NCBI RefSeq assembly: GCF_030252325.1
Contig: NZ_CP126981.1
Coordinates: 2,666,001-2,730,000, forward strand
Direction of reading: 5' to 3'
From: Candidatus Mycobacterium wuenschmannii
GTDB lineage: Bacteria; Actinomycetota; Actinomycetes; Mycobacteriales; Mycobacteriaceae
Length of the DNA: 64,000 bases
Both the position numbers and the translations under genes were made by a program. The notes under the pieces are model-generated. The model searched no databases, was not told the DNA's origin, and saw only the letters and a list, made by a program, of their open reading frames with translations. Positions 1-64,000 of this stretch are shown piece by piece (the stretch's first letter is position 1; the number at the start of each line of letters is the position of its first letter).

Positions 1-18
1 CGTGTTGGCTTGGGTCAT
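1..18 (-). CDS. Possible start of a gene running off the left edge
   Basis: On the minus strand an ATG at 18-16 opens a frame (M-T-Q-A-N-T) that leaves the window. It overlaps the TGA (17-15) of a 22-codon frame that begins at 83, and that frame in turn overlaps the stop of the upstream SDR gene as TGATG. The chain of overlaps suggests a continuing operon downstream of the SDR gene. Only six codons are visible, so no function can be given. The 22-codon frame may be a spacer rather than a gene. Confidence 0.25.
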
Positions 19-82
19 TGTTCCAGCGCACCACACTGCGTCAGATCCGTCAGGCGATCGGGGATTAACTCTTCGACGACCA

Positions 83-1045
83 TCAGTACCGGTGCCTGGC
101 GGTTACGGGCGGATAGGTGACGCCGGTGAGCTCTTCGGACATCCGCCACACCCGGTCGACGACGTCTTGGTCGCGCGCCAACGCCGGCAGGCGTGCGAAA
201 GTGACTCCACCGCCGGAGGTTTCGTACAGCCCGCGCGGCCCGTAGTAGGCGCCGCCCTCCGCGTCCGGTGATGCCGCGGCATACAGCGTGGGCTTGATGC
301 CCTCGTCGACGTCGAGCCACATGAACGGGATCAGCCGCCAGGACAGCCGGGCCAGGCGCGCCGACAGCGTCGGCTTTCCCGCGCCGTACGACGCCCCACT
401 GAGCAGGTTCGTCTTGCTCAGCCCGGGGTGGGCGGCGTTGGACAGCACGCCCCAATTGCCCTCACTGCTACGACGATTCAGTTCGAGCGCGAAGATCAAC
501 TGCGCGAGTTTCGCGATACCGTATGAGCCCATCGGCTGGTACCCGCTGCGTGCGTTGGCGTCGGTGAAGTCGACCTTGCGCTGGCCGGCGGCCAGGCTGC
601 TGACCGTCACGACCCGTGCGGCACGCAGCAGCGGCAGCAGATGGCCCGTCAAGGCGAAGTGCCCGAGGTGGTTGGCACCGAACTGCAGTTCGAAGCCGTC
701 GTCGGTCTGCTCCCGCTTCGGCGGTGTCATCACCCCGGCGTTGTTGATCAGGATGTCGACCGGCCGGCCTTCGGCGACCAGCTCACGGCCCAGTGCGGCA
801 ACGCTTTTCAGCGATGCGAGGTCCAGCGTCCTGATGGTCAGCTTGGCGTGCGGGACGTCGGCGCGGATCGCGGCCACGGCGGCTTCGCCCTTGGACCGGG
901 TGCGGATCGCGAGCACGACGTCGGCGCCCGCCTCCGCGAGCCGCTTCGCCAGGCCGAAACCCAGGCCGCTGTTGGCGCCGGTGACCACGGCCTGGCGGCC
1001 CGACAGGTCGGGTACGGACAGCGCGAGAGCACCGCGGTTCACCAT
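83..1045 (-). CDS. Short-chain dehydrogenase/reductase (SDR), 320 aa
   Basis: A classical NAD(P)-dependent oxidoreductase with a Rossmann fold. The cofactor motif TGANSGLG is at residues 22-29, NNAG at about 101-104, the catalytic Ser near 149-150, and the YxxxK pair at Tyr175/Lys179 (YGIAK). The length and the region around NNAGVMTPP resemble the retinol-dehydrogenase-like or protochlorophyllide-reductase-like SDRs common in mycobacteria. I chose the ATG at 1045 because it overlaps the stop of the upstream P450 gene (stop 1041-1039), which indicates translational coupling. A longer frame continues upstream but is only a shadow inside the P450. The operon is TetR, P450, SDR. A P450 hydroxylation followed by SDR oxidation of the alcohol is a sensible two-step pathway, but the substrate is unknown. 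Confidence 0.85.
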
Positions 1046-2250
1046 GTGACAGGCAGCTCGTAAATTCCATACGCCAGCGCGTCGTGCTTGAACGGCAGCT
1101 CGTCGATCGGTGCCGCCAGCCGCAGCGTCGGGATGCGGCGAAACAGCGTGTGCAGCACGATCTGCAGCTCCATCCGGGCCAGCTGCTGCCCGACGCACTG
1201 GTGCCGGCCGTAACCGAAGCCGACGTGCGGGTTGTCCTCGCGCAGCAGATCCAGCTGATCCGGGTTGGGGTAGCGCCGCGCGTCCCAGTTCGCCGGCGGG
1301 ACGTCGAGGATGATGCCCTCGCCGGCCCGGATCAGCTCACCGTCGAGTTCGATGTCCTCGGTCGCGATCCGCCGCTGGCCGGTCTGGATGATGCTGAGGT
1401 AGCGCATCAATTCTTCGACGGCGGTGGCGACGACCTTCGGATCGTCGGTGTCACGCAACAGCTTCAGCTGGTCGGGGTGCTCCAGCAGGGCGACGATCGC
1501 CAGGCTGATCATGTTGGCCGTGGTCTCGTGCCCGGCAATCAGCACCCCGGTGGCCAGCTGCGCCGCCTCCCGCACACTGAGCTCCTCGGCGTTGACCCGC
1601 TCGGCGAGATCGCCGACCAGGTCCTCGGTCGGGTTCTCCATCCGGGTGCGCACCAACTTGGCGATGTAGCGCGCCAGCTCGGTGGCGCCTTCGGCCGACT
1701 CCTCGGCGCTGGCGTAACGACCCATCCCTCGGCTGGCCTGCTGCTGAAAGAACTCAGCGTCCGAATACGGCACGCCCAGAAGCTGACTGATCACCAGCGA
1801 CGGGACCGGCAGCGCCAAGGTCTCGACCAGCTCGGCGGGCTGCGGGCCGGCCAGGATCGCGTCGACGTGGTCGTCGGTGATCTTCTGGACGGCCGGGCGT
1901 AGACCCTCGACCCGCTTGAAGGTGAACGGCTTGGACAGCATGCGCCGAAACCTGGTGTGCTCCTCGGCATCCGCGGTGAACACCGAGCGCGGCCGCTTGT
2001 CGACGGTGGCCTGCATGCCCTCGTTCCAGTGCGGGTAGCCGGGCTTGCGGTCGTCGACGCTGGCGCGCGCATCGGTGAACAACGAGCGGATAGCCTCGTA
2101 GCCGGTGATCAGCCACGGCGTGCTGCCGTCCCAGATCCGGACCCTGCTCAGTTGCTTGGTGGCGTTGAGCTGCAATGCAATTGGCGCGGGGGCCAACGGG
2201 CAGCGCGCCTCGCGGGCCATCGGATAGTCCGGGATCAAAGTGTCAGACAT
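1039..2250 (-). CDS. Cytochrome P450 mono-oxygenase, 403 aa
   Basis: Soluble bacterial class I P450. Visible signatures are the I-helix oxygen-activation motif AGHETT (residues 239-244), the K-helix ExxR (Glu280-Arg283) and the haem-binding loop [10 protein letters not shown] (345-354), with Cys352 as the thiolate ligand. Overall it looks like the CYP105/CYP107-type soluble P450s of actinomycetes. The ATG at 2250 is preferred over a GTG at 2265 because AAGGAG lies 5 nt upstream of it. It overlaps the end of the tetR gene (stop 2245-2243) by 8 nt. No ferredoxin or ferredoxin reductase is encoded in the operon, so electrons must come from partners elsewhere. The substrate cannot be inferred. 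Confidence 0.9.
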
Positions 2251-2938
2251 GCCGCTCCTTCTCACGTGACGAACCCAAGTCGGTCACCGGCGCGCGCCAC
2301 AGGCCGACGATCGCATCGGTCAGCCCCTCGGCCGCGGTCGGCCAGCTGGACCGCGCCCGCGGCCCGTGTTCGGCGAGTTCGCCCTCGTGCTCGGCGCAGG
2401 TGTGCATCAACAGGTTTCGGGCCATCACCATGCGCTCGAACCGCACCCGCTTGGGCAGGTCGGGTAGGCAGCGGTTGATGCCGTCGATCGCCCGCACCAG
2501 CACCTCGGACCCGAGAGCATCTTTGGTGACCACCTGCCGGTAGGTCGGATCGGCCATCGCCTGCGCGGCGAAGCGCGCATACCAACTCGGATTGCCCAGT
2601 GCGGCGAGGTGATCGGTGAGCGGACGGACGAGGGTGCCCACCCAGTCCCGCAACTCGTTCGACCTCGAGACGTCGGCGAGCATCTGCGCACGCAGTTCCT
2701 CGATCGGCACGCGGTGCTTGCTCTCGATCGCGCGCAACAGGTCGGTCCGCGTGCCGAAGTGGTAACACGCCGCGGCGTTGTTGCCTTGGCCGGCCGCCTC
2801 GCTGATCTGCCGGTTGGATACCGCGTACATGCCGCGCTCGGCAAACAATCGCTCGGCCGCCGCGAGGATCACTTCCCGGGTTCCCGTGGATCGATCGTTA
2901 CGCAGGACTCGGGCGGCGGTCACCGACCCAGTGAACAC
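2243..2938 (-). CDS. TetR-family repressor of the P450/SDR operon
   Basis: The N-terminal helix-turn-helix (about residues 10-60) reads TREVILAAAERLFAERG, then SNRQISEAAG and YHFGTRTDLLRAI, which is typical TetR architecture. A ligand-binding helical domain follows. It is the first gene of the operon and overlaps the P450 start, so it probably autoregulates and controls P450/SDR expression. The start is uncertain: a TTG at 2962, a GTG at 2938 and a GTG at 2923 are all in frame ahead of the HTH, and none has a strong ribosome binding site. A palindrome at 2981-3000 upstream is the likely operator. Confidence 0.85.
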   Translation of the reverse strand: MFTGSVTAARVLRNDRSTGTREVILAAAERLFAERGMYAVSNRQISEAAGQGNNAAACYHFGTRTDLLRAIESKHRVPIEELRAQMLADVSRSNELRDWVGTLVRPLTDHLAALGNPSWYARFAAQAMADPTYRQVVTKDALGSEVLVRAIDGINRCLPDLPKRVRFERMVMARNLLMHTCAEHEGELAEHGPRARSSWPTAAEGLTDAIVGLWRAPVTDLGSSREKERHV

Positions 2939-2980
2939 CCGCCCCAGAGTTAAATCAAGCAATTTATTTAACAGTCAGTA

Positions 2981-3000
2981 GACCAACTAAACGTTTGGTC
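2981..3000. promoter_or_regulatory. Palindrome upstream of tetR/P450, probable TetR operator
   Basis: Inverted arms GACCAA and TTGGTC flank an 8-nt centre containing AAACGTTT-like sequence. The site lies between the divergent tetR operon and the GGDEF-EAL gene, 43-62 bp upstream of the chosen tetR start. AT-rich sequence between it and tetR (2951-2970) could hold the promoter. Assignment to the adjacent TetR is inference from position. Confidence 0.45.
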
Positions 3001-3138
3001 GGCACCGGGAATGCTCGGCGTATATAGTCAAGCGAACTGCTGCGCTCCGACTTCGATACCGAACTTGATAGACGTCCAATAACCTATCGCGGATAACCGA
3101 CGCGGCACCCCGAGCTTCGCATCACATCGGAGGAGACG

Positions 3139-5019
3139 TTGCCGCGCAATCTCGTCACCCGGGTCGCCACGCGACTGATGGAGACGACGGCGTCGACGGT
3201 TGCGGAAGTCAACGAGCAGGTCCTTGCCGAACTCGTCGAGCATCTCGACATCGATTGCGCGTTCCTGCGGCACAACGACCACAAGGTCAGGGTGTCCAAG
3301 CTGGTGGCGCTGTGGCCGCCGCGGCGCGACCGGTCGGTGCCCGACCCGTCGGCCATCGCCCACTTCAGCAGTGCCGACCCGGTCCTGGCGCTGTGCGAGC
3401 ACGGCAAGAAGTTGACGATCGTCCGGCCGGAGCCTTCCGAGGCCACCGCCGAGCGCTGGGTGGCGGCGGCTCAGGAGCGCTGGGGTCTCGACGCATCGAA
3501 GATCACCTCGCCGTCGGTCGTCGCGGCACCACTCATCTCCGGCGGCGTCACCACCGGGCAGCTCACCTGCGTGCGGTTCAAGAAGAAGAAGTGGAAAACC
3601 GAGGAGCTCAACGCAATTCAGACGGTCGCATCGCTGTTGGCCCAGCTGCAGGCCCGCATCACCGCCGAGGCGAAGCTGCGCAACCTCGCCGAGCGCGACG
3701 ATCTGACCGGTCTGCACAACCGCCGCGCGCTGATGGCCCATCTGTCCGAGCGCCTCGCCGCCGGCCAGCCGGGCCCGGTCCCGGTGTTGTACCTGGACCT
3801 CGACCGGCTGAAGTCGATCAACGACTATCTCGGCCACACGGCCGGCGATTGGTACATCCGCACGTTCGCCGAGCAGCTTCGGATGAAGGCCGGCGTCAAG
3901 AGCATGACCGCCCGCCTCGGCGGCGACGAGTTCGTCGTCGTCCCCGACCGCTCGATGTCGTTGGAGGCGGCGGAGAAGACGGCCGACGAACTCTGCGCGG
4001 CACTGCGCGATCGGATGGCCCTGGGCGGCCACATGATCACCCGGACGGTCAGCATCGGCGTCGCGGTCGGCACACCGGGCCGCGACAACACCAGCGACCT
4101 GTTGCACCGCGCGGACGAGGCCGTGTTGAGCGCCAAACGGGCCGGCGGCAACAACGTCGCGACCTCCAATGACGACATGTCGCTGCAGCGCCTGTTCCGC
4201 AACGACATCGAGATGCACCTGCGCGGCGATATCGACAGCGACGCGCTGCTCCTGCACTACCTGCCCGAGGTCGACCTGTGGACCGGCGCAATCGTGGCCG
4301 TCGAGGCGCTGGTCCGATGGCGGCATCCGACCTGGGGGCTGCTGCTGCCGGAGTCGTTCATCGGCATCGTCGAGTCCGCCAACCTGGGCGGCGATCTGGG
4401 TCTATGGGTGATGCGCACCGCGATGGCGGAATTCAGTCGCTGGCGTTCGCGCGGCGTCGGGCGAGACACCACCCTGCGGCTGAATGTGTCGCCGGCACAG
4501 CTGGTCAACCGGGGCTTCGTCAGCAGCGTCGCCGAGACCATCGACGAATTCGGCATCGACGGCGGCTCGGTGTGCCTGGAAATCACTGAGCGGGCGGTGG
4601 TTCGCGACATCGACACCACCCGCAAGACCCTGGAAGCGCTCAAAGAAGTCGGGGTCCAAATCGCCATCGACGACTTCGGAACCGGCTACGCAGTGCTGTC
4701 GCACCTCAAGTCGCTGCCGGTCGACATTCTCAAGATTGACACATCTTTTGTTCGAGATTTAGGCACCAGCAGCCGGGATTTGGCCATCGTAAGGGCGATT
4801 ATCGGCCTCGCCGAGGCCTTTGACCTGCAGTTAGTGGCCGAAGGGGTGGAGACTCCAGCGGCCGCTCTGACGCTGATGCGGCATGGGTGCCATCGAGCCC
4901 AAGGATACTTATTATCGCGTCCTCTCCCCGGTCAGGCCATGGAATCGCTACTCTCGACACGTTGGATGCCGATGCCATTCCTGGCGGACAGCCAGGCTCT
5001 GTCTTCGACCACGATCTGA
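3139..5019 (+). CDS. dcpA: GAF-GGDEF-EAL cyclic-di-GMP turnover protein (DcpA type), 626 aa
   Basis: A bifunctional cyclic-di-GMP enzyme. The N-terminal part (about residues 1-165) looks like a GAF sensor. A diguanylate cyclase domain follows with intact RLGGDEF near 260-264. A phosphodiesterase domain has EALVRW near 386, DDFGTGY near 510 and VAEGVET near 566. All signature residues of both domains are present, so both activities are possible. The RxxD inhibitory site expected just before GGDEF is absent (GVKSMTARL). The architecture matches M. smegmatis DcpA and M. tuberculosis Rv1354c. The start is a TTG with GGAGGAG 2-3 nt upstream; an ATG at 3178 is an alternative. A tetR gene follows 18 nt downstream, as next to Rv1354c. 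Confidence 0.9.
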   Translation: MPRNLVTRVATRLMETTASTVAEVNEQVLAELVEHLDIDCAFLRHNDHKVRVSKLVALWPPRRDRSVPDPSAIAHFSSADPVLALCEHGKKLTIVRPEPSEATAERWVAAAQERWGLDASKITSPSVVAAPLISGGVTTGQLTCVRFKKKKWKTEELNAIQTVASLLAQLQARITAEAKLRNLAERDDLTGLHNRRALMAHLSERLAAGQPGPVPVLYLDLDRLKSINDYLGHTAGDWYIRTFAEQLRMKAGVKSMTARLGGDEFVVVPDRSMSLEAAEKTADELCAALRDRMALGGHMITRTVSIGVAVGTPGRDNTSDLLHRADEAVLSAKRAGGNNVATSNDDMSLQRLFRNDIEMHLRGDIDSDALLLHYLPEVDLWTGAIVAVEALVRWRHPTWGLLLPESFIGIVESANLGGDLGLWVMRTAMAEFSRWRSRGVGRDTTLRLNVSPAQLVNRGFVSSVAETIDEFGIDGGSVCLEITERAVVRDIDTTRKTLEALKEVGVQIAIDDFGTGYAVLSHLKSLPVDILKIDTSFVRDLGTSSRDLAIVRAIIGLAEAFDLQLVAEGVETPAAALTLMRHGCHRAQGYLLSRPLPGQAMESLLSTRWMPMPFLADSQALSSTTI

Positions 5020-5037
5020 GAAAAACGATCTGACAAC

Positions 5038-5703
5038 ATGAACGAAGTAAGCGACAAGCGCTCGGACACGACCCGCGAGCAGATTCTGCGTGCCGCGGCG
5101 CACCAATTCGCCCAGCGCCCCTATTACGCCGTCGGCCTCGACGACATTCTGGCCGAGGCGCAGTTGACCAAGGGCGCGATGTATTTCCACTTCCGCTCCA
5201 AACACGCGTTGGCGCTCGCGATCGTCGACGAGCAGACCGCGAAGTCGGGCGTCGCGGTGAAGGAATTGCTCACTCGTAAGTTGTCGGGCCTGGAGACGTT
5301 GATCGACGTCTCGTATCTGATCGCCATGGCCGACATCACCGAAAACGTGACACGTGCGGCGTTCAACCTGCTCGAGTCCGTCGGCCGCACGGAAAAGCTC
5401 CAGGAGCGGCTGCTGGGGGGCTGGATTCAGCTGCTCGGGGAGATTGCCGGGCGCGGGGTCCGTGAGGGCGACATCATCGACCGCGGCGACCCCGAGGACA
5501 TCGGCCGGCTGCTGGTCTCGATCTACATGGGGATGCGTCAGGCCAGCCACCTCGACGACCCGGTCGTGCTGCTCGGCGACTACGAGAAGGCGCTGTCGAC
5601 GGTTCTGCGGGGAATCGTGCAACCGGACAAGATCGATTACTTCGGGCAATTCCTGAAGCGCCGCACGGCGCTGGCGATCAAGGCCGTTTCGCCAACGCCC
5701 TGA
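5038..5703 (+). CDS. TetR-family regulator next to dcpA (Rv1353c-like), 221 aa
   Basis: The TetR DNA-binding domain lies at about residues 8-60, with TREQILRAAAHQFAQR, then VGLDDILAEAQLTKGAMYFHF and recognition-helix spacing. A roughly 150-residue ligand domain follows. It resembles the A-factor/gamma-butyrolactone-receptor-like TetR group. It sits 18 nt behind the cyclic-di-GMP enzyme and is probably co-transcribed; the same pair exists in M. tuberculosis as Rv1353c/Rv1354c. It may tie cyclic-di-GMP metabolism to a small-molecule signal, but no ligand is known to me. The ATG at 5038 is the first start in frame. Confidence 0.85.
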   Translation: MNEVSDKRSDTTREQILRAAAHQFAQRPYYAVGLDDILAEAQLTKGAMYFHFRSKHALALAIVDEQTAKSGVAVKELLTRKLSGLETLIDVSYLIAMADITENVTRAAFNLLESVGRTEKLQERLLGGWIQLLGEIAGRGVREGDIIDRGDPEDIGRLLVSIYMGMRQASHLDDPVVLLGDYEKALSTVLRGIVQPDKIDYFGQFLKRRTALAIKAVSPTP

Positions 5704-5709
5704 GGGCGG

Positions 5710-6072
5710 CTAGCGCTCGTCGAGCCACAGCTGCTCGGTCAAATCGTGGAATGTCGCGAGCGCGATATCATCGTCGGCACGAATCAGCGCCGACTTGCTC
5801 ATCAATGCGTGCACGCTCGACCCGTCCTGATGTGCCAATTCGACGACCTCATTGGCCAGCGATTGCACCATCGCCACGGCCGATCCGGTCGTGAGCGGCA
5901 GATGGAAAATCTCATCGAATTTCAGCAGTAGAACGTCGTCGCGGGAGCGACCGACCATTTCGGAGAACGCCGAATTGGCGAAGACCAGTGCTCCGTCATT
6001 GGCGATCGCCAGCACCGGAATCGGAATGCGCTCCAGCACGACCAGGGCGGGCAACTGTTTCAGGGTTGCCAT
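5710..6072 (-). CDS. Stand-alone PAS-domain protein, 120 aa
   Basis: A single PAS fold fills the protein: PVLAIANDGALVFANSAFSEMVG near the start, DDVLLLKFDEIFHLP, and the closing strand LATFHDLTEQ. There is no output domain, no membrane segment and no signal peptide, so it is a soluble sensory or partner-binding module. It converges on the TetR gene with only 6 bp between them. I chose the ATG at 6072; an ORF extension to 6129 adds Arg/Asn-rich sequence lacking PAS features. The proximity to dcpA suggests a signalling neighbourhood, but a functional link is speculative. Confidence 0.7.
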   Translation of the reverse strand: MATLKQLPALVVLERIPIPVLAIANDGALVFANSAFSEMVGRSRDDVLLLKFDEIFHLPLTTGSAVAMVQSLANEVVELAHQDGSSVHALMSKSALIRADDDIALATFHDLTEQLWLDER

Positions 6073-6220
6073 CGGCGAAAGGCCCGTCTGGCCATTGCGT
6101 CGTCGCTCCACGCGCTGATTATGGTGCATTCGGACCCGCGAAAGGTGCGCTTGATCTCAATCAGCGAAATCTGTCGAAATCTGCAACCCATGTGTCTTGG
6201 ATATGGGCGCCGGAATCGGT

Positions 6221-6514
6221 TCAACCGCCGCCACTGCGTGGAAATCGGGCGTTGAGCGCGCTGAGCATCCGTCGCGCTTCGGTCAGACGTTCGCGCACCA
6301 CCACCAGGCGCTTCGGCGGATCGACATACCCATCGGCTTCGCAGCGCCGTTCCCACGCCGACTCGGCCTTGGCAACCTTCCGCTTCATCGTCTCGATGTC
6401 GCGGCGCAGTAGCTTCGCGAACAGCTGAGCCTGCGCCCCCTCAGAACGACGGGTCAGCGGAATCACGTTGCCCGCCAATGGATCGTCGCTCGAATTCGTC
6501 GCCGCCACCGCCAC
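6221..6514 (-). CDS. Small mycobacterial protein of unknown function, 97 aa
   Basis: I do not recognise the family. It is charged and predicted helical. Its middle (QLFAKLLRRDIETMKRKVAKAE and the following ERRCEADGYVDPPKRL) could form a coiled coil. There is no signal peptide and no membrane segment. The GTG start at 6514 directly follows the TGA of the DUF3349 gene (6517-6515), so the two are translationally coupled and probably act together or are at least co-expressed. Confidence 0.55.
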   Translation of the reverse strand: MAVAATNSSDDPLAGNVIPLTRRSEGAQAQLFAKLLRRDIETMKRKVAKAESAWERRCEADGYVDPPKRLVVVRERLTEARRMLSALNARFPRSGGG

Positions 6515-6823
6515 TCACCCCAGAAAGCCCTGGGCGTCGGTGACCGGCCAGCCGGCCGCCACCAATCGCCGCTCGACCCGCTCGGTGTCCTCCGACGACG
6601 GCAGGTCGTCGATCAATTTGGTGATGGCAACGCGCACGTCGGCGCCCTCGATCGGGGTGGGTGCGGTAGCCATCAACTCCGTGGCGACCTCGAGCACCTC
6701 GTCGTCGGACAGTCGCCGGCGCAGCAGAGCCAACAGCGGCACGTAATCGTTGGACGGGACGCCGTCGGGGTAGCCCGCTCGCAGGTAGGCGACGATCCGC
6801 GCGAGCAACCTCGACAGCGGCAT
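6515..6823 (-). CDS. DUF3349 family protein (Rv0543c-like), 102 aa
   Basis: A small helical protein with the conserved N-terminal pattern LARIVAYLRAGYPDGVPSND followed by YVPLLALLRRRLSDDEV, as in mycobacterial DUF3349 proteins such as Rv0543c. Function is unknown. The ATG at 6823 has a G-rich ribosome binding site (AGGGGG) about 7 nt upstream. It is the first gene of a two-gene operon with the 97-residue protein, and its promoter region is shared divergently with phoU. Confidence 0.75.
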   Translation of the reverse strand: MPLSRLLARIVAYLRAGYPDGVPSNDYVPLLALLRRRLSDDEVLEVATELMATAPTPIEGADVRVAITKLIDDLPSSEDTERVERRLVAAGWPVTDAQGFLG

Positions 6824-6970
6824 GGTCGACCCCCTGACGTTCGTCGTCCTGGCTCAACACTGACCCTCGACGGTTCCCGAGGCAACGACGATGATGATCA
6901 GTAAAGATAGGATTCATGCCAAGTTCATCGACGTGGATGCGCTTGGACGCGTCTCGGTAAGGGTCAGGCG

Positions 6971-7618
6971 ATGCGGACGGCGTTTCACGAGCAACTCGAC
7001 GCGCTGACGGACACGCTCAGCAACATGTGCGGTCTCGCCGGGGTGGCGATGGATCTTGCCACCCGCGCGCTCCTGGAAGCGGATCTGGCGATCGCCGAGC
7101 AGGTGATCGGCGAGCACGAGCGCATCGTGGAGCTGCAGAGGAAGGCCGAGGAGACTGCTTTCGTGCTGCTCGCGCTGCAGTCGCCGGTGGCCGGCGACCT
7201 GCGCTTGGTGGTCGGCTCGCTGCAGAACGTGGCCGACGCCGAGCGGATGGGCGGTCTCGCACTGCACGTGGCGAAGATTGCGCGCCGCCGCCACCCCAAC
7301 CACGTGCTGCCCGAAGAGGTACGGAGCCACTTCGAGGAGATGGGACGCGTGGCGGTCGAACTCGGTGAAAGTGCCAAAGCCGTTGTGGTGTCCAAGGATT
7401 CGCAGCGAGCGGCCGACATCAGTAGCGAGGACGACGCGATGGATCGGCTGCACCAGCAGTTGTTCAACGTGTTGATGGACACCGAGTGGAAGCACGGCGT
7501 AGCCGCCGCCGTCGACATCACCCTGCTCGGCCGGTTCTACGAACGCTTCGCCGACCACGCCGTCGAGATCGGCCGCCGCGTGGTCTTCGAGACGACGGGC
7601 GGAACCGTCGAACAATAG
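6971..7618 (+). CDS. phoU: PhoU-family phosphate regulator (PhoY-like), 215 aa
   Basis: Two tandem PhoU three-helix repeats (about residues 8-95 and 110-205) carry the acidic metal-binding patterns, including [17 protein letters not shown] in the first repeat and [18 protein letters not shown] in the second. Length matches M. tuberculosis PhoY1/PhoY2 (213-221 aa). PhoU proteins link the Pst phosphate transporter to the SenX3-RegX3 two-component system and dampen it when phosphate is sufficient. No pst genes are nearby, which is usual for phoY2. A TAGGAT box at 6908-6913 is a possible -10, and AAGGG lies upstream of the ATG. Confidence 0.9.
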
Positions 7619-7624
7619 TCATCC

Positions 7625-7640
7625 GTAAGTGTAGACTTAC
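7625..7640. promoter_or_regulatory. ArsR-type operator over a -10 box
   Basis: Inverted arms GTAAGT and ACTTAC separated by GTAG. The element contains TAGACT (7632-7637), a good mycobacterial -10, so repressor binding would cover the promoter of the downstream arsR-like gene (ATG 7648). Autoregulation of this kind is normal for ArsR/SmtB regulators; the assignment is by position. Confidence 0.5.
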
Positions 7641-7647
7641 CGATGCA

Positions 7648-7965
7648 ATGCCGACCGACACTGTCGATCCGTGGGCCGCGCTGGCCGACGGCACCCGACG
7701 AACGATCTTCAAACGCCTGGCCGACGGCCCTAAGGCGGTGGGCGACCTCGCCCGTGACCTACCGGTGAGTCGGCCCGCCGTCTCCCAACACCTCGGCGTC
7801 CTGAAACGCGCGGGTCTCGTCTCAGACCGCGCCGCCGGCACTCGGCGGCTTTACCACGTGAACCCGAGCGGCCTCGAAGCTTTGCGATCCGAGCTAGATG
7901 TGTTCTGGGGCAGGGCATTAACGGCATACCAGACCCTGGCCGAAGAAGAAGGGCAGCATCCATGA
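7648..7965 (+). CDS. ArsR-family regulator paired with an SRPBCC protein, 105 aa
   Basis: A compact winged helix-turn-helix: DPWAALADGTRRTIFKRLADGPKAV at the N-terminus, the recognition helix SRPAVSQHLGVLKRAGLV, and the wing RAAGTRRLYHVNP. No cysteine or histidine metal site is visible, so this belongs to the non-metal ArsR group that is typically fused to or operonic with SRPBCC/AHSA1 proteins. The stop overlaps the ATG of the next gene (ATGA, 7962-7965). I chose the ATG at 7648 because the HTH begins shortly after it. The palindrome at 7625-7640 is the probable operator. Confidence 0.85.
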   Translation: MPTDTVDPWAALADGTRRTIFKRLADGPKAVGDLARDLPVSRPAVSQHLGVLKRAGLVSDRAAGTRRLYHVNPSGLEALRSELDVFWGRALTAYQTLAEEEGQHP

Positions 7966-8429
7966 TCGAACCGGTCCGGCACACGCTCGTCGTCAACCTC
8001 GGCATCGAGCGGGCTTTCGCGCTCTTCGTCGAACGCTTCGACGCGATCAAACCGCGCGAACACAACCTGCTCGCAGTCCCGATCGCCCGCACCATCTTCG
8101 AGCAGCATGTGGGCGGCCACATTTACGACGTCGGTGTCGACGGCAGCGAGTGCAGGTGGTCGCGTGTGCTCGCCTATGAGCCACCGGACCGGCTGGTCTT
8201 CTCCTGGGACATCGGACCGACCTGGCAGTTGGAACCCGACCCGGCCAAGACCAGCGAGGTGGAGGTGCGGTTCACCGCCGAGTCCGACGCCCGAACACGG
8301 GTCGCTCTGGAGCACCGGCATCTCGAGCGCCACGGTGACGGCTGGCGGTCCGTCGCCGACGGGATTGGCGGCGAACGCGGGTGGCAGCTATACCTCTCCC
8401 GCTTCTCCGAACTGGCGGTCGCGCGGTGA
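7962..8429 (+). CDS. SRPBCC/AHSA1-domain protein, 155 aa
   Basis: A START-like (SRPBCC) fold covers the whole protein: VRHTLVVNLGIERAFALFVERF at the N-terminus, the central GGHIYDVGVDGSECRWSRVLAYEPPDRLVFSW pattern, and the long C-terminal helix ending in LSRFSELA. Members bind hydrophobic ligands in an internal cavity; many act with an ArsR regulator encoded just upstream, as here. It overlaps the regulator (ATGA) and the downstream gene (GTGA), giving a three-gene translationally coupled operon. Ligand and physiological role are not known. Confidence 0.85.
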   Translation: MIEPVRHTLVVNLGIERAFALFVERFDAIKPREHNLLAVPIARTIFEQHVGGHIYDVGVDGSECRWSRVLAYEPPDRLVFSWDIGPTWQLEPDPAKTSEVEVRFTAESDARTRVALEHRHLERHGDGWRSVADGIGGERGWQLYLSRFSELAVAR

Positions 8430-9064
8430 GCGCCGACGAGAAGGCGTTGATGACCCTGGCCTACGAGGAGCGCGTCGACCTCGCCGACTTTCTCGCGACG
8501 CTGACCCCGCAGGAGTGGCAAGCGCCGAGCCTCTGCGCGAGATGGACCGTGAAAGACGTTGTCGCACATGTAGTCAGCTACGAGGAATTGTCGGCGTTTG
8601 GGCTGGCTAAGCGTTTCGCGAAAGGGCGGGTCGTGCGCGCCAACGAGGTGGGTGTACGCGAGTTCGCGCCGTTGTCCCCCTACGAGTTGGTGAACTTCTT
8701 GCGCGAGCATCTACATCCGCGGGGCCTGACGGCCGCGTTCGGCGGCATGATCGGTTTGGTCGATGGCACGGTCCATCATCAGGACATCCGGCGGGCGCTC
8801 GGCCGTTCGCGAGCCGTGCCCGCGGAGCGCCTGGAGCGGGTACTACCGCTGGTGCCGGGTAACCCCCGCCTTGGTGCCGGCCGTCGAATCAGGGGACTTC
8901 GCGTGGCGGCCAACGACATCGACTGGCAGCACGGCGACGGCCCGGAAGTCACCGGGCCGGCCGAGGCGTTGCTGATGGCGATGACGGGCCGGCCCGATGC
9001 GGTTGCCCAATTGTCCGGCGCCGGCGTCGCGACGCTTGCGGGACGCATCACTGTTCGCTCGTAG
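8426..9064 (+). CDS. Mycothiol-dependent maleylpyruvate isomerase-like (DinB-fold) protein, 212 aa
   Basis: The N-terminal MDMPI/DinB four-helix domain shows EERVDLADFLATLTPQEWQAPSLC and WTVKDVVAHVVSYEE, with the conserved His of the VVAHV helix, and then VDGTVHHQDIRRALG, which supplies further histidines. Family members (TIGR03083-like) use mycothiol as a cofactor for isomerisation or conjugation. I chose the GTG at 8426 because it overlaps the upstream TGA as GTGA. A longer frame to 8381 lies inside the SRPBCC gene. Operon context suggests detoxification or small-molecule modification controlled by the ArsR regulator, but the substrate is unknown. Confidence 0.8.
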   Translation: MSADEKALMTLAYEERVDLADFLATLTPQEWQAPSLCARWTVKDVVAHVVSYEELSAFGLAKRFAKGRVVRANEVGVREFAPLSPYELVNFLREHLHPRGLTAAFGGMIGLVDGTVHHQDIRRALGRSRAVPAERLERVLPLVPGNPRLGAGRRIRGLRVAANDIDWQHGDGPEVTGPAEALLMAMTGRPDAVAQLSGAGVATLAGRITVRS

Positions 9065-9069
9065 CGCTC

Positions 9070-9096
9070 GCGAATCGGCGTGAAACTGCGATTCGC
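9070..9096. terminator. Stem-loop between convergent genes
   Basis: GCGAATCG (9070-9077) and CGATTCGC (9089-9096) form a perfect 8-bp stem with an 11-nt loop, 5 bp after the MDMPI stop and between convergent transcription units. No T-run follows on either strand, so it would be an L-shaped, T-less terminator of the kind proposed for mycobacteria. Confidence 0.45.
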
Positions 9097-9180
9097 TCGG
9101 CCAGCGGCAAAGTGCTGAAGAAGCCCATGTCCATGTGAGATCGGCGGGTGCAGAGGAAAGAACGGCGGGTCTCGCGTCAC

Positions 9181-10281
9181 TCATCGCTTGATGCTTTCTG
9201 TCGTGTGGTCGCGGGGTGAGGTGCGAAATCGGTTGCGTAGGAACAGAGACACGTAGACCAGAGCGACGAGTACCGGAACTTCGATGAGTGGGCCGACAAC
9301 ACCCGCGAGTGCTTGGCCGGAGGTGGCCCCGTAAGTGGCGATGGCGACGGCGATGGCGAGTTCGAAGTTGTTGCCAGCAGCGGTAAATGCCAGCGTGGTC
9401 GTGCGTGGATATCCCAGGCCGAGAGTTGCGCCCAGGGCGTAGCCACCACCCCACATGATCGCGAAGTACGCCAGCAAGGGCAGGGCGATACGGGCAACGT
9501 CGAGTGGCCGGCTCATGATCTGGCCGCCTTGAAGGGCGAACAGGATGACGATGGTGAACAGCAGCCCGTAGAGCGCCCATGGGCCGATTTTGGGTAGCAG
9601 CGTGTTCTCGTACCAGCTTCGGCCCTTTGCTCTTTCGCCGAGCCGTCGTGACAGGTATCCGGCGATAAGTGGGATGCCCAGAAAGATCAGCACGGACTTG
9701 GCGATCTGCCACGGCGAGGTGCTGATGGTGGTCTGCGGCAAACCTATCCAGCGGGGGAGGACGGATAGATAGAACCAACCAAGTACGGCGAACATGACGA
9801 CTTGAAAGACCGAGTTCAGCACGACCAGGACCGCAGCGGCTTCGCGGTCGCCGCAGGCGAGGTCATTCCAGATGACGACCATGGCGATGCAGCGGGCCAG
9901 GCCGACGATGATGAGGCCGGTGCGGTACTCAGGCAGGTCGGGCAGTAAGAGCCATGCCAGGGTGAACATCAGGGCGGGGCCGAGTATCCAGTTCAGCAGT
10001 AGGGAACTCAGCAGCAGTCGGCGGTCGCCGGTGACGGTGTCGAGGCGGTCGTAGCGGACTTTGGCCAAGACCGGGTACATCATGACCAGCAGCCCCAGCG
10101 CGATCGGCAGTGAAATTCCGTCCACCTGAACGTGATTGATGTCGGTATTCAGTCCCGGAACGAATCGGCCCAGGAGTAGTCCGGCGACCATGGCCGATCC
10201 GATCCAGACTGGTAGGAAGCGGTCGAGCGGTGAAAGCTGTTGTACGACACCGGAGTCTTCATGCTGCGCCGTCTGCGTCAC
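9181..10281 (-). CDS. arsB: Arsenite efflux permease, ACR3 family, 366 aa
   Basis: A polytopic membrane protein with about ten hydrophobic segments (for example around residues 24-45, 58-75, 92-113 and 122-140, then further pairs to the C-terminus). ACR3 signatures are visible: Cys131 in the segment GLARCIAMVVIWNDLA and the Glu in NNFELAIAVAIATYG, both functionally important in characterised ACR3 pumps. It exports As(III) using the proton gradient. The GTG at 10281 is chosen because AGGAGG lies 7 nt upstream and it overlaps the stop of arsI as GTGA. A longer in-frame extension is Arg-rich and lies in the arsI gene. Confidence 0.9.
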   Translation of the reverse strand: MTQTAQHEDSGVVQQLSPLDRFLPVWIGSAMVAGLLLGRFVPGLNTDINHVQVDGISLPIALGLLVMMYPVLAKVRYDRLDTVTGDRRLLLSSLLLNWILGPALMFTLAWLLLPDLPEYRTGLIIVGLARCIAMVVIWNDLACGDREAAAVLVVLNSVFQVVMFAVLGWFYLSVLPRWIGLPQTTISTSPWQIAKSVLIFLGIPLIAGYLSRRLGERAKGRSWYENTLLPKIGPWALYGLLFTIVILFALQGGQIMSRPLDVARIALPLLAYFAIMWGGGYALGATLGLGYPRTTTLAFTAAGNNFELAIAVAIATYGATSGQALAGVVGPLIEVPVLVALVYVSLFLRNRFRTSPRDHTTESIKR

Positions 10282-10724
10282 TGTGTGCCTCCTGCTTCGC
10301 CGGTTCCGCGGCAGCGGCAGCCGTCGGCGTCGGCGGTAGGGGGTTCGGTGCCGAAGGTGTCGGCGTCGGCCAGCACCGTGTAGACCTCCCATCGTTCCCC
10401 TGCGGGGCCGGTGACCCACACCTTGTCCTGGGTGGCGAAGCAGCAGGTGGTGCCGATCTCTTCGTCGGTGAACATGCCCTCTCCGGATAGGCGGGCGATC
10501 TCCCGGTGGACGGTGTCGCTGGACTCGACCTCGATGCCCAAGTGGTTGAGACTGCCGCCGCGGCCGGGGTTTTCGATGAGTACCAACTTGAGGGGCGGTT
10601 CGGTGACGGCGAAGTTGGCGTAGCCGGGTTTCACTTTGGCCGGTGTCGTGTTGAACAGCTTGGAGTAGAACGTGATTGCTTCGTCAAGGTCGTCGACGTT
10701 GAGCGCGAGTTGAGCTCGGAACAC
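10278..10724 (-). CDS. arsI: ArsI/CadI-type VOC-fold C-As lyase, 148 aa
   Basis: A vicinal-oxygen-chelate protein very close to mycobacterial CadI (Rv2641) and to ArsI C-As lyases, which demethylate trivalent organoarsenicals using Fe(II) and O2. The expected ligands are visible: Gln5, His61 (in SLNHLGIEV) and Glu113 as the metal triad, and the vicinal pair Cys94-Cys95 (GTTCCFATQDKVWV), which binds As(III). The C-terminal tail has two more cysteines (CRCRG). The GTG at 10724 has GGAGG upstream. It is the first gene of the arsI-acr3 operon, divergent from arsR. Confidence 0.88.
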   Translation of the reverse strand: MFRAQLALNVDDLDEAITFYSKLFNTTPAKVKPGYANFAVTEPPLKLVLIENPGRGGSLNHLGIEVESSDTVHREIARLSGEGMFTDEEIGTTCCFATQDKVWVTGPAGERWEVYTVLADADTFGTEPPTADADGCRCRGTGEAGGTQ

Positions 10725-10821
10725 CTGTCCTCCGTACCTCTACGGCATATGTCGAACTACTTACCGCGCCGATCCTGCCACCTCTTCGATATTTGTCAAT
10801 AAGGTGTGGCACGATGGGTGG
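10725..10821. promoter_or_regulatory. Divergent ars promoter region
   Basis: This 97-bp AT-richer gap separates arsI (-) and arsR (+) and must hold both promoters and the ArsR operator. TAAGGT at 10800-10805 is a plausible -10 for arsR. A loose inverted pair, ATATGTCGAA (10748-10757) and TTCGATATTT (10786-10795), is the only symmetry I see, and it is imperfect. The exact operator is not assignable by eye. Confidence 0.35.
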
Positions 10822-11181
10822 GTGCCCAAGACACTGCCCGAAGTCGACGTCACCGCCCCGGTGTGCTGCTCACCGGTGGCAGCTGGTCCCGTCGATGATG
10901 ACGCAGCGTTGGAAATCGCGTTGCGCCTCAAGGCTTTAGCTGATCCGGTCCGCGTCAAGCTGATGTCGCTCCTGTTCGGCAGCAGCGCGGGCGAGGAGTG
11001 CAGTTGCGACCTCGCGAGGGCGGTCGAGCTCAGCGAATCAACGGTCAGCCATCACCTGTCGCAGTTGCGCCGTGCGGGGTTTGTCGTGTCAGAACGGCGC
11101 GGTATGAACGTCTATCACCGCGCCCATAGTGAATCGCTGGTCGCGCTGTGTTCGGTGCTTGATCCGAATTGCTGCCGCTGA
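10822..11181 (+). CDS. arsR: ArsR-family arsenic-responsive repressor, 119 aa
   Basis: The winged HTH is centred on ALADPVRVKLMSLL and SESTVSHHLSQLRRAGFVV. Arsenic-type cysteines are plentiful: Cys15-Cys16 near the N-terminus, the CSC motif in GEECSCDLARA at the start of the HTH (compare the ELCVCDL motif of classical ArsR), and a terminal CC. The resemblance is to mycobacterial Rv2642-like regulators. It represses the divergent arsI-acr3 operon and itself, and would be released by As(III). The GTG at 10822 is preferred; a GTG at 10804 is an alternative. Neither has a clear ribosome binding site. Confidence 0.88.
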   Translation: MPKTLPEVDVTAPVCCSPVAAGPVDDDAALEIALRLKALADPVRVKLMSLLFGSSAGEECSCDLARAVELSESTVSHHLSQLRRAGFVVSERRGMNVYHRAHSESLVALCSVLDPNCCR

Positions 11182-11268
11182 CGTATCCGTCTGCAACATC
11201 GTCGGGCTGCGGATACCGCTGATCTCAGCCATCACCCAAAGTGACGGCCCTGACCTGCTCAAACTCTG

Positions 11269-11341
11269 TGGAGCTAAGGGGAATCGAACCCCTGACCTTC
11301 TCGATGCGAACGAGACGCGCTACCAACTGCGCTATAGCCCC
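11269..11341 (-). tRNA. tRNA-Ala (anticodon CGC)
   Basis: Read on the minus strand, the cloverleaf begins GGGGCTA and ends TAGCTCCA. This gives a 7-bp acceptor stem with the G3-U70 wobble that is the identity element of alanine tRNAs. The anticodon arm is TCTCG-TTCGCAT-CGAGA, so the anticodon is CGC (codon GCG). The T-arm contains GGTTCGATTCC. CCA is not encoded. The gene separates the arsenic cassette, on its 3' side, from the sepX-galU block. Confidence 0.95.
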
Positions 11342-11388
11342 TGACCGGTAGATCAGGCTACCAGCCGCGGTGGGCGTCGCCGAACCAG

Positions 11389-12357
11389 CTACTGCCCGAC
11401 CGCCCGGGGCAGGTCGCGGTCCCAGGTGTACTCCCGCGCGTACGGCGCGTAGTCGAGGTGTTCGAAGATCGGGTCTTCGTCGTCGATCTCCAGGACGACC
11501 GATCCGGGCCGACGCAGCCGCGACGGGACCACGTCGTACTCGCGGTCGTAGGTGTTCTCCACGCCGAGTTGCGAGCGGGCCATCCGCTGCGTCCGGCGCC
11601 GGCGCACCTGCTCCTCGATGCGGGTCTGCTTGCGCAAGTAACCCAGGTACACCACGGTCGCCGTGGCGATCACGCCGAAGAAGCCCCACGCGGCCGTGGT
11701 CAACAGGAAGGCCGTCGTCGCCGAGGCCACCAGCGTCGCGGCCATCAGCAGCAGCACCCGCTTGCGGGCCGCGTATTTACGGGCGCTGACGGCGGCGGCC
11801 TTGTCGACGTCGAAGCGGTGCCGCCGGTCGAAGGATGGGGACGCGACCATCGGGGTGTCGTCGGCGATCGGGATGCCGGAGGTGTCGTCGATGTACTCGT
11901 AGGTGTTCTCGTCGTCGAAGGCCTCGCCCTCGTCGTCGTACTCGACGGCGAGGTTCACATCGGTGTCGGCGTCGTCGCCAGGTTGGTCGTCGGCGTTCGC
12001 GACCGGGAGCGCCGCCGAGTCGGGGTCGGCCTCCTCGACCGGAAGCGGGGCGGCGACGGTGGCCATGACGCGCGACGGCGGAGAGTCGTCGGCCTCATCC
12101 TCGTCGTCGTCCAGGTCGTCGTCGTATTCGGCCTCGTCCGGTGCGGGCTGCCAGTCGGGGTCGCTGCGGTGTCCGGCGGCCGGCTTGCCGCGCCGGATGA
12201 GCCGGGCAGCGGTGCTGTTGTTGAGCACGCGGGTCGCCAGCGCGACATCGCTGGTGCGTCGCACCGCGTCGCGCTTGCTGACCAGCATGGGGACCAGCAC
12301 GAAGAGCCAGAGCACTACGAGTGAGATCCACAGCAACGATTGCGGGATGCTTGGCAT
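11389..12357 (-). CDS. sepX: Septum-site membrane protein SepX/GlpR (Rv0996-like), 322 aa
   Basis: An N-terminal membrane helix (about residues 7-25, SLLWISLVVLWLFVLVPMLV) is followed by a long acidic, disordered linker rich in Asp/Glu (about 70-175). A hydrophobic hairpin comes next (about 198-240, VLLLMAATLVASATTAFLL and onward), and then a basic and conserved C-terminal tail. This is the GlpR/SepX family. In Corynebacterium the homologue is the membrane receptor of Glp, a MoeA-like FtsZ-binding protein; in Streptomyces SepX stabilises Z-rings. A moeA/glp gene lies two genes upstream, which fits. The ATG at 12357 has GAAAGGAG upstream. A 120-bp gap with a phased repeat suggests its own promoter. 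Confidence 0.8.
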   Translation of the reverse strand: MPSIPQSLLWISLVVLWLFVLVPMLVSKRDAVRRTSDVALATRVLNNSTAARLIRRGKPAAGHRSDPDWQPAPDEAEYDDDLDDDEDEADDSPPSRVMATVAAPLPVEEADPDSAALPVANADDQPGDDADTDVNLAVEYDDEGEAFDDENTYEYIDDTSGIPIADDTPMVASPSFDRRHRFDVDKAAAVSARKYAARKRVLLLMAATLVASATTAFLLTTAAWGFFGVIATATVVYLGYLRKQTRIEEQVRRRRTQRMARSQLGVENTYDREYDVVPSRLRRPGSVVLEIDDEDPIFEHLDYAPYAREYTWDRDLPRAVGQ

Positions 12358-12419
12358 GCGACCCGCTCCTTTCCCCGCCTGGCGCGATCAGTTGACGACG
12401 CCTCTGCAAAGCATCATTA

Positions 12420-12442
12420 GTCACAAAAGTCACGTTTGTAAC
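12420..12442. promoter_or_regulatory. Three GTNAC repeats in 9-bp phase, MtrA-like box upstream of sepX
   Basis: GTCAC (12420-12424), GTCAC (12429-12433) and GTAAC (12438-12442) are spaced exactly 9 bp apart. This is the arrangement described for MtrA response-regulator sites (9-bp direct repeats beginning GTCAC or GTAAC). The site is 63-85 bp upstream of the sepX start on the minus strand. MtrA controls division and cell-wall genes in actinobacteria, so the target makes sense; binding is inferred. Confidence 0.5.
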
Positions 12443-12477
12443 ACGACACGCCGCGAGTTATTGACGGACTAAATCAG

Positions 12478-13131
12478 TCAGGCCCAGCGGGCATGACCCT
12501 CGCGCACCAGGGCCGACACCACCGACCCGTAGACCTCTTCGATCGTGAGGCCGACCAGCAGGTGGTCGCGCCAGTCGCCGTCGACGTGGAGGTAGCGCTT
12601 GAGCAGTCCCTCGTCGCGGAACCCGACCTTTGCCAACACCGCCCTGCTGGCCGCATTCTCCGGCCGGACGGTGGCCTCGACCCGGTGTAGCCGGACCGGG
12701 CCGAAACAGTGATCGAGGCCCAGCGCCAGGGCACCGGTCGCGACGCCGCGGCCGGTCATCGAACTGCATACCCAGTAGCCGATCCACGCCGACCGCAGCG
12801 CGCCGTGGGTGACGTTGCCGATCGTCAGCTGCCCGGCGAACTGGCCGTCGACCTCGATCACATACGGCAGCATGCGACCCTTGCGGGCCTCGGACCTGAG
12901 GCTCGCGCACACCGTCGGCCACGCCGACATCGAGTGTCGCGCAATCCAATCTGACTCGGTGCCGGGCTCGTACGGCTCCAGCTGGGTACGGTCGGCCAGC
13001 CTGGCCCGGCTCCACTGCCCGGCATCGCGGAGCCGCACCGGACGCAGCCGGACCACCCCGGCGTCCACCCGCAGCGGGCCCACCGAGCCCGGCCAGCCGG
13101 GGTGCTGGGAATCACTACCCCAGATATTCAC
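12478..13131 (-). CDS. rimJ: RimJ/RimL-type GNAT N-acetyltransferase, 217 aa
   Basis: A GNAT fold of the RimJ/RimL subgroup: an N-terminal LRVDAGVVRLRPVRLRDAGQWSRARLA, then the acetyl-CoA binding segment SSMTGRGVATGALALGLDHCF, and the C-terminal HRVEATVRPENAASRAVLAKVGFRDEG. Family members acetylate the alpha-amino group of ribosomal proteins or other substrates; the true target here is unknown. It is the Rv0995 counterpart and lies between moeA (12 nt upstream) and sepX, so it belongs to the galU-moeA-rimJ unit. The start codon at 13131 is close to the moeA stop. Confidence 0.85.
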   Translation of the reverse strand: MNIWGSDSQHPGWPGSVGPLRVDAGVVRLRPVRLRDAGQWSRARLADRTQLEPYEPGTESDWIARHSMSAWPTVCASLRSEARKGRMLPYVIEVDGQFAGQLTIGNVTHGALRSAWIGYWVCSSMTGRGVATGALALGLDHCFGPVRLHRVEATVRPENAASRAVLAKVGFRDEGLLKRYLHVDGDWRDHLLVGLTIEEVYGSVVSALVREGHARWA

Positions 13132-13143
13132 GAGCCGGTTCGC

Positions 13144-14427
13144 TCAGCCACGCTGCGCCAGGAACGCGACTTCGACGATCTCGCCGGTGCGGATCTGCTC
13201 AGCCTCACGGGGAACCACGACCAGACAGTTTGCCTCCGCCAGCGTCGCCAGCAAATGCGACGAGGCGCCCGGCGCCCCGCCGAGCGCCTGCACGAGGTAT
13301 TCGCCGGTGTCCTGGTCGCGCATCAGCTGGCCGCGCAGGAAGCCCTTGCGGCCGGCCACCGAGGTGATCGGCGACAGCGTGCGAGCCTGCACCGCCCGGC
13401 GCATCGGCTGCCGCTTGCCCAGCGACAACCGGATCAGCGGCCGGACCATCACCTCGAACACCACCAGCGCGCTGACCGGGTTGGCTGGCAACAGGAACGT
13501 CGGCACCCCGTCGCGGCCCAGCTGGCCGAAACCCTGCACCGAACCGGGATGCATCGCGACCCGGGTGACCTCCATCTCGCCGAGCTTGGCGAGCACCGAC
13601 CGCACCGACTCGGCCGCCGCGCCGCCGACCGCGCCGGCGATCACCACGATCTCGGCCCGATTCACTTGCCCCTCAACGACTTCCCCGAGATCGCGGGCGT
13701 CGTTGCCGACGATGCCGACACGATTGACCTCGGCGCCGGCATCGCGCGCCGCTGCGGCCAGCGCGTAGGAATTGACGTCGTACACCTGGCCGTTGCCCGG
13801 CGTGCGGGAGATGTCGACCAGCTCGCCGCCGACCGCCAGGATCGACACCCGCGGGCGCGGATGCACGAGCACCCGTTCGCGTCCCACCGCGGCCAGCAGC
13901 CCGACCTGGGCCGCGCCGATGATCGTTCCGGACCGCACGGCCACGTCGCCGGGTTGCACGTCGTCACCGGTCCGTCGGACGTAGGCGCCCGACCGCACAC
14001 CGCGCAGCACCCTGACCCGAGCCTGCCCGCCGTCGGTCCAGCGCAGCGGCAGCACCGCGTCGGCCAGTGTCGGCAGCGGCGCCCCAGTCTGAACGCGCGC
14101 CGCCTGGCCGGGTTGCAGTCGGCTGGGCGTCCGAGCGCCGGCCTGGACACTGCCCATCACCGGCAGCGTCACGCCCCCCTGAGTCGGCACCTCCGCCTCG
14201 TCGCCGTCGTGCTCATCAGTCGGGTCTGGCTCCCCCACCCCGAGCACGTCGACGCTGCGCACGGCGTAGCCGTCGATGGCGGCCTGGTCGAAGCCGGGCA
14301 GCGGGCGTTCGGTGACGACCTCTTCGGCGCACAGCAGGCCCTGGGCTTCGGCGATCGCGACCCGCACCGGCCGCGGCGCCACCGCGGCGGCCGTCACCCG
14401 GGCTTGTTGCTCTTCTACCGAACGCAC
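13144..14427 (-). CDS. moeA: MoeA-family molybdotransferase / gephyrin-like Glp, 427 aa
   Basis: Full-length MoeA architecture: an N-terminal domain with LPGFDQAAIDGYAV near 43-56, a central domain with VQTGAPLPTLADAVLPL near 112-128, the MoCF-binding domain (about 190-330, RVSILAVGGELV onwards), and a C-terminal beta domain. One site is degenerate: the usual GGxSxG(E/D)-D signature reads IAGAVGGAAAES, lacking the catalytic-type Ser/Asp pattern. That fits the repurposed gephyrin-like Glp proteins that bind FtsZ with GlpR in Corynebacterium rather than inserting molybdenum. It is the Rv0994 (moeA1) counterpart, in operon with rimJ and sepX. The enzymatic role is uncertain. Confidence 0.85.
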   Translation of the reverse strand: MRSVEEQQARVTAAAVAPRPVRVAIAEAQGLLCAEEVVTERPLPGFDQAAIDGYAVRSVDVLGVGEPDPTDEHDGDEAEVPTQGGVTLPVMGSVQAGARTPSRLQPGQAARVQTGAPLPTLADAVLPLRWTDGGQARVRVLRGVRSGAYVRRTGDDVQPGDVAVRSGTIIGAAQVGLLAAVGRERVLVHPRPRVSILAVGGELVDISRTPGNGQVYDVNSYALAAAARDAGAEVNRVGIVGNDARDLGEVVEGQVNRAEIVVIAGAVGGAAAESVRSVLAKLGEMEVTRVAMHPGSVQGFGQLGRDGVPTFLLPANPVSALVVFEVMVRPLIRLSLGKRQPMRRAVQARTLSPITSVAGRKGFLRGQLMRDQDTGEYLVQALGGAPGASSHLLATLAEANCLVVVPREAEQIRTGEIVEVAFLAQRG

Positions 14428-14451
14428 AGCGCCTCTTCCGTTGGTCGGCGC

Positions 14452-15360
14452 CTAGTCCCCGGCCAGACCCAATCGAGTCACCAGCCAACGCCGTAGATCT
14501 GGCCCGTAGTCGTCACGGTCCAAGGCAAAGTCAACCGCAGCCTTGAGGTAGCCGCCGGGATTTCCCAAGTCGTGTCGGGAGCCGCGGTGCACGACGACAT
14601 GCACGGGGTGGCCCTCGGCGATCAGCAGGTCGATGGCGTCGGTCAGCTGCATCTCGCCGCCGACGCCGCGCTGAATGCGTTGCAGCGCTTCGAAAATGGC
14701 GCGATCCAGCACGTAGCGACCGGCCGCGGCGTAGAGCGAGGGCGCGTCCTCGGTCCGCGGCTTCTCCACCATGCCCTTGACCTTGAGCACGTCCTTGCCG
14801 GCCCCGGCCACCGGCTCGACGTCGAACACGCCGTAGGCACTGATTTCCTCGGGCGACACCTCGATCGCGCACAGCACCGAACCGCCGTAGTCGGCGCGCA
14901 CCTTCGACATGGTCTCCAGCACGCCGGTCGGCAGCACCAGATCGTCGGGCAGCAGGATCGCGACCGCGTCCTCGTCCTCCCACAGCACCGGCTCCACGCA
15001 GCTGATGGCGTGGCCCAGGCCCAGTGGCTCGGTCTGCACGACCGATTCGACCTTGATCAGGCCGGGCGCGCGGCGCACCTTGGCCAGCATGGCCTTCTTG
15101 CCGCGGGCCTCCAGGGTGCTCTCCAGCACGAGGTCTTCGACGAAATGCGCGACGACGCCGTCCTTGCCCTCGGAGGTGATGATCACCAGCCGCTCGGCGC
15201 CGGCCCCGGCCGCCTCGGCCGCCACCAGCTCGATGCCGGGGGTGTCGACGACCGGCAACAGCTCCTTGGGCACGGTTTTGGTGGCGGGCAGGAACCGGGT
15301 GCCCAAACCGGCCGCGGGCACGATCGCGGTGCGCGGAACCGAATTGGGTGAGGTTGCCAT
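14452..15360 (-). CDS. galU: UTP-glucose-1-phosphate uridylyltransferase, 302 aa
   Basis: Makes UDP-glucose from UTP and glucose-1-phosphate for trehalose, capsular glucan and cell-wall glycan synthesis. The nucleotidyltransferase signature VPAAGLGTRFLPATKTVPKE is near the N-terminus, with TSEGKDGV, LPDDLVLP and HDLGNPGGYLKAAVDFAL downstream, as in all GalU enzymes. The ATG at 15360 is chosen because TATGGT lies 7 nt upstream (plus-strand 15368-15373), giving a leaderless transcript. An ATG at 15372 is in frame but would lie inside that -10. It starts the galU-moeA-rimJ operon and diverges from the 5-FTHF cyclo-ligase gene, only 24 bp away. Confidence 0.93.
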   Translation of the reverse strand: MATSPNSVPRTAIVPAAGLGTRFLPATKTVPKELLPVVDTPGIELVAAEAAGAGAERLVIITSEGKDGVVAHFVEDLVLESTLEARGKKAMLAKVRRAPGLIKVESVVQTEPLGLGHAISCVEPVLWEDEDAVAILLPDDLVLPTGVLETMSKVRADYGGSVLCAIEVSPEEISAYGVFDVEPVAGAGKDVLKVKGMVEKPRTEDAPSLYAAAGRYVLDRAIFEALQRIQRGVGGEMQLTDAIDLLIAEGHPVHVVVHRGSRHDLGNPGGYLKAAVDFALDRDDYGPDLRRWLVTRLGLAGD

Positions 15361-15384
15361 CGTTGAAACCATATCGTTGACCAC

Positions 15385-15972
15385 GTGGCGACCGAGGGCA
15401 AGGCCGCGTTGCGGGAACGGCTGCTCGCAGCCCGTCGAGCGGTGCCCGACGACGACCGGGCGCGGCAGGCCACCGCGTTGCTCGATCACGTTGCCGGACT
15501 GGACATTCGCGGCGGTACGGTCTGTGCCTACGTGCCCGTCGGCGCGGAACCGGGGTCGATGGCAATGCTCGACGCGCTGCTGGGCCGCGCCGACCGGGTG
15601 CTGCTGCCGGTCGCCCGCACCACCGCCGCCGACGACTCCGTGGCGTTGCAGTGGGGTGAGTACCGACCCGGGGAGCTGGTGACGGCAAGGTTCGGGCTGC
15701 TCGAGCCACCCGGGCCGCATCTGCCGGCGTCGACGATCGCCGATGCGGCGGTCGTGGTGTTGCCGGCGTTGGCCGTCGACCATTCGGGCGCTCGACTGGG
15801 CCGTGGCCGCGGCTTCTACGACCGAACGCTGGCGTTACGAGATCCGTCGTCCCGGCTGATAGCGGTAATCCGTGACGAGGAACTGCTCGACGAGGTGCCG
15901 CACGAGCCACACGACGTGCCGGTGACCCACGCGCTGACGCCCGGGTTGGGTCTGGTCGGGCTTCCGAGCTGA
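15385..15972 (+). CDS. 5-formyltetrahydrofolate cyclo-ligase, 195 aa
   Basis: Converts 5-formyl-THF to 5,10-methenyl-THF with ATP. The family pattern is visible: KAALRERLLAARRAVPDDDRA at the N-terminus, the central YVPVGAEPGS, and the C-terminal glycine-rich ATP/substrate loop LGRGRGFYDRTLA followed by AVIRDEELLDEVPHEPHDVPV. It is the Rv0992c counterpart. The GTG at 15385 follows TATCGT (15372-15377) by 7 nt and has no ribosome binding site, so a leaderless mRNA is expected. Its -10 overlaps that of the divergent galU gene. Confidence 0.9.
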   Translation: MATEGKAALRERLLAARRAVPDDDRARQATALLDHVAGLDIRGGTVCAYVPVGAEPGSMAMLDALLGRADRVLLPVARTTAADDSVALQWGEYRPGELVTARFGLLEPPGPHLPASTIADAAVVVLPALAVDHSGARLGRGRGFYDRTLALRDPSSRLIAVIRDEELLDEVPHEPHDVPVTHALTPGLGLVGLPS

Positions 15973-16302
15973 CCAATGCTCGCTTGCATCGAATTCACGG
16001 CGCATTCCCGACAGTCGCTGCGCACTTTCGCACGACAAATATGTTTTCAACATGAACTTTGCCTGCTTTTAAACTGAGTAACAGTTGGTCGTCGCTCATC
16101 TCAAAAAGATCGGAAGAATGCCGCTGCGTGAGGCCATTTTGGCTGTTAGGAGCGGTGGTACTGGCAAACTCTGCTCATTTATTGCGCATGCCGCACTTTG
16201 CGCCTGCACATTTCTGCGCGGCTTACCCTTGCATCTTGAATTTTGACTGAGGTAAACCTGAGCGCAACATAAACGCACGCGAATGAGTGGAGCGCAGTCC
16301 GA
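15973..16302. other. 330-bp AT-richer intergenic region before the secreted hydrolase
   Basis: No convincing gene is present. The sequence is clearly less GC-rich than its neighbours, and here gene order departs from M. tuberculosis. A plausible promoter for the hydrolase at 16303 is TTGACT (16243-16248), 16 bp, then CAACAT (16265-16270). Short AT-rich runs (AAATATGTTTTCAACATG, around 16038-16055) have partial dyad symmetry but no recognisable regulator site. Confidence 0.4.
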
Positions 16303-17343
16303 ATGAAGCAACGATTCTTTGCAGGCGTTGGTGTCGCCGCCGGCGTGCTGGGTGCATCCGCTCTGCTAATTCCCGCACCGGCCCACGCCGACACCGCGGA
16401 CGCGCTGATAGTCCCGTCCGCCGGGGCTCTGGCAGAGAGCACGACCGCGATGTTCCTCGGCGGCACTTTTCAGCCGACGCCGTCGCTCGCCTTCGTCGGA
16501 AACGCGGAGCGACTCTTTCTGAACCCACTCGATTTCGCCGGCCCCGCGGCGAACTCGTTGACCATCTGCAACATCGCAGGAGTCGACGCGCCGTGTGACA
16601 CAGCGCTGCAGGTGCTGACCACTCCCAACTTGCTCCAATTCGGCCCGAGCGCCCTGATGGGCCGGGACATCTTCATCGATGCGGTGGAGAACTCCTACGC
16701 CGAGGGCGGGTTCGACTCCGACAATCCGCTGACGGTCTTCGCGTACTCGCAGAGCGCCATGGCGCTGTCCGCGGCGTACGAGACGCTCTACGACGAGGGC
16801 AACGGAATACCGTTGGACGCACTGAAATTCGTCTTCATCGGCAACCCAAGCACCGAAGCGGGGATAGCCCCGAACATCTACGCCGACCTCGTGCAGCTTT
16901 TCGGTGGCGGGTCGAGCGGCGAAGAGTTCACCACCTCCCTCTTCACGATCACCGGCCAGACTCAGTTCCTCCCCGGTGGCGAGCTCGTCGGTCTGACCCC
17001 CAACGATCTGTACGACACCACCATTTACACGATCGAGGGCGACGGCGTCGCCGCCTGGCAGGACGTCTGGGACGAGACCCTCATCAGCCAGCCCGGCAAT
17101 TACCTCGGCGCGCTCGGCAATGGCCTGATCGCCTTCTTCACCAATCACGTCGAATACCTCGGACTGACGCCGGAGGATATTGCTGCGGGCGTGCCGACGG
17201 TCGATGGCACCATCACGACCATCACCCTCGCCGACAGTCCAGATGCGCTGCTGAGCCTGTTCACGAATGGGAATGCCGACAGCGGGGTCTTCACCGCGCT
17301 GCTGGGGACGATCGCAGCCCTCTTCGACCCCGATTTCTACTAG
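16303..17343 (+). CDS. Secreted PE-PPE-domain-like serine hydrolase, 346 aa
   Basis: A Sec signal peptide is clear (MKQRFFAGVGVAAGVLGASA, hydrophobic to about residue 24, cleavage near AHA-DT). The mature protein shows the PE-PPE alpha/beta-hydrolase pattern: FGPSALMGRDIFIDAV, then the nucleophile elbow FAYSQSAMAL with Ser149, then KFVFIGNPSTEAGI. In mycobacteria this domain usually sits behind a PE or PPE domain and has esterase activity; here it is replaced by an ordinary signal peptide, so export does not need an ESX system. It converges with the HNH nuclease gene (7 bp gap). The substrate is unknown. Confidence 0.8.
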   Translation: MKQRFFAGVGVAAGVLGASALLIPAPAHADTADALIVPSAGALAESTTAMFLGGTFQPTPSLAFVGNAERLFLNPLDFAGPAANSLTICNIAGVDAPCDTALQVLTTPNLLQFGPSALMGRDIFIDAVENSYAEGGFDSDNPLTVFAYSQSAMALSAAYETLYDEGNGIPLDALKFVFIGNPSTEAGIAPNIYADLVQLFGGGSSGEEFTTSLFTITGQTQFLPGGELVGLTPNDLYDTTIYTIEGDGVAAWQDVWDETLISQPGNYLGALGNGLIAFFTNHVEYLGLTPEDIAAGVPTVDGTITTITLADSPDALLSLFTNGNADSGVFTALLGTIAALFDPDFY

Positions 17344-17350
17344 ACCCGGG

Positions 17351-18040
17351 CTAGCAGTCCCGCAGCACCCGTCGCATGGCGTCCTTCTCGTTGGCGGACA
17401 CCCAGAGCCGGTAGACCGTCTTCACCTCGACGGCGCGGGCCACAAACGCGCAGCGGAACGCGGCGTTGGGTGGCAGCCAGGACCCGATATCGCGAAAAGC
17501 CTTGTCGAAGTTGATGTTTCCCCCGACCGCCAGCAGGTTGCGCGGATCGTTGGCGAAGTCGCGGCGGCGCTGGTCGTCCCACACCCGCGCCCCCTTGTAC
17601 CAGGCGTCCGACAGCGAGACGACGTGGTCGATCTGCACAGCCGACGAGGTGTCGGGACCGCGGACGAAGTCAATGGTCGCCCCGGCGTACGGGTCGTGCA
17701 GCACACCGCTCTGGGCAAAGCAGGTGCCCGGCCGCACCTGCAGGTCGGCCAAATCACGACGCAGGATGTCGTCGCGGGTGTTGCAGCCGTTGTGGCCGAA
17801 TTCGACGTTCACGTCGTCGCTCCACGCCTCGCCGAACCGGAAGCGCTGAAAGTCGCTCACCCGGTCCCAGCCGTGCACGGGCAGCGCTTCCAGTTGCGCG
17901 CGCGCCACGTCATAGTCCGGAGTGGCCGTCGGCGACGGGCCGGCATCCGGATGCGAGCCCCGGTGGTACTGCCAGAGGACTGCCCCGGCGACCGCGGCGA
18001 GGATGCCGACCGCCACCGCATTCCTGAATCGGCCTCCCAC
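17351..18040 (-). CDS. Secreted HNH nuclease, GmrSD C-terminal/DUF1524 type, 229 aa
   Basis: An N-terminal hydrophobic segment (about residues 8-24, AVAVGILAAVAGAVLWQY) is a signal anchor or signal peptide. The rest is the DUF1524 HNH-like domain: VQIDHVVSLSDAWYKGA, with His near 138 as the metal/general-base residue, and FANDPRNLLAVGGNINFDKAF. Cysteines in NGCNTRDDIL, PGTCFAQ and FRCAF suggest disulfides in an exported protein. Related secreted proteins are widespread in actinobacteria and presumed to degrade extracellular nucleic acid. The GTG start follows the marR stop by 6 nt, so the two are co-transcribed. Confidence 0.78.
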   Translation of the reverse strand: MGGRFRNAVAVGILAAVAGAVLWQYHRGSHPDAGPSPTATPDYDVARAQLEALPVHGWDRVSDFQRFRFGEAWSDDVNVEFGHNGCNTRDDILRRDLADLQVRPGTCFAQSGVLHDPYAGATIDFVRGPDTSSAVQIDHVVSLSDAWYKGARVWDDQRRRDFANDPRNLLAVGGNINFDKAFRDIGSWLPPNAAFRCAFVARAVEVKTVYRLWVSANEKDAMRRVLRDC

Positions 18041-18046
18041 TGCGGA

Positions 18047-18517
18047 TCAGCCGTCCGCGTCGACGTTGCACTCCTGAGCGATCCGCCCAAGGAGGTCCCC
18101 CAGCTGCGACACTTCCTTCTTCGACAGGTTGCCGAAGACGTGTTGGCGCACCGCAGCAACGTGGCCCGGGGCGGCCGCGCGGACGATCCGTAAACCTTTG
18201 GGGGTCAACTCCGCTCGGGTGAGTCGCCCGTCGCAAGGATCGGTGTCGCGGCGCAAGCAGCCGGCCGCCTCGAGACGCTTCACCACATGCGAGAGACGCG
18301 ACAGCGAGCCATTCGTCACTGCCGCAAGCGCTTTCATGCCCAGCCGGTGGTCCGGCTGCTCGGCGAGCACTCCCAGCACGAGGTATTCGTACTGCGTCAG
18401 TTTCGAATCGCGCCGCAACTGCGTGTCCAGCGCGGCCGGCAGGCGGGTCATGACGCGTACCAACTCCATCCAGGTGTGGCGTTCGGCATCGTTCAGCCAC
18501 CGCGGTTGGTCGGGCAC
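18047..18517 (-). CDS. MarR-family regulator, 156 aa
   Basis: A winged HTH in MarR style: TQYEYLVLGVLAEQPDHRLGMKALAAVTNGSLSRLSHVVKRLE forms the recognition region, RRDTDPCDGRLTRAELTPKG the wing, and helices at both ends form the dimer interface. The GTG at 18517 is preceded by TAGGGT (18524-18529 on the plus strand, read leftwards) with 6 nt between, so the transcript is probably leaderless. Two mirrored 12-bp sites at 18536-18579 lie in the divergent promoter shared with doxX. The -35 region of marR overlaps the nearer box, so it should repress itself and doxX. Confidence 0.88.
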   Translation of the reverse strand: MPDQPRWLNDAERHTWMELVRVMTRLPAALDTQLRRDSKLTQYEYLVLGVLAEQPDHRLGMKALAAVTNGSLSRLSHVVKRLEAAGCLRRDTDPCDGRLTRAELTPKGLRIVRAAAPGHVAAVRQHVFGNLSKKEVSQLGDLLGRIAQECNVDADG

Positions 18518-18533
18518 GACGTCACCCTAGCTC

Positions 18534-18580
18534 ACTTGACGCTTCAAGTCACCGCTGTTAGCTTCGGTTGAAGCGTCAAC
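18534..18580. promoter_or_regulatory. Two mirrored MarR operators between marR and doxX
   Basis: TTGACGCTTCAA (18536-18547) and its exact reverse complement TTGAAGCGTCAA (18568-18579) lie 32 bp centre to centre. Each is itself a near-palindrome, extended to ACTTGA/TCAAGT at the first and GTTGA/TCAAC at the second. The identical 12-mer on opposite strands, one near each divergent gene, strongly suggests two binding sites for the MarR protein on the same DNA face (about three turns). Confidence 0.65.
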
Positions 18581-18605
18581 TCAATGGTGGAACGAAAGGC
18601 TCGTC

Positions 18606-18980
18606 ATGAATCTCGCGTTGTGGATTTGCCAAGGTGTGCTCGCGCTGGCCTTCGCGGGGGCCGGCCTGATGAAGCTGTCGTTCGACGGCAAGACCCTGGC
18701 CGAGAAGGGCATGGGCTTTGCCTCGGAGGTCTCGCCGGCCTTTCTGAAGTCACTCGGCGCGGCCGAGGTGGCCGGCGCTATCGGGGTGGTCGTGCCGGGA
18801 CTGGTGCACATCGCGCCGGTGCTCGTTCCGGTCGCCGCCGCATGCCTCGCCCTCGTCATGGTCGGGGCGATCGTCGTTCACGTGCAACGCAAAGAATGGT
18901 CCGGGCTCGTCGCGCCCGCTGTGCTGCTTGCTGTCGCGGTGTTCGTCGCGGTGCAGCGGTTCGGTCCGTACGCGTTCTGA
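18606..18980 (+). CDS. DoxX-family membrane protein, 124 aa
   Basis: Four hydrophobic segments (about residues 4-22, 45-66, 70-90 and 98-116) make up a DoxX-like protein: WICQGVLALAFAGAGLMKLSF at the start, then AAEVAGAIGVVVPGLV. Some DoxX proteins work with thiosulfate or superoxide systems in the membrane; the role of this group, which pairs with a MarR-type repressor, is not settled. The start ATG follows AACGAAAGG. It is divergent from marR and controlled from the shared operator region. Confidence 0.8.
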   Translation: MNLALWICQGVLALAFAGAGLMKLSFDGKTLAEKGMGFASEVSPAFLKSLGAAEVAGAIGVVVPGLVHIAPVLVPVAAACLALVMVGAIVVHVQRKEWSGLVAPAVLLAVAVFVAVQRFGPYAF

Positions 18981-19053
18981 GCTAACACATGAAAACCCTA
19001 TGAGCTAGTGAAATCCCGGTCGCAGAGAACTCACCGGGACTTCACTGGCAATC

Positions 19054-19371
19054 ATGGTTGGTATCGAAAACGTGAGGCGCGCCGCGGCTTGGGCTTTGCT
19101 GCCGATCTTCGGCGCGGTCGCCTCCTTATGGATTTTCGGCCTGGCCACCGGTGAGGCGCACGCCGACGTGCGCTGCGATCCGGTGTGCCACGGCAACTGG
19201 TGCCCAGGCGATCCGGTGTACTCGCAGGCGCGAGAACTGGCGAAGTCGTGGGACATGAACGTGTGTCACGAGTTTCACCAGATCTCCGGAAGCGAAAACG
19301 GCGGTTACGCCGAGGGACCACTGCCCCCGGGCACCTTCGTGTGCCAGCCGTGGCAGTTCATGTGCCCCTGA
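19054..19371 (+). CDS. Small secreted cysteine-rich protein, 105 aa
   Basis: A signal peptide spans about residues 1-36 (AAAWALLPIFGAVASLWIFG core, cleavage near AHA-DV). The mature part has six cysteines in RCDPVCHGNWCPG, MNVCHEF, TFVCQPW and QFMCP, which should form disulfides outside the membrane. Such small CDPVC-type exported proteins are frequent in mycobacteria and have no assigned function. No neighbour overlaps it, so it is a single-gene unit. Confidence 0.65.
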   Translation: MVGIENVRRAAAWALLPIFGAVASLWIFGLATGEAHADVRCDPVCHGNWCPGDPVYSQARELAKSWDMNVCHEFHQISGSENGGYAEGPLPPGTFVCQPWQFMCP

Positions 19372-19396
19372 CACTCGACTCGGTAGCATCCGGTCG

Positions 19397-19834
19397 GTGG
19401 CCATCAGACTGGAGAACGTCGGCATCGCGGTGCGCGACTTGGATGCCACCATCGCCTTCTTCACCGACCTCGGCCTCACGGTCGTCGGCCGCGACACCGT
19501 CCGCGGTGAGTGGACCGACACCGCTGTCGGGCTCGACGGCAACCACGCCAACATCGCGATGCTCGAGACCCCCGACGGCCAAGGCCGCATCGAACTCTTC
19601 GAGTACATCCATCCGGCGGCGATCGAGTCGGAACCCACCGCCCCCAACCACATTGGGATGCACCGGATCGCGTTCGCCGTCGACGACATCGACGAAGCCC
19701 TGGCTATCGCCGCGCGGCACGGCTGCCACCCGCTGCGTGGCGTCGCGACCTACGAGGACGCCTTCAAGCTGACGTACATCCGTGGCCCGAGTGGCATCCT
19801 CGTGATGCTCGCCGAGGCGCTGCCGTCGGATTGA
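19397..19834 (+). CDS. VOC-fold (glyoxalase/epimerase-like) protein, 145 aa
   Basis: Two beta-alpha-beta-beta-beta modules of the vicinal-oxygen-chelate superfamily: ENVGIAVRDLDATIAFFTDLGLTVVGRD and GMHRIAFAVDDIDEALAIAARHG. Possible metal ligands are the Glu of RIELFEYIHP, the His of GMHRIAF and the Glu near the end (MLAEAL). It could be a lyase, epimerase or resistance-type protein; nothing decides which. The GTG at 19397 follows TAGCAT (19384-19389) by 7 nt and has no ribosome binding site, which points to leaderless expression. Confidence 0.75.
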   Translation: MAIRLENVGIAVRDLDATIAFFTDLGLTVVGRDTVRGEWTDTAVGLDGNHANIAMLETPDGQGRIELFEYIHPAAIESEPTAPNHIGMHRIAFAVDDIDEALAIAARHGCHPLRGVATYEDAFKLTYIRGPSGILVMLAEALPSD

Positions 19835-20148
19835 CGGCCAAATCGCCTTACTCGAGCTTCTCCGCGATTCGGCCGGCGCTAATGTTGTTGAGACGCTTGT
19901 GAAGCCGTCCCACGCGCCAGCGCGCGAACCTGATTGACTTGTCGCTCGCGACAGCGAGCGAGGTGCCCACAGGTAGCGGTGCGGTTGGTATGAAGACCAT
20001 GTATTGGCCTCAAGCCAGAGCGTGCGGCTGTAGGGTCCTCGCGTCATCTGAAAACGATATTTCTTGCTAGCGACGCGCGAGATTTGGCTTGCGGACGCTC
20101 ATCTTCGAGGTGGACTGGTGACCAACAGTGATGGTGGCGACGACATGA
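19835..20148. other. 314-bp gap before the mmpL gene
   Basis: No gene is visible. A 7-bp perfect stem TCGCTCG/CGAGCGA (19940-19946 and 19953-19959, 6-nt loop) may terminate transcription of the VOC gene. Closer to mmpL, a seven-codon frame (ATG 20145, stop 20166-20168) overlaps the mmpL GTG. No MmpS-like gene is present, although MmpL4/5-type transporters usually have one directly upstream. Confidence 0.4.
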
Positions 20149-23079
20149 GTGCTCGGTCCATTGTCTGAATCCGACCGCCTGAATGAGGCCACTCAGGCTC
20201 CGCCGACTGTCGATCAACCGCTGATCCCACCGTTCTTACCGCGGATGATCCACCGATTGGCGCTGCCAATTGTGCTGGTGTGGCTGGGAATAGTGTTCGT
20301 CACCAATACCGTTGCCCCGCAGCTGGAGGTTGTGTCCAAGATTCACGCTGTCTCGGAAAGTCCGGAGGACGCGGTCTCGTACCAATCGATGATGCGGATT
20401 GGGAAGACATTCAAAGAGTTCGACTCCGACAGCTCGGCGATGGTGCTGCTCGAGGGCGACAAGCCACTGGGCGCGGCCGCCCACGAGTACTACGACGAGA
20501 TCGTCCGGCGCCTCGAGCGCGACACGAAGCACGTCCAGCACATCCAGGATTTCTGGAGCGATCCGCTGACTGCGGCGGGCTCGCAGAGCCACGATCAGAA
20601 GGCCGCCTACGTCCAGGTGTACCTCGCCGGAGACCTGGGCAGCGGCCTATCCGGGGAATCCACCGAGGCCGTCCGCGAGATCGTGGCATCGGTGCCCCAG
20701 CCGCCCGGGATCAAGGCCTACGTCACCGGTGAAGGTCCGTTGTTCGCCGACGAGAACAACGCGGGTGACAAGGGCGTCGCACAGGTCACCGCCGTCACCG
20801 TCCTTGTCATCCTGATCATGCTGCTGTTCGTATACCGATCGGTCAGCACCGTTCTCATCATGTTGGTGACGGTCTTCATCGAGCTGGCCGCGGCCCGGGG
20901 CATGGTCGCAACGCTGGGCAACTACGGCGTCATGGGACTCACAACCTTCGCCGTTAACATGCTGGTGCTGTTGGCGATTGCCGCCGGAACCGACTACGCG
21001 ATCTTCATCGTCGGCCGCTACCACGAGGCCCGCGGTCTGGGCGAGACGCGCGAAGAAGCGTTCTACACGATGTTCCACAGCACGGCCCACGTCGTGCTGG
21101 GCTCGGGCCTGACCATCGCCGGCGCGATGTACTGCCTGAGTTTCTGCCGCCTGCCCTATTTCCAGTCACTGGGTGTGCCCTGTGCGGTCGGCATGTTGGT
21201 CGCGGTCTTCGCGGCGCTGACCTTGGGTCCCGCCGTACTGACGATCGCCTCATTCTTCAAACTGATGGACCCCAAGCGCAAGCTGCAGACCCAGGGCTGG
21301 CGGCGGATCGGCACCGCCATCGTGCGCTGGCCCGCACCGGTTTTCGCGGTGACGATCGCGATCGCGCTGGTCGGTCTGCTCGCCCTGCCTGGCTACGAGA
21401 CGGACTACGACAGCCGGCACTTCCTGCCGCCGGACACTCCGGCCAACGTCGGCTACGCCGCGGCCGACCGGCACTTCGACCAGGCCCGGCTCAATCCCGA
21501 GTTGTTGATGATCGAGACCGATCACGACCTGCGTAACCCGGCCGACTTCATCGTGCTGGACAAGGTCGCCAAGGCGGTCTTCCACATCCCCGGCATCGGC
21601 CGGGTACAGACCATCACCCGGCCGCTGGGCACCCCGCTGGACCACAGCACGCTCGGCTTCCAGATGGGCGCCCAAGCCGCAGGCCGCATCCAGACCCAGC
21701 ACTACCAGGAGGAGCAGGCCAAATACCTGCTGAACCAGGTAGCGGAAATTCGCACCGGCATCGACAATTTGCGGCAGCAGATGGCACTCCAGCAGCAGAC
21801 CAGCGACATCACGCACGAAACGACCAAGCTCACCAGGGAGACGGTCGAAATCACCGCGGCGCTGCGCGATGACATCGCCAACTTCGATGACTTCTACCGG
21901 CCGATCCGTAGCTACTTCTACTTCGAGAAGCACTGCTACGACATCCCGCTCTGCTGGACCTTGCGATCGATCTTCAACGCACTAGACGGCACCGATCAGC
22001 TGGCCGAAGATATTCAAGACCTCAGCGCAAACCTCGATCAATTGGACCGCATCCAGCCCGAGCTCGTAGCACTGATCCCGCCGCAGCTCGAGAGCCAACA
22101 GCGCAACCTCGACACGATCATGTCGACCTACGCGACCACCAAGGGTCTCAACGACCAGGCCAAAGCGCAGTCCGACAACGCCACCGCCCAGAGCGACGCA
22201 TTCGACAAGGCCAAGAACGACGACACGTTCTACCTGCCGCCCGAAGCGTTTCAGAGCCCGGATTTCGCGCGCGGTCTCGAGCAGTTCATCTCACCGAACG
22301 GGCATGCGGTTCGATTGATCATCTCCCACGAGGGCAACCCGGCCACCCCGGAGGGCATCAGCCACATCGCGCCGATCAAGCAGGCCGTGCACGAGGCGAT
22401 CAAGGGCACCCCGTGGGAAGGATCCAAAATCTACCTCGGTGGCACCGCGGCCACGTACAAGGACATGCACGACGGATCCAACATCGACCTGCTGATCGCC
22501 GGAATCGCCGCCGCCGCATTGATTTTCGTCATCATGCTGATCATCACCCGAAGCGTGGTCGCGGCCGTCGTCATCGTCGGCACGGTACTGCTCTCGCTGG
22601 GCGCCTCGTTCGGCCTCTCGGTGCTCTTGTGGCAGTACATCTTGGGCATCAAATTGCACTGGATGGTGCTGGCGATGGCGGTCATCCTGCTCATGGCCGT
22701 CGGGTCGGACTACAACCTGCTGCTGATATCCCGGTTCAAGGAGGAGATCCACGCCGGTCTGAAGACGGGGACGATCCGCGCCATGGCCGGTTCGGGCTCA
22801 GTGGTGACGTCAGCCGGCCTGGTCTTCGCAGCGACCATGGCGAGCTTCGCGTTCAGCCCGCTGCGCGTCATGTCCCAGGTGGGGACGACGATCGCGCTGG
22901 GCCTGCTGTTCGACACCCTGATCGTGCGGTCGTTCATGACGCCCTCGGTGGCGACGCTGCTGGGCCGGTGGTTCTGGTGGCCGCAACGGGTGCGTCTGCG
23001 CCCGGCCAGCACGATGCTGCAGCCGTACGGAACCCGCGTCGCGGTGCGCGAATTGATTCTCGGACGGCAGCGGGAATGA
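20149..23079 (+). CDS. MmpL-family RND transporter, MmpL4/5 subgroup, 976 aa
   Basis: An RND-type lipid or siderophore exporter. After TM1 (about residues 36-56) comes a periplasmic domain, then the first TM bundle with the proton-relay pair in GTDYAIF (Asp281-Tyr282). A second, larger periplasmic domain contains a helical coiled-coil stretch (about 505-690, rich in Gln/Asp/Leu), and the second bundle has GSDYNLL (near 852). The coiled coil, the [25 protein letters not shown] motif and the length place it with MmpL4/5, which partner an MmpS adaptor. No mmpS is adjacent. The GTG at 20149 lacks a good ribosome binding site; a TTG at 20161 is possible. Confidence 0.9.
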
Positions 23080-23098
23080 CACACGCCACGTGGCGGTT

Positions 23099-23125
23099 TT
23101 AGCACTTAAGACTGTAGAGTGCTAA
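23099..23125. promoter_or_regulatory. CIRCE element (HrcA operator) upstream of ruc
   Basis: Arms TTAGCACTT and GAGTGCTAA are separated by exactly 9 nt. This matches the CIRCE consensus (TTAGCACTC-N9-GAGTGCTAA) with a single mismatch in the left arm. It lies 27 bp upstream of the ruc GTG and 19 bp after the mmpL stop, where the ruc promoter must be. Control by the heat-shock repressor HrcA is therefore expected. Confidence 0.85.
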
Positions 23126-23151
23126 GCGTTTAGACCATCTTGGAGGTATGG

Positions 23152-23535
23152 GTGCCGACTTACAGCTACGCGTGTACCGAGTGCGGTGATCGCTTCGATG
23201 TGGTCCAGGCTTTCAGCGACGACGCGCTGACCACGTGCGAGAAGTGCTCGGGCCGGTTACGCAAGCTGTTCGGCAACGTCGGCGTCGTCTTCAAGGGCAG
23301 CGGCTTCTACCGCAACGACAGCCGCGAGGCGTCCAAGAACACCGGCGGGGGCTCGTCTTCGAGCGCTAGCTCCGAGGGTTCCAAGTCCAGCTCTGATAGT
23401 TCCGGCTCGAGCTCCGAGAGCTCCAGCTCCTCCGCGTCCGAGAAGTCGAGCTCGTCGGGCGATTCGTCGAAGTCGTCCTCCGGCTCTTCGTCCTCGTCAT
23501 CGTCCTCGAAGTCACCGGCCACCACGTCCAGCTAG
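23152..23535 (+). CDS. ruc: FmdB-type zinc-ribbon chaperone Ruc (Rv0991c-like), 127 aa
   Basis: A four-cysteine zinc ribbon (Cys8, Cys11, Cys29, Cys32: CTEC and CEKC) is followed by the FmdB core GRLRKLFGNVGVVFKGSGFYRNDSR. From about residue 66 a low-complexity tail is almost entirely Ser, Lys, Glu and Gly. This is the architecture of Rv0991c, named Ruc, a redox-regulated chaperone: oxidation releases zinc, the disordered tail takes part in oligomerisation, and it cooperates with DnaK. The GTG at 23152 is chosen because GGAGG lies 5 nt upstream and MPTYSYxC is the conserved N-terminus. The CIRCE site upstream implies heat-shock control. Confidence 0.88.
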   Translation: MPTYSYACTECGDRFDVVQAFSDDALTTCEKCSGRLRKLFGNVGVVFKGSGFYRNDSREASKNTGGGSSSSASSEGSKSSSDSSGSSSESSSSSASEKSSSSGDSSKSSSGSSSSSSSSKSPATTSS

Positions 23536-23600
23536 CCGGTTATCCACAGGCGGCCCATCGGCGGTCGCATGCCTCGTCTCGCGGCGCCTACGGTGGGCGC

Positions 23601-24257
23601 GTGGGCAGTCACCCGCTGAATCCTTCGCTGCCGGACCGCTTTTCGCAGTGGCTGCGGCCCGACTGGTCACGCACCATCCGGGCCCGGCGGCTCGCCGCGG
23701 CCGGTCTGGTGTTGCTGGCCGCTGTCGCCGCGTGGCGACCCGATCCCGACGACGGCCGTATGCAGGTGGTGGTGGCCGCGCGGGACCTGGGCCCCGGCGC
23801 CGAGTTGACCGCCGACGACGTGCGGCTCGAAACCCATTCGGCGCTAACGGTTCCGGACGGTTCAGCAACGGATGTGGGCGCGGTCATCGGTGGCACGCTG
23901 GCTGGTCCGGCCCGACGCGGGGAGGTACTCACCGACGTGCGACTGCTCGGCCGTCGCCTCGCGGAATCCGCCGCCGGCCCCGACGCGCGCATCGTGCCGG
24001 TGCATCCGTCCGACGGCGCGCTGATCGATCTGGTGCGACCGGGCGACGTCGTCGACATCGTCGCGGCCGCCGAGGGCAGCACCCAGGCGAGTCCGCACGT
24101 GGTCGCGACCAACGCGATCGTCGTCTCGGTGTCGGCGAAACCGAAGGCTCAGAGCGCGGGCAACGACCGGGTGGTGTTGGTCGCGCTGCCGGCCGTGTCA
24201 GCCACCGCGGTGGCCGGCGCGGCACTGGTCGCGACCGTCACCCTCACCCTGCACTGA
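23601..24257 (+). CDS. SAF-domain membrane-anchored protein (Rv0990c/CpaB-like), 218 aa
   Basis: A basic N-terminus and one hydrophobic segment (about residues 30-45, RLAAAGLVLLAAVAAW) anchor the protein. Then comes a SAF domain: VVVAARDLGPGAELTADDVRLE, GGTLAGPARRGEVLTDVRL, and RPGDVVDIVAAAEG. SAF domains in CpaB/RcpC and FlgA bind glycan or assist pilus and flagellar assembly; no pilus genes are present here, so function is unknown. The GTG at 23601 follows TACGGT (23589-23594) by 6 nt, so it is probably transcribed as a leaderless mRNA from its own promoter besides read-through from ruc. Confidence 0.75.
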   Translation: MGSHPLNPSLPDRFSQWLRPDWSRTIRARRLAAAGLVLLAAVAAWRPDPDDGRMQVVVAARDLGPGAELTADDVRLETHSALTVPDGSATDVGAVIGGTLAGPARRGEVLTDVRLLGRRLAESAAGPDARIVPVHPSDGALIDLVRPGDVVDIVAAAEGSTQASPHVVATNAIVVSVSAKPKAQSAGNDRVVLVALPAVSATAVAGAALVATVTLTLH

Positions 24258-24266
24258 GCGCCGCGG

Positions 24267-24695
24267 TCAGGCGGCCGGCGCGGACTGCTCGCTGGCGCAG
24301 AACTTGCACTTGTGTGCGGCCTCGGGGATGTCCGAACAGCATTCCCCGCACGCCTTGGTCGCCGGCGCCTCGCCGAAAACCGTTACGCCGCGGCGCTTCT
24401 GGATCTGCCGATAGGGCACCACGATCGCGAAATAGACGGTGGCCATGAATACCAGGAAGTAGATGAACCCGCCGATCAGGGTGCCGAAGTCGAGGAAGGT
24501 CTTCTCATTGCCTTCCTTACCCAGCTGCACGCCGAGCCCGAGCGCGGTATCCGGCTGGGCGGCCGCCACCAACGGGTTGATGATGCTTGCGGTGAACACC
24601 TTGACCAGATCCGAAAAGGCCAAGGCCACAACCAAACCGACCGCAACGGTAATGACGTCCTCACGCATGACGAAATTCTTGAAACCCTTTAACAC
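24267..24695 (-). CDS. mscL: Large-conductance mechanosensitive channel with a four-Cys tail, 142 aa
   Basis: The N-terminal MLKGFKNFVMREDVITVAVG amphipathic helix and TM1 (about residues 14-40), then TM2 (about 70-95, FIYFLVFMATVYFAIVVPY), are typical of MscL, which opens under hypo-osmotic membrane tension. The C-terminal part differs from E. coli or M. tuberculosis MscL: TKACGECCSDIPEAAHKCKFCASE contains CxxC twice and resembles a small zinc ribbon. The GTG at 24695 (MLKGFK) is preferred over a TTG at 24704 because family members begin at this point. It is the Rv0985c counterpart and converges with the SAF gene (9 bp). Confidence 0.88.
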   Translation of the reverse strand: MLKGFKNFVMREDVITVAVGLVVALAFSDLVKVFTASIINPLVAAAQPDTALGLGVQLGKEGNEKTFLDFGTLIGGFIYFLVFMATVYFAIVVPYRQIQKRRGVTVFGEAPATKACGECCSDIPEAAHKCKFCASEQSAPAA

Positions 24696-24799
24696 CCGAG
24701 CCAACCTTTCGTGAGCAGGAATCGACAGGGCAACTCAAGATCACCCTGAATTGACGTTAAGACTGCTCAACGACATTCGCGCCATTTGCGGCGAATTAG

Positions 24800-24928
24800 T
24801 CAGCCGTGATGTGGCGGCACGTTGTCGCGCAGCCACTGGTCGCGCTCTGCGTCCTCCCGGCTGGCGTCCGGGTCACGCTCGTCGGACGACGACTGCCATT
24901 CGTGGTCGTCGCCGATGGGGCCGGACAT
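24800..24928 (-). CDS. Small acidic protein downstream of moaB2, 42 aa
   Basis: Translation of 24928-24800 on the minus strand starts MSGPIGDDHEWQSSSDERDP, is rich in Asp/Glu/Arg, and ends WLRDNVPPHHG. It starts 8 nt after the moaB2 stop, so it would be the last gene of the mprA-mprB-pepD-moaB2 operon. Low hydrophobicity means it is cytosolic, probably disordered with one short helix. The family is not known to me. Support comes from position, the full open frame and a composition unlike a random GC-rich frame. The ribosome binding site is weak. Confidence 0.55.
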   Translation of the reverse strand: MSGPIGDDHEWQSSSDERDPDASREDAERDQWLRDNVPPHHG

Positions 24929-24936
24929 GCCGGGCG

Positions 24937-25473
24937 TCAGATCTCCAGGCTGGAAAGCTGCCCGATGATCTGGGCCGCCAGTGGGTTGAGCGTCGCCATT
25001 CCATCGCGGACCGCCTGCCGCGAACCGGCGAGGTTGACCACCAGCGTGCTGCCCGAGATGCCGGCCAGCCCGCGGGACAGGCCCGCCTCGATGATGCCCG
25101 CGGACAGACCGGAGCCGCGGATGGCCTCGGCGATGCCGGCCACCAGGCGGTCGAGGATGTCCAGCGTCGCCTCGGGGGTGACGTCCCGGGGCGTCACCCC
25201 GGTGCCGCCCACCGACACGACCAGGTCCACTCCCCCGATGACCGCGGTGTTGAGCGCGTTGCGGATTTCCACCTCGTCGGCGGCGACGGCGATCACGCCG
25301 TCCACCACGAATCCCGCTTCGCTCAGCAGTTCGGTGACCAACGGACCGCTGTGGTCCTCGTCGCCGTGATCATCGACAACGACGACGAGTGCCCGGCCGA
25401 TCATTTCGGCGCCCTGTTCCATGGCTGCAACCGTATATCTGGCGTCCGACCGTGGCGCGGCGGCTCTGGTCAC
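24937..25473 (-). CDS. moaB2: MoaB/MogA-family molybdopterin protein MoaB2, 178 aa
   Basis: A MoCF-biosynthesis fold: RALVVVVDDHGDEDHSGPLVTELLSEAGF at the start, then the MPT-binding loop VSVGGTGVTPRDVTPEAT, then GSTLVVNLAGSRQAVRDGM. This family adenylylates molybdopterin or has lost that function. The GTG at 25473 overlaps the pepD stop as GTGA. The same gene order, mprA-mprB-pepD-moaB2, is found in M. tuberculosis (Rv0981-Rv0984), so co-regulation with the envelope-stress system is expected, although no biochemical link is known to me. Confidence 0.87.
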   Translation of the reverse strand: MTRAAAPRSDARYTVAAMEQGAEMIGRALVVVVDDHGDEDHSGPLVTELLSEAGFVVDGVIAVAADEVEIRNALNTAVIGGVDLVVSVGGTGVTPRDVTPEATLDILDRLVAGIAEAIRGSGLSAGIIEAGLSRGLAGISGSTLVVNLAGSRQAVRDGMATLNPLAAQIIGQLSSLEI

Positions 25474-26942
25474 TGTTGCGCCTTGCCGAGCGTGACCTGG
25501 ATCTTCTTGGTCTCGCCGGACGGATCCTTGATCGTCAGCATCACCTTGTCGCCGGGTGCCTTCGAGCGGACGGCGGCGACCAGCGCGTCGGCGCTGTTGA
25601 CCGTGCGGTCGTCGACCTTGGTCACGACCACCCCGCCGGGCAGGCCGGCGGCTGCGGCGGCGCCGTTGGGCACCACCTCGACGACCTTGGCGCCGGGGGT
25701 CTCCTTGTCGTTGGTCACCTGCACGCCCAGCGAGGCGTGCGACGCGGTGCCCGAGCTGATCAGCTCGTCGGCGATGCGCTTGGCCTGGTCGACCGGGATC
25801 GCGAACCCGAGTCCGATCGAGCCGCTCTGCGCGTCCGGCGAGTCACCACCGAGGGTGGCGATCGCGGAGTTGACGCCGACCAGCTGGCCGCTCATGTTGA
25901 CCAGCGCGCCGCCGGAGTTGCCCGGGTTGATCGCGGCGTCGGTCTGGATGGCGTCCAGCACGGTGTTCTGGTTGCCGGTCTCGCCGGTGGTCGACACCGG
26001 GCGGTTGAGCGCGCTGACGATGCCGGTGGTGACCGTGCCGGACAGGCCGAGCGGCGAACCGACCGCCATGACCGGCTGGCCGACGTGCAGGTTGGCCGAC
26101 GAGCCGATGCTGATCGGGGTCAGGTTGGACATGCCCTGAACGCGCACCACCGCGATGTCGGTGGTGGGGTCGGCGCCGACGACGGTGAATTCCGCGGTGC
26201 GGCCGTCGGAGAACGTCACCGTGGTCTTCGGCTTGCCGCCGCGCGGGCCCGGGTCGGGGGCGGGCTGGTCGGGGTCCAGGCCCGGGGCGCCCGGGTCGTC
26301 GTCGGGGCCGGGACCCTGGTGCTCGGGGTTCGGGCGCTGGTGCGGACCGCCGCCGGGGGGCGGCGCCTTCCCGGCCGCGGTGGCGACGACGTGATTGTTG
26401 GTCAGGATCAAGCCGTCCGAGGACAGGATGATGCCGGAGCCCTCTTCGGACGCCCGGCCGATGTTCGTCTCGAGCATGACGACGCTGGGCACCACCTTGG
26501 CGGCGACCTGCTCGACGCTGCCGAGCGGCGCGTTGGAGGCCGGCATGCCGGGGGTGGCACCGCCGGGCATCGCGCCGTCGGCGACGGAGGCGAGCGTGCC
26601 GTGGTGCGCGACGACCGACGCGGCGGCCCCGCCGATGCCGGCGGAGACGACGGCAACCGCGATGGCACCGACCGTCAAAGCGCCTGCGCGAGAACGCTTT
26701 CGGGGTGCGGGGAGCTGCGGCGGCGGGCCACCGGCGGAGTGTCCGCCCTGACCGGCGAACGGACCGTACGGCTGCCGGAACTGCGGCTGCTGGGGCTGGT
26801 GCGCGCCCTGCCGCCACTCGTAACCCTGCGGGTAGGTTTGCTGCTGTCCATAAGCCGAATGGCTTGTGGCCCCACGCTGATCGGACACCGGACGGTATCC
26901 GGGCTGCTGCGGCGGTGGCGAATACCTCGGGTGATTCGTCAT
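25470..26942 (-). CDS. pepD: HtrA-family envelope serine protease PepD, 490 aa
   Basis: A cytoplasmic N-terminus rich in Pro, Gln, Gly and Tyr (about residues 1-80), one TM helix (about 88-110), a trypsin-like domain with the triad His184 (TNNHVVA), Asp262 (TTDIAVV) and Ser343 (NPGNSGGAL), and a C-terminal PDZ domain (about 390-480). It degrades or refolds misfolded envelope proteins, and in M. tuberculosis it feeds into the MprAB/SigE stress response. A Pro/Gly/Asp-rich insert of about 46 residues (roughly 192-238) between the catalytic His and Asp is much longer than I recall in M. tuberculosis PepD. It lies 56 bp downstream of mprB and overlaps moaB2. Confidence 0.93.
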   Translation of the reverse strand: MTNHPRYSPPPQQPGYRPVSDQRGATSHSAYGQQQTYPQGYEWRQGAHQPQQPQFRQPYGPFAGQGGHSAGGPPPQLPAPRKRSRAGALTVGAIAVAVVSAGIGGAAASVVAHHGTLASVADGAMPGGATPGMPASNAPLGSVEQVAAKVVPSVVMLETNIGRASEEGSGIILSSDGLILTNNHVVATAAGKAPPPGGGPHQRPNPEHQGPGPDDDPGAPGLDPDQPAPDPGPRGGKPKTTVTFSDGRTAEFTVVGADPTTDIAVVRVQGMSNLTPISIGSSANLHVGQPVMAVGSPLGLSGTVTTGIVSALNRPVSTTGETGNQNTVLDAIQTDAAINPGNSGGALVNMSGQLVGVNSAIATLGGDSPDAQSGSIGLGFAIPVDQAKRIADELISSGTASHASLGVQVTNDKETPGAKVVEVVPNGAAAAAGLPGGVVVTKVDDRTVNSADALVAAVRSKAPGDKVMLTIKDPSGETKKIQVTLGKAQQ

Positions 26943-26998
26943 GTCGCTAGGTCACTCTCTCTTGTGCCGTCGTGCAGATCCAAACAGTAACTGGACAA

Positions 26999-28543
26999 CT
27001 ACCTTGCCTGCGTGGTCTGAGATTCGACTGAGACAACGTGTGTCGCTCCTGCAGAGTTCCCCGGGGTGGCCGGTTCCCCGGCATTCGACGCCGCGTCCAC
27101 GTCGGACGGGTAGTCCACCGCCGCGATCGGCTGGCCGGGAAGCAGCACATAGATGGACGTGCCCGGCGGTTCGCCGCCCGGGACCGTCTCCTCGACCCGC
27201 AGCGCCCCGCCGTGCTTGAGCACCACCTGTTTGACGATCGCCAGGCCGAGGCCCGAGCCGGGCACGGCGCGCGCGGTGATCGACCGGAAGAACCGCTCGA
27301 AGACCAATTCGCGCTCGTGCTCCGGGATGCCGGGTCCGTGGTCGGACACCACCAACTCGGCATGCGTTGCGTTGAGTTGACGCAGCCGCACCCCGACGTG
27401 CTCACCGGACGGGCTCCACTTGGCCGCGTTGTCCATCAGGTTCAGCACCGCCCGCGACAGGCCCGCCGAGTCGCCGAAGACCTCCCACGGAGCCACCTCG
27501 ACGTCGAACTCGACATCGATGCGGCGCCGCCGCACTCGTTCCAGCGACCGGTCGATGACCTCGGTCATGTCGACCGGCTCGTGCACCACCTCGCCGGCAT
27601 CGCCACGGGTCAGGTCGACCAAATCGCCTACCAGCGTGGACAATTCCTCGATCTGGGCGATCACATCGGTGCGCAGGTCGGTCATCTCCTGCTCGGGAAT
27701 CGGCGGCGCGCCCGGGGCACTGGACGCCATCAGCAGTTCGATGTTGGTGCGCAGCGAGGTCAGCGGGGTCTTCAGCTCGTGGCCGGCGTCGGCGACTAGC
27801 CGGGTCTGCCGATCCCGCGACTCGGCCAGCGCGCGCAGCATCATGTTGAAAGCCTGTGTGAGCCTTGCCAATTCGTCGCTACCGTAGACCGGGATTGGTC
27901 GCAGGTCGTCGGTGCGGGCGACGCGCTCGGCCGCCCCGGTCAGGCGGCCCACCGGTCTCAACCCGGCCTGGGTGACCAGCGCACCGGCCACCGCCGCGAC
28001 GGCCATGCCGACGCCACCGACGATCAGCAACACCCAGCGCAGTTTCGTCATCACCGCATCGGTTGGACCGAGGCTCTTGGAAATCAGCAGCGAGCTGCCG
28101 TTGGGTAGATGCACGGCCAGCACCCGTTGGTTGGCGGCGGTGCGGCGGGACATGAACAGGTCACCGCGGATGACGGCCTTCTCCTGCTGGCCGACCGGGA
28201 GCGTCTGGCCCTCCTGGTTGGCGGTGAAGATCGACCGACCGGGCGTCACCAGCATCGCGTTGACGTCCGAATATGCCGTTCCCTCAATGGCTTTCGCCGG
28301 GTCGGCGGCCAGCGACCCGCTGGCGATCAGCAACTGGGCCCTGCTCTGCAGCTGGTTGTCGATGTCCTTGTAGAGCGCGGCGGAGATCACCGCGTACACC
28401 GCGACGGCCATCAGGATGACCACCATCGCCACCATCGACATCGCCAGCAGCATCACCCGCCACCGCAGCGACAGCGACGTGCTGGTTCGCAACGAACCTG
28501 TGCTTCGCCGTCGGAACAGTGTCTTCAGGGACTTCAGTGGCAT
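26999..28543 (-). CDS. mprB: Sensor histidine kinase MprB, 514 aa
   Basis: Two TM helices (about residues 30-52 and 165-187) enclose a periplasmic sensor domain of about 110 residues. A HAMP linker, the phosphoacceptor H-box DAGHELKTPLTS (His near 252), the N-box LNLMDNAAKWSP, and the G-boxes DHGPGIP and GSGLGLAIV follow. The tail of about 50 residues after the kinase domain is Pro/Ala/Ser-rich. MprB senses envelope stress (detergent, DnaK binding in M. tuberculosis) and phosphorylates MprA. The ATG at 28543 overlaps the mprA stop by one base; pepD follows, giving sensor, regulator and protease in one operon. Confidence 0.95.
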   Translation of the reverse strand: MPLKSLKTLFRRRSTGSLRTSTSLSLRWRVMLLAMSMVAMVVILMAVAVYAVISAALYKDIDNQLQSRAQLLIASGSLAADPAKAIEGTAYSDVNAMLVTPGRSIFTANQEGQTLPVGQQEKAVIRGDLFMSRRTAANQRVLAVHLPNGSSLLISKSLGPTDAVMTKLRWVLLIVGGVGMAVAAVAGALVTQAGLRPVGRLTGAAERVARTDDLRPIPVYGSDELARLTQAFNMMLRALAESRDRQTRLVADAGHELKTPLTSLRTNIELLMASSAPGAPPIPEQEMTDLRTDVIAQIEELSTLVGDLVDLTRGDAGEVVHEPVDMTEVIDRSLERVRRRRIDVEFDVEVAPWEVFGDSAGLSRAVLNLMDNAAKWSPSGEHVGVRLRQLNATHAELVVSDHGPGIPEHERELVFERFFRSITARAVPGSGLGLAIVKQVVLKHGGALRVEETVPGGEPPGTSIYVLLPGQPIAAVDYPSDVDAASNAGEPATPGNSAGATHVVSVESQTTQAR

Positions 28544-29235
28544 CAGGGAGGGGTTTCGCGAAGCACGTAACCGACCCCACGCACGGTGTGGATCAGTCGC
28601 GGCTCGCCGTTGGCCTCGGTCTTGCGACGCAGGTAGCCGACATACACCTCGAGCGCATTACCCGACGTGGGGAAGTCGAAACCCCACACCTCTTCGAGAA
28701 TGCGGCTACGCGTCAATACCCGTCGCGGATTGGCAATCAGCATTTCCAGCAAAGCGAATTCGGTGCGGGTCAGGCTGATCTGCCGACTACCGCGGGTGAC
28801 TTCGCGAGTCACCGAATCGAGAGTGAGGTCACCGAAGGACATCGCCACGGATTCCGACGCGTCTTCGATTCTCGTGCGCCGCAGCAATGCGCGCATCCGC
28901 GCCAGCAGCTCCTCGAGGGCGAAAGGCTTGGGCAGGTAGTCGTCGGCCCCGGCGTCGAGTCCTGCGACGCGCTCGGAGATGGTGTCGCGGGCGGTCAGCA
29001 CCAGGATCGGCAGATCGTCGCCGGTGCTGCGCAGCTGACGGCAGACCTCGAGCCCGTCGAGCCGCGGCATCATCACGTCGAGCACGAGCCCGTCGGGCCG
29101 GTCGGCGGAGATCATCTCGAGCGCCTCGACACCGTCTTCGGCGAGGGCTACCGAGTAACCATTGAAGGAAAGCGACCGGCGCAGTGACTCACGCACCGCA
29201 CGGTCGTCGTCGACAACAAGAATTCGCACAGCCAC
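28543..29235 (-). CDS. mprA: Response regulator MprA (OmpR family), 230 aa
   Basis: The receiver domain has the acidic triad DDD near residues 9-11, the phospho-acceptor Asp53 ([12 protein letters not shown]), Thr in LTARD and Lys in LPKPF. The C-terminal OmpR/PhoB winged helix (about 130-228) includes [26 protein letters not shown] and [10 protein letters not shown]. It is nearly identical in these motifs to M. tuberculosis MprA, which activates mprA, pepD, sigE and sigB under envelope stress. The start is GTG 29235 or GTG 29229. An upstream direct repeat at 29253-29269 is a likely autoregulatory MprA box. Confidence 0.95.
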
Positions 29236-29252
29236 CAGTTTTATCCAATCCC

Positions 29253-29269
29253 CTGAGAACCTGCTGAGA
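29253..29269. promoter_or_regulatory. MprA-box-like direct repeat upstream of mprA
   Basis: CTGAGA occurs at 29253-29258 and 29264-29269 (TCTCAG twice when read towards mprA), 11 bp apart, 18-34 bp before the mprA start. MprA is known to bind loosely conserved tandem repeats of about 8 bp with a TCTCAG-like core and to autoregulate, so this is the expected type and position of site. Confidence 0.5.
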
Positions 29270-29337
29270 GGTCGACAAAACCGGTCTGCCGCAAATTGCT
29301 GGCAATTACGCCGGAGACAATGCTCACGGCTAAAAAG

Positions 29338-29511
29338 TTAGCGGCGGTCGAGGTCGATCAGACCGAGGCGCGCCGCCTTGAGCAGACGACGAGGCACCTT
29401 GTGCTGCTTACCAGCGACCGTCACACCGACCAGTTCGGGCTTCTCAGCCTTCCACTGCGCGCGTCGGCTACGGGTGTTCGAGCGCGACATCCGCCGCTTT
29501 GGCACAGCCAT
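29338..29511 (-). CDS. rpmF: 50S ribosomal protein L32, 57 aa
   Basis: Short basic protein beginning [20 protein letters not shown] and ending [14 protein letters not shown], which is the full L32 sequence pattern. There are no CxxC pairs, so this is the zinc-free form usual in mycobacteria. The ATG at 29511 is preceded by AGGAGTAAGG. The gene sits between mprA and the AtuA-like operon, as Rv0979A does in M. tuberculosis. It is transcribed alone on the minus strand. Confidence 0.93.
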
Positions 29512-29576
29512 GATCAGGCCTTACTCCTGGTAGGTGGGTCGCCGCGCAAGATGTCCCGGCAGCAACGATTAGCCCA

Positions 29577-29605
29577 ATAGTAATGGCTGACCAGCTAGGG
29601 GCAAA
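29577..29605 (-). promoter_or_regulatory. Probable SigA-type promoter of rpmF
   Basis: On the minus strand TTTGCC, 17 bp, TACTAT (plus-strand 29577-29582 for the -10). The spacing and TANNNT -10 fit the housekeeping mycobacterial promoter. Transcription would start about 60 nt before the rpmF ATG. No other gene starts in between. Confidence 0.4.
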
Positions 29606-29692
29606 AATCAGCGGCGGGCAGCCTTGACGCGACACCTCGGGTACCGGCTAACCTACCGGTTGGTTGGCACGTCCCAATGGAGGGAGGCACGG

Positions 29693-31390
29693 GTGGGTTC
29701 ACCCCCGGTGCGCATCGGAAACTGCTCGGGTTTCTACGGAGACCGGCATTCCGCCATGCGCGACATGCTCACCGGCGGCGAGCTGGACTACCTGACCGGC
29801 GACTACCTCGCCGAGCTGACCATGCTGATTCTCGGCCGCGACAAGATGAAGCATCCCGAGCGCGGCTATGCCAAGACCTTCCTGACCCAGCTCGAGGAAT
29901 GCCTCGGCCTGGCCCACGAGCGCGGCGTGCGCATCGTCGCCAACGCCGGCGGCCTGAACCCCGCCGGGCTCGCCGACGCGGTGCGCGCGCTGGCCGAGCG
30001 CCTGGGCGTGCCGGTCCGGGTGGCCCACGTCGACGGCGACGACCTGTCCGGCCGCACCGAGGAACTTGGCCTGGGTAAGCCCCTGACTGCGAACGCATAC
30101 CTTGGCGCATGGGGCATCGTCGACTGCCTCAACAGTGGCGCGGACATCGTTGTCACCGGCCGGGTCACCGACGCCTCGGTGACCGTCGGCCCCGCGGCCG
30201 CGCACTTCGGCTGGCAGCGCACCGACTACGACCGCCTGGCCGGCGCCGTCGTCGCGGGACACGTCATCGAATGCGGCGTCCAGGCCACCGGCGGCAACTA
30301 CTCGTTCTTCACCGAAATTCCAGACCTGACCTACGCCGGCTTCCCGCTGGCCGAGATCCACGCCGACGGCTCCTCGGTGATCACCAAGCATCCCGGCACC
30401 GGCGGACTGGTCAGCGTCGACACCGTCACCGCGCAACTGCTCTACGAGATCACCGGCGCGCGCTACGCGAACCCCGACGCGACGGCCCGGATGGACAGCA
30501 TCGAGTTGAGCGCCGACGGCGTCGACCGGGTGCGGATCAGCGGCGTCACCGGCGAAGCCCCGCCGCCCACGCTGAAGGTGTCGCTGAACAGCATCGGCGG
30601 GTTCCGCAACGCGACGACGTTCGTGCTGACCGGCCTGGACATCGAGGCCAAGGCCGACCTGGTCCGTCGCCAGCTCGAGTCGGCGCTGAGCGTGAAGCCC
30701 GCCGAGCTGGAGTGGAGCCTGGCCCGCACCGACCACGTCGACGCCGACACCGAGCAGGGCGCCAGCGCGCTGCTGAGCTGCGTGGTCCGCGACCCCGACC
30801 CGGCCAATGTGGGCCGCCAGTTCTCCTCGGCCGCAGTCGAATTGGCGCTGGCCAGCTATCCGGGATTCACCGTCACCGCGCCGCCGGGCGACGGCCAGGT
30901 GTACGGGGTCTACACCCCCGGCTACGTCGACGCGGCCCAGGTGGCGCACACCGCGGTGCACGCCGACGGGACCCGGGTCGAGATCCCCTGCGCCACCGAC
31001 ACTCTCGTGCTCGAGCCGGCCCCGGTTCCGGCTCTGCCCGAGCCATTTCCCGACGGGCCGACGCGGCGAGTGCCGCTGGGCACTATCGCGGCCGCCCGCA
31101 GCGGCGACAAGGGCGGCTCGGCCAACGTCGGTGTCTGGGTACGCACCGACGAGCAGTGGCGCTGGCTGGCCCACAATCTCACGGTCGAGCTGCTGCGCGA
31201 ATTGTTGCCGGAGACAGCGGATCTGCCGGTGACCCGGCATCTGCTGCCGAGACTGCGCGCGATCAACTTCGTCATCGAGGAAATACTCGGTCAGGGCGTT
31301 GCGTATCAGGCGCGGTTCGACCCGCAGGCCAAGGGGCTCGGCGAGTGGCTGCGTAGCCGTCATGTCGACATTCCAGAAGGGTTGTTGTGA
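29693..31390 (+). CDS. AtuA-like acyclic-terpene-utilisation family protein (DUF1446), 565 aa
   Basis: The N-terminal DUF1446 domain (about residues 5-440) contains RIGNCSGFYGDRHSAMRDML, GVRIVANAGGLNPAGLADAV and VVTGRVTDASVTVGPAAAHF. The C-terminal AtuA-associated region (about 460-560) contains LGTIAAARSGDKGGSANVGVW. This family is named after AtuA of the Pseudomonas citronellol/geraniol pathway and is usually found beside biotin-dependent acyl-CoA carboxylases; the biochemical activity is undefined. I chose the GTG at 29693 because GGAGGG lies upstream; the frame opens at 29624 but has no ribosome binding site. It leads a six-gene operon and overlaps fadE13 (GTGA). It is the Rv0976c counterpart. 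Confidence 0.85.
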   Translation: MGSPPVRIGNCSGFYGDRHSAMRDMLTGGELDYLTGDYLAELTMLILGRDKMKHPERGYAKTFLTQLEECLGLAHERGVRIVANAGGLNPAGLADAVRALAERLGVPVRVAHVDGDDLSGRTEELGLGKPLTANAYLGAWGIVDCLNSGADIVVTGRVTDASVTVGPAAAHFGWQRTDYDRLAGAVVAGHVIECGVQATGGNYSFFTEIPDLTYAGFPLAEIHADGSSVITKHPGTGGLVSVDTVTAQLLYEITGARYANPDATARMDSIELSADGVDRVRISGVTGEAPPPTLKVSLNSIGGFRNATTFVLTGLDIEAKADLVRRQLESALSVKPAELEWSLARTDHVDADTEQGASALLSCVVRDPDPANVGRQFSSAAVELALASYPGFTVTAPPGDGQVYGVYTPGYVDAAQVAHTAVHADGTRVEIPCATDTLVLEPAPVPALPEPFPDGPTRRVPLGTIAAARSGDKGGSANVGVWVRTDEQWRWLAHNLTVELLRELLPETADLPVTRHLLPRLRAINFVIEEILGQGVAYQARFDPQAKGLGEWLRSRHVDIPEGLL

Positions 31391-32535
31391 ACATCTGGAC
31401 CACGCCGGAGCGCGATGCGCTCCGCAAGACCGTGCGCTCGTTCGCCGAACGCGAGATCCTGCCGCACATCGACGAGTGGGAGGCCAGCGGCGAGTTGCCG
31501 CGCGAATTGCACCGTGCCGCAGGCGAAGCCGGCCTGCTGGGGGCCAACTTCCCCGAGTCGGTCGGCGGCGGGGGCGGTGATGGCGCCGACGCGGTGATCG
31601 TCTGCGAGGAACTGCACCAGGCCGGGGTGCCGGGTGGGGTGTTCGCGTCGCTGTTCACCTGTGGCATCGCGGTGCCGCACATGATCGCCTCCGGCGACGA
31701 GCGGCTGATCGAGGAGTTCGTCCGCCCGACGCTGGCCGGGGAGAAGATCGGCTCGCTGGCCATCACCGAGCCCGGCGGCGGCTCCGACGTCGGGCACCTA
31801 CGCACCACCGCGACCCGGTCCGGTGACCAGTACATCGTCAACGGCGCCAAGACCTACATCACCTCGGCGGTGCGCGCCGACTTCGTCGTGACCGCGGTGC
31901 GCACGGGCGGCCCTGGCGCGGCGGGGGTTTCGCTGTTGCTCGTCGAGAAGGGCACGCCGGGGTTCGAGGTGAGCCGCAAGTTGGACAAGATGGGTTGGCG
32001 GTCCTCCGACACCGCGGAGCTGTCCTACGTCGACGCCGCGGTGCCGGTGGCCAACCTGGTCGGTGTCGAGAACACCGGGTTCGCCCAAATCGCCGAGGCC
32101 TTCGTTTCCGAGCGCATCGGCCTTGCCGCGCAGGCTTATTCGAGCGCGCAGCGCTGCCTGGACATCACCGTGCAGTGGTGCCGCGACCGCGAGACGTTCG
32201 GCCGGCCGCTGATCTCGCGGCAGTCGGTGCAGAACACGCTGGCCGAGATGGCCCGCCGGATCGACGTCGCCCGCGTCTACTCGCATCACGTGGTCGAGCG
32301 GCAACTGGCCGGCGAGACCAACCTGATCGCCGAGGTGTGCTTCGCCAAGAACACCGCGGTCGAGGCCGGCGAATGGGTGGCCAACCAGGGCGTCCAGTTG
32401 TTCGGCGGAATGGGATACATGCGCGAGTCGGAGATCGAACGCCAATACCGCGACATGCGCATCATCGGAATCGGCGGCGGAACCACCGAAATCCTCACCT
32501 CGCTGGCCGCCAAGCTGCTGGGATTCCAGTCATGA
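31387..32535 (+). CDS. fadE13: Acyl-CoA dehydrogenase FadE13, 382 aa
   Basis: A FAD-dependent acyl-CoA dehydrogenase of normal length with the N-terminal helical domain, the beta domain (LAITEPGGGSDVGHLRTTATR, near residues 118-140) and the C-terminal helical domain ending in QLFGGMGYMRESEIERQYRDMRI. It introduces the alpha-beta double bond into an acyl-CoA, probably branched, judging by its operon partners. The GTG at 31387 overlaps the AtuA-like stop, and the end overlaps accD2 (ATGA), so translation is coupled on both sides. Specific substrate unknown. Confidence 0.9.
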   Translation: MNIWTTPERDALRKTVRSFAEREILPHIDEWEASGELPRELHRAAGEAGLLGANFPESVGGGGGDGADAVIVCEELHQAGVPGGVFASLFTCGIAVPHMIASGDERLIEEFVRPTLAGEKIGSLAITEPGGGSDVGHLRTTATRSGDQYIVNGAKTYITSAVRADFVVTAVRTGGPGAAGVSLLLVEKGTPGFEVSRKLDKMGWRSSDTAELSYVDAAVPVANLVGVENTGFAQIAEAFVSERIGLAAQAYSSAQRCLDITVQWCRDRETFGRPLISRQSVQNTLAEMARRIDVARVYSHHVVERQLAGETNLIAEVCFAKNTAVEAGEWVANQGVQLFGGMGYMRESEIERQYRDMRIIGIGGGTTEILTSLAAKLLGFQS

Positions 32536-34127
32536 CGGCCCTGAAGTCGCTGCTAGATGCCCAGGGTGACGCTTTTGCGGCTGCCGCATCGGCCGCGGAG
32601 TCGCGGCTCGAGGAGATCGGCGCCGAACTCGACAAGGCGCTGGCCGGTGGTGGCGCGAAATACGTTGAGCGCCACCATGCCCGCGGCAAGCTGACCGCCC
32701 GCGAGCGGATCGAGTTGCTGCTCGACGAGGACTCGCCGTTCCTGGAACTCAGCCCACTGGCCGCCTACGGCAGCGCCTTCACCGTCGGCGCGAGCACGGT
32801 CGTCGGCATCGGCGTGGTCGAGGGCGTCGAGTGTCTGGTGGTCGCGAACGACCCGACCGTCAAGGGCGGAACCAGCAACCCGTGGACGCTGAAGAAAATC
32901 CTGCGGGCCAACCAGATCGCCTTCGAAAACCGGCTTCCCGTCATCTCTTTGGTGGAATCCGGCGGCGCCGACCTGCCCACCCAGAAGGAGATCTTCGTCC
33001 CGGGCGGACGGATGTTCCGCGACCTGACCCGGCTGTCGGCGGCCGGCATTCCGACCATCGCGCTGGTGTTCGGCAACTCGACCGCCGGCGGCGCGTACAT
33101 CCCCGGCATGTCGGATCACGTGGTGATGATCAAGGAACGCTCCAAGGTGTTCCTCGCCGGTCCCCCGCTGGTGAAGATGGCCACCGGCGAGGAGTCCGAC
33201 GATGAATCCCTCGGCGGCGCCGAAATGCATTCCCGGGTATCGGGTTTGGGGGACTACTTCGCCGTCGACGAACTGGACGCGATCCGGATCGGGCGGCGCA
33301 TCGTCGCGCGGCTGAACTGGACCAAGCAGGGCCCGACGCCCGCACCGGTGGTCGAGCCGCTGTTCGATGCCGAGGAGCTGATCGGCATCGCGCCGGCGGA
33401 TCTCCGCATCCCGTTCGACCCGCGCGAGGTGATCGCCCGCATCGTCGACGGCTCCGAATTCGACGAGTTCAAGGCGATGTACGGCTCGTCGCTGGTCACC
33501 GGCTGGGCCCGGCTGAACGGCTACCCGCTGGGCATCCTCGCCAACGCCCGCGGCGTGCTGTTCAGCGAGGAGTCACAGAAGGCCACCCAGTTCATCCAGC
33601 TGGCCAACCGCTCGAACACGCCACTGTTGTTCCTGCACAACACAACCGGTTACATGGTCGGCAAGGACTACGAGGAAGGCGGGATGATCAAGCACGGCTC
33701 GATGATGATCAACGCCGTCTCCAACTCGACCGTCCCGCATATTTCGCTGCTGATCGGCGCGTCCTACGGGGCCGGGCACTACGGCATGTGCGGCCGCGCC
33801 TACGACCCACGCTTCCTGTTCGCCTGGCCGAGCGCCAAGTCCGCCGTGATGGGCGGCGCGCAACTGGCCGGTGTGCTGTCGATCGTCAGCCGCGCGGCCG
33901 CCGAGGCGCGTGGGCAACAGGTCGACGAGGACGCCGATGCGGCGATGCGGGCCGCGGTCGAAGGTCAGATCGAGGCCGAGTCGCTGCCGATGGTGATGTC
34001 CGGCATGCTCTACGACGACGGCATCATCGACCCGCGGGATACCCGCACCGTGTTGGGAATGTGTTTGTCCGCCATCGCGAATGGCCCGATCAAGGGGACG
34101 TCGAGCTTCGGCGTCTTCCGGATGTGA
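32532..34127 (+). CDS. accD2: Acyl-CoA carboxylase beta subunit AccD2, 531 aa
   Basis: A carboxyltransferase of the propionyl/methylcrotonyl-CoA carboxylase family. Two crotonase-like halves are visible: the N-half with LVESGGADLPTQKEIFVPGG and FGNSTAGGAYIPGMSD, and the C-half with FLHNTTGYMVGKDYEEGG and IGASYGAGHYGMCGRAYDP. The GYMVG and GAGHYGM motifs look closer to methylcrotonyl-CoA or geranyl-CoA carboxylase beta subunits than to AccD5-type propionyl enzymes. It transfers carboxyl from biotin on AccA2 to an acyl-CoA. The ATG at 32532 overlaps fadE13; accA2 starts 5 nt after its stop. Confidence 0.92.
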   Translation: MTALKSLLDAQGDAFAAAASAAESRLEEIGAELDKALAGGGAKYVERHHARGKLTARERIELLLDEDSPFLELSPLAAYGSAFTVGASTVVGIGVVEGVECLVVANDPTVKGGTSNPWTLKKILRANQIAFENRLPVISLVESGGADLPTQKEIFVPGGRMFRDLTRLSAAGIPTIALVFGNSTAGGAYIPGMSDHVVMIKERSKVFLAGPPLVKMATGEESDDESLGGAEMHSRVSGLGDYFAVDELDAIRIGRRIVARLNWTKQGPTPAPVVEPLFDAEELIGIAPADLRIPFDPREVIARIVDGSEFDEFKAMYGSSLVTGWARLNGYPLGILANARGVLFSEESQKATQFIQLANRSNTPLLFLHNTTGYMVGKDYEEGGMIKHGSMMINAVSNSTVPHISLLIGASYGAGHYGMCGRAYDPRFLFAWPSAKSAVMGGAQLAGVLSIVSRAAAEARGQQVDEDADAAMRAAVEGQIEAESLPMVMSGMLYDDGIIDPRDTRTVLGMCLSAIANGPIKGTSSFGVFRM

Positions 34128-34132
34128 CGCAA

Positions 34133-36114
<1,982 letters not shown>

Positions 36115-36118
<4 letters not shown>

Positions 36119-37281
36119 CCGACAGCAGCTTCATCGAGAACGAGGACCGCAGGGCGCTGCGTAAGGCGGTGTCCGACTGGGCATCGAAGTACGGCAGCGA
36201 GTACTACCTGAAGAAGGCCCGGGCCCAGGAGCACACCGACGAATTGTGGTCCGAGGCCGGACAACTCGGCTTCCTCGGGGTCAACCTGCCCGAGGAGTAC
36301 GGCGGCGGTGGCGCCGGCATGTACGAGCTGTCGCTGGTGATGGAGGAGATGGCGGCCGCCGGTAGCGCGCTGCTGCTGATGGTGGTCTCCCCCGCCATCA
36401 ACGGGACGATCATCTCGAAGTTCGGCACCGACGAGCAGAAGAAGCGCTGGATCCCGGGGATCGCCGACGGCACGCTGACGATGGCGTTCGCGATCACCGA
36501 ACCCGACGCCGGCTCCAACTCACACAAGATCACCACCACCGCCCGCCGCGACGGCAGCGACTGGATCCTCAAGGGGCAGAAGGTCTACATCTCCGGCGTC
36601 GACCAGGCGCAGGCGGTGCTCGTCGTCGCCCGCTCCGAGGAAGCCAAGACCGGCAAGCTGCGCCCGGCGCTGTTCGTGGTGCCCACCGACTCGCCCGGCT
36701 TCACCTACACCCCGATCGACATGGAGATCATCAGCCCCGAGCGGCAGTTCCAGGTGTTCCTGGACGACGTGCGGCTGCCCAGCGACGCGCTCGTCGGCGC
36801 CGAAGATGCCGCCATCGCACAGCTTTTCGCGGGCCTGAACCCCGAGCGCATCATGGGAGCCGCCAGCGCCGTCGGCATGGGCCGCTTCGCGCTGGACCGG
36901 GCCGCCGACTACGTGAAGACCCGGCAGGTGTGGGGCACCCCGATCGGCTCACACCAGGGTCTGTCACATCCGTTGGCGCAGTGCCACATCGAGGTCGAGC
37001 TGGCCAAGCTGATGATGCAGAAGGCCGCGTCGCTGTACGACGCCGGCGACGACGGTGGCGCGGCCACCGCCGCCAACATGGCGAAATACGCTGCGGCCGA
37101 GGCGGCTAACCGCTCGGTGGACCAGGCCGTACAGTCACTCGGGGGCAACGGCCTGACCAAGGAGTACGGCGTCGCCGCGATGATGGCCGCGGCACGACTG
37201 GCCCGGATCGCGCCGGTCAGCCGGGAGATGGTGCTGAACTTCGTCGCGCAGACCTCGCTCGGCCTGCCGCGCAGCTACTGA
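36115..37281 (+). CDS. fadE12: Acyl-CoA dehydrogenase FadE12, 388 aa
   Basis: A second FAD-dependent acyl-CoA dehydrogenase of the operon. Signatures are MAFAITEPDAGSNSHKITTTAR in the beta domain and SVDQAVQSLGGNGLTKEYGVAAMM near the C-terminus. A Glu in the LNPERIMGAASAVGMGRFAL helix is a candidate catalytic base. Two different dehydrogenases in one carboxylase operon suggest two oxidation steps on different chain lengths, or one before and one after carboxylation. It overlaps accA2 (ATGA) and echA7 (TGATG). Confidence 0.9.
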
Positions 37282-38105
37282 TGGACCGGGTAGTCGACTA
37301 CGCCGTCGACGGTCACACCGCGCGGCTGACGCTGAATTCGCCGCATAACCGCAACGCGCTGTCGACGGCGTTGGTCACCCAACTCCACGAGGGTCTGCGC
37401 GACGCCGCCGCCGATTACGCGGTGCGGGTGGTGGTGCTCGGGCACACCGGCAACACCTTCTGCGCGGGCGCTGATCTCCGTGGCGATCGCGAGGGCGGCG
37501 AAGCCGGGCGAAGCGGGTCGCCACAACCGGCATCCGAGGGAACCTCGAGCAGCGATCCCGCCGAGGCGACCGCGCAACGGTCCCGGGAGATGGCGGCGCT
37601 GCTGCGGGCGATCGTCGAGGCGCCGCTGCCGGTGATCGTCGCGGTGGACGGCCACGTCCGGGCCGGCGGCATGGGACTGGTGGCCGCGGCCGACATCGCC
37701 GTCGCGGGGCCGAAGAGCACGTTCGCGTTGACCGAGGCCCGCATCGGGGTGGCGCCGGCGATCATCTCGCTGACGCTGCTGCCGAAGCTGTCGGCCCGCG
37801 CGGCCGCCCGCTACTACCTGACCGGCGAGAAGTTCGACGCCGCGACGGCCGCCTCGATCGGGCTGATCACCGAGGCAGCCGACGACATCGACGCCGCGGT
37901 CGGGTCGCTGGTCGCCGACATCGGGAAAGGCTCGCCGCAAGGCCTGGCGGCGTCGAAGGCGTTGACGACGGCCGCGGTGCTGGACGGCTTCGACCGTGAC
38001 GCCGAACGGCTGGGCGCCGAGTCGGCCCGGCTGTTCGTCTCGGACGAGGCACGCGAGGGCATGATGGCGTTCCTCGAGAAGCGCCCGCCCAACTGGGCCA
38101 CCTGA
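37281..38105 (+). CDS. echA7: Enoyl-CoA hydratase/isomerase EchA7, 274 aa
   Basis: Crotonase fold: oxyanion-hole residues in CAGADLRGD (near 53-61) and in GHVRAGGMGLVAAADIAVA (about 124-142), with Glu in LTEARIGVAPAI. An insert of about 20 Gly/Ser/Glu-rich residues (about 66-86) follows the first motif. The enzyme should hydrate the enoyl-CoA or 3-methylglutaconyl-like product of the carboxylase step, matching AtuE/LiuC in the terpene and leucine pathways. The ATG at 37281 overlaps the fadE12 stop. It ends the six-gene operon; the ClC gene follows after 33 bp. Confidence 0.9.
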   Translation: MDRVVDYAVDGHTARLTLNSPHNRNALSTALVTQLHEGLRDAAADYAVRVVVLGHTGNTFCAGADLRGDREGGEAGRSGSPQPASEGTSSSDPAEATAQRSREMAALLRAIVEAPLPVIVAVDGHVRAGGMGLVAAADIAVAGPKSTFALTEARIGVAPAIISLTLLPKLSARAAARYYLTGEKFDAATAASIGLITEAADDIDAAVGSLVADIGKGSPQGLAASKALTTAAVLDGFDRDAERLGAESARLFVSDEAREGMMAFLEKRPPNWAT

Positions 38106-38138
38106 AACGCGCCCAGGTTTCTCCGCTATGCAGGACGG

Positions 38139-39515
38139 GTGAGCGACGAGACCGACAGCTGGCAAAGCGTCCTGCGCAGCTTGTTCACCGGATGGCAGCG
38201 ACCCACCGTCCATCCGGTCGACAGCGAAGGCGAGGGCGCCGAGAGCCTCATCGGCTTCGTCATCGCCGCCGCGTTGGTCGGCGTCCTCACCGGTCTCAGC
38301 GCGGCGACATTCAAACTCTTGCTGCACCGGGGCGCGCGGCTGCGCGCCGACCTGGCCCACTGGGCGCACGGCAGCGGGTGGGGATTGGCGGTCGTAGTCC
38401 TCGTCTGTATGGCCGCCGCCGCGATCGCCGCGGCCCTGGTGCACCGCATCGAGCCGCATGCCGAGGGCAGCGGGATCCCGCGAGTCGAAGCGGTCGCCGA
38501 CGGGCGGGTGCGGCCCGACCGCTTCCGCATCCTGCCGATCAAATACATCGGCGGTCTGCTGGCCATCAGCAGTGGGATGGCGCTGGGCCGCGAAGGGCCG
38601 TCGGTGCAGATGGGCGGGAGCGCGGCTGTCATCGTCGCCACGCTCACTCGACGCAACATGGCGGACCTGCGGGTGCTGGTCGCCGGTGGGGCCGCGGCCG
38701 GGCTGGCCACCGCCTTCAACGCGCCGATCGCCGGCGGCGTGTTCGTGCTCGAAGAGCTGCTGAAGCGGTTCGACCCGCGCACCACCATCGCCACCCTGGT
38801 GGCGTCCGGGTCCGGTTTCGCCGCGGCCCGGCTGCTGGTCTCCCCGGACAACGAGTTCTACATGCCGCCGCTGGGCGATCCGCGGCTGCTCGAGTCTGGC
38901 TGGGTGTTCGCGATCGGCATCGTCACAGGGGTGCTCGGGGTGCTCTACAACGAGGCGGTCATGGGGGCGCTGCGGCACGCCGACGCCAGCCGACTGCCAA
39001 GGGAGGTGCGGGCCGCCGCGACCGGCGCACTCGTCGGGCTGATCGTTTGGGCCGCACCGGATCTCGCCGGCAGCGGAGACAACCTCACCCAGAGCGCACT
39101 GCTGGGTCACGGCACCCTGCTGGCGATCGCCGGGATATTCGCGGTGCGATTCGCCCTCGGCGTCGTCTCCTACGCCGCCGCCACCCCTGGCGGTCTGTTC
39201 GCGCCGATGCTGGTCCTGGGCTCGGAGGCGGGATTGTTGGTGGGCCTCGTCGCCGCGCACTTCACGCCGCACGCCATGCCGAGTCTGGGAGCGTGCGCGC
39301 TGATCGGTATGGCCGCCTTCTTCACCGCATCGGTCCATGCCCCGGTGACCGGGCTCATTCTGGCGACCGAGATGACCGGCAACACCAATCAATTGCCACC
39401 GATGCTGGGCGCATGCGCGGTTGCGATGCTCGTCGCCGTCGCGGTGCGTTCCGAGCCGATCTATGACCGTCTCGCCCACCGGGCGGCGCGGGCAAACGCG
39501 TCCGACCACACCTGA
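38139..39515 (+). CDS. ClC-family chloride channel/antiporter, 458 aa
   Basis: About ten or more membrane segments with the three ClC selectivity motifs: GSGIP (near 110), GREGPSV with the gating Glu (near 150), and the GxFxP motif as GGLFAPM (near 350). The gating glutamate is the one that distinguishes gated channels and H+/Cl- antiporters from ungated channels. It has no cytosolic CBS domains. The GTG at 38139 lies 33 bp after echA7, so it may partly depend on that operon, although it is functionally unrelated. The role could be acid resistance or anion homeostasis. Confidence 0.9.
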   Translation: MSDETDSWQSVLRSLFTGWQRPTVHPVDSEGEGAESLIGFVIAAALVGVLTGLSAATFKLLLHRGARLRADLAHWAHGSGWGLAVVVLVCMAAAAIAAALVHRIEPHAEGSGIPRVEAVADGRVRPDRFRILPIKYIGGLLAISSGMALGREGPSVQMGGSAAVIVATLTRRNMADLRVLVAGGAAAGLATAFNAPIAGGVFVLEELLKRFDPRTTIATLVASGSGFAAARLLVSPDNEFYMPPLGDPRLLESGWVFAIGIVTGVLGVLYNEAVMGALRHADASRLPREVRAAATGALVGLIVWAAPDLAGSGDNLTQSALLGHGTLLAIAGIFAVRFALGVVSYAAATPGGLFAPMLVLGSEAGLLVGLVAAHFTPHAMPSLGACALIGMAAFFTASVHAPVTGLILATEMTGNTNQLPPMLGACAVAMLVAVAVRSEPIYDRLAHRAARANASDHT

Positions 39516-39591
39516 GCGCAATCTGAGGGCGCCGCATCAGTTTGGCGAACATCCCTTGCAGCAAAATCTCAACGTCGTACGCTCGTCACTG

Positions 39592-40194
39592 ATGAGCAAG
39601 TCAGCGCAGCGAGGCGCGCGCGACCAGCAGAACGTCGAGACGCGTGCTGCGGAGACCGATCGCATTCAGGTCGCGCAGCTGCTCACCGATGCCGCCGCGC
39701 AGGGCAAGTTGCAGATGAGCGATTACGAAGATCGACTTACCAAGGCCTACGCGGCGCGCACCTACGACGAACTCGACCAGCTGCGATCGGACCTGCTCGG
39801 GTCATCGGTGAACCCGCAGCGTGGCGGCGCCACCAAGCCCGCGCCGTCGATGTTGTTGTTGGCGATCATGAGCGCGTTCGAACGGCGCGGGCGATGGAAC
39901 GTGCCCAAGAAGCTGACGACGTTCGCGCTGTGGGGCGGCGGCGTGATCGACCTGCGCTACGCCGACTTCACGTCCACCGACGTCGAGATCCGCGCCACCT
40001 CGATCATGGGTGGGCAGACCATCCTGCTGCCACCCGAGGTCAACGTCGAGATCAAGGGCCACGGCGTGATGGGCGGCTTCGACCACGAAGTGACCGGCGA
40101 GGGTACGCCCGGCGCGCCGACCGTCCGGATTCACGGCTTCTCGCTGTGGGGCGGCGTCGGGGTACGCCGAAAGAACCGCAAAACCCAGGGCTAG
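39592..40194 (+). CDS. DUF1707 / cell-wall-active-antibiotic-response-like protein (Rv0966c-like), 200 aa
   Basis: An N-terminal DUF1707 segment (about residues 18-70: TDRIQVAQLLTDAAAQGKLQMSDYEDRLTKAYAARTYDELDQLRSDL) is joined to a LiaF/DUF2154-like beta domain (about 120-195: DLRYADFTSTDVEIRATSIMGGQTILLPPEV and VMGGFDHE). There is no TM helix. LiaF-like domains monitor envelope stress in Firmicutes; in actinobacteria the role is unknown. The ATG at 39592 is preceded by TACGCT with 8 nt between, so it is nearly leaderless. It is a single-gene unit. Confidence 0.75.
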   Translation: MSKSAQRGARDQQNVETRAAETDRIQVAQLLTDAAAQGKLQMSDYEDRLTKAYAARTYDELDQLRSDLLGSSVNPQRGGATKPAPSMLLLAIMSAFERRGRWNVPKKLTTFALWGGGVIDLRYADFTSTDVEIRATSIMGGQTILLPPEVNVEIKGHGVMGGFDHEVTGEGTPGAPTVRIHGFSLWGGVGVRRKNRKTQG

Positions 40195-40272
40195 TCCGGC
40201 CCGGCAAAAGGCGACGTCACCGCTCTCCGCCCGACGGTAATATTTACAGCTCTGGCGAAAGCGAGCGTGACG

Positions 40273-40602
40273 ATGGCCGACAATGTGTGGCTCAAGCCCC
40301 ATGAGGTATCCCAGGCGGCCAACGACATGGCGGATCACGGCGAAACCCTGATGTCGTCGCATCAGTCCTCGCACAGCGAGGCCAGCGGTGCGCACGCGGG
40401 ATGGGTCGGGTCGTCGGCCGGTGCCCTAGCCGGACTGCTCGACGATTGGCAGACGGCCGGCACCGAGCACTTCCATCGCATCGGCAACCATTCCTGCGAC
40501 ATGCACGTCACCGTCGCGGAGTTCACCCTCCTGGACCAGCACAGCACGCAGCGATTGGAACGGCTCAACGCCACCCACGGCGAGACCCCACCCATGCAAT
40601 GA
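40273..40602 (+). CDS. WXG100/EspC-like type VII secretion partner, 109 aa
   Basis: A predicted helix-turn-helix hairpin with the turn motif Trp44-Val-Gly46 (GAHAGWVGSSAGAL), about 40 residues on either side, and an export-signal-like FTLLD (F-x3-D in place of Y-x3-D/E) near residue 87. This is the shape of ESX substrates of the EspC/WXG100 kind. I chose the ATG at 40273; a GTG at 40267 is in frame. A TAATAT -10 lies at 40238-40243, so a promoter for the cassette is close. The stop overlaps the start of the hydrolase gene (ATGA), implying that the two products are made together and probably dimerise. Confidence 0.7.
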   Translation: MADNVWLKPHEVSQAANDMADHGETLMSSHQSSHSEASGAHAGWVGSSAGALAGLLDDWQTAGTEHFHRIGNHSCDMHVTVAEFTLLDQHSTQRLERLNATHGETPPMQ

Positions 40603-42284
40603 CGATCTCGCTGGCCGATATCGACCGGTGGAATCCGCAAGCCATCACCACCGTCTTCCAGGCCGCCATCAGCCGAGCCCGCGGCACCCGCACCGCATCC
40701 AACGCGATCGGCCAGACAATGGGATTCCTGGACTGGGGCGGTGACGCCGCCGACGCGGCCAAGGCCGCGACCCATCGCACGATGCTCACCCTCGACGACC
40801 ACGCCGCCGCGTGCGAGGCCGTCGGCCGGGCCGCGGAGAAGGCCGCCGGCGAGGTGCAGGGCATCAAGGACCGCCTGGCGCAGATTCGCGAGACCGCCAA
40901 CCACTATCGCCTGAGCATCGACAACAGCACCGGAATGGTGAGCCTGCCGGCCAACCTGTCGTCGTTCTCCGCGGCCGACCAGCGCGAGATCAGGGACGCC
41001 CAGATCCGGGTGATGCTGGCGATCGCGCAGTTGCTGAGCGACGCCCAGGCGGCCGACGACGACCTCGCCGCGGCCATTCGCGGCGCCGACGGCGACCTGT
41101 CGCCCGATCAGGTCAACGCCGAAACCAGCGGCGCGCCAACGACAATGCCGCGGGTGCCGCCGAAGGGCACCGAACCCACCGACGTCACCAAGTGGTGGCA
41201 CTCGCTGACCCCGTCGCAGCAGGACCTGGTCAGGGCTGCGTCGCCCGACTCGATTCGTAACCTCGAGGGCATCCCCACCGACATCCGCAGCGCACTGAAC
41301 AAGCCTGTGCTGCAGAGCGAGATCCTCCGGCTGCAGAACGGCTGGCTGGACCGCAACGGTGTCTGGCACACCGATCCGGCGAAGCTGGCGGACCTCACCT
41401 CGCTGAGTCAGACCCTGGCCACTCGTCCGGACGCCCGCCTGATCGAGCTGGACACGACGAGTAACCCCTTCAAGGTGCTGGCCGCGGTGGGCATCGGCGA
41501 CGTCGACAACGCCGAACGCGTCGGAGTCACGACGGGCGGGTTGAACACGCGGGTGAGCTCCAGCGTCGACTCGATGGTTCGGGAGGCGGAGACGCAGCGC
41601 GCCTCGGCCTCCAAGATGCGCACCGAGGCGGGCATCAGCAACCCAGACGCCGTCGCCTCCATCGCCTACCTCGGCTATGACGCGCCGAGCAATCTGGTCG
41701 GCGTCACGCACGACTACATGGCGCGCGACGCCGCCGGTCCGCTCAACAGCTTCTACAAGGGCATCGCCGCCACCAGCAACGTCTCCGACCAGCACATCAC
41801 GGCGTTCGGGCACTCCTACGGGTCGCTGGTCACCAGCCTCGCGCTCCAGCAGGGCGCACCCGTCAGCGACGTCGTGCTCTACGGATCGCCCGGCACCGAG
41901 CTGACCAACGCGTCGCAATTGGGTGTGCAGCCGGGCCACGCGTACTACATGATCGGCGTCAATGACGGTGTCTCAGAGATCATTCCGGAGTTCGGGGCCT
42001 TCGGTCGCGCGCCGCAGGACGTGCCCGGCTTCACCGAGTTGTCGGTGAACAGTGGAATGGGACCCGGTGACAATCAGTGGCACGAGCGCGCCTATGGTCA
42101 CTCGGAATATGCGCGCGACGGGGACAACAGGCAGCTTCGGATGAGCGGATACAACATGGCGGCGGTTCTCGGCGGTCTGCCGAGCACGGACCTGGTGACG
42201 CCGCCCGTATTGCCACCGCCCACCATTCCGAGCGGCCCCGGACCGTTCGGGCTGCCCATCCCCAACCCGGACTATCACCCATGA
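40599..42284 (+). CDS. WXG-like domain fused to a DUF1023 alpha/beta hydrolase, 561 aa
   Basis: The N-terminal about 110 residues are helical with a WGG turn (Trp46-Gly-Gly48 in MGFLDWGGDAAD), resembling the other half of a WXG100 heterodimer. After a linker (about 170-300) comes a DUF1023 hydrolase domain with the nucleophile motif GHSYGS (Ser406), VVLYGSPGTEL, and HSEY towards the C-terminus for the catalytic His. The tail is Pro-rich (TPPVLPPPTIPSGPGPFG). The composition fits an ESX-exported enzyme or toxin-like effector. It overlaps both the small partner (ATGA) and the lipoprotein (ATGA). Rv2078-Rv2079-lppJ of M. tuberculosis has a similar layout. Confidence 0.75.
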   Translation: MTISLADIDRWNPQAITTVFQAAISRARGTRTASNAIGQTMGFLDWGGDAADAAKAATHRTMLTLDDHAAACEAVGRAAEKAAGEVQGIKDRLAQIRETANHYRLSIDNSTGMVSLPANLSSFSAADQREIRDAQIRVMLAIAQLLSDAQAADDDLAAAIRGADGDLSPDQVNAETSGAPTTMPRVPPKGTEPTDVTKWWHSLTPSQQDLVRAASPDSIRNLEGIPTDIRSALNKPVLQSEILRLQNGWLDRNGVWHTDPAKLADLTSLSQTLATRPDARLIELDTTSNPFKVLAAVGIGDVDNAERVGVTTGGLNTRVSSSVDSMVREAETQRASASKMRTEAGISNPDAVASIAYLGYDAPSNLVGVTHDYMARDAAGPLNSFYKGIAATSNVSDQHITAFGHSYGSLVTSLALQQGAPVSDVVLYGSPGTELTNASQLGVQPGHAYYMIGVNDGVSEIIPEFGAFGRAPQDVPGFTELSVNSGMGPGDNQWHERAYGHSEYARDGDNRQLRMSGYNMAAVLGGLPSTDLVTPPVLPPPTIPSGPGPFGLPIPNPDYHP

Positions 42285-43237
42285 CGCGAATCATCGGCTC
42301 ACTCATGGCGATTGCGCTCGCGCTGTGCCTCGCGCTCAGCGGGTGCGGCGCACCCGATCGAAAGCCCGATGCCGACAAGCTGGAGCAGGCGATCAAGGGC
42401 ATGCCCGGCGTCCACGACGCAATGGTGAGCTACACCAACGATTTCGAGCGGGGCGCCACCGTCCACATCAATGTGTTCGTGCCCGACGCATCCGCCAAAC
42501 AGATCGAGGATGTCGTCGCCCGCATCAACGAGGTGCGCGGCGACTCCTTCACGAAGTTCGACCAGACAGCGGAGTTCGCCGTGACCCCGACCCGGACCAT
42601 CGTGGTCAAGCGCGGCGCCGATCTCGACCCGCCCGGCGTAGCCTCCGACGCGGAGGGGCTTCGAAAGGTGACGGCGGCCGTCGGCGCCGGCGAGGCGACC
42701 CTCTTCCGCAACAAGTCCACCGCTGATCTCGACCTCCGAAAGGTTGCCGGACCGGCCGACGACGTATTCGCTGCCGTGCGAGCGGGATTCGGCGACACCG
42801 CCCGCCTGGACGTCGACCTGCTCTCGCTTGGCAGCGACCGGCCGTCGTGGCGGGCCGCCTTCCCGTTCTCCATTGCAGACCAGCAGCGGGTGAATCAGCA
42901 ACTGGCCGCGATGCCGGTCGAGGTCTTCAGGGTCGCGGTGGGATCCGATGGGACGATCAGCGCTCTCGGCGTGCGGGTGCACAACCAGGACTCCGCCTAC
43001 CAGGACCTGGTCTCGGTCATCGGGATTACCGGTGCCGGACCCGCGCACCCGCTCAACATCAACTGGCGCTTAGACGGTGCGACGCAAACCCCACAGTTCA
43101 GCGGCTCGGTCGACGTCGGCGCCTGCCGGTACGTCCGGAACAGCGAGGGCGAACTGCATCCCGAGAAGTACCTCACCCCCGACGCCCTGGCGCTGCAGCA
43201 GCGGATGCGCAAGCAGTTCGATACCTGCCCAAAGTAA
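42281..43237 (+). CDS. Lipoprotein of the WXG/DUF1023 cassette, 318 aa
   Basis: A signal peptide ends in the lipobox LSGC (Cys22, from MTRIIGSLMAIALALCLALS), so the mature protein is lipid-anchored on the outer face of the membrane. The body has three apparent repeats of about 90 residues with hydrophobic-strand and helix patterns (KLEQAIKGMPGVHDAMVSY near the start), resembling small alpha/beta modules. It resembles LppJ-like proteins downstream of DUF1023 genes. Overlap with the hydrolase gene suggests a dedicated partner, possibly an immunity or chaperone function; this is inference. It converges with the VWA gene (15 bp). Confidence 0.75.
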   Translation: MTRIIGSLMAIALALCLALSGCGAPDRKPDADKLEQAIKGMPGVHDAMVSYTNDFERGATVHINVFVPDASAKQIEDVVARINEVRGDSFTKFDQTAEFAVTPTRTIVVKRGADLDPPGVASDAEGLRKVTAAVGAGEATLFRNKSTADLDLRKVAGPADDVFAAVRAGFGDTARLDVDLLSLGSDRPSWRAAFPFSIADQQRVNQQLAAMPVEVFRVAVGSDGTISALGVRVHNQDSAYQDLVSVIGITGAGPAHPLNINWRLDGATQTPQFSGSVDVGACRYVRNSEGELHPEKYLTPDALALQQRMRKQFDTCPK

Positions 43238-43252
43238 TTGGGCTGCGCCGTG

Positions 43253-45229
43253 TTACCGCCGACGGCGCGCGCGCAGATAGTCGCCGACCACCGCGGCGCC
43301 CAGCCCGTCGAGATCCGGGTCGACCACCCGGCCCTCGACCCGGCGCGCGACCTGGTCGATGAACCGGGCCAGGCCGGGGTCGTTGCCAAGCCGGAAGATC
43401 GTCACCTGCGCACCCAGGCGCGCCATCTCGTCAAAGCCGCGCACGGTGTTGGCGATCGTCCGCGGATGCGGCGGGTAGTCGAAGAAGACCGACGAATCGC
43501 GGCCGTCTCCGTAGTCCTCGAGGTGTGCCGTCGGCTCGCCATCGGTGACGACCAGCAGCACCGGCTGCGCATTGGGATGCCGGCGCAGATGCCGGCCGGC
43601 CAGCGCGAGCGCGTGGTGCAGGTTGGTGCCCTGCTCGTAGACGCCCTCCAGGCCCATCAACTCCGCGCTGGTCATGGTCCGTGCATAGCGGCCAAAGGCG
43701 ATGATCTGCAACGCATCCGAGCGGAACCGGGTGCGCACCAGATGGTCGAGCGCCAGCGCGGTCTGCTTCATCGGCAGCCACCGGTTCTCCATCACCATCG
43801 AGAACGACGTGTCCACCAGCAACGCGACCGCGGCCTGGGTGCGTGTCTCGGTCTCCGACACCTCGACGTCGTCGACGGTGATGTCGAGCGGGCCGTTCAG
43901 CGTGCGCGTGCCGGCCTGCCGCAGCACCGCATTGGTCAGCGTCCGGGTGACGTTCCACGGTTCGGTGTCGCCGAACTGCCAGGGCCGGGTAGCGCCGGTG
44001 AGCTCGCCCGCGGCACCGGCCCGGCGCAGCTCACGTTCGCCGTGTCGGCTCGAAAGTTGTTGGGCCACATCGCGTAAAGCCGTCTCGCCGAGGCGCCGCA
44101 TCGCCTTGGGCGACAGCCGCCAGGAACCGTCCGAATTGCGGTCCAGGAAGCCCTGATTGACCAGTGCCTTCTCGAGGTCGGACAGCGTCTTGGCATCGAT
44201 CGCGGCCTGGTCGCCGAGCTGACGGGCCAGCGCGTCGAGGTCGACGTCGTCCATGGTCGCGCCCGGATAGCTCTGCGAGAGCTGCTCGGCGAGCTGCTCC
44301 AACTCGGCGATGTCCGACAGCGCCTGCGCGCCCTCACCCATGCCGAGCGGGTTGTCGCCGCTGAACTCCGACGAGCCGTCCCAGTCTTCGCCGGGCCGGG
44401 CCGCCTGCAGGTGGCCATCGAGCCGGTCGAGCGCCTGCATCAACGCCGGCGAACCGAATGCCTGCTGCGCCAACGCATCCAGCTCGGCACGCTGGTCCGG
44501 GCTCAGGCTGTTGCGGAAGCGCTGCGCCGCGGCGGCACGCTTGGCCAGCGAGTCGAGCAGCTCCTCGACGTTCTGCGGGTTCTCCGGAAAGAACTCGCCG
44601 TGCTTGTCCATGAAGTCTTGGAAGTCTTGGGGCGAATCCTTGCCCTGCGCATGCTTGTCCAACAGCTCGTTCAGGTCGTTGACCATGTCGGTGACCCGCT
44701 GCCGGTCTTCGTCGGTGGCCCCTTCGAGGGCCTCCTTCATGCCGGCGAAGCGCTGGTCGAGCATCTCGCGCCCAAGCAGATCCTTGATCTGGCCGTACTT
44801 TTCGCGGGCCTCGGCGCTGCGCCAGTCGTACTCGGCCAGCTCCTGCACGGCCTTGGCCGGCGAGGGCGACAGCGACTCCAATTGCAGTTCGCCGAAGCGC
44901 GCGTCGTCGTCCAGCGCGCGGGCCAGCTCCTTGCGCTCGGCCAGCACCGCCTCGTCGAGCAGCTTCTTGATGTCCTGCAGGGTGCCGTCCAAGTTGTTCT
45001 CGCGCAACAACTCCCGACGCTTCCGGTTGGCCTCGGCGGCCAGCCGGTCGGCGCCGGTCGTACTCTTGGTGCCTCGGCGCAGCAACTCCGAGAGCGCCCG
45101 GCGCGGCGACGTGCCGCCCATGACGTCCTGCCCGATCTGTTCCAGCGCCTCGCGCAGATCCACCGGCGGCGCCAGTGGATCCGGACCGCCGGTGTACGCC
45201 GAATAACGCGAGGAATGGCTTCTAGCCAT
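43253..45229 (-). CDS. VWA-domain protein (Rv0959-like), 658 aa
   Basis: A long helical, acidic N-terminal and central part (rich in ALE, QEL and DLxxL repeats) is followed by a C-terminal von Willebrand A domain (about 440-650) with a MIDAS-like motif DTSFSM and ALALAGRHLRRHPNAQPVLLVVTDGEP. It partners the AAA+ ATPase encoded immediately upstream. MoxR/ChlI-type ATPases with VWA partners act as metal-insertion or protein-remodelling machines. I chose the ATG at 45229 because it overlaps the ATPase stop (ATGGCTAG). Target unknown. Confidence 0.85.
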   Translation of the reverse strand: MARSHSSRYSAYTGGPDPLAPPVDLREALEQIGQDVMGGTSPRRALSELLRRGTKSTTGADRLAAEANRKRRELLRENNLDGTLQDIKKLLDEAVLAERKELARALDDDARFGELQLESLSPSPAKAVQELAEYDWRSAEAREKYGQIKDLLGREMLDQRFAGMKEALEGATDEDRQRVTDMVNDLNELLDKHAQGKDSPQDFQDFMDKHGEFFPENPQNVEELLDSLAKRAAAAQRFRNSLSPDQRAELDALAQQAFGSPALMQALDRLDGHLQAARPGEDWDGSSEFSGDNPLGMGEGAQALSDIAELEQLAEQLSQSYPGATMDDVDLDALARQLGDQAAIDAKTLSDLEKALVNQGFLDRNSDGSWRLSPKAMRRLGETALRDVAQQLSSRHGERELRRAGAAGELTGATRPWQFGDTEPWNVTRTLTNAVLRQAGTRTLNGPLDITVDDVEVSETETRTQAAVALLVDTSFSMVMENRWLPMKQTALALDHLVRTRFRSDALQIIAFGRYARTMTSAELMGLEGVYEQGTNLHHALALAGRHLRRHPNAQPVLLVVTDGEPTAHLEDYGDGRDSSVFFDYPPHPRTIANTVRGFDEMARLGAQVTIFRLGNDPGLARFIDQVARRVEGRVVDPDLDGLGAAVVGDYLRARRRR

Positions 45230-46604
45230 AGACGGTTTCACCCTCGCCGGACGCCTTATCGATGCGCTTGGCCAAATACAATGCCTCCAAAGCCAATTCG
45301 AGGGCGGCAGCGCGTTCGCCCTCGGAGGTCGCGCCGAGCCGTTCGGCGATCGCCTCGATCACCGGCAGGTCCGGCAGCGCCGCCAGCACGTCCTTCGCCG
45401 CGACCCGCTCACCCGTCGTCACCGCCGATCCGCCCTCGACCGCGGAGACCAGCGGCGCCACATCGATGCCGCCGAGCGCCCGCGACGCCGTGTCGGCGGT
45501 CGCGCGGCGCAACAGGTGTTCCAGCACCGCCTGCTCGCGACCCTCCTCGCCGGACTCGAATTCCAGCTTGCCGCGCAGCACGTCGATGATCGTGCTCAGA
45601 TCGACCACGCGGGCCACCGGGTCGGTCTCCCCCAGCACCGCGCCACGGTGCCGGGCCGACGCCGCGACGGTTTCGGCCGCGGCGATCGCGAAGCGCGCCG
45701 ACACCCCGGACCGCTGGTCGACGGAGTTGGACTCGCGCAGATAGCGGGCGAAGCGGGCGATCACCTGGGTCAGGTACTCGGGCACCTGCGCGCTCAGATG
45801 CGCCTCCTGGGTGATCACCGCGACCTCGGCGTCGAGTTCGAGCGGGTAATGCGTGCGGATCTCGGCGCCGAAGCGGTCTTTCAGCGGGGTGATGATGCGC
45901 CCGCGGTTGGTGTAGTCCTCGGGGTTGGCGCTGGCGACGACCAGCACGTCCAGCGGCAGTCGCAGGGTGTAGCCACGGACCTGGATGTCGCGCTCCTCCA
46001 TCACGTTGAGCATCGACACCTGGATGCGCTCGGCCAGGTCGGGCAGCTCGTTGACGGCGACGATGCCGCGGTGGGCGCGCGGGATCAGGCCGTAGGCAAT
46101 GGTTTCCGGGTCCCCCAGGCTGCGGCCCTCGGCGACCTTGATCGGGTCGATGTCTCCGACGAGGTCGGCGACGCTGGTGTCGGGGGTGGCCAGCTTCTCG
46201 GTGTAGCGCTCGCTGCGGTGTCGCCACTCGATCGGCAGGTCGTCGCCGGAGGTGGCGGCCTTGCGGATCGACTCCGGGGTGATCGGGCTGAAGGGGTGCT
46301 CGCCGAGTTCGGCGCCGGCGATCACCGGCGTCCACTCGTCGAGCAAACCGATCAGCGCGCGCAGCAACCGGGTCTTGCCCTGGCCGCGCTCACCCAGCAG
46401 GACGAAGTCGTGGCCGGCGATCAACGCCCGTTCCAACTGCGGCAGCACGGTGTCCTCGAACCCCAGGATGCCGGGCCAGACGTCGGCTCCTTCGGCGAGC
46501 GCGGTGAGCAGATTTTCCCGGAGTTCTTGCTTGACGCCCCGTTCGCGGTGCCCGGCGGCACGGAGTTCACCAACGGTTCGGGGCAGGTTATTCGCAGCGG
46601 TCAC
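45222..46604 (-). CDS. AAA+ ATPase of Mg-chelatase ChlI/MoxR type (Rv0958-like), 460 aa
   Basis: Walker A GERGQGKT (near residues 72-79), a Walker B region in GIVAVNELPDL, Sensor 1 LVVASANPEDYTNRGRI, and an arginine-finger region near LKDRFGAEIRTHYPLE. A helical lid and a C-terminal Glu/Ala-rich domain follow. It resembles magnesium-chelatase subunit I, but mycobacteria make no chlorophyll, so a MoxR-like remodelling role with the VWA partner is likelier. TAGCGT (46611-46616 on the plus strand) is 6 nt before the GTG at 46604, which favours that start over the GTG at 46607 and implies a leaderless transcript. Confidence 0.87.
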   Translation of the reverse strand: MTAANNLPRTVGELRAAGHRERGVKQELRENLLTALAEGADVWPGILGFEDTVLPQLERALIAGHDFVLLGERGQGKTRLLRALIGLLDEWTPVIAGAELGEHPFSPITPESIRKAATSGDDLPIEWRHRSERYTEKLATPDTSVADLVGDIDPIKVAEGRSLGDPETIAYGLIPRAHRGIVAVNELPDLAERIQVSMLNVMEERDIQVRGYTLRLPLDVLVVASANPEDYTNRGRIITPLKDRFGAEIRTHYPLELDAEVAVITQEAHLSAQVPEYLTQVIARFARYLRESNSVDQRSGVSARFAIAAAETVAASARHRGAVLGETDPVARVVDLSTIIDVLRGKLEFESGEEGREQAVLEHLLRRATADTASRALGGIDVAPLVSAVEGGSAVTTGERVAAKDVLAALPDLPVIEAIAERLGATSEGERAAALELALEALYLAKRIDKASGEGETVYG

Positions 46605-46631
46605 CACTCCACGCTACTGACAAATCGAAAA

Positions 46632-46658
46632 GCCGGGCAATCATCTCGATTGCCCGGC
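46632..46658 (-). terminator. Intrinsic terminator of the LGFP lipoprotein gene
   Basis: A perfect 11-bp stem, GCCGGGCAATC/GATTGCCCGGC, with a 5-nt loop, is followed on the minus strand by TTTTCGATTTG. It lies 24 bp beyond the lipoprotein stop and just upstream of the AAA+ gene promoter. This is the strongest classical terminator in the window. Confidence 0.85.
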
Positions 46659-46682
46659 CCTCCGAGGTGAAAATGCGAGTGA

Positions 46683-47258
46683 CTAGTTGGTGGTCACAGT
46701 CGCGTGCTCGTCGCCTTCTTTCCAGGTGACGGTGCCGTGCTCGAACGTCGACTTGTAGCTGCCGTCCGGCTCCTTCATCTCATCGGCGGTGGGGTAGCCC
46801 AGCTTGCCCTGCGAGGCCTGGACGTCGTTCCACGCGTCACGGATCTTGCCCCAGACGAAGTAGACGGGGCCGCCGTTCTTGTAGATCAGAACGCCGCCGT
46901 CGTACTGCTGGTAGACGCCGCTGTTGTCAGCGGTGTTCTTCTGGTTGTCGTAGGGCGCGCCGAGGTCCTTCTTCTGCTCGTCGTTGAGGGTCTCCCACTT
47001 GGCCAGGATCGGCCCCTCGACGGTGTACAGCGTGCCGTTCTTGCCGGCGATCTGCGTCGGGCTGGGCGTGGCTGCCGCCGCGCTCGACGACGGTTCCGCG
47101 ACGGCCGACGACGCCGACGACGCTGCAGACGACATCCCGGAAGACGCTGAGCTGGTGGAGCTCTTCGAGTTGTCCGACTGGTGGCATCCTGCACCGAGCA
47201 GAGCGAAAGCTGCCAAAGCGACCGAGAACGACGCTGTTCTTCTAGTTATCGCGCGCAT
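46683..47258 (-). CDS. LGFP-repeat lipoprotein, 191 aa
   Basis: A signal peptide with the lipobox-like LGAGC (Cys25) is followed by a Ser/Ala-rich linker (about 30-75) and LGFP-type repeats: DLGAPYDNQKNTADNSGVYQQYDGGVLIYKNGGPVYFVWGKI, then KLGYPTADEMKEPDGSYKSTFEHGTVTW. LGFP repeats are found in envelope proteins of mycolic-acid bacteria and may bind the cell wall. The ATG at 47258 has GAGAGGAAATA upstream; longer frames reach 47441 but lack a signal. A strong terminator follows. Single-gene unit. Confidence 0.8.
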   Translation of the reverse strand: MRAITRRTASFSVALAAFALLGAGCHQSDNSKSSTSSASSGMSSAASSASSAVAEPSSSAAAATPSPTQIAGKNGTLYTVEGPILAKWETLNDEQKKDLGAPYDNQKNTADNSGVYQQYDGGVLIYKNGGPVYFVWGKIRDAWNDVQASQGKLGYPTADEMKEPDGSYKSTFEHGTVTWKEGDEHATVTTN

Positions 47259-47494
47259 TATTTCCTCTCGAATACATTTCGATTCGCACCGGACCCGCCC
47301 CGGTAGACAAGCCCAATTTCGGACTCTAGGCCGATCTGATCTTGTGCGGAAGAGGTTTCTGACGACCCGGTCAGCGCACGGCGCCGGTTTGCTCAATGGT
47401 CGACGGCCGTTAAGCCGCGCGTCAGCAAGTGACCTAGGCAACTCACGCGAGCGTTCTCTATGAAGCTCATACTCGTCCGCGCCCAGCTAACCGA

Positions 47495-47507
47495 TACCCT
47501 CAGTACC
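47495..47507 (+). promoter_or_regulatory. Leaderless promoter -10 of the esterase gene
   Basis: TACCCT (47495-47500) with 7 nt to GTG 47508. The position matches the mycobacterial rule that transcription starts about 7 nt after the TANNNT box, so the mRNA would begin at the GTG. No ribosome binding site precedes the codon. Confidence 0.45.
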
Positions 47508-48521
47508 GTGAATTCCTCCGATTGGCGTACCCGGCCCCAGACCGCCCACTTCGGTCCCGCGTCGTGGCAGTCCAGCGTGCTGGCTCTGCTCACCGCAATC
47601 TTCGTCCGACCGGTGCTGGGCGCGCTCACGCTAGTCGGCATGATCGTCAATCGCGTCAGCCCCGCCACGTTGCAGCGGGTCCGCCTCGACGGCATCGACG
47701 GTCCGCTGGGATTGATCCGGCCGTTGCCCGGCACCGACGTCACCCGCATCGATCTGCCGCACTGCCCGGCCGAATGGGTCGTCGCCCCGGAGGCGCGCGA
47801 GTCGACGTCGCTGATCGTCTACTTCCACGGCTCGGCGCTGGTGACCCTCGGGCTCAACTCGCACCGGCGCTTCGTCAGCCGACTGTCGGCGGCGACCGGC
47901 GCCAGGGTGCTCAACGTCGGCTACCGGTTGGCGCCACAGGCCACCATCGAGGAAGCCGTCGAGGACGGCCTGGACGGCTACCGCTTCGCGCTCGCCCAGG
48001 GCTTCGCGCCCGAGCGGATTGTGCTGGCCGGTGACTCGGCGGGCGGGCTGATGGCCGCCGACGTCGCACTGGCGGCCCGTGACGCGGGGCTACCGGTGCC
48101 CGCCGGCCAGGCGCTGATGTCACCGCTGACGTCGTCGGACATGGATCTGAAGTACCGGGCACTCAAGGCGCACCGCGACGTGATGTTCCCGTTCATGACG
48201 GTCAAGTTCATCTACGACGTGTTCGCGACCGTGAACGGCACCCGTCCGCCGCCGTTGATGCCACCGGAGGCCGACCTGCACGGGTTGGGCCCGTTCCTGC
48301 TGCAGGTGGGCACCCACGAGATGCTGCTCAATGACACCATCGTGTTCGCCGAGCGGTTGCGCGCGCAGCACGTCGAGGTCTGGGTTCAGCAGTGGCACAA
48401 GGCAATGCACATGTTCCAGCTCAGCTTCGACGTCAACCCCGACGCCCGGCGCGCCGTCGACGAGGTGGCGGCGTTCATCCGCTACGCGACCGCGGAGCAG
48501 GACTCCGAAGTCAGCGCCTAG
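47508..48521 (+). CDS. HSL-type alpha/beta hydrolase (esterase/lipase), 337 aa
   Basis: A hormone-sensitive-lipase-family esterase: oxyanion-hole motif HGSAL (variant of HGGG) in LIVYFHGSALVTLG, nucleophile elbow GDSAGG (Ser in VLAGDSAGGLMAADVA), Asp/Glu in LLQVGTHEMLLND and catalytic His in HKAMHMF. An N-terminal hydrophobic stretch (about 20-45, LALLTAIFVRPVLGALTLVGMIV) may associate it with membrane. I chose the GTG at 47508 because of the leaderless -10; the frame also opens at 47460. It converges with purH. The hydrolysed ester is not known. Confidence 0.83.
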   Translation: MNSSDWRTRPQTAHFGPASWQSSVLALLTAIFVRPVLGALTLVGMIVNRVSPATLQRVRLDGIDGPLGLIRPLPGTDVTRIDLPHCPAEWVVAPEARESTSLIVYFHGSALVTLGLNSHRRFVSRLSAATGARVLNVGYRLAPQATIEEAVEDGLDGYRFALAQGFAPERIVLAGDSAGGLMAADVALAARDAGLPVPAGQALMSPLTSSDMDLKYRALKAHRDVMFPFMTVKFIYDVFATVNGTRPPPLMPPEADLHGLGPFLLQVGTHEMLLNDTIVFAERLRAQHVEVWVQQWHKAMHMFQLSFDVNPDARRAVDEVAAFIRYATAEQDSEVSA

Positions 48522-48528
48522 CGCGCTG

Positions 48529-50103
48529 CTAGTGCGCGAAGTGCCGCGCGCCGGTCAGGTACACGGTCACACCGGCCTTGGCCGCGGCGGCGGTGACTTC
48601 ATCGTCGCGCACCGAACCACCGGGGTGCACAATCGCTTTCACGCCCGCGGCGGTCAGCGTCTCGAGCCCGTCCGGGAACGGGAAGAACGCATCTGAGGCC
48701 GCAACGGCGCCGCTGACCCGATCGCCGCCGCGCTCGACCGCCAGGCGGGCCGCGTCGACGCGGTTCACCTGACCCATGCCGATGCCGATGGTGGCGCCGC
48801 CGCCGGCGACCACGATCGCGTTGGACTTCACCGCGCGGCAGGTGCGCCAGGCAAATACCAAGTCCGCCAGCGTCTCCGGGTCGGCCGGGTCGCCGGTGGC
48901 CAGCGTCCAGTTGTTCGGGTCGTCACCGGGCGCGTCGATCTTGTCGCGCTGCTGGACCAGCAGTCCGCCGCTGATCTGTCGGCGCTCGACCCCGTCATCG
49001 ACCGGCTCGCCGGCCAGCAACACCCGGACGTTCTTCTTCTTCGCGAGGACGTCGACAGCGCCTGGCGCGTACGCGGGCGCGACGATCACCTCGGTGAAGA
49101 TCGTGCTGACGTATTCGGCCATCTCGACACTGACCTCGGTGTTGGCGGCGATCACGCCGCCGAAAGCGCTGAGCGGGTCGCACTCGTGGGCCTTGCGGTG
49201 CGCATCGGCGACCGAGTCCGACGAGACGGCGATGCCACAGGGGTTGGCGTGCTTGATGATCGCCACGCAGGTCTCCTCGTGGTCGAACGCCGCCCGCCAC
49301 GCCGCGTCGGCGTCGGTGAAGTTGTTGTAGGACATCTCTTTTCCGTGCAGCTGCTCGGCCTGCGCGAGGCCGGGCCAGCCGCCGTCATCGACGTACAGCG
49401 CGGCCTGCTGGTGCGGGTTCTCGCCGTAGCGCAGCTGGGCCGAGCGGCGCCAGTTGCCCGCGATCCACTCCGCGAAGGCGGTGGCCGGTTCCTCGGGCGC
49501 AAGTGTCGACTCCATCCACCCGGCCACCGCGACGTCGTACTCGGCGGTATGGCGGAACGCCAACGACGCCAACTTCTTTCGTTCGGCCAACGTGAAGCCG
49601 CCACCGCGCACCGCGGCCAGCACCCCGTCGTAGCCGAGCGGGTCGGTCACCACGGCCACGCTCGGGTGGTTCTTGGCCGACGCGCGCACCATCGACGGCC
49701 CGCCGATGTCGATCTGCTCGACGCACTCGTCGACGCCGGCACCGGATTCGACGGTCGCGCTGAACGGGTACAGGTTGACCACCACCAACTCGAACGCGGC
49801 GATGCCGAGTTCCTCGAGGGCGGCGGCGTGCTCGGGCTTGCGCAGGTCGGCCAGCAGGCCGGCGTGCACCCGCGGGTGCAGGGTCTTCACCCGGCCGTCC
49901 AGCACCTCGGGGAAGCCGGTCAACTGCTCCACCGGGGTCACCGGAATGCCTTTGTCAGCAATGGTTTTCGCCGTCGAGCCGGTCGATACGATCTCGACGC
50001 CGGCACCGGCCAGGCCCTGGGCGAGTTCGACCAGTCCGGTCTTGTCGTAGACGCTGATCAGGGCGCGGCGGATCGGCCGCTTGCCGTCGCTTGTGCTGTT
50101 CAT
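48529..50103 (-). CDS. purH: Bifunctional AICAR transformylase/IMP cyclohydrolase, 524 aa
   Basis: Catalyses the last two steps of IMP synthesis. The N-terminal cyclohydrolase (MGS-like) domain shows [27 protein letters not shown] and [13 protein letters not shown]. The C-terminal transformylase domain has [28 protein letters not shown] and [14 protein letters not shown]. The ATG at 50103 overlaps the purN stop (ATGA), so the two purine genes are coupled as in M. tuberculosis (Rv0956-Rv0957). Longer frames to 50736 lie in the purN gene and are shadows. Confidence 0.95.
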
Positions 50104-50729
50104 CCGATGGTTGCCTTTCTTCCGGTCCAGGTCACGCCGCCGGTCGCGACCGCGGCGATCACGTCCGCCAGGAGTCGCCGTTCGGTGACCTTGATGCGTT
50201 CGTGCAGGGTCTGTTCGTCGTCGTCGTCTAACACCGGAATGGCCTGCTGGGCCAGGATCGGGCCGGTGTCGGTGCCGGCGTCGACCAGGTGCACGGTGCA
50301 TCCGGTGACCTTGACGCCGTGCGCCAGGGCGTCGGCCACCCCGTGCGCGCCGGGGAAGGCCGGCAGCAGCGCGGGATGGGTGTTGAGGGTGCGGCCAACG
50401 TATTCCGAAAGGAACTGTGAGCCAAGGATTTTCATGAAGCCCGCCGACACGACGAGGTCCGGCGTGTGCTCGGCGGTGGCCGCGGTAAGCGCAACGTCCC
50501 ACTCGGCGCGGTTCGGGTAGTCGCCCAACCGGACGGTGAAGGTCGGCAGGGATGCGGCGGCCGCGATGTCGATCGCAGGGCACTCGCGGTCGACTCCGAC
50601 GGCGACCACGCGGGCCGGATAGTCGCCGACGGCGGCGTCCAGCAGGGACTGCAGGATCGATCCGGTACCCGATGCCAGCACCACCAATCGTGCCGGTGCA
50701 CTGGGAGGCACCCGGAACGATTGCTGCAC
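50100..50729 (-). CDS. purN: Phosphoribosylglycinamide formyltransferase, 209 aa
   Basis: Transfers formyl from 10-formyl-THF to GAR. Motifs are [19 protein letters not shown] at the phosphoribosyl site, [12 protein letters not shown], and the catalytic region [44 protein letters not shown] with Asn, His and Asp of the active site. TAGGCT (50737-50742 on the plus strand) is 7 nt before the GTG at 50729 and no ribosome binding site is present, so the purN-purH mRNA is probably leaderless. Confidence 0.95.
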
Positions 50730-50739
50730 AGGTCAAAGC

Positions 50740-51996
50740 CTATCGGAACTCGTCGGGGGGCAGATCGAGGCCCGTGGTGTCCTCGTCACCGAAGTCGTCG
50801 GCGACGTCCTCCACAAGCTCGGGCGGAGGCTCGGCGACGGGGGCCGGCCTCGGAGCGCGCGGGCGACGCCGGATGCCGCCGGCCATCACGACGGTGAGCG
50901 AGCCGATCGCGGTGAACCACAGGAAGATCGCGAAACCGAAAGTGCCCTGGTCGATTCCGACGCCACCGAAGTTGCCGAGCTGCCCGCTGCCGGCATGGCC
51001 CAGCAGCGCCAGCATCAGCGCGGCCAGCAACGCGGCAATGCCCACCTTCGCCATCGCGTCGGACCACGGCAGTGGCCGTCGCGCACACTGCTGACCCAGC
51101 GCGACGCCCGAGGATGCGCCGACGATGAGCAGCGCCACCCACACCGGACCCAGCGGCGGGTGCGGGGCCGCGGCCAAGATCGGCAGCGCCGGAACGTCGC
51201 CGCCGAACACCGTGAACGAACTGAACGTCGCAAAGCCGAGGTGGGCGCTGGAGCCCACGGCCATCGCCGTCGTCGCCACGATCACGTTGGGGACGTACAA
51301 CACCGACAGCAGGGTCAGGCTGAACTGACCGAAGATCGAGCCGGTGACCTCGTACAGGTCCTGCATCGTCGACCAGTGCACGACGAGCGAGCAGGCCGCC
51401 ACCATGCCGGACAGCCCGAACAGCGCCAGCACCCCGGCGACCGCGGCGCGAAGCGAGTCGGCCACCCAGTCCGGCAGGGGCGACATCGCCAACGCGCGGC
51501 GGCCGACCCGGGAGCCGACGCCGATCAATGCGCCGATCAGGTGAACCAGCAGCACGCTCGAAAAGGCCCGCAGCGCGCTGGGAGTCTGCAACTCGGTGAT
51601 CACCGACGCCGCGTCGTGGATGACCGCCAGCGCGACGGCCGCGATCAGTAGCGGGCCGCCCAGCGCCGACGCCACGATCCAGCGGATGACGAACCACGAA
51701 GCGGTCGGCGTGGTGGCGCGCGCGGTGGTCCGTGCGGTCCCCCAGACCATTGCCAATACCGGCAGCAGCGGCAGCGCACCGAGTTCGCGGCCGCCGATCG
51801 AGATCGGGACCTGGTGCACGCCAAGCCACATGCTGGCGATCGCGCCAAGCGCGCCGGTCATGTCGCTGTTGGCAATCACCAACTGCAGCAAGGTGACTGC
51901 GGCGATGACAACCAGGGCCACCACGGCCGGACCGAACGCGACGCGAAGCAGGTCGCGCGCCTGATGCGCGCCCGGCGTTCGACTGTCCGGCCTCAC
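50740..51996 (-). CDS. perM: Polytopic membrane protein PerM (DUF6350), 418 aa
   Basis: About nine or ten hydrophobic segments from residue 20 to 365, followed by a cytoplasmic acidic tail (about 370-418, [23 protein letters not shown] and on). It is the Rv0955 counterpart; PerM in M. tuberculosis is an integral membrane protein needed for persistence and cell division under low magnesium, linked to FtsB stability. The GTG at 51996 has TAACGT upstream with 9 nt between, nearly leaderless. It is followed by purN after only 10 bp, so read-through into the purine genes is likely. Confidence 0.85.
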
Positions 51997-52049
51997 GGTC
52001 TGAGGACGTTACCTAGCGAATCAGCTCGTCGGCGACCCGCCGCGCCCAA

Positions 52050-52856
52050 TTAGGACTGTGACGGACCCGACGGCGACGACGGCGACTGCGGCTGCGGACC
52101 GGTGCTGCCCGGGCTCGGCGCGCCGGAACCGGACGACGGCGGCGGGCTGAAGCTCGGGAAACCGGTTGGCGGAGTGGGCGATCCCTGCTGGTGCGACGCC
52201 GAGCTCGGCTGCGGGCCCTGCTGGGCCGGGAAGCCGCCGGTGTTCGGGCCCGACGGGTAGCCGCCGTACTGCGTGCCATAGCCGGACTGCTGGTAGGGCG
52301 CCTGCTGCTGCTGGCCGTAGTAGCCGCCGTACTGCTGCCCGTAGTACTGGTCGTACTTGGGGCGCGGGGCCGGGGCGGTGATCACGCCGACGTCCAGCAG
52401 GAGCGCACCGATGGCGACAGCGGCCTGGATCACGGCGGCGGCGATGATCAGCCAGAGCTCCCAGGTGACGGAGATACCGTCCGGGGTGTGCGCGATCGAC
52501 AGCAGCACCTGCAGCGCGCCGAACACCGACACCGCGGCGACGACACCGAGGTAGTTCTTGGACGGCAGCAGGCTGACACCGGCCAGCAGGCCGGCCAGCA
52601 GCACCGGGGCGATGCCCTTCACCTGGCCGTTGAGCAGGCCGAGGAATTCCTTGGCGTCGTCCGACGGGACCGACAGCAGGTCGCCGAAACTCAGGACGTA
52701 CGCCGCCACGCCGAGCACGACCGCGGCAATGGTCAGGTAGTGCTTGAGGTTGTTGTCGGCGTCCTCGGACTTCGCGAACGAGGACGCGGCGGGAGCCCCG
52801 TAGGAACCGGGCGACTGCGCGGGCGGATATCCGGGATTGCCGGGCGGGTAGGTCAT
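52050..52856 (-). CDS. Membrane protein of the 34-kDa antigen family (Rv0954-like, DUF5336), 268 aa
   Basis: A short Pro/Gly/Tyr-rich N-terminus, four TM helices (about residues 40-60, 82-100, 105-122 and 132-155), then a long low-complexity C-terminus rich in Gln, Tyr, Gly, Pro and Ser (about 165-268). The Rv0954 homologue in M. tuberculosis has been reported to associate with the division complex, and it lies beside perM here as there. The ATG at 52856 is preceded by CAGGAGAAGCC. It is transcribed towards perM, with 53 bp between stop and start. Confidence 0.82.
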   Translation of the reverse strand: MTYPPGNPGYPPAQSPGSYGAPAASSFAKSEDADNNLKHYLTIAAVVLGVAAYVLSFGDLLSVPSDDAKEFLGLLNGQVKGIAPVLLAGLLAGVSLLPSKNYLGVVAAVSVFGALQVLLSIAHTPDGISVTWELWLIIAAAVIQAAVAIGALLLDVGVITAPAPRPKYDQYYGQQYGGYYGQQQQAPYQQSGYGTQYGGYPSGPNTGGFPAQQGPQPSSASHQQGSPTPPTGFPSFSPPPSSGSGAPSPGSTGPQPQSPSSPSGPSQS

Positions 52857-53049
52857 GGCTTCTCCTGTGCCTTCCGATGCGTGTGCGGCGCCATTGTCGT
52901 GCGGCGCTGGTTACTCCCGCGCGCCGCTCCTCGCGAGGCTACCCGGCAGCGGTGCGACGCGAGCCGATCAACCACGCTAGCGCACCGCGGGCACCCCGTC
53001 CGCACACACTTTGGCCACCGGTACCGACCCCGGTGGTTGCCCGCCAGAT

Positions 53050-53063
53050 TGGAACACGTTCTA
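53050..53063. promoter_or_regulatory. KstR box upstream of the LLM oxidoreductase
   Basis: TGGAACACGTTCTA fits the TNNAACNNGTTNNA consensus of KstR, the TetR repressor of cholesterol-side-chain and lipid degradation genes. It ends 8 bp before the ATG at 53072, so it would overlap the promoter or the start of the mRNA. As I recall, Rv0953c, the counterpart in M. tuberculosis, belongs to the KstR regulon. Confidence 0.75.
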
Positions 53064-53071
53064 ATTCATCC

Positions 53072-53920
53072 ATGGACTACGGGCTTGTGCTGTTCACCAG
53101 TGATCGCGGAATCTCCCCGGCGGCGGCCGCGACTCTTGCCGATAACCACGGTTTCACGACGTTCTACGTCCCGGAGCACACGCACATTCCGATCAAGCGT
53201 CAGGCCGCACATCCAACCACCGGCGACGAGACGCTGCCCGACGACCGCTACATGCGCACGCTCGATCCGTGGGTGAGCCTGGGCGCGGCGTGCGCGGTCA
53301 CGTCGCGGGTCCGGCTGTCCACCGCGGTGGCTTTGCCGGTCGAGCACGACCCGATCACCCTGGCCAAGTCGATCGCGACGCTGGACCACCTGTCCGGCGG
53401 GCGCGTCAGCCTGGGCGTCGGGTTCGGCTGGAACACCGACGAACTCACCGACCACAACGTGCCGCCGGGCCGTCGCCGCACGATGCTGCGCGAATACCTC
53501 GAGGCGATGCGGGCGCTGTGGACCGAGGAAGAGGCCTCCTACGAGGGCGAATTCGTCAACTTCGGACCGAGCTGGGCGTGGCCGAAGCCGGTCCAGTCGC
53601 ACATCCCAGTGCTGGTCGGGGCGGCGGGCACCGAGAAGAACTTCAAGTGGATCGCCCGCAGCGCGGACGGCTGGATCACCACGCCGCGCGACTTCGACAT
53701 CGACGAGCCGGTGAAGGTGCTGCAGGACACCTGGGCCGCCGCCGGCCGCGACGGCGCCCCGCAGATCGTCGCGCTGGATTTCAAGCCGGTTCCGGAGAAG
53801 CTGGCGCACTGGGCCGAGATCGGGGTCACCGAGGTGTTGTTCGGACTGCCCGACAAGTCCGAAGATGAGGTGGCCGCATACGTCGAGCGATTGGCAGGCA
53901 AACTAGCCGCGGCGGTCTAG
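53072..53920 (+). CDS. LLM-class F420-dependent oxidoreductase (Rv0953c-like), 282 aa
   Basis: A luciferase-like TIM barrel: MDYGLVLFTSDRGISPAAAA, then LSTAVALPVEHDPITLAKSIATLDHLSGGRVSLGVGFGWNTDEL, and later VLVGAAGTEKNFKWIARSADGWITTP. These are characteristic of mycobacterial F420-dependent oxidoreductases (TIGR03619-like). It should use F420H2 to reduce or oxidise a lipid-derived substrate. The KstR box upstream places it in sterol or lipid catabolism. Two small genes follow within 20 bp and may be co-transcribed. Confidence 0.88.
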   Translation: MDYGLVLFTSDRGISPAAAATLADNHGFTTFYVPEHTHIPIKRQAAHPTTGDETLPDDRYMRTLDPWVSLGAACAVTSRVRLSTAVALPVEHDPITLAKSIATLDHLSGGRVSLGVGFGWNTDELTDHNVPPGRRRTMLREYLEAMRALWTEEEASYEGEFVNFGPSWAWPKPVQSHIPVLVGAAGTEKNFKWIARSADGWITTPRDFDIDEPVKVLQDTWAAAGRDGAPQIVALDFKPVPEKLAHWAEIGVTEVLFGLPDKSEDEVAAYVERLAGKLAAAV

Positions 53921-53937
53921 CTGACGGGAGTTGCATC

Positions 53938-54330
53938 GTGGCGGAGCAGGGTCGGCACTTCCCGTACCGCTACGAGGCCCGGCTGGCGCCGTTGTGGCTG
54001 GCATTCCGGGCGTGGCCGAGCACGCAGGGCGTCACGGTGACCGACGACGGCCGGTTCGTCGCCCGCTACGGACCGTTCCGCGTCGACGTGCCGGTGACTC
54101 AGATTCAGGATGCGCATATCACCGGTCCGTACCGGTGGTGGACGGCCGTCGGCGCGCGACTGTCGCTGGCCGACGACGGCCTGACGTTCGGCACCAACGC
54201 CAGCGAGGGCGTCTGCATTCACTTCGAGCCACGGATCCATCGCGTGATCGGTTTGCGTGACCACTCGGCCCTCAACGTCACCGTCGAGGACTGCGAGGGT
54301 CTGGTCGCCGCGTTGACGGGAGCAGCGTGA
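53938..54330 (+). CDS. Conserved protein of unknown function, 130 aa
   Basis: I do not recognise the family. The protein is beta-rich and soluble, with WLAFRAWPSTQGVTVTDDGRFVARYGPFRVDVPVTQIQDAHIT and the tail IHFEPRIHRVIGLRDHSALNVTVEDCEGLVAAL, which recalls PH-like small domains found in actinobacteria. There is no signal peptide. The GTG at 53938 is 17 nt after the LLM gene, and its stop overlaps the next gene, so it probably belongs to a KstR-controlled operon. Confidence 0.6.
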   Translation: MAEQGRHFPYRYEARLAPLWLAFRAWPSTQGVTVTDDGRFVARYGPFRVDVPVTQIQDAHITGPYRWWTAVGARLSLADDGLTFGTNASEGVCIHFEPRIHRVIGLRDHSALNVTVEDCEGLVAALTGAA

Positions 54331-54845
54331 GGGCGGGTCGACTGAGCATTCTGCTGGCGGCCGCCGTGCTCGCCGGTTGCACCCACGCCGTCGACGGCAC
54401 CGCCGCCGCACGATTCACGCTGCCCGTCGCCAATTTCCCCGACACCCGCGGGTTCACCGAAGTGGACGCCGCATCGTTCTACATTCGCGACGGAAATCCC
54501 GAGTACGGCTTCGGGTTTCGAGCACCGAACGGATTGCGCTGCGGCATGGGCTCGTTCCCGATCTGGCGGGCCGCGCGTGCGTTCTGCACGGGGCGGCGGC
54601 GGGACAAGGGACCCGGCGTCTGGACCGTCACCGCGGAACGCTTCGGCGAGACCACCATCACGAGGGAATCGAGGCGCGATCCCAACCGGACTCCGCGGGG
54701 CCACCACGCGAAGGTGTTGCCGCCGCGCCACTTCGTCGTCGATTCCGGCGACACGCTATGCCTGGTAACCCAGGACTCGATCGTGGCGTGCCACGTTGGC
54801 GAGCACGGTTTCATCCTGGCGCCAAAGACGACGACGCTGTTCTGA
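54327..54845 (+). CDS. Probable lipoprotein, 172 aa
   Basis: A signal peptide ends in the lipobox LAGC (Cys18, from RLSILLAAAVLAGC), so lipid attachment is expected. The mature part has four more cysteines (LRCGMG, AFCTGR, DTLCLV and VACHVG) that could form two disulfides. It lacks TM helices. The family is unknown. The GTG at 54327 overlaps the preceding stop (GTGA). It converges with the thiolase gene (6 bp gap). Confidence 0.65.
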   Translation: MRAGRLSILLAAAVLAGCTHAVDGTAAARFTLPVANFPDTRGFTEVDAASFYIRDGNPEYGFGFRAPNGLRCGMGSFPIWRAARAFCTGRRRDKGPGVWTVTAERFGETTITRESRRDPNRTPRGHHAKVLPPRHFVVDSGDTLCLVTQDSIVACHVGEHGFILAPKTTTLF

Positions 54846-54851
54846 CGCGCG

Positions 54852-56384
54852 CTAGAGGCGAGCCTGGTTGACGCCCTCGTCGGTCGACTTCACCGTGATC
54901 GCGGCGCCTAATGGATCGCCGTCGGTGAGCAGCGCAACCAGCTCCGGGTCCTCGGTCAGCGCCATGAATCGCGAGCCGTCGGCATCGAGCCGGCCGATGA
55001 TGACGCCCGTCGTCGTCGGCCAGTCGTAGCGCACGGAGTACGTCTCAATCGTGGCCGCGCCGTTGGGGTCTCGCGTCACCGATACCCTGGGCAGCTTCGC
55101 GATGTCCTGCTGCAGCTCCTTGCTGCGATCCGGCTCCCAGTCGCCGGGTTCGGTGGAGTAGACGCCCACCGAGTACTTGCTCATCACGCCGCCGTTGGCG
55201 CCGACGAGACCGTAGGCGCCCGGCTTGTCGCGCATCGCGGCGACGGTCTCGGCGATGCCGTGCAGCGAGTAGCTGTTGCCGGGACCGCCGAAGTAGGGCA
55301 GGCCACCGGTGAGTGTCAGGCCGCGGGGGTCGTCCGGGGCGAGCCCGAATTCGTCGCAGACCGCGAAGACCGGGAACGGGAAGCAGCTGTACAGGTCGAA
55401 CGTGGCCACATCATCGATACCGATCCCCGCACCCCGAAGTGCCTCGGCCACAGCCTGTTTGGCGGAGTAGCTGATGCTGACGTCTTCGCGGTCGAGCAGG
55501 TCCTGCTCGGTCTGGTCGGCGTGCCCGCGCAGGTACACCCACTTGTCCTCGGGCACGTTCAGGCGCTGGGCGGCCGCTACCGACATCACCAGCACGGCGG
55601 CGCCCTGGTTGACCGTGTCCCGCGCCACCAGGTAGCGCGGATACGGGTCGCAGATCATCCGGTTCTCGTCGGTGACGGTTTCGATCTCCCCGACCGACCG
55701 CTCCACCGGAGACGACGAAAACGGGTTTTTGGCAGCAACTTTCGAGAACGGGGCGAACAGCTCGGCCATCGCGTGCCGGTAGTCGGCGACGCTGAGCCCG
55801 AGCCTGCCGCGCCGGGCGTTGTCGAGCAGCCCGTACTGCACCGGCGCTCCGGTGAGTCCGTGCTTGGCGGTGTACTCGTTCATGTACTGCTCGAAGCCGT
55901 AACCGCGGTCCTCGAGTTGACCGCCGACGTGCTCGGTGAAGTCCGGCTTGTCGTCGCGGCCGGCGAAGTACTTCACCGTCGACCCGGCCTCCGAGCCGAG
56001 CAGCAACGCGACCTCGGTGTCGCCGGCGGCGATCGCCCCGGCGAACTCCGTCATCAGCTTCTGTGGGCCGCTGCCGCCGATCGGCTCGAGCACCGCACGC
56101 GCCGGATTCGCGCCGACGCGCTGCGCCACCGAACGCACGTAGTTGTCCGAGCAGCCGAACGGCTGCGTGTTGAACGGCGTGCTGATCTCGAACTGCCGCA
56201 GCCCGGCGAACACCTCGATGGCCTGCGTCACCGCGGCCACGTCTGCGCCGGTGTCAGCGATTGCGGCGCGGACGGCCTCGGTCGCCAGATCCACCGAGGA
56301 CATGCCGCGGTAGCCCGGATCGTCGATCCGCTCGGTGAACTGGCCTACGCCGACGACGACGGGAGTATGCGGACTAGCCGGCAT
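54852..56384 (-). CDS. Thiolase-fold acetyl-CoA acetyltransferase-like protein, 510 aa
   Basis: A thiolase fold with an extended C-terminus: N-terminal PVVVGVGQFTERIDDPG, central GSGPQKLMTEFAGAIAAGDTEVALLLGSEAG, and later GLVGANGGVMSKYSVGVYST with the catalytic-type Gly-rich loop. The last about 100 residues (RVSVTRDPNGAATIETYSVRYDW and on) form an OB-like domain seen in sterol-carrier or Ltp-type thiolases. The usual nucleophile Cys at the N-half is replaced (FGCSDNYVRSVAQ keeps a Cys near 98). A KstR box lies 46 bp upstream of the ATG, which has AGGAGG before it. A role in sterol or fatty acid degradation is likely. Confidence 0.85.
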   Translation of the reverse strand: MPASPHTPVVVGVGQFTERIDDPGYRGMSSVDLATEAVRAAIADTGADVAAVTQAIEVFAGLRQFEISTPFNTQPFGCSDNYVRSVAQRVGANPARAVLEPIGGSGPQKLMTEFAGAIAAGDTEVALLLGSEAGSTVKYFAGRDDKPDFTEHVGGQLEDRGYGFEQYMNEYTAKHGLTGAPVQYGLLDNARRGRLGLSVADYRHAMAELFAPFSKVAAKNPFSSSPVERSVGEIETVTDENRMICDPYPRYLVARDTVNQGAAVLVMSVAAAQRLNVPEDKWVYLRGHADQTEQDLLDREDVSISYSAKQAVAEALRGAGIGIDDVATFDLYSCFPFPVFAVCDEFGLAPDDPRGLTLTGGLPYFGGPGNSYSLHGIAETVAAMRDKPGAYGLVGANGGVMSKYSVGVYSTEPGDWEPDRSKELQQDIAKLPRVSVTRDPNGAATIETYSVRYDWPTTTGVIIGRLDADGSRFMALTEDPELVALLTDGDPLGAAITVKSTDEGVNQARL

Positions 56385-56429
56385 TACAGGCCTCCTGACA
56401 AGTGTTAATTCGTCAGGCTAACCGAAACC

Positions 56430-56443
56430 TGTAACGTGTTCCA
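56430..56443. promoter_or_regulatory. KstR box upstream of the thiolase gene
   Basis: TGTAACGTGTTCCA matches the TNNAACNNGTTNNA KstR consensus exactly. It is 46 bp upstream of the thiolase ATG (56384, minus strand), in the 74-bp gap behind sucD, so it should control the thiolase gene. Together with the site at 53050, it makes this segment a small KstR-controlled island inside housekeeping genes. Confidence 0.75.
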
Positions 56444-56458
56444 ATTCCGTCGGGCTAC

Positions 56459-57361
56459 CTACAGGCTCTGCAGGATCTTCCGGGCCAGCGCGGCGGTCTC
56501 CGACGGAGTCTTGCCGACCTTGACGCCCGCAGCCTCCAGGGCTTCCTTCTTGGCCTGCGCGGTACCCGACGAGCCGGACACAATGGCGCCGGCGTGGCCC
56601 ATCGTCTTGCCTTCCGGCGCAGTGAATCCCGCGACGTAGCCGACAACCGGCTTGGTGACGTTGGCCTTGATGTAGTCGGCCGCCCGCTCCTCGGCGTCGC
56701 CGCCGATCTCGCCGATCATCACGATGACCTTGGTCTCCGGGTCCTGCTCGAACGCCTCGATCGCGTCGATGTGGGTGGTGCCGATGACCGGGTCGCCGCC
56801 GATGCCGATCGACGTGGAGAAACCGAAATCGCGCAGCTCGTACATCATTTGGTAGGTCAGCGTGCCCGACTTCGACACCAGGCCGACCGGGCCGGAGCCG
56901 GAGATGTTGGCCGGGGTGATGCCGACCAACGCCTGCCCCGGGGTGATGATGCCGGGGCAGTTCGGGCCGATGATCCGGGTCTTGTTGCCCTTCGACTCGT
57001 TGTATGCCCACGCATAAGCGCTGTCCTGCACCGGAATTCCCTCGGTGATCACGACGAGCAGCGGGATCTCGGCGTCGATCGCCTCGATGATCGCGTCCTT
57101 GGCGAACACCGGCGGCACGAAGATGATCGACACGTCGGCGCCGGTCTTCTCGATGGCTTCCTTGACGCTGCCGAACACCGGCAACTCGACCGGCTGGTCG
57201 TCAACGTTCTTGTGCGCCACCGTCGTTCCGGCCTTGCGGGCGTTGACTCCGCCGACGATGTGGGTGCCGGCCTTGAGCATCCGGGCGGTGTGCTTGGTCG
57301 CCTCGGAACCGGTGATGCCCTGGACGACGACCTTGCTGTCCTTGTTCACGAAAATAGCCAT
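56459..57361 (-). CDS. sucD: Succinyl-CoA synthetase alpha subunit, 300 aa
   Basis: The CoA-binding N-domain shows [35 protein letters not shown]; the C-domain carries the phospho-histidine loop GHAGAIVSG (His near 253). With SucC it forms the ATP-producing, succinyl-CoA-hydrolysing step of the TCA cycle. The ATG at 57361 is 17 nt downstream of the sucC stop, so the two are co-transcribed in the order sucC, sucD. Confidence 0.95.
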
Positions 57362-57378
57362 GTCAGTCAGTCCTTTGC

Positions 57379-58542
57379 TCAGGCGTTCGCCAGCTCGGCG
57401 GCCTTGTCGGCGGCCTCGTCCATCGTGGGCACCAACGTCACCAACGGGTGGTTGGCCTCGGTCAGGATCCGGCGGCCCTCGTCGACGTTGTTGCCGTCGA
57501 GGCGCACGACGAGCGGCTTGTTGGCGTCGTCGCCCAGGATCTCCAGGGCCTTGACGATGCCGGTCGCGACGGCGTCACACGAGGTGATGCCACCGAAGAC
57601 ATTGACGAACACGCTCTTGACCTGTGCGTCGCCCAGGATGACATCCAGGCCCGCGGCCATCACCTCGGCCGAGGCGCCACCGCCGATGTCGAGGAAGTTG
57701 GCCGGCTTGACGCCGCCGTGCTTCTCGCCGGCGTAGGCGACGACGTCGAGCGTCGACATGACCAGACCCGCGCCGTTGCCGATGATGCCGACGGCGCCGT
57801 CGAGCTTGACGTAGTTGAGGTCGTGCTCCTTGGCCTTGAGCTCGAGCGGGTCGGTGGCGTCGCGGTCCTCGAACTCGACGTGGCCCGGCTGACGGAAGTC
57901 GGCGTTGCCGTCCAGCGTGACCTTGCCGTCCAGCGCCAGAATCCGGTCGTCGGGGGTGCGGACCAACGGGTTGACTTCGACCAGGGTGGCGTCCTCGCCG
58001 ATGAACACCTCCCACAGCTTGGCGATGGTCACGGCGGCGGCGTCGAGCACCTCGGCGGGCAGGTGACCCTGCTCGGCGATCGAGCGGGCGAAGGCCTCGT
58101 CGACACCCTTGACGGCGTCCACCGGGACCTTGGCGAGCCGCTCGGGCTTGGTGGCGGCGACCTCTTCGATCTCCATGCCACCCTCGACCGAGCACATGGC
58201 CAGGTAGGTGCGGTTGGAGCGGTCCAGCAGGAAGGAGATGTAGTACTCCTCGGCGATGTCGCTCGCCTCGGCAACCAGCAGCTTCTTCACGACGTGGCCC
58301 TTGATGTCCAGGCCGAGAATGTTGTTCGCGTGCTCGAACGCGTCGTCGGGGGTCGCGGCGTACTTCACGCCACCGGCCTTGCCTCGTCCACCAACCTTGA
58401 CCTGCGCCTTGACCATGACCGGGTGCCCGATCTCTTCGGCGATCGCTTTGGCCCCTTCGGCGGTGTCAGTCACCCGGCCGGGAGTCGTTGGGACGTTGTG
58501 CTTGGCGAACAGCTCTTTCGCCTGGTACTCGAAAAGATCCAT
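57379..58542 (-). CDS. sucC: Succinyl-CoA synthetase beta subunit, 387 aa
   Basis: An ATP-grasp subunit: [24 protein letters not shown], then [40 protein letters not shown], and the C-terminal [24 protein letters not shown]. It binds nucleotide and succinate and determines ATP or GTP use. The ATG at 58542 has only a weak ribosome binding site (AAGTGAG). In the 5' region, a stem GCGGAC/GTCCGC (58575-58580 and 58594-58599) and a six-codon frame ending just before the ATG can be seen; their significance is unclear. A CRP-like site lies at 58680-58695. Confidence 0.95.
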
Positions 58543-58679
58543 GGGCTCACTTCTGTGTGTCGGCCATTTTGTGAGCGGACTAAGTTTTCAGTTGTCCGCT
58601 TGCGGGAACTGTATCGAGACGGTCAGAGTGTTCCGCCATGGGCATGGACGGATGTGGCAGAACTCACCGGAGCACGGTG

Positions 58680-58695
58680 AGTGATACAAGTCACA
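58680..58695. promoter_or_regulatory. CRP-like site between sucC and the M23 gene
   Basis: AGTGA-N6-TCACA differs at one position from the TGTGA-N6-TCACA consensus of mycobacterial CRP (Rv3676). It is 137 bp upstream of sucC and 102 bp upstream of the M23 gene start, so either could be the target. The same bases can also be read as GTGAT-N4-GTCAC, close to the MtrA pattern; sequence alone does not decide. Confidence 0.45.
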
Positions 58696-58797
58696 AACGC
58701 GGGCGGATTTCTGGCTTAACTTGCGATGCTTCGCGCCCGACGGTTAACGTCTCAGAGTCCAGATAACGTTATGGTTACGGCTCGAAGGACAATCAGG

Positions 58798-59820
58798 TTG
58801 ACCCAGCAAACTCCGGCGCTTTCTCCTGGACAGGGAGATCTTTCGGCGTCCCGCGAGCGCAGGTCGACCCTTCACCGCAACGAAGTCACGGACATCATCC
58901 CGTTCAACGAGTTTGGCAAACTGGCCGATTCGGAATTCAGCGCGAACTCCGCTTTCGACAAAGAAGCGCAGGTCCTGGGCGCGCCCGAACTTGATGACCT
59001 GGACGCCACCGACAACCTGACCGTCCTCGATCTTCTCGGGCCGAGCGCGTCCGAGCGTCAGCTCAGCGCACTCGAGCGCGGCCTCAACCGGGCCCGCGGC
59101 GACGCCGATTCGGCCGCCGGTCGCGGCGCGCACCGCAAACAGCTCAGCGGCGCTACGCGGGGCCGGGTTTTGATCGGATCGCTGGCCGCCGGCGCGGCCG
59201 CGGCCGCCGCTCACTCGGCCTCCGAGCCCCCGCAGCACAAGTCAGAGACCGTGCTCGCCGCGCAGTCCGCGGCGACCGGGCCGATCAGCACGTCTGACGG
59301 TGGCATGCAGATGGTCACCGTCCAGCCGTCCACGAATGTCGCAGTGCACAACGCCGAGCTGGCCCACGGCGTCGCCTTCGCCGCGGAGCGCGCCCAGCGC
59401 GAGGCTCGGCTGCAGGCGCCGCTCTACGTGATGCCGGTCAAGGGCGTCTTCACCTCCAACTTCGGCTACCGGTGGGGCGTGCTGCACGCCGGCATCGACA
59501 TCGCCAACTCGATCGGCACCCCGATTCACGCCGTTTCCGACGGCGTCGTGATCGCCGTCGGCCCGACCGCGGGCTACGGCATGTGGGTCAAGCTGCGGCA
59601 CGCCGACGGCACCGTCACGCTCTACGGACACATCAACACCGCGAGCGTCTCGCTCGGCGAGCGGGTGTTCGCCGGCGACCAGATTGCCACCGTCGGCAAC
59701 CGCGGCAACTCCACCGGCCCGCACCTGCACTTCGAGGTGCTGCTCGGCGGCACCCAGCGCGTCGACCCGGTGCCGTGGCTGGCCAAGCGCGGGCTGTCCG
59801 TCGGTACTTTCGCCGGTTGA
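58798..59820 (+). CDS. M23-family peptidoglycan peptidase (Rv0950c-like), 340 aa
   Basis: A cytoplasmic or disordered N-terminal part (about 1-130) precedes a short hydrophobic stretch (VLIGSLAAGAAAAAAHSA near 123-140). The C-terminal LytM/M23 domain has GYRWGVLHAGIDIA (His230, Asp of HxGID) and the HxH motif HLHFE (His309, His311), which are zinc ligands. It should cleave peptidoglycan cross-links or act as an amidase activator. I chose the TTG at 58798 because GAAGGA lies 8 nt upstream; ATG 58771 and ATG 58726 are alternatives. TATGGT at 58769-58774 may be the -10. Confidence 0.83.
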   Translation: MTQQTPALSPGQGDLSASRERRSTLHRNEVTDIIPFNEFGKLADSEFSANSAFDKEAQVLGAPELDDLDATDNLTVLDLLGPSASERQLSALERGLNRARGDADSAAGRGAHRKQLSGATRGRVLIGSLAAGAAAAAAHSASEPPQHKSETVLAAQSAATGPISTSDGGMQMVTVQPSTNVAVHNAELAHGVAFAAERAQREARLQAPLYVMPVKGVFTSNFGYRWGVLHAGIDIANSIGTPIHAVSDGVVIAVGPTAGYGMWVKLRHADGTVTLYGHINTASVSLGERVFAGDQIATVGNRGNSTGPHLHFEVLLGGTQRVDPVPWLAKRGLSVGTFAG

Positions 59821-59824
59821 GCCG

Positions 59825-60379
59825 GTGACCGGCCCCGTCAACCCCGAGCGCCCAAGCAACCCCGAGACACGCATCATTCGGCGCGCGCCTACCGGGCCGC
59901 TTCCCCAGTTGGACGACGCCCGCACCACGCACATTCCCCGACCTCAGAGTCCGCCTCCGCCACCGCAGCCGCAGTTCGCGCCGACGCCCACGGGTGCGTC
60001 GTTCGGTGAACCCAGCCGGACCACCGCGGTGGCCGCCGCGGCCGTCAGCATCGTCAGCGGCTGGGCCACCTCGGTGGTGGCGACCGACCTGATCGCGGGC
60101 TGGTGGCACTCCGACCAATTGTTCTGCGTCGCAGTGGCTTTCCTGGCGCTGATCTTCGCCGTCGCCACGATCTCCGGCGTGATCCTGTTGCTGCTGCGCC
60201 AGTCGTTGAGCCGCTACCTGATCGTGGCCGGCGCCGTGGTGGCAATCCTGACCTATCTCGGCGTCTTCATTGCCGGGGCGCGGGTGGCCTGGGTGGTGCA
60301 CACCCTGCCGATCCTGCCGATCGCCAGCGCCGTGTTGACGTTGCTGCCGCGCACCCGAGAGTGGCTGCTCGAGGACTAG
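59825..60379 (+). CDS. Small membrane protein downstream of the M23 gene, 184 aa
   Basis: A Pro/Arg-rich cytoplasmic N-terminus (about 1-60, with a run of prolines in SPPPPPQPQF) is followed by three or four TM helices (about 68-90, 100-122, 128-150 and 155-172). I do not know the family. The GTG at 59825 begins 5 bp after the M23 stop, so it is probably co-transcribed with it and may be functionally linked to cell-wall hydrolysis. It converges with uvrD1 (2 bp gap). Confidence 0.65.
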   Translation: MTGPVNPERPSNPETRIIRRAPTGPLPQLDDARTTHIPRPQSPPPPPQPQFAPTPTGASFGEPSRTTAVAAAAVSIVSGWATSVVATDLIAGWWHSDQLFCVAVAFLALIFAVATISGVILLLLRQSLSRYLIVAGAVVAILTYLGVFIAGARVAWVVHTLPILPIASAVLTLLPRTREWLLED

Positions 60380-60381
60380 AT

Positions 60382-62718
60382 CTAAAGCTTCGCCACTGGG
60401 GCGTGGTTGTGCATCAGCTTGACCCGGCCTGAGCTGCCGAAGTCGATCAGCGACATCGCCGACTCGCCCATCCCGGAGACCTCTTCCACCCGGCCGAGGC
60501 CGTACTTGTCGTGGGTGACCCGGTCGCCGGGTTCCAGCACCAGCAGCGGACGCTTGCTGCCGCCTCCGCCGCGTGCGGCCGGCGACGGCCGCGGGGTGCC
60601 GAACCGTCCGGCACCGCTGACCGGCGCGCTGTACGACGGCGTCGGGTCGGTGCGCCGCCAGTCGATCAACTCCTGCGGAATCTCGCGCAGGAAGCGGGAT
60701 TCCGGGTTCAGCATCGGCTGACCCCACGACGAGCGGACCTTTGCGCGGCTGAGGAAGAGCCGCTGCCGCGCCCGCGTGATCCCGACGTAGGCCAGCCGGC
60801 GTTCCTCGGACAGTTCGGTCGGATCGCCCAGCGCCCGCATGTGCGGGAACATGCCGTCCTCCCAGCCGGTGACGAACACCACCGGGAACTCCAGGCCCTT
60901 GGCGGTGTGCAACGTCATCAACGTCACCAAACCGGCTGTCTGCTCCGGAATTTCATCAGTGTCCGCGACCAGCGACACCCGCTCCAGGAACTGCGCCAGC
61001 ACCCCGGTGTCCGGCACGTCCTCGTCGTCCAGGTCGGCGCCCAGAGCTTCGGCATTGGCCAGGTCGATCGCGAATTCGTGTGCGACGCTGACGAGTTCGT
61101 TCAGATTGTCCAGCCGGGCCAGGTCCTGCGGATCCGACGACGACTCCAGCTCGGTGCGATATCCGGTGCGCTCCAGGACCGCCTCGACCAGTTCGCCGAG
61201 ATCGCCCTCCGACGCGGCCAGTTTGACGCGCAGTTCGTCCATCATCTCGACGAAACCCGCAATTGCCTTGGCGGAGCGGGTATTCAGCAGCGGCACCTTG
61301 CCTTCGGCGGCGGCCTCCAAGGCGTCGGCGAAACTGGACCCGGTGTTCTCGGCGTAGACCGCGACGCAAGCCTCCGCGCGGTCGCCGATGCCGCGCCGCG
61401 GCGTGTTCAGGATGCGCCGCAGACTCACCGCGTCGCCGGGGTTGTCCAGCACCCGCAGGTAGGCCACGATGTCGCGGATCTCCCTACGCTCGTAAAAGCG
61501 CACTCCCCCAACGACTTTGTAGGGAATTCCAGCGCGGATGAACACCTCTTCCAGCGATCGCGACGAGTTGTTGGTGCGGTAGAAGACGGCGAAGTCGTTG
61601 TAGGTGATGTCGTCTTTACCGGCGAGCGCGTCGATCTCCTCGGCGATGAACCGGGCCTCGTCGTGCTCGTTGTCGGCGACATAGCCGACGATCAGGTCGC
61701 CCTCGCCGGCGTCGGTCCACAGCCGCTTGTCGCGGCGGGCGGGGTTGCGCGCGATCACCGAGTTGGCCGCCGACAGGATGTTCTGGGTGGAGCGGTAATT
61801 CTGTTCCAGCAGAATCGTTTTCGCGTTCGGATAGTCGCGCTCGAAGTCCTCGATGTTGCGGATCGTCGCTCCGCGGAACGCGTAGATCGACTGGTCGGCG
61901 TCACCGACCACGCACAACTCGCCGGGCGGAGTGCCGTCTTCGCCGTCCTCGAGTTCGGGGCCGACGAGTTCGCGGACCAACACGTACTGCGCGTGGTTGG
62001 TGTCCTGGTACTCGTCGACCAGGATGTGGCGGAAGCGCCGACGGTAATGGTCGGCGATCTGCGGGAAGGCCTGCAGCACCGCGACCGTCTCGCCGATCAG
62101 GTCGTCGAAGTCGAGGGCGTTGGCCACCCGCAGCCGCTGCTGATATTCGGAGTAGACCGCGGCGACCGTGCGGGCCAGATCGTCGGACAGGTCGTCGTCG
62201 GACAGGTTGGCGATGGCCTGCTGCGGGTCGATGAGTTCGTTCTTCAGGTTGGAGATGTTGTTGGCCAGCAGTCGCGGCGAGTACCGCTTGAGGTCGAGGC
62301 CCATGTCCTTGCCGATCATCTGCAGCAGCCGGCGCGAGTCGTCGGCGTCGTAGATCGAGAAGTTGGAGTTGAGGCCGGAGATCAGCGAGGCCTGGTTGCG
62401 CAGAATCCGCACGCAGGTCGAGTGGAACGTCGACACCCACATCGAGCGCGCCCGCGGACCGACCAGCGCGGCGACCCGCTCGCGCATCTCCGCGGCGGCC
62501 TTGTTGGTGAAGGTGATCGCGAGGACCTGGCCGGGTGAGACGTCGCGGGCGGCCAGCAGGTAGGCGATCCGGCGGGTCAGCACGGCCGTCTTGCCGGACC
62601 CGGCACCGGCGACGATCAGCAGCGGCGAGCCCTCGTGCAGCACCGCCTGACGCTGCTGGGGATTCAGTCCGTCGAGAAGCTGTTCGGTTTCGGATTCGGT
62701 CACGTGCTGCAGACTCAT
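60382..62718 (-). CDS. uvrD1: ATP-dependent DNA helicase UvrD1 (PcrA), 778 aa
   Basis: A superfamily 1A helicase with motif I VAGAGSGKT (about 37-45), motif Ia, motif II VDEYQDTN, motif III GDADQSIYAFRGA, motif IV LEQNYRST, motif V LMTLHTAKGLEFP and motif VI VGITRARQRLFLSRA. The C-terminal about 100 residues (FGTPRPSPAARGGGG to YGLGRVEEVSGMGESAMSLIDFGSSGRVKL) form the Tudor-like domain used for contacts with Ku or RNA polymerase. It acts in nucleotide-excision repair and conflict resolution. The ATG at 62718 has TAGGTT upstream with 9 nt between, nearly leaderless. Confidence 0.96.
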   Translation of the reverse strand: MSLQHVTESETEQLLDGLNPQQRQAVLHEGSPLLIVAGAGSGKTAVLTRRIAYLLAARDVSPGQVLAITFTNKAAAEMRERVAALVGPRARSMWVSTFHSTCVRILRNQASLISGLNSNFSIYDADDSRRLLQMIGKDMGLDLKRYSPRLLANNISNLKNELIDPQQAIANLSDDDLSDDLARTVAAVYSEYQQRLRVANALDFDDLIGETVAVLQAFPQIADHYRRRFRHILVDEYQDTNHAQYVLVRELVGPELEDGEDGTPPGELCVVGDADQSIYAFRGATIRNIEDFERDYPNAKTILLEQNYRSTQNILSAANSVIARNPARRDKRLWTDAGEGDLIVGYVADNEHDEARFIAEEIDALAGKDDITYNDFAVFYRTNNSSRSLEEVFIRAGIPYKVVGGVRFYERREIRDIVAYLRVLDNPGDAVSLRRILNTPRRGIGDRAEACVAVYAENTGSSFADALEAAAEGKVPLLNTRSAKAIAGFVEMMDELRVKLAASEGDLGELVEAVLERTGYRTELESSSDPQDLARLDNLNELVSVAHEFAIDLANAEALGADLDDEDVPDTGVLAQFLERVSLVADTDEIPEQTAGLVTLMTLHTAKGLEFPVVFVTGWEDGMFPHMRALGDPTELSEERRLAYVGITRARQRLFLSRAKVRSSWGQPMLNPESRFLREIPQELIDWRRTDPTPSYSAPVSGAGRFGTPRPSPAARGGGGSKRPLLVLEPGDRVTHDKYGLGRVEEVSGMGESAMSLIDFGSSGRVKLMHNHAPVAKL

Positions 62719-62788
62719 AACCCGTCCAACCTACCGCCGTTCGCCGACACCTTTGCGCTGGAACGCCTGCAAGTGGCAGACTCGATTC

Positions 62789-62848
62789 GTGCTCAACGCG
62801 CAGTGGCGATTTTTCTACGGGTACCGGCCAGCGGTGCCCGTGGTTTAG
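62789..62848 (+). CDS. Aromatic leader peptide of the chorismate mutase gene, 19 aa
   Basis: GTG 62789 to TAG 62848 encodes MLNAQWRFFYGYRPAVPVV. Six of the first twelve residues include Trp6, Phe8, Phe9, Tyr10 and Tyr12, and the aromatic codons form a cluster just before the hairpins. TTGCGC (62753-62758), 18 bp and CAGACT (62777-62782) lie 6 nt before the GTG, so the mRNA would start at it (leaderless). It sits 69 nt ahead of the chorismate mutase gene, the branch point to Phe and Tyr, and next to a stem-loop. This is the structure of a transcription-attenuation leader peptide. Conservation has not been checked. Confidence 0.6.
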   Translation: MLNAQWRFFYGYRPAVPVV

Positions 62849-62858
62849 CTGCTTCCCA

Positions 62859-62891
62859 GAGCCCCGCGGTCCGCTTCCGGATCCGGGGCTC
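62859..62891 (+). terminator. Candidate attenuator hairpin before chorismate mutase
   Basis: GAGCCCCG (62859-62866) pairs perfectly with CGGGGCTC (62884-62891), followed by GTCTCTTGTGTG. An upstream competing hairpin overlaps the leader peptide: CGGGTACC (62818-62825) with GGTGCCCG (62833-62840), one G-U pair. A third pairing, 62823-62834 (ACCGG...AGCGG) with 62871-62880 (CCGCT...CCGG), could serve as an antiterminator. A ribosome stalled at the Trp/Phe/Tyr codons would influence which forms. The absence of a long T-run makes termination efficiency uncertain. Confidence 0.5.
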
Positions 62892-62917
62892 GTCTCTTGT
62901 GTGAGGCCCGAAACCGG

Positions 62918-63220
62918 ATGACACCGCAGAACCCACACGAGAATTCGGAGTTACCAATGACAATCGACACCGAACACCCCATCGATATCGCCGCCCTTCG
63001 GGTGGAGATCGACCGGCTCGACGCCGAGATTCTGGCCGCGGTCAAACGCCGCGCCGAGGTGTCCAGGGAAATCGGCAAGGCACGGATGGCGTCCGGCGGC
63101 ACCCGGCTGGTGCACAGCCGCGAGATGCAGGTCATCGAGCGTTACAGCGAACTCGGGCCCGAGGGCAAAGACCTGGCGATGCTGCTGCTGCGGCTCGGCC
63201 GCGGCCGGCTCGGTCACTAG
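62918..63220 (+). CDS. Intracellular chorismate mutase AroQ-delta (Rv0948c-like), 100 aa
   Basis: Converts chorismate to prephenate for Phe and Tyr. All-helical AroQ fold: IAALRVEIDRLDAEILAAVKRRAEVSREIGKARMASGGTRLVHSREMQVIERY, with catalytic Arg, Lys and Glu in those helices, and the C-terminal LGRGRLGH conserved in mycobacteria, where it mediates activation by the DAHP synthase AroG. I chose the ATG at 62918, which aligns with the M. tuberculosis start region; a GTG at 62897 is also in frame. It is preceded by a predicted aromatic leader peptide and hairpin. pgi follows after 56 bp. Confidence 0.93.
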   Translation: MTPQNPHENSELPMTIDTEHPIDIAALRVEIDRLDAEILAAVKRRAEVSREIGKARMASGGTRLVHSREMQVIERYSELGPEGKDLAMLLLRLGRGRLGH

Positions 63221-63276
63221 CCCGCTGTTCACCTGCGCGTCAGCAATGCTCCCATCGACCTGACTAGGGTCGAGGG

Positions 63277-64000
63277 ATGACTGCGGTTGACCAGATCCCC
63301 GACATCTCAGCGACCCCGGAGTGGAGCGCGCTGCAGCAGCACCACCGGCAGATCGGTGACACCCACCTGCGGGAGTTTTTCGACGCCGACCCCGACCGCG
63401 GCCGCGAATTCACCCTGACCGTCGGCGACCTGTACATCGACTACAGCAAGCACCGCATCAACCGCGACACGCTGCGACTGCTGATCGACCTGGCCCACGC
63501 GGCCCAGCTCGAGCGGCATCGCGATGCGATGTTCGAGGGGACGCACATCAACGTGTCCGAGGACCGCGCCGTGCTGCACACCGCGCTGCGGCTGCCGCGC
63601 GACGCATCGCTGACGGTCGACGGGCAGGATGTGGTCGCCGACGTCCACGAAGTCCTCGACAGGATGGGCGATTTCACCGACCGGCTGCGCAGTGGCGACT
63701 GGACCGGCGCCACCGGCAAGCGGATCACCACCGTCGTCAACATCGGGATCGGCGGCTCTGATCTCGGCCCGGTGATGGTCTATCAGGCGCTGCGGCACTA
63801 CGCCGACGCCGGCGTCTCGGCGCGCTTCGTGTCCAACGTCGACCCGGCCGACCTGATCGCGAAGCTCGCCGACTTGGACCCGGCCACAACGCTTTTCATC
63901 ATCGCCTCCAAGACCTTCACGACGCTCGAGACGCTGACCAACGCTACGGCCGCGCGGCGTTGGCTGACCGACGCGCTCGGCGACGACGCGGTGGCCAAGC
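63277..64000 (+). CDS. pgi: Glucose-6-phosphate isomerase, N-terminal part (gene runs off the right edge)
   Basis: The visible 241 residues start [20 protein letters not shown] and contain [36 protein letters not shown] and the sugar-phosphate-binding signature [20 protein letters not shown], followed by [33 protein letters not shown]. All are standard Pgi motifs. It interconverts glucose-6-phosphate and fructose-6-phosphate. TAGGGT (63265-63270) is 6 nt before the ATG, so a leaderless start is possible, although GAGGG could also act as a ribosome binding site. Confidence 0.95.

What the first reader, a model, noticed from the sequence alone, without database searches (positions are those of the whole stretch)
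62789..62917. Predicted aromatic attenuator: leaderless W/FFY/Y leader peptide plus hairpins in front of chorismate mutase
A complete 19-codon frame encodes MLNAQWRFFYGYRPAVPVV, dense in exactly the end products of the pathway controlled by chorismate mutase. It has a -10-like box 6 nt before its GTG, a hairpin overlapping its 3' half (62818-62840), and a GC-rich terminator-like stem (62859-62891) before the gene. Attenuation by leader peptides is well known for trp operons and for aromatic genes of Corynebacterium; I do not know of it being described for mycobacterial AroQ-delta chorismate mutase.
Basis: partly seen in the sequence, partly recalled or inferred. Interest (0 to 1): 0.8.

Follow-up and report, generated by a model that had tools for sequence, protein, structure and literature searches.

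The report
Phe/Tyr attenuator before chorismate mutase
In front of the gene that commits chorismate to phenylalanine and tyrosine, this mycobacterium carries a tiny Phe/Tyr-rich reading frame and RNA hairpins that look like an amino-acid-sensing switch, and switches of the same plan stand before that gene in other actinomycetes.

Summary
Window 62789-62848 encodes a leader peptide (MLNAQWRFFYGYRPAVPVV), probably leaderless, before an intracellular chorismate mutase (CM, 62957-63220; closest solved structure Rv0948c). Three alternative stems follow the trp/phe attenuator plan: 1:2 over the FFYGYR..AVPVV codons, antiterminator 2:3, and terminator 3:4 (62859-62891) with a U-rich tail. A covariance model matches 219 of 248 genus genomes. 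In 63 aligned elements the stems are 92-96% paired, with two-sided changes in each. Phe codon 1 is Phe in 76 of 76 genus elements; Trp is not conserved, so the signal is Phe/Tyr, the products of the CM branch. Related leaders precede CM in some other genera, in Pseudonocardiales MAGs and in more distant families, one probably Streptomyces (25 of 40 distant regions against 1.2 in shuffles). None of eleven genomes of four other family genera has a leader of this type. A 2005 survey of Actinobacteria reported no RNA elements before Phe/Tyr operons. Best reading: a classical ribosome-mediated transcription attenuator, a new member of a known kind, apparently undescribed. I saw no expression data.

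The parts
62753..62758 (+). putative -35 element TTGCGC (18-nt spacer to the -10)
   Evidence: a TTGCG/TTGAC/TTGCA/TTGCC motif within 25 nt upstream of the -10 in 58 of 75 genus elements
62777..62782 (+). putative -10 element CAGACT, 6 nt before the GTG (leaderless promoter)
   Evidence: [CT]A[CG][AT][CT]T 5-8 nt before an in-frame ATG/GTG in 75 of 76 genus elements, CACACT in 57 and CAGACT in 10
62789..62848 (+). leader peptide ORF MLNAQWRFFYGYRPAVPVV*; GTG start = presumed transcription start
62810..62818 (+). candidate control codons Phe-Phe-Tyr (Phe 62810, Phe 62813, Tyr 62816); second Tyr 62822-62824
   Evidence: Phe1 76 of 76, Phe2 62, Tyr1 63, Tyr2 70 of 76; role as control codons is inference
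62815..62843 (+). hairpin 1:2 (arms 62815-62826 and 62832-62843)
   Evidence: fold -22.9 kcal/mol z -4.3; 96.0% of cells paired in 63 elements, 5 pairs with two-sided changes
62831..62874 (+). antiterminator 2:3 (62831-62834 with 62871-62874; 62838-62843 with 62864-62869)
   Evidence: MFE of window 62831-62877; 91.8% of cells paired, 2 pairs with two-sided changes; at least half its pairs in the MFE of the fragment in only 22 of 63 elements
62859..62891 (+). intrinsic terminator stem 3:4 (62859-62866 with 62884-62891; 62868-62873 with 62878-62883)
   Evidence: -27.2 kcal/mol z -4.0; 93.1% of cells paired, 4 pairs with two-sided changes
62892..62901 (+). U-rich tail (5 T in 10 nt here)
   Evidence: mean 5.2 T in the next 10 nt against 1.9 expected, in the 72 of 76 genus elements whose 3' arm was found by a motif
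62947..62950 (+). Shine-Dalgarno-like GGAG of the chorismate mutase gene
   Evidence: by eye
62957..63220 (+). intracellular (AroQ-delta) chorismate mutase, 87 aa, the presumed regulated gene
   Evidence: ORF region; matches M. tuberculosis Rv0948c intracellular chorismate mutase, PDB 2qbv, E 1.2e-38, which PMC4281200 assigns to AroQ-delta; homologues in 245 of 248 genus genomes

Best explanation
The region is a ribosome-mediated transcription attenuator of the chorismate mutase gene that senses charged tRNA-Phe and tRNA-Tyr. Transcription starts at the GTG and ribosomes load on the leaderless end (inferred from the promoter). With enough Phe and Tyr the ribosome runs to the UAG at 62846 and covers arm 2, stem 3:4 forms as a terminator, and CM is not made (inferred). 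When Phe or Tyr is short the ribosome stalls at the Phe-Phe-Tyr codons at 62810-62818 and covers arm 1; arm 2 is then free to pair with arm 3, the terminator is pre-empted and CM is transcribed (inferred). Shown: the frame, the codons, three mutually exclusive stems, the U-rich tail, their conservation and covariation, and a fixed position before CM.
For: Frame, promoter motif and stems in the window. Model match in 219 of 248 genus genomes; no second copy in the own genome, next match E 0.07. All three stems are conserved with two-sided changes, while slid controls pair 22-59%. Phe codon 1 is Phe in 76 of 76 (71 TTT, 5 TTC) and lies outside the stems, so pairing does not explain it; Phe2 varies TTC 46 / TTT 16. 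U-rich tail 5.2 against 1.9 T per 10 nt. In five Pseudonocardiales/actinobacterial MAGs the hairpin stays but the frame after FFYGYR is shifted, so the AVPVV tail reflects the hairpin rather than a functional peptide. Related leaders before CM in distant families: 25 of 40 against 1.2 shuffled, in family f21 with a CATACT/CATAAT box 6-7 nt before the start codon, hairpin, long GC-rich stem and an arm 2-arm 3 alternative. Two genomes without the element (L017, L135) have the same kind of -10 box directly before the in-frame CM start codon.
Against: No transcript, ribosome-profiling or reporter data were seen. FFY is intact in only 55 of 76 genus elements. At least half of the antiterminator pairs are in the MFE of the arm 2-arm 3 fragment in only 22 of 63 elements, mean pair probability 0.5. 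The shuffle control for two-sided pairs is not passed by 3:4 (104 of 500 shuffles reach it) and only weakly by 2:3 (38 of 500). Three elements have lost the terminator while keeping the leader hairpin. 29 of 248 genus genomes give no model match at E<=1e-5; 19 of the 29 searched again with laxer filters gave at best E 1.8e-5. Distant family f20 has no aromatic leader, 0 of 9. For the C. glutamicum aroR leader, Tyr availability is reported not to matter (PMC11802643), so the Tyr part here could be silent.
Confidence: 0.86

Rival explanations
1. The leader works mainly at translation or through Rho: ribosome position on the uORF exposes or hides the CM ribosome-binding site or a Rho loading site, and stem 3:4 is not an efficient terminator.
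For: Seliverstov 2005 (passages) notes few rho-independent terminators in mycobacteria and proposes Rho for the cys leaders; the U tail here is only moderately U-rich (5 of 10); three genomes keep the leader hairpin without the terminator.
Against: Stem 3:4 is 93.1% paired with two-sided changes and is followed by a U-rich tail; family f21 has a long GC-rich stem, with a short T-run a few bases later in many of the 18 aligned elements.
Confidence: 0.08
2. The short ORF is a ribosome-loading uORF or a small functional peptide; the aromatic codons are incidental.
For: Leaderless uORFs are common in mycobacteria (PMC4633059 section 12); the C-terminal half is strongly conserved.
Against: The C-terminal half pairs with the FYGYR codons and is out of frame in the five MAGs while the hairpin stays; the N-terminal half varies in length and sequence; aromatic clusters recur with different peptides in other families.
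Confidence: 0.04
3. Chance short ORF and GC-rich hairpins.
For: GC-rich genomes give many hairpins; the model also scores unrelated stems weakly (L172-L174; G178 and G049 far from their CM).
Against: Conservation, covariation and shuffles.
Confidence: 0.01

Closest known systems
E. coli pheL-pheA attenuator (described in PMC11802643, passage)
   Same: Leader peptide whose Phe codons report tRNA-Phe charging, attenuation, controls a chorismate mutase gene
   Different: The regulated gene there is the bifunctional CM-prephenate dehydratase; here it is a monofunctional CM, Tyr codons are included and the leader is probably leaderless; no sequence kinship was tested
C. glutamicum aroR-aroF attenuator (Neshat 2014, seen only as described in PMC11802643; that its leader is leaderless is recalled)
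   Same: Phe-Tyr-Phe leader, aromatic pathway, actinobacterium
   Different: Controls DAHP synthase and responds to Phe, not Tyr. 11 genomes of genera g3, g4, g5 and g8 (g3 probably Corynebacterium) have no leader of the present type before CM; one of them (L225) has an unrelated-looking aromatic-rich ORF
M. tuberculosis ilvB1 attenuator (PMC13236596, passages and discussion)
   Same: uORF with end-product codons, terminator and antiterminator; replacing the codons abolished the response there
   Different: Branched-chain amino acids and another operon
Poly-Cys leaderless uORFs of mycobacteria (Canestrari 2020, not held, seen as cited in PMC13236596; candidates in PMC4633059)
   Same: leaderless short ORF acting as attenuator in mycobacteria
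   Different: Said to act on translation; no conserved terminator hairpin found for the cys leaders (PMC1262725)

Membership tests
Classical ribosome-mediated transcription attenuator (trpL/pheL type) | short leader ORF with codons for the end product of the regulated gene | tested here: met
   FF-Y-Y before CM; Phe1 76 of 76, at least 3 of 4 aromatic positions in 70 of 76
Classical ribosome-mediated transcription attenuator (trpL/pheL type) | three mutually exclusive stems 1:2, 2:3, 3:4 | tested here: met
   by sequence and covariation; caveat: 2:3 is in the fragment's MFE in only 22 of 63
Classical ribosome-mediated transcription attenuator (trpL/pheL type) | stem 3:4 is an intrinsic terminator with a U-run before the structural gene | tested here: met
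   by sequence only; termination itself not measured; missing in L050, L054, L056
Classical ribosome-mediated transcription attenuator (trpL/pheL type) | control codons at arm 1, stop codon placed so that the ribosome covers arm 2 | tested here: met
   coordinates: codons 62810-62818, arm 1 62815-62826, stop 62846 next to the end of arm 2 at 62843; ribosome footprint size recalled
Classical ribosome-mediated transcription attenuator (trpL/pheL type) | expression rises when the amino acid is limiting, through the leader codons | not testable with these tools
   no expression data
Leaderless attenuators of actinobacteria | transcription starts at the leader start codon | tested here: inconclusive
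   -10 hexamer 5-8 nt before the start codon in 75 of 76; TSS not mapped
Described Rfam RNA families | covariance-model match | tested here: not met
   no match up to E 1 in window 60000-64000

The most novel reading that the evidence does not exclude
An ancestral, leaderless Phe/Tyr attenuator of AroQ-delta chorismate mutase runs through much of the class Actinomycetes, as the transcriptional counterpart of the allosteric Phe/Tyr control of the CM-DAHP synthase complex, and was lost in Corynebacterium-like genera.
Probability: 0.6. Interest if true: 0.68.

Novelty: new member of a known kind. Interest (0 to 1): 0.62.

Why it matters
Chorismate mutase is the branch point to Phe and Tyr. In M. 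tuberculosis its control is described at the protein level, through the complex with DAHP synthase and feedback by Phe and Tyr (PMC4281200, abstract and passages). A conserved attenuator would add a transcriptional layer tied to tRNA-Phe/Tyr charging. It fills a gap that a 2005 comparative survey stated in so many words, and makes control of the Phe/Tyr branch directly testable with existing TSS, 3'-end and Ribo-seq data.

Tried and rejected
Trp as a signal: rejected, a W in 22 of 75 peptides only. Functional C-terminal peptide: rejected, frame shifted in five MAGs. Aromatic leaders before other aromatic genes of the own genome: none by the loose criterion in about 600 nt upstream of the matched start of DAHP synthase (L234) or prephenate dehydratase (L235); trpE, tyrA and others were not examined. 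Rfam: no match. Weak model matches L172, L173 and L174 were read and set aside as stems without CM; the other weak matches were not read, except that G453 and G585 lie next to CM by their coordinates. First passes at the genus set misread minus-strand loci, which are not oriented, and were redone. One search left out one genus genome (L088, no element) by my index cut; searches counted one genome twice (L132 = L082). L052 was fetched by mistake and not used. The first attempt at the f21 references failed and was redone. D'Halluin 2023 and Canestrari 2020 are not held, so their text and tables were not checked. Structure prediction, protein-homology searches and phage/plasmid collections were not used, as the question is about RNA before a well-known enzyme.

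Full report
What is there. Window 62789-62848 (+) encodes MLNAQWRFFYGYRPAVPVV from a GTG, in the 238-nt gap between a divergent ORF of 778 aa (60382-62718, minus; a UvrD-type helicase by recall) and an 87-aa chorismate mutase (62957-63220) whose closest solved structure is M. tuberculosis Rv0948c, E 1.2e-38. CAGACT (62777-62782) stands 6 nt before the GTG and TTGCGC (62753-62758) 18 nt further up. Two hairpins fold strongly: 62815-62826 with 62832-62843 (-22.9 kcal/mol, z -4.3) and 62859-62891 (-27.2, z -4.0); 62789-62900 as a whole folds at -61.2, z -5.8. Folded without the terminator's 3' arm, arm 2 instead pairs with arm 3 (62831-62834 with 62871-62874, 62838-62843 with 62864-62869), an antiterminator. 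No Rfam family matches.

Conservation in the genus. The CM protein is found in 245 of 248 genus genomes. I read the upstream regions of 82 of them, mostly the nearest CM hits and so not a random sample: 80 (76 with the hairpin core), one more without it (L088) and one more with it (L222), that is 77 of 82. An evenly drawn check is the covariance model R1, built from 63 elements: 219 of 248 genus genomes match at E<=1e-5. Some of the 248 gave the model its sequences and match by construction, and the three terminator-less genomes and one genome with an interrupted element (G083) are among the 219. Of the 29 without a match, three (G003, G070, G126) have no CM match either. I searched 19 of the 29 again with laxer filters; 7 gave only weak matches (best E 1.8e-5), of which those in G178 and G049 lie far from their CM, and 12 gave none at E<=0.01.

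Codons. Over the 76 genus elements, Phe1 is Phe in 76 (71 TTT, 5 TTC), Phe2 in 62, Tyr1 in 63, Tyr2 in 70; FFY is intact in 55, and at least three of the four aromatic positions are kept in 70. A Trp occurs in 22 of 75 peptides, so the W of this window is incidental. A -10 hexamer 5-8 nt before an in-frame ATG/GTG was found in 75 of 76.

Structure. The alignment A1 holds 63 elements: 67 non-redundant ones, less L024 with a duplicated terminator and L050, L054, L056 that lost it. Stem 1:2 is paired in 96.0% of cells with 5 pairs changed on both sides, 3:4 in 93.1% with 4, 2:3 in 91.8% with 2. Slid controls pair 36-44%, 22-59% and 35-53%. No shuffle reaches the paired percentage or the covariation score for any of the three, but the tool warns that related sequences can do that without structure. 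On the stricter count of pairs with two-sided changes, 1, 104 and 38 of 500 shuffles reach the observed value for 1:2, 3:4 and 2:3. In the 72 of 76 genus elements whose 3' arm was found by a motif, the 10 nt after it hold 5.2 T on average against 1.9 expected. By MFE, at least 70% of the pairs appear in 61 of 63 for 1:2 and 50 of 63 for 3:4 when each is folded in its own stretch; for 2:3 at least half appear in only 22 of 63. The antiterminator is thus supported by conservation more than by predicted stability.

Natural variants. L017 and L135 have a CACACT box directly before the in-frame CM start codon, with leader and terminator gone. L050, L054 and L056 keep the leader hairpin without the terminator. 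Some elements read RFICGC or RFPYGY in place of RFFYGY. In five MAG records, four labelled Pseudonocardiales or Pseudonocardiaceae and one Actinobacteria, the leader reads FFYGYR and then leaves the frame, while the hairpin, a terminator-like stem and, by eye, a CCGUG/CACGG arm-2/arm-3 match stay. The AVPVV tail of the mycobacterial peptide is therefore best explained by the hairpin.

Beyond the genus. Within the family, 7 of 47 upstream regions of other genera carry the core (L094, L104, L106, L110, L116, L127, L130). Of 11 genomes from genera g3, g4, g5 and g8 none has a leader of this type; one (L225) meets the loose criterion with an unrelated-looking ORF, and several show a -10 box directly before the CM start. 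In an evenly drawn class sample of 394 genomes the model finds elements before CM in f3 and f38 as well. Among 296 class genomes, 91 have this CM at E<=0.001. Of 40 distant upstream regions chosen from that list, 25 hold an aromatic-rich short ORF (f21 16 of 20, f16 3 of 3, f34 2 of 2, f2 2 of 2, f3 1 of 1, f38 1 of 1, f20 0 of 9, f24 0 of 1, f14 0 of 1), against a shuffled mean of 1.2, maximum 5. By eye four of the 15 misses (L186, L196, L201, L204) carry a sparser leader with a terminator-like stem. The f21 leaders (type TFLFTYGNRPAGCHGRAA) mostly start 6-7 nt after CATACT or CATAAT and form a hairpin over the Tyr-Gly codons, a long GC-rich stem, often with a short T-run after it, and, in the three folded, an arm 2-arm 3 alternative. 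Whether the distant leaders descend from one ancestor was not tested by a tree.

Literature. Seliverstov 2005 (PMC1262725, passages) searched Actinobacteria including M. tuberculosis and M. smegmatis and reports no conserved RNA regulatory structures upstream of phenylalanine or tyrosine operons. The S. lividans reannotation (PMC8079986, passages including Table 4) lists eight leader peptides, none for CM. Shell 2015 (PMC4633059, section 12 and passages), the M. abscessus Ribo-seq paper (PMC4974804, passages), Ju 2024 (PMC10937400, passages), PMC11133741 (passages) and PMC13236596 (passages and discussion) mention no CM leader in what I saw. The search listings show none by title or start of abstract. 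Supplementary tables and most subscription papers were not seen, so a table entry elsewhere is possible. For M. tuberculosis, CM is described as controlled by Phe and Tyr through its complex with DAHP synthase (PMC4281200, abstract and passages).

Verdict. A classical, probably leaderless, Phe/Tyr-specific transcription attenuator of chorismate mutase is by far the best reading (0.86). The kind is known; this member, its placement before an AroQ-delta CM and its breadth across actinomycetes appear not to have been described. Steps not shown: the transcription start, translation of the leader, termination and the response to starvation.

Noticed in passing
L226, L229 and others: In Corynebacterium-like genera the chorismate mutase gene has no leader of this type, and a GGCATAAT-like -10 box stands directly before its start codon, suggesting a leaderless, unattenuated mRNA.
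   Followed up: partly
L050, L054, L056: Three genomes keep the leader hairpin (L050 with intact FFYGYR) but have lost the terminator, a natural variant that may be constitutive.
   Followed up: partly
L048 and L236 (genome G083): The model match lies about 1.4 kb before CM while an unrelated coding end, transposase-like by recall, stands directly before CM: the element looks interrupted by an insertion.
   Followed up: no
window 62892-62950: CUUGUGUG after the terminator can pair with CACACGAG just before the CM ribosome-binding site, and similar matches seem to recur in relatives; seen by eye only, not counted.
   Followed up: no
window 62846-62852: UAGCUGC, the leader stop codon and the bases after it, is strongly conserved in the genus without a settled role; it may extend hairpin 1:2.
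   Followed up: no
L068: The element with RFFYGYGLTVPVV is kept in a genome of 3,268,203 bases, which equals the length that I recall for M. leprae.
   Followed up: no
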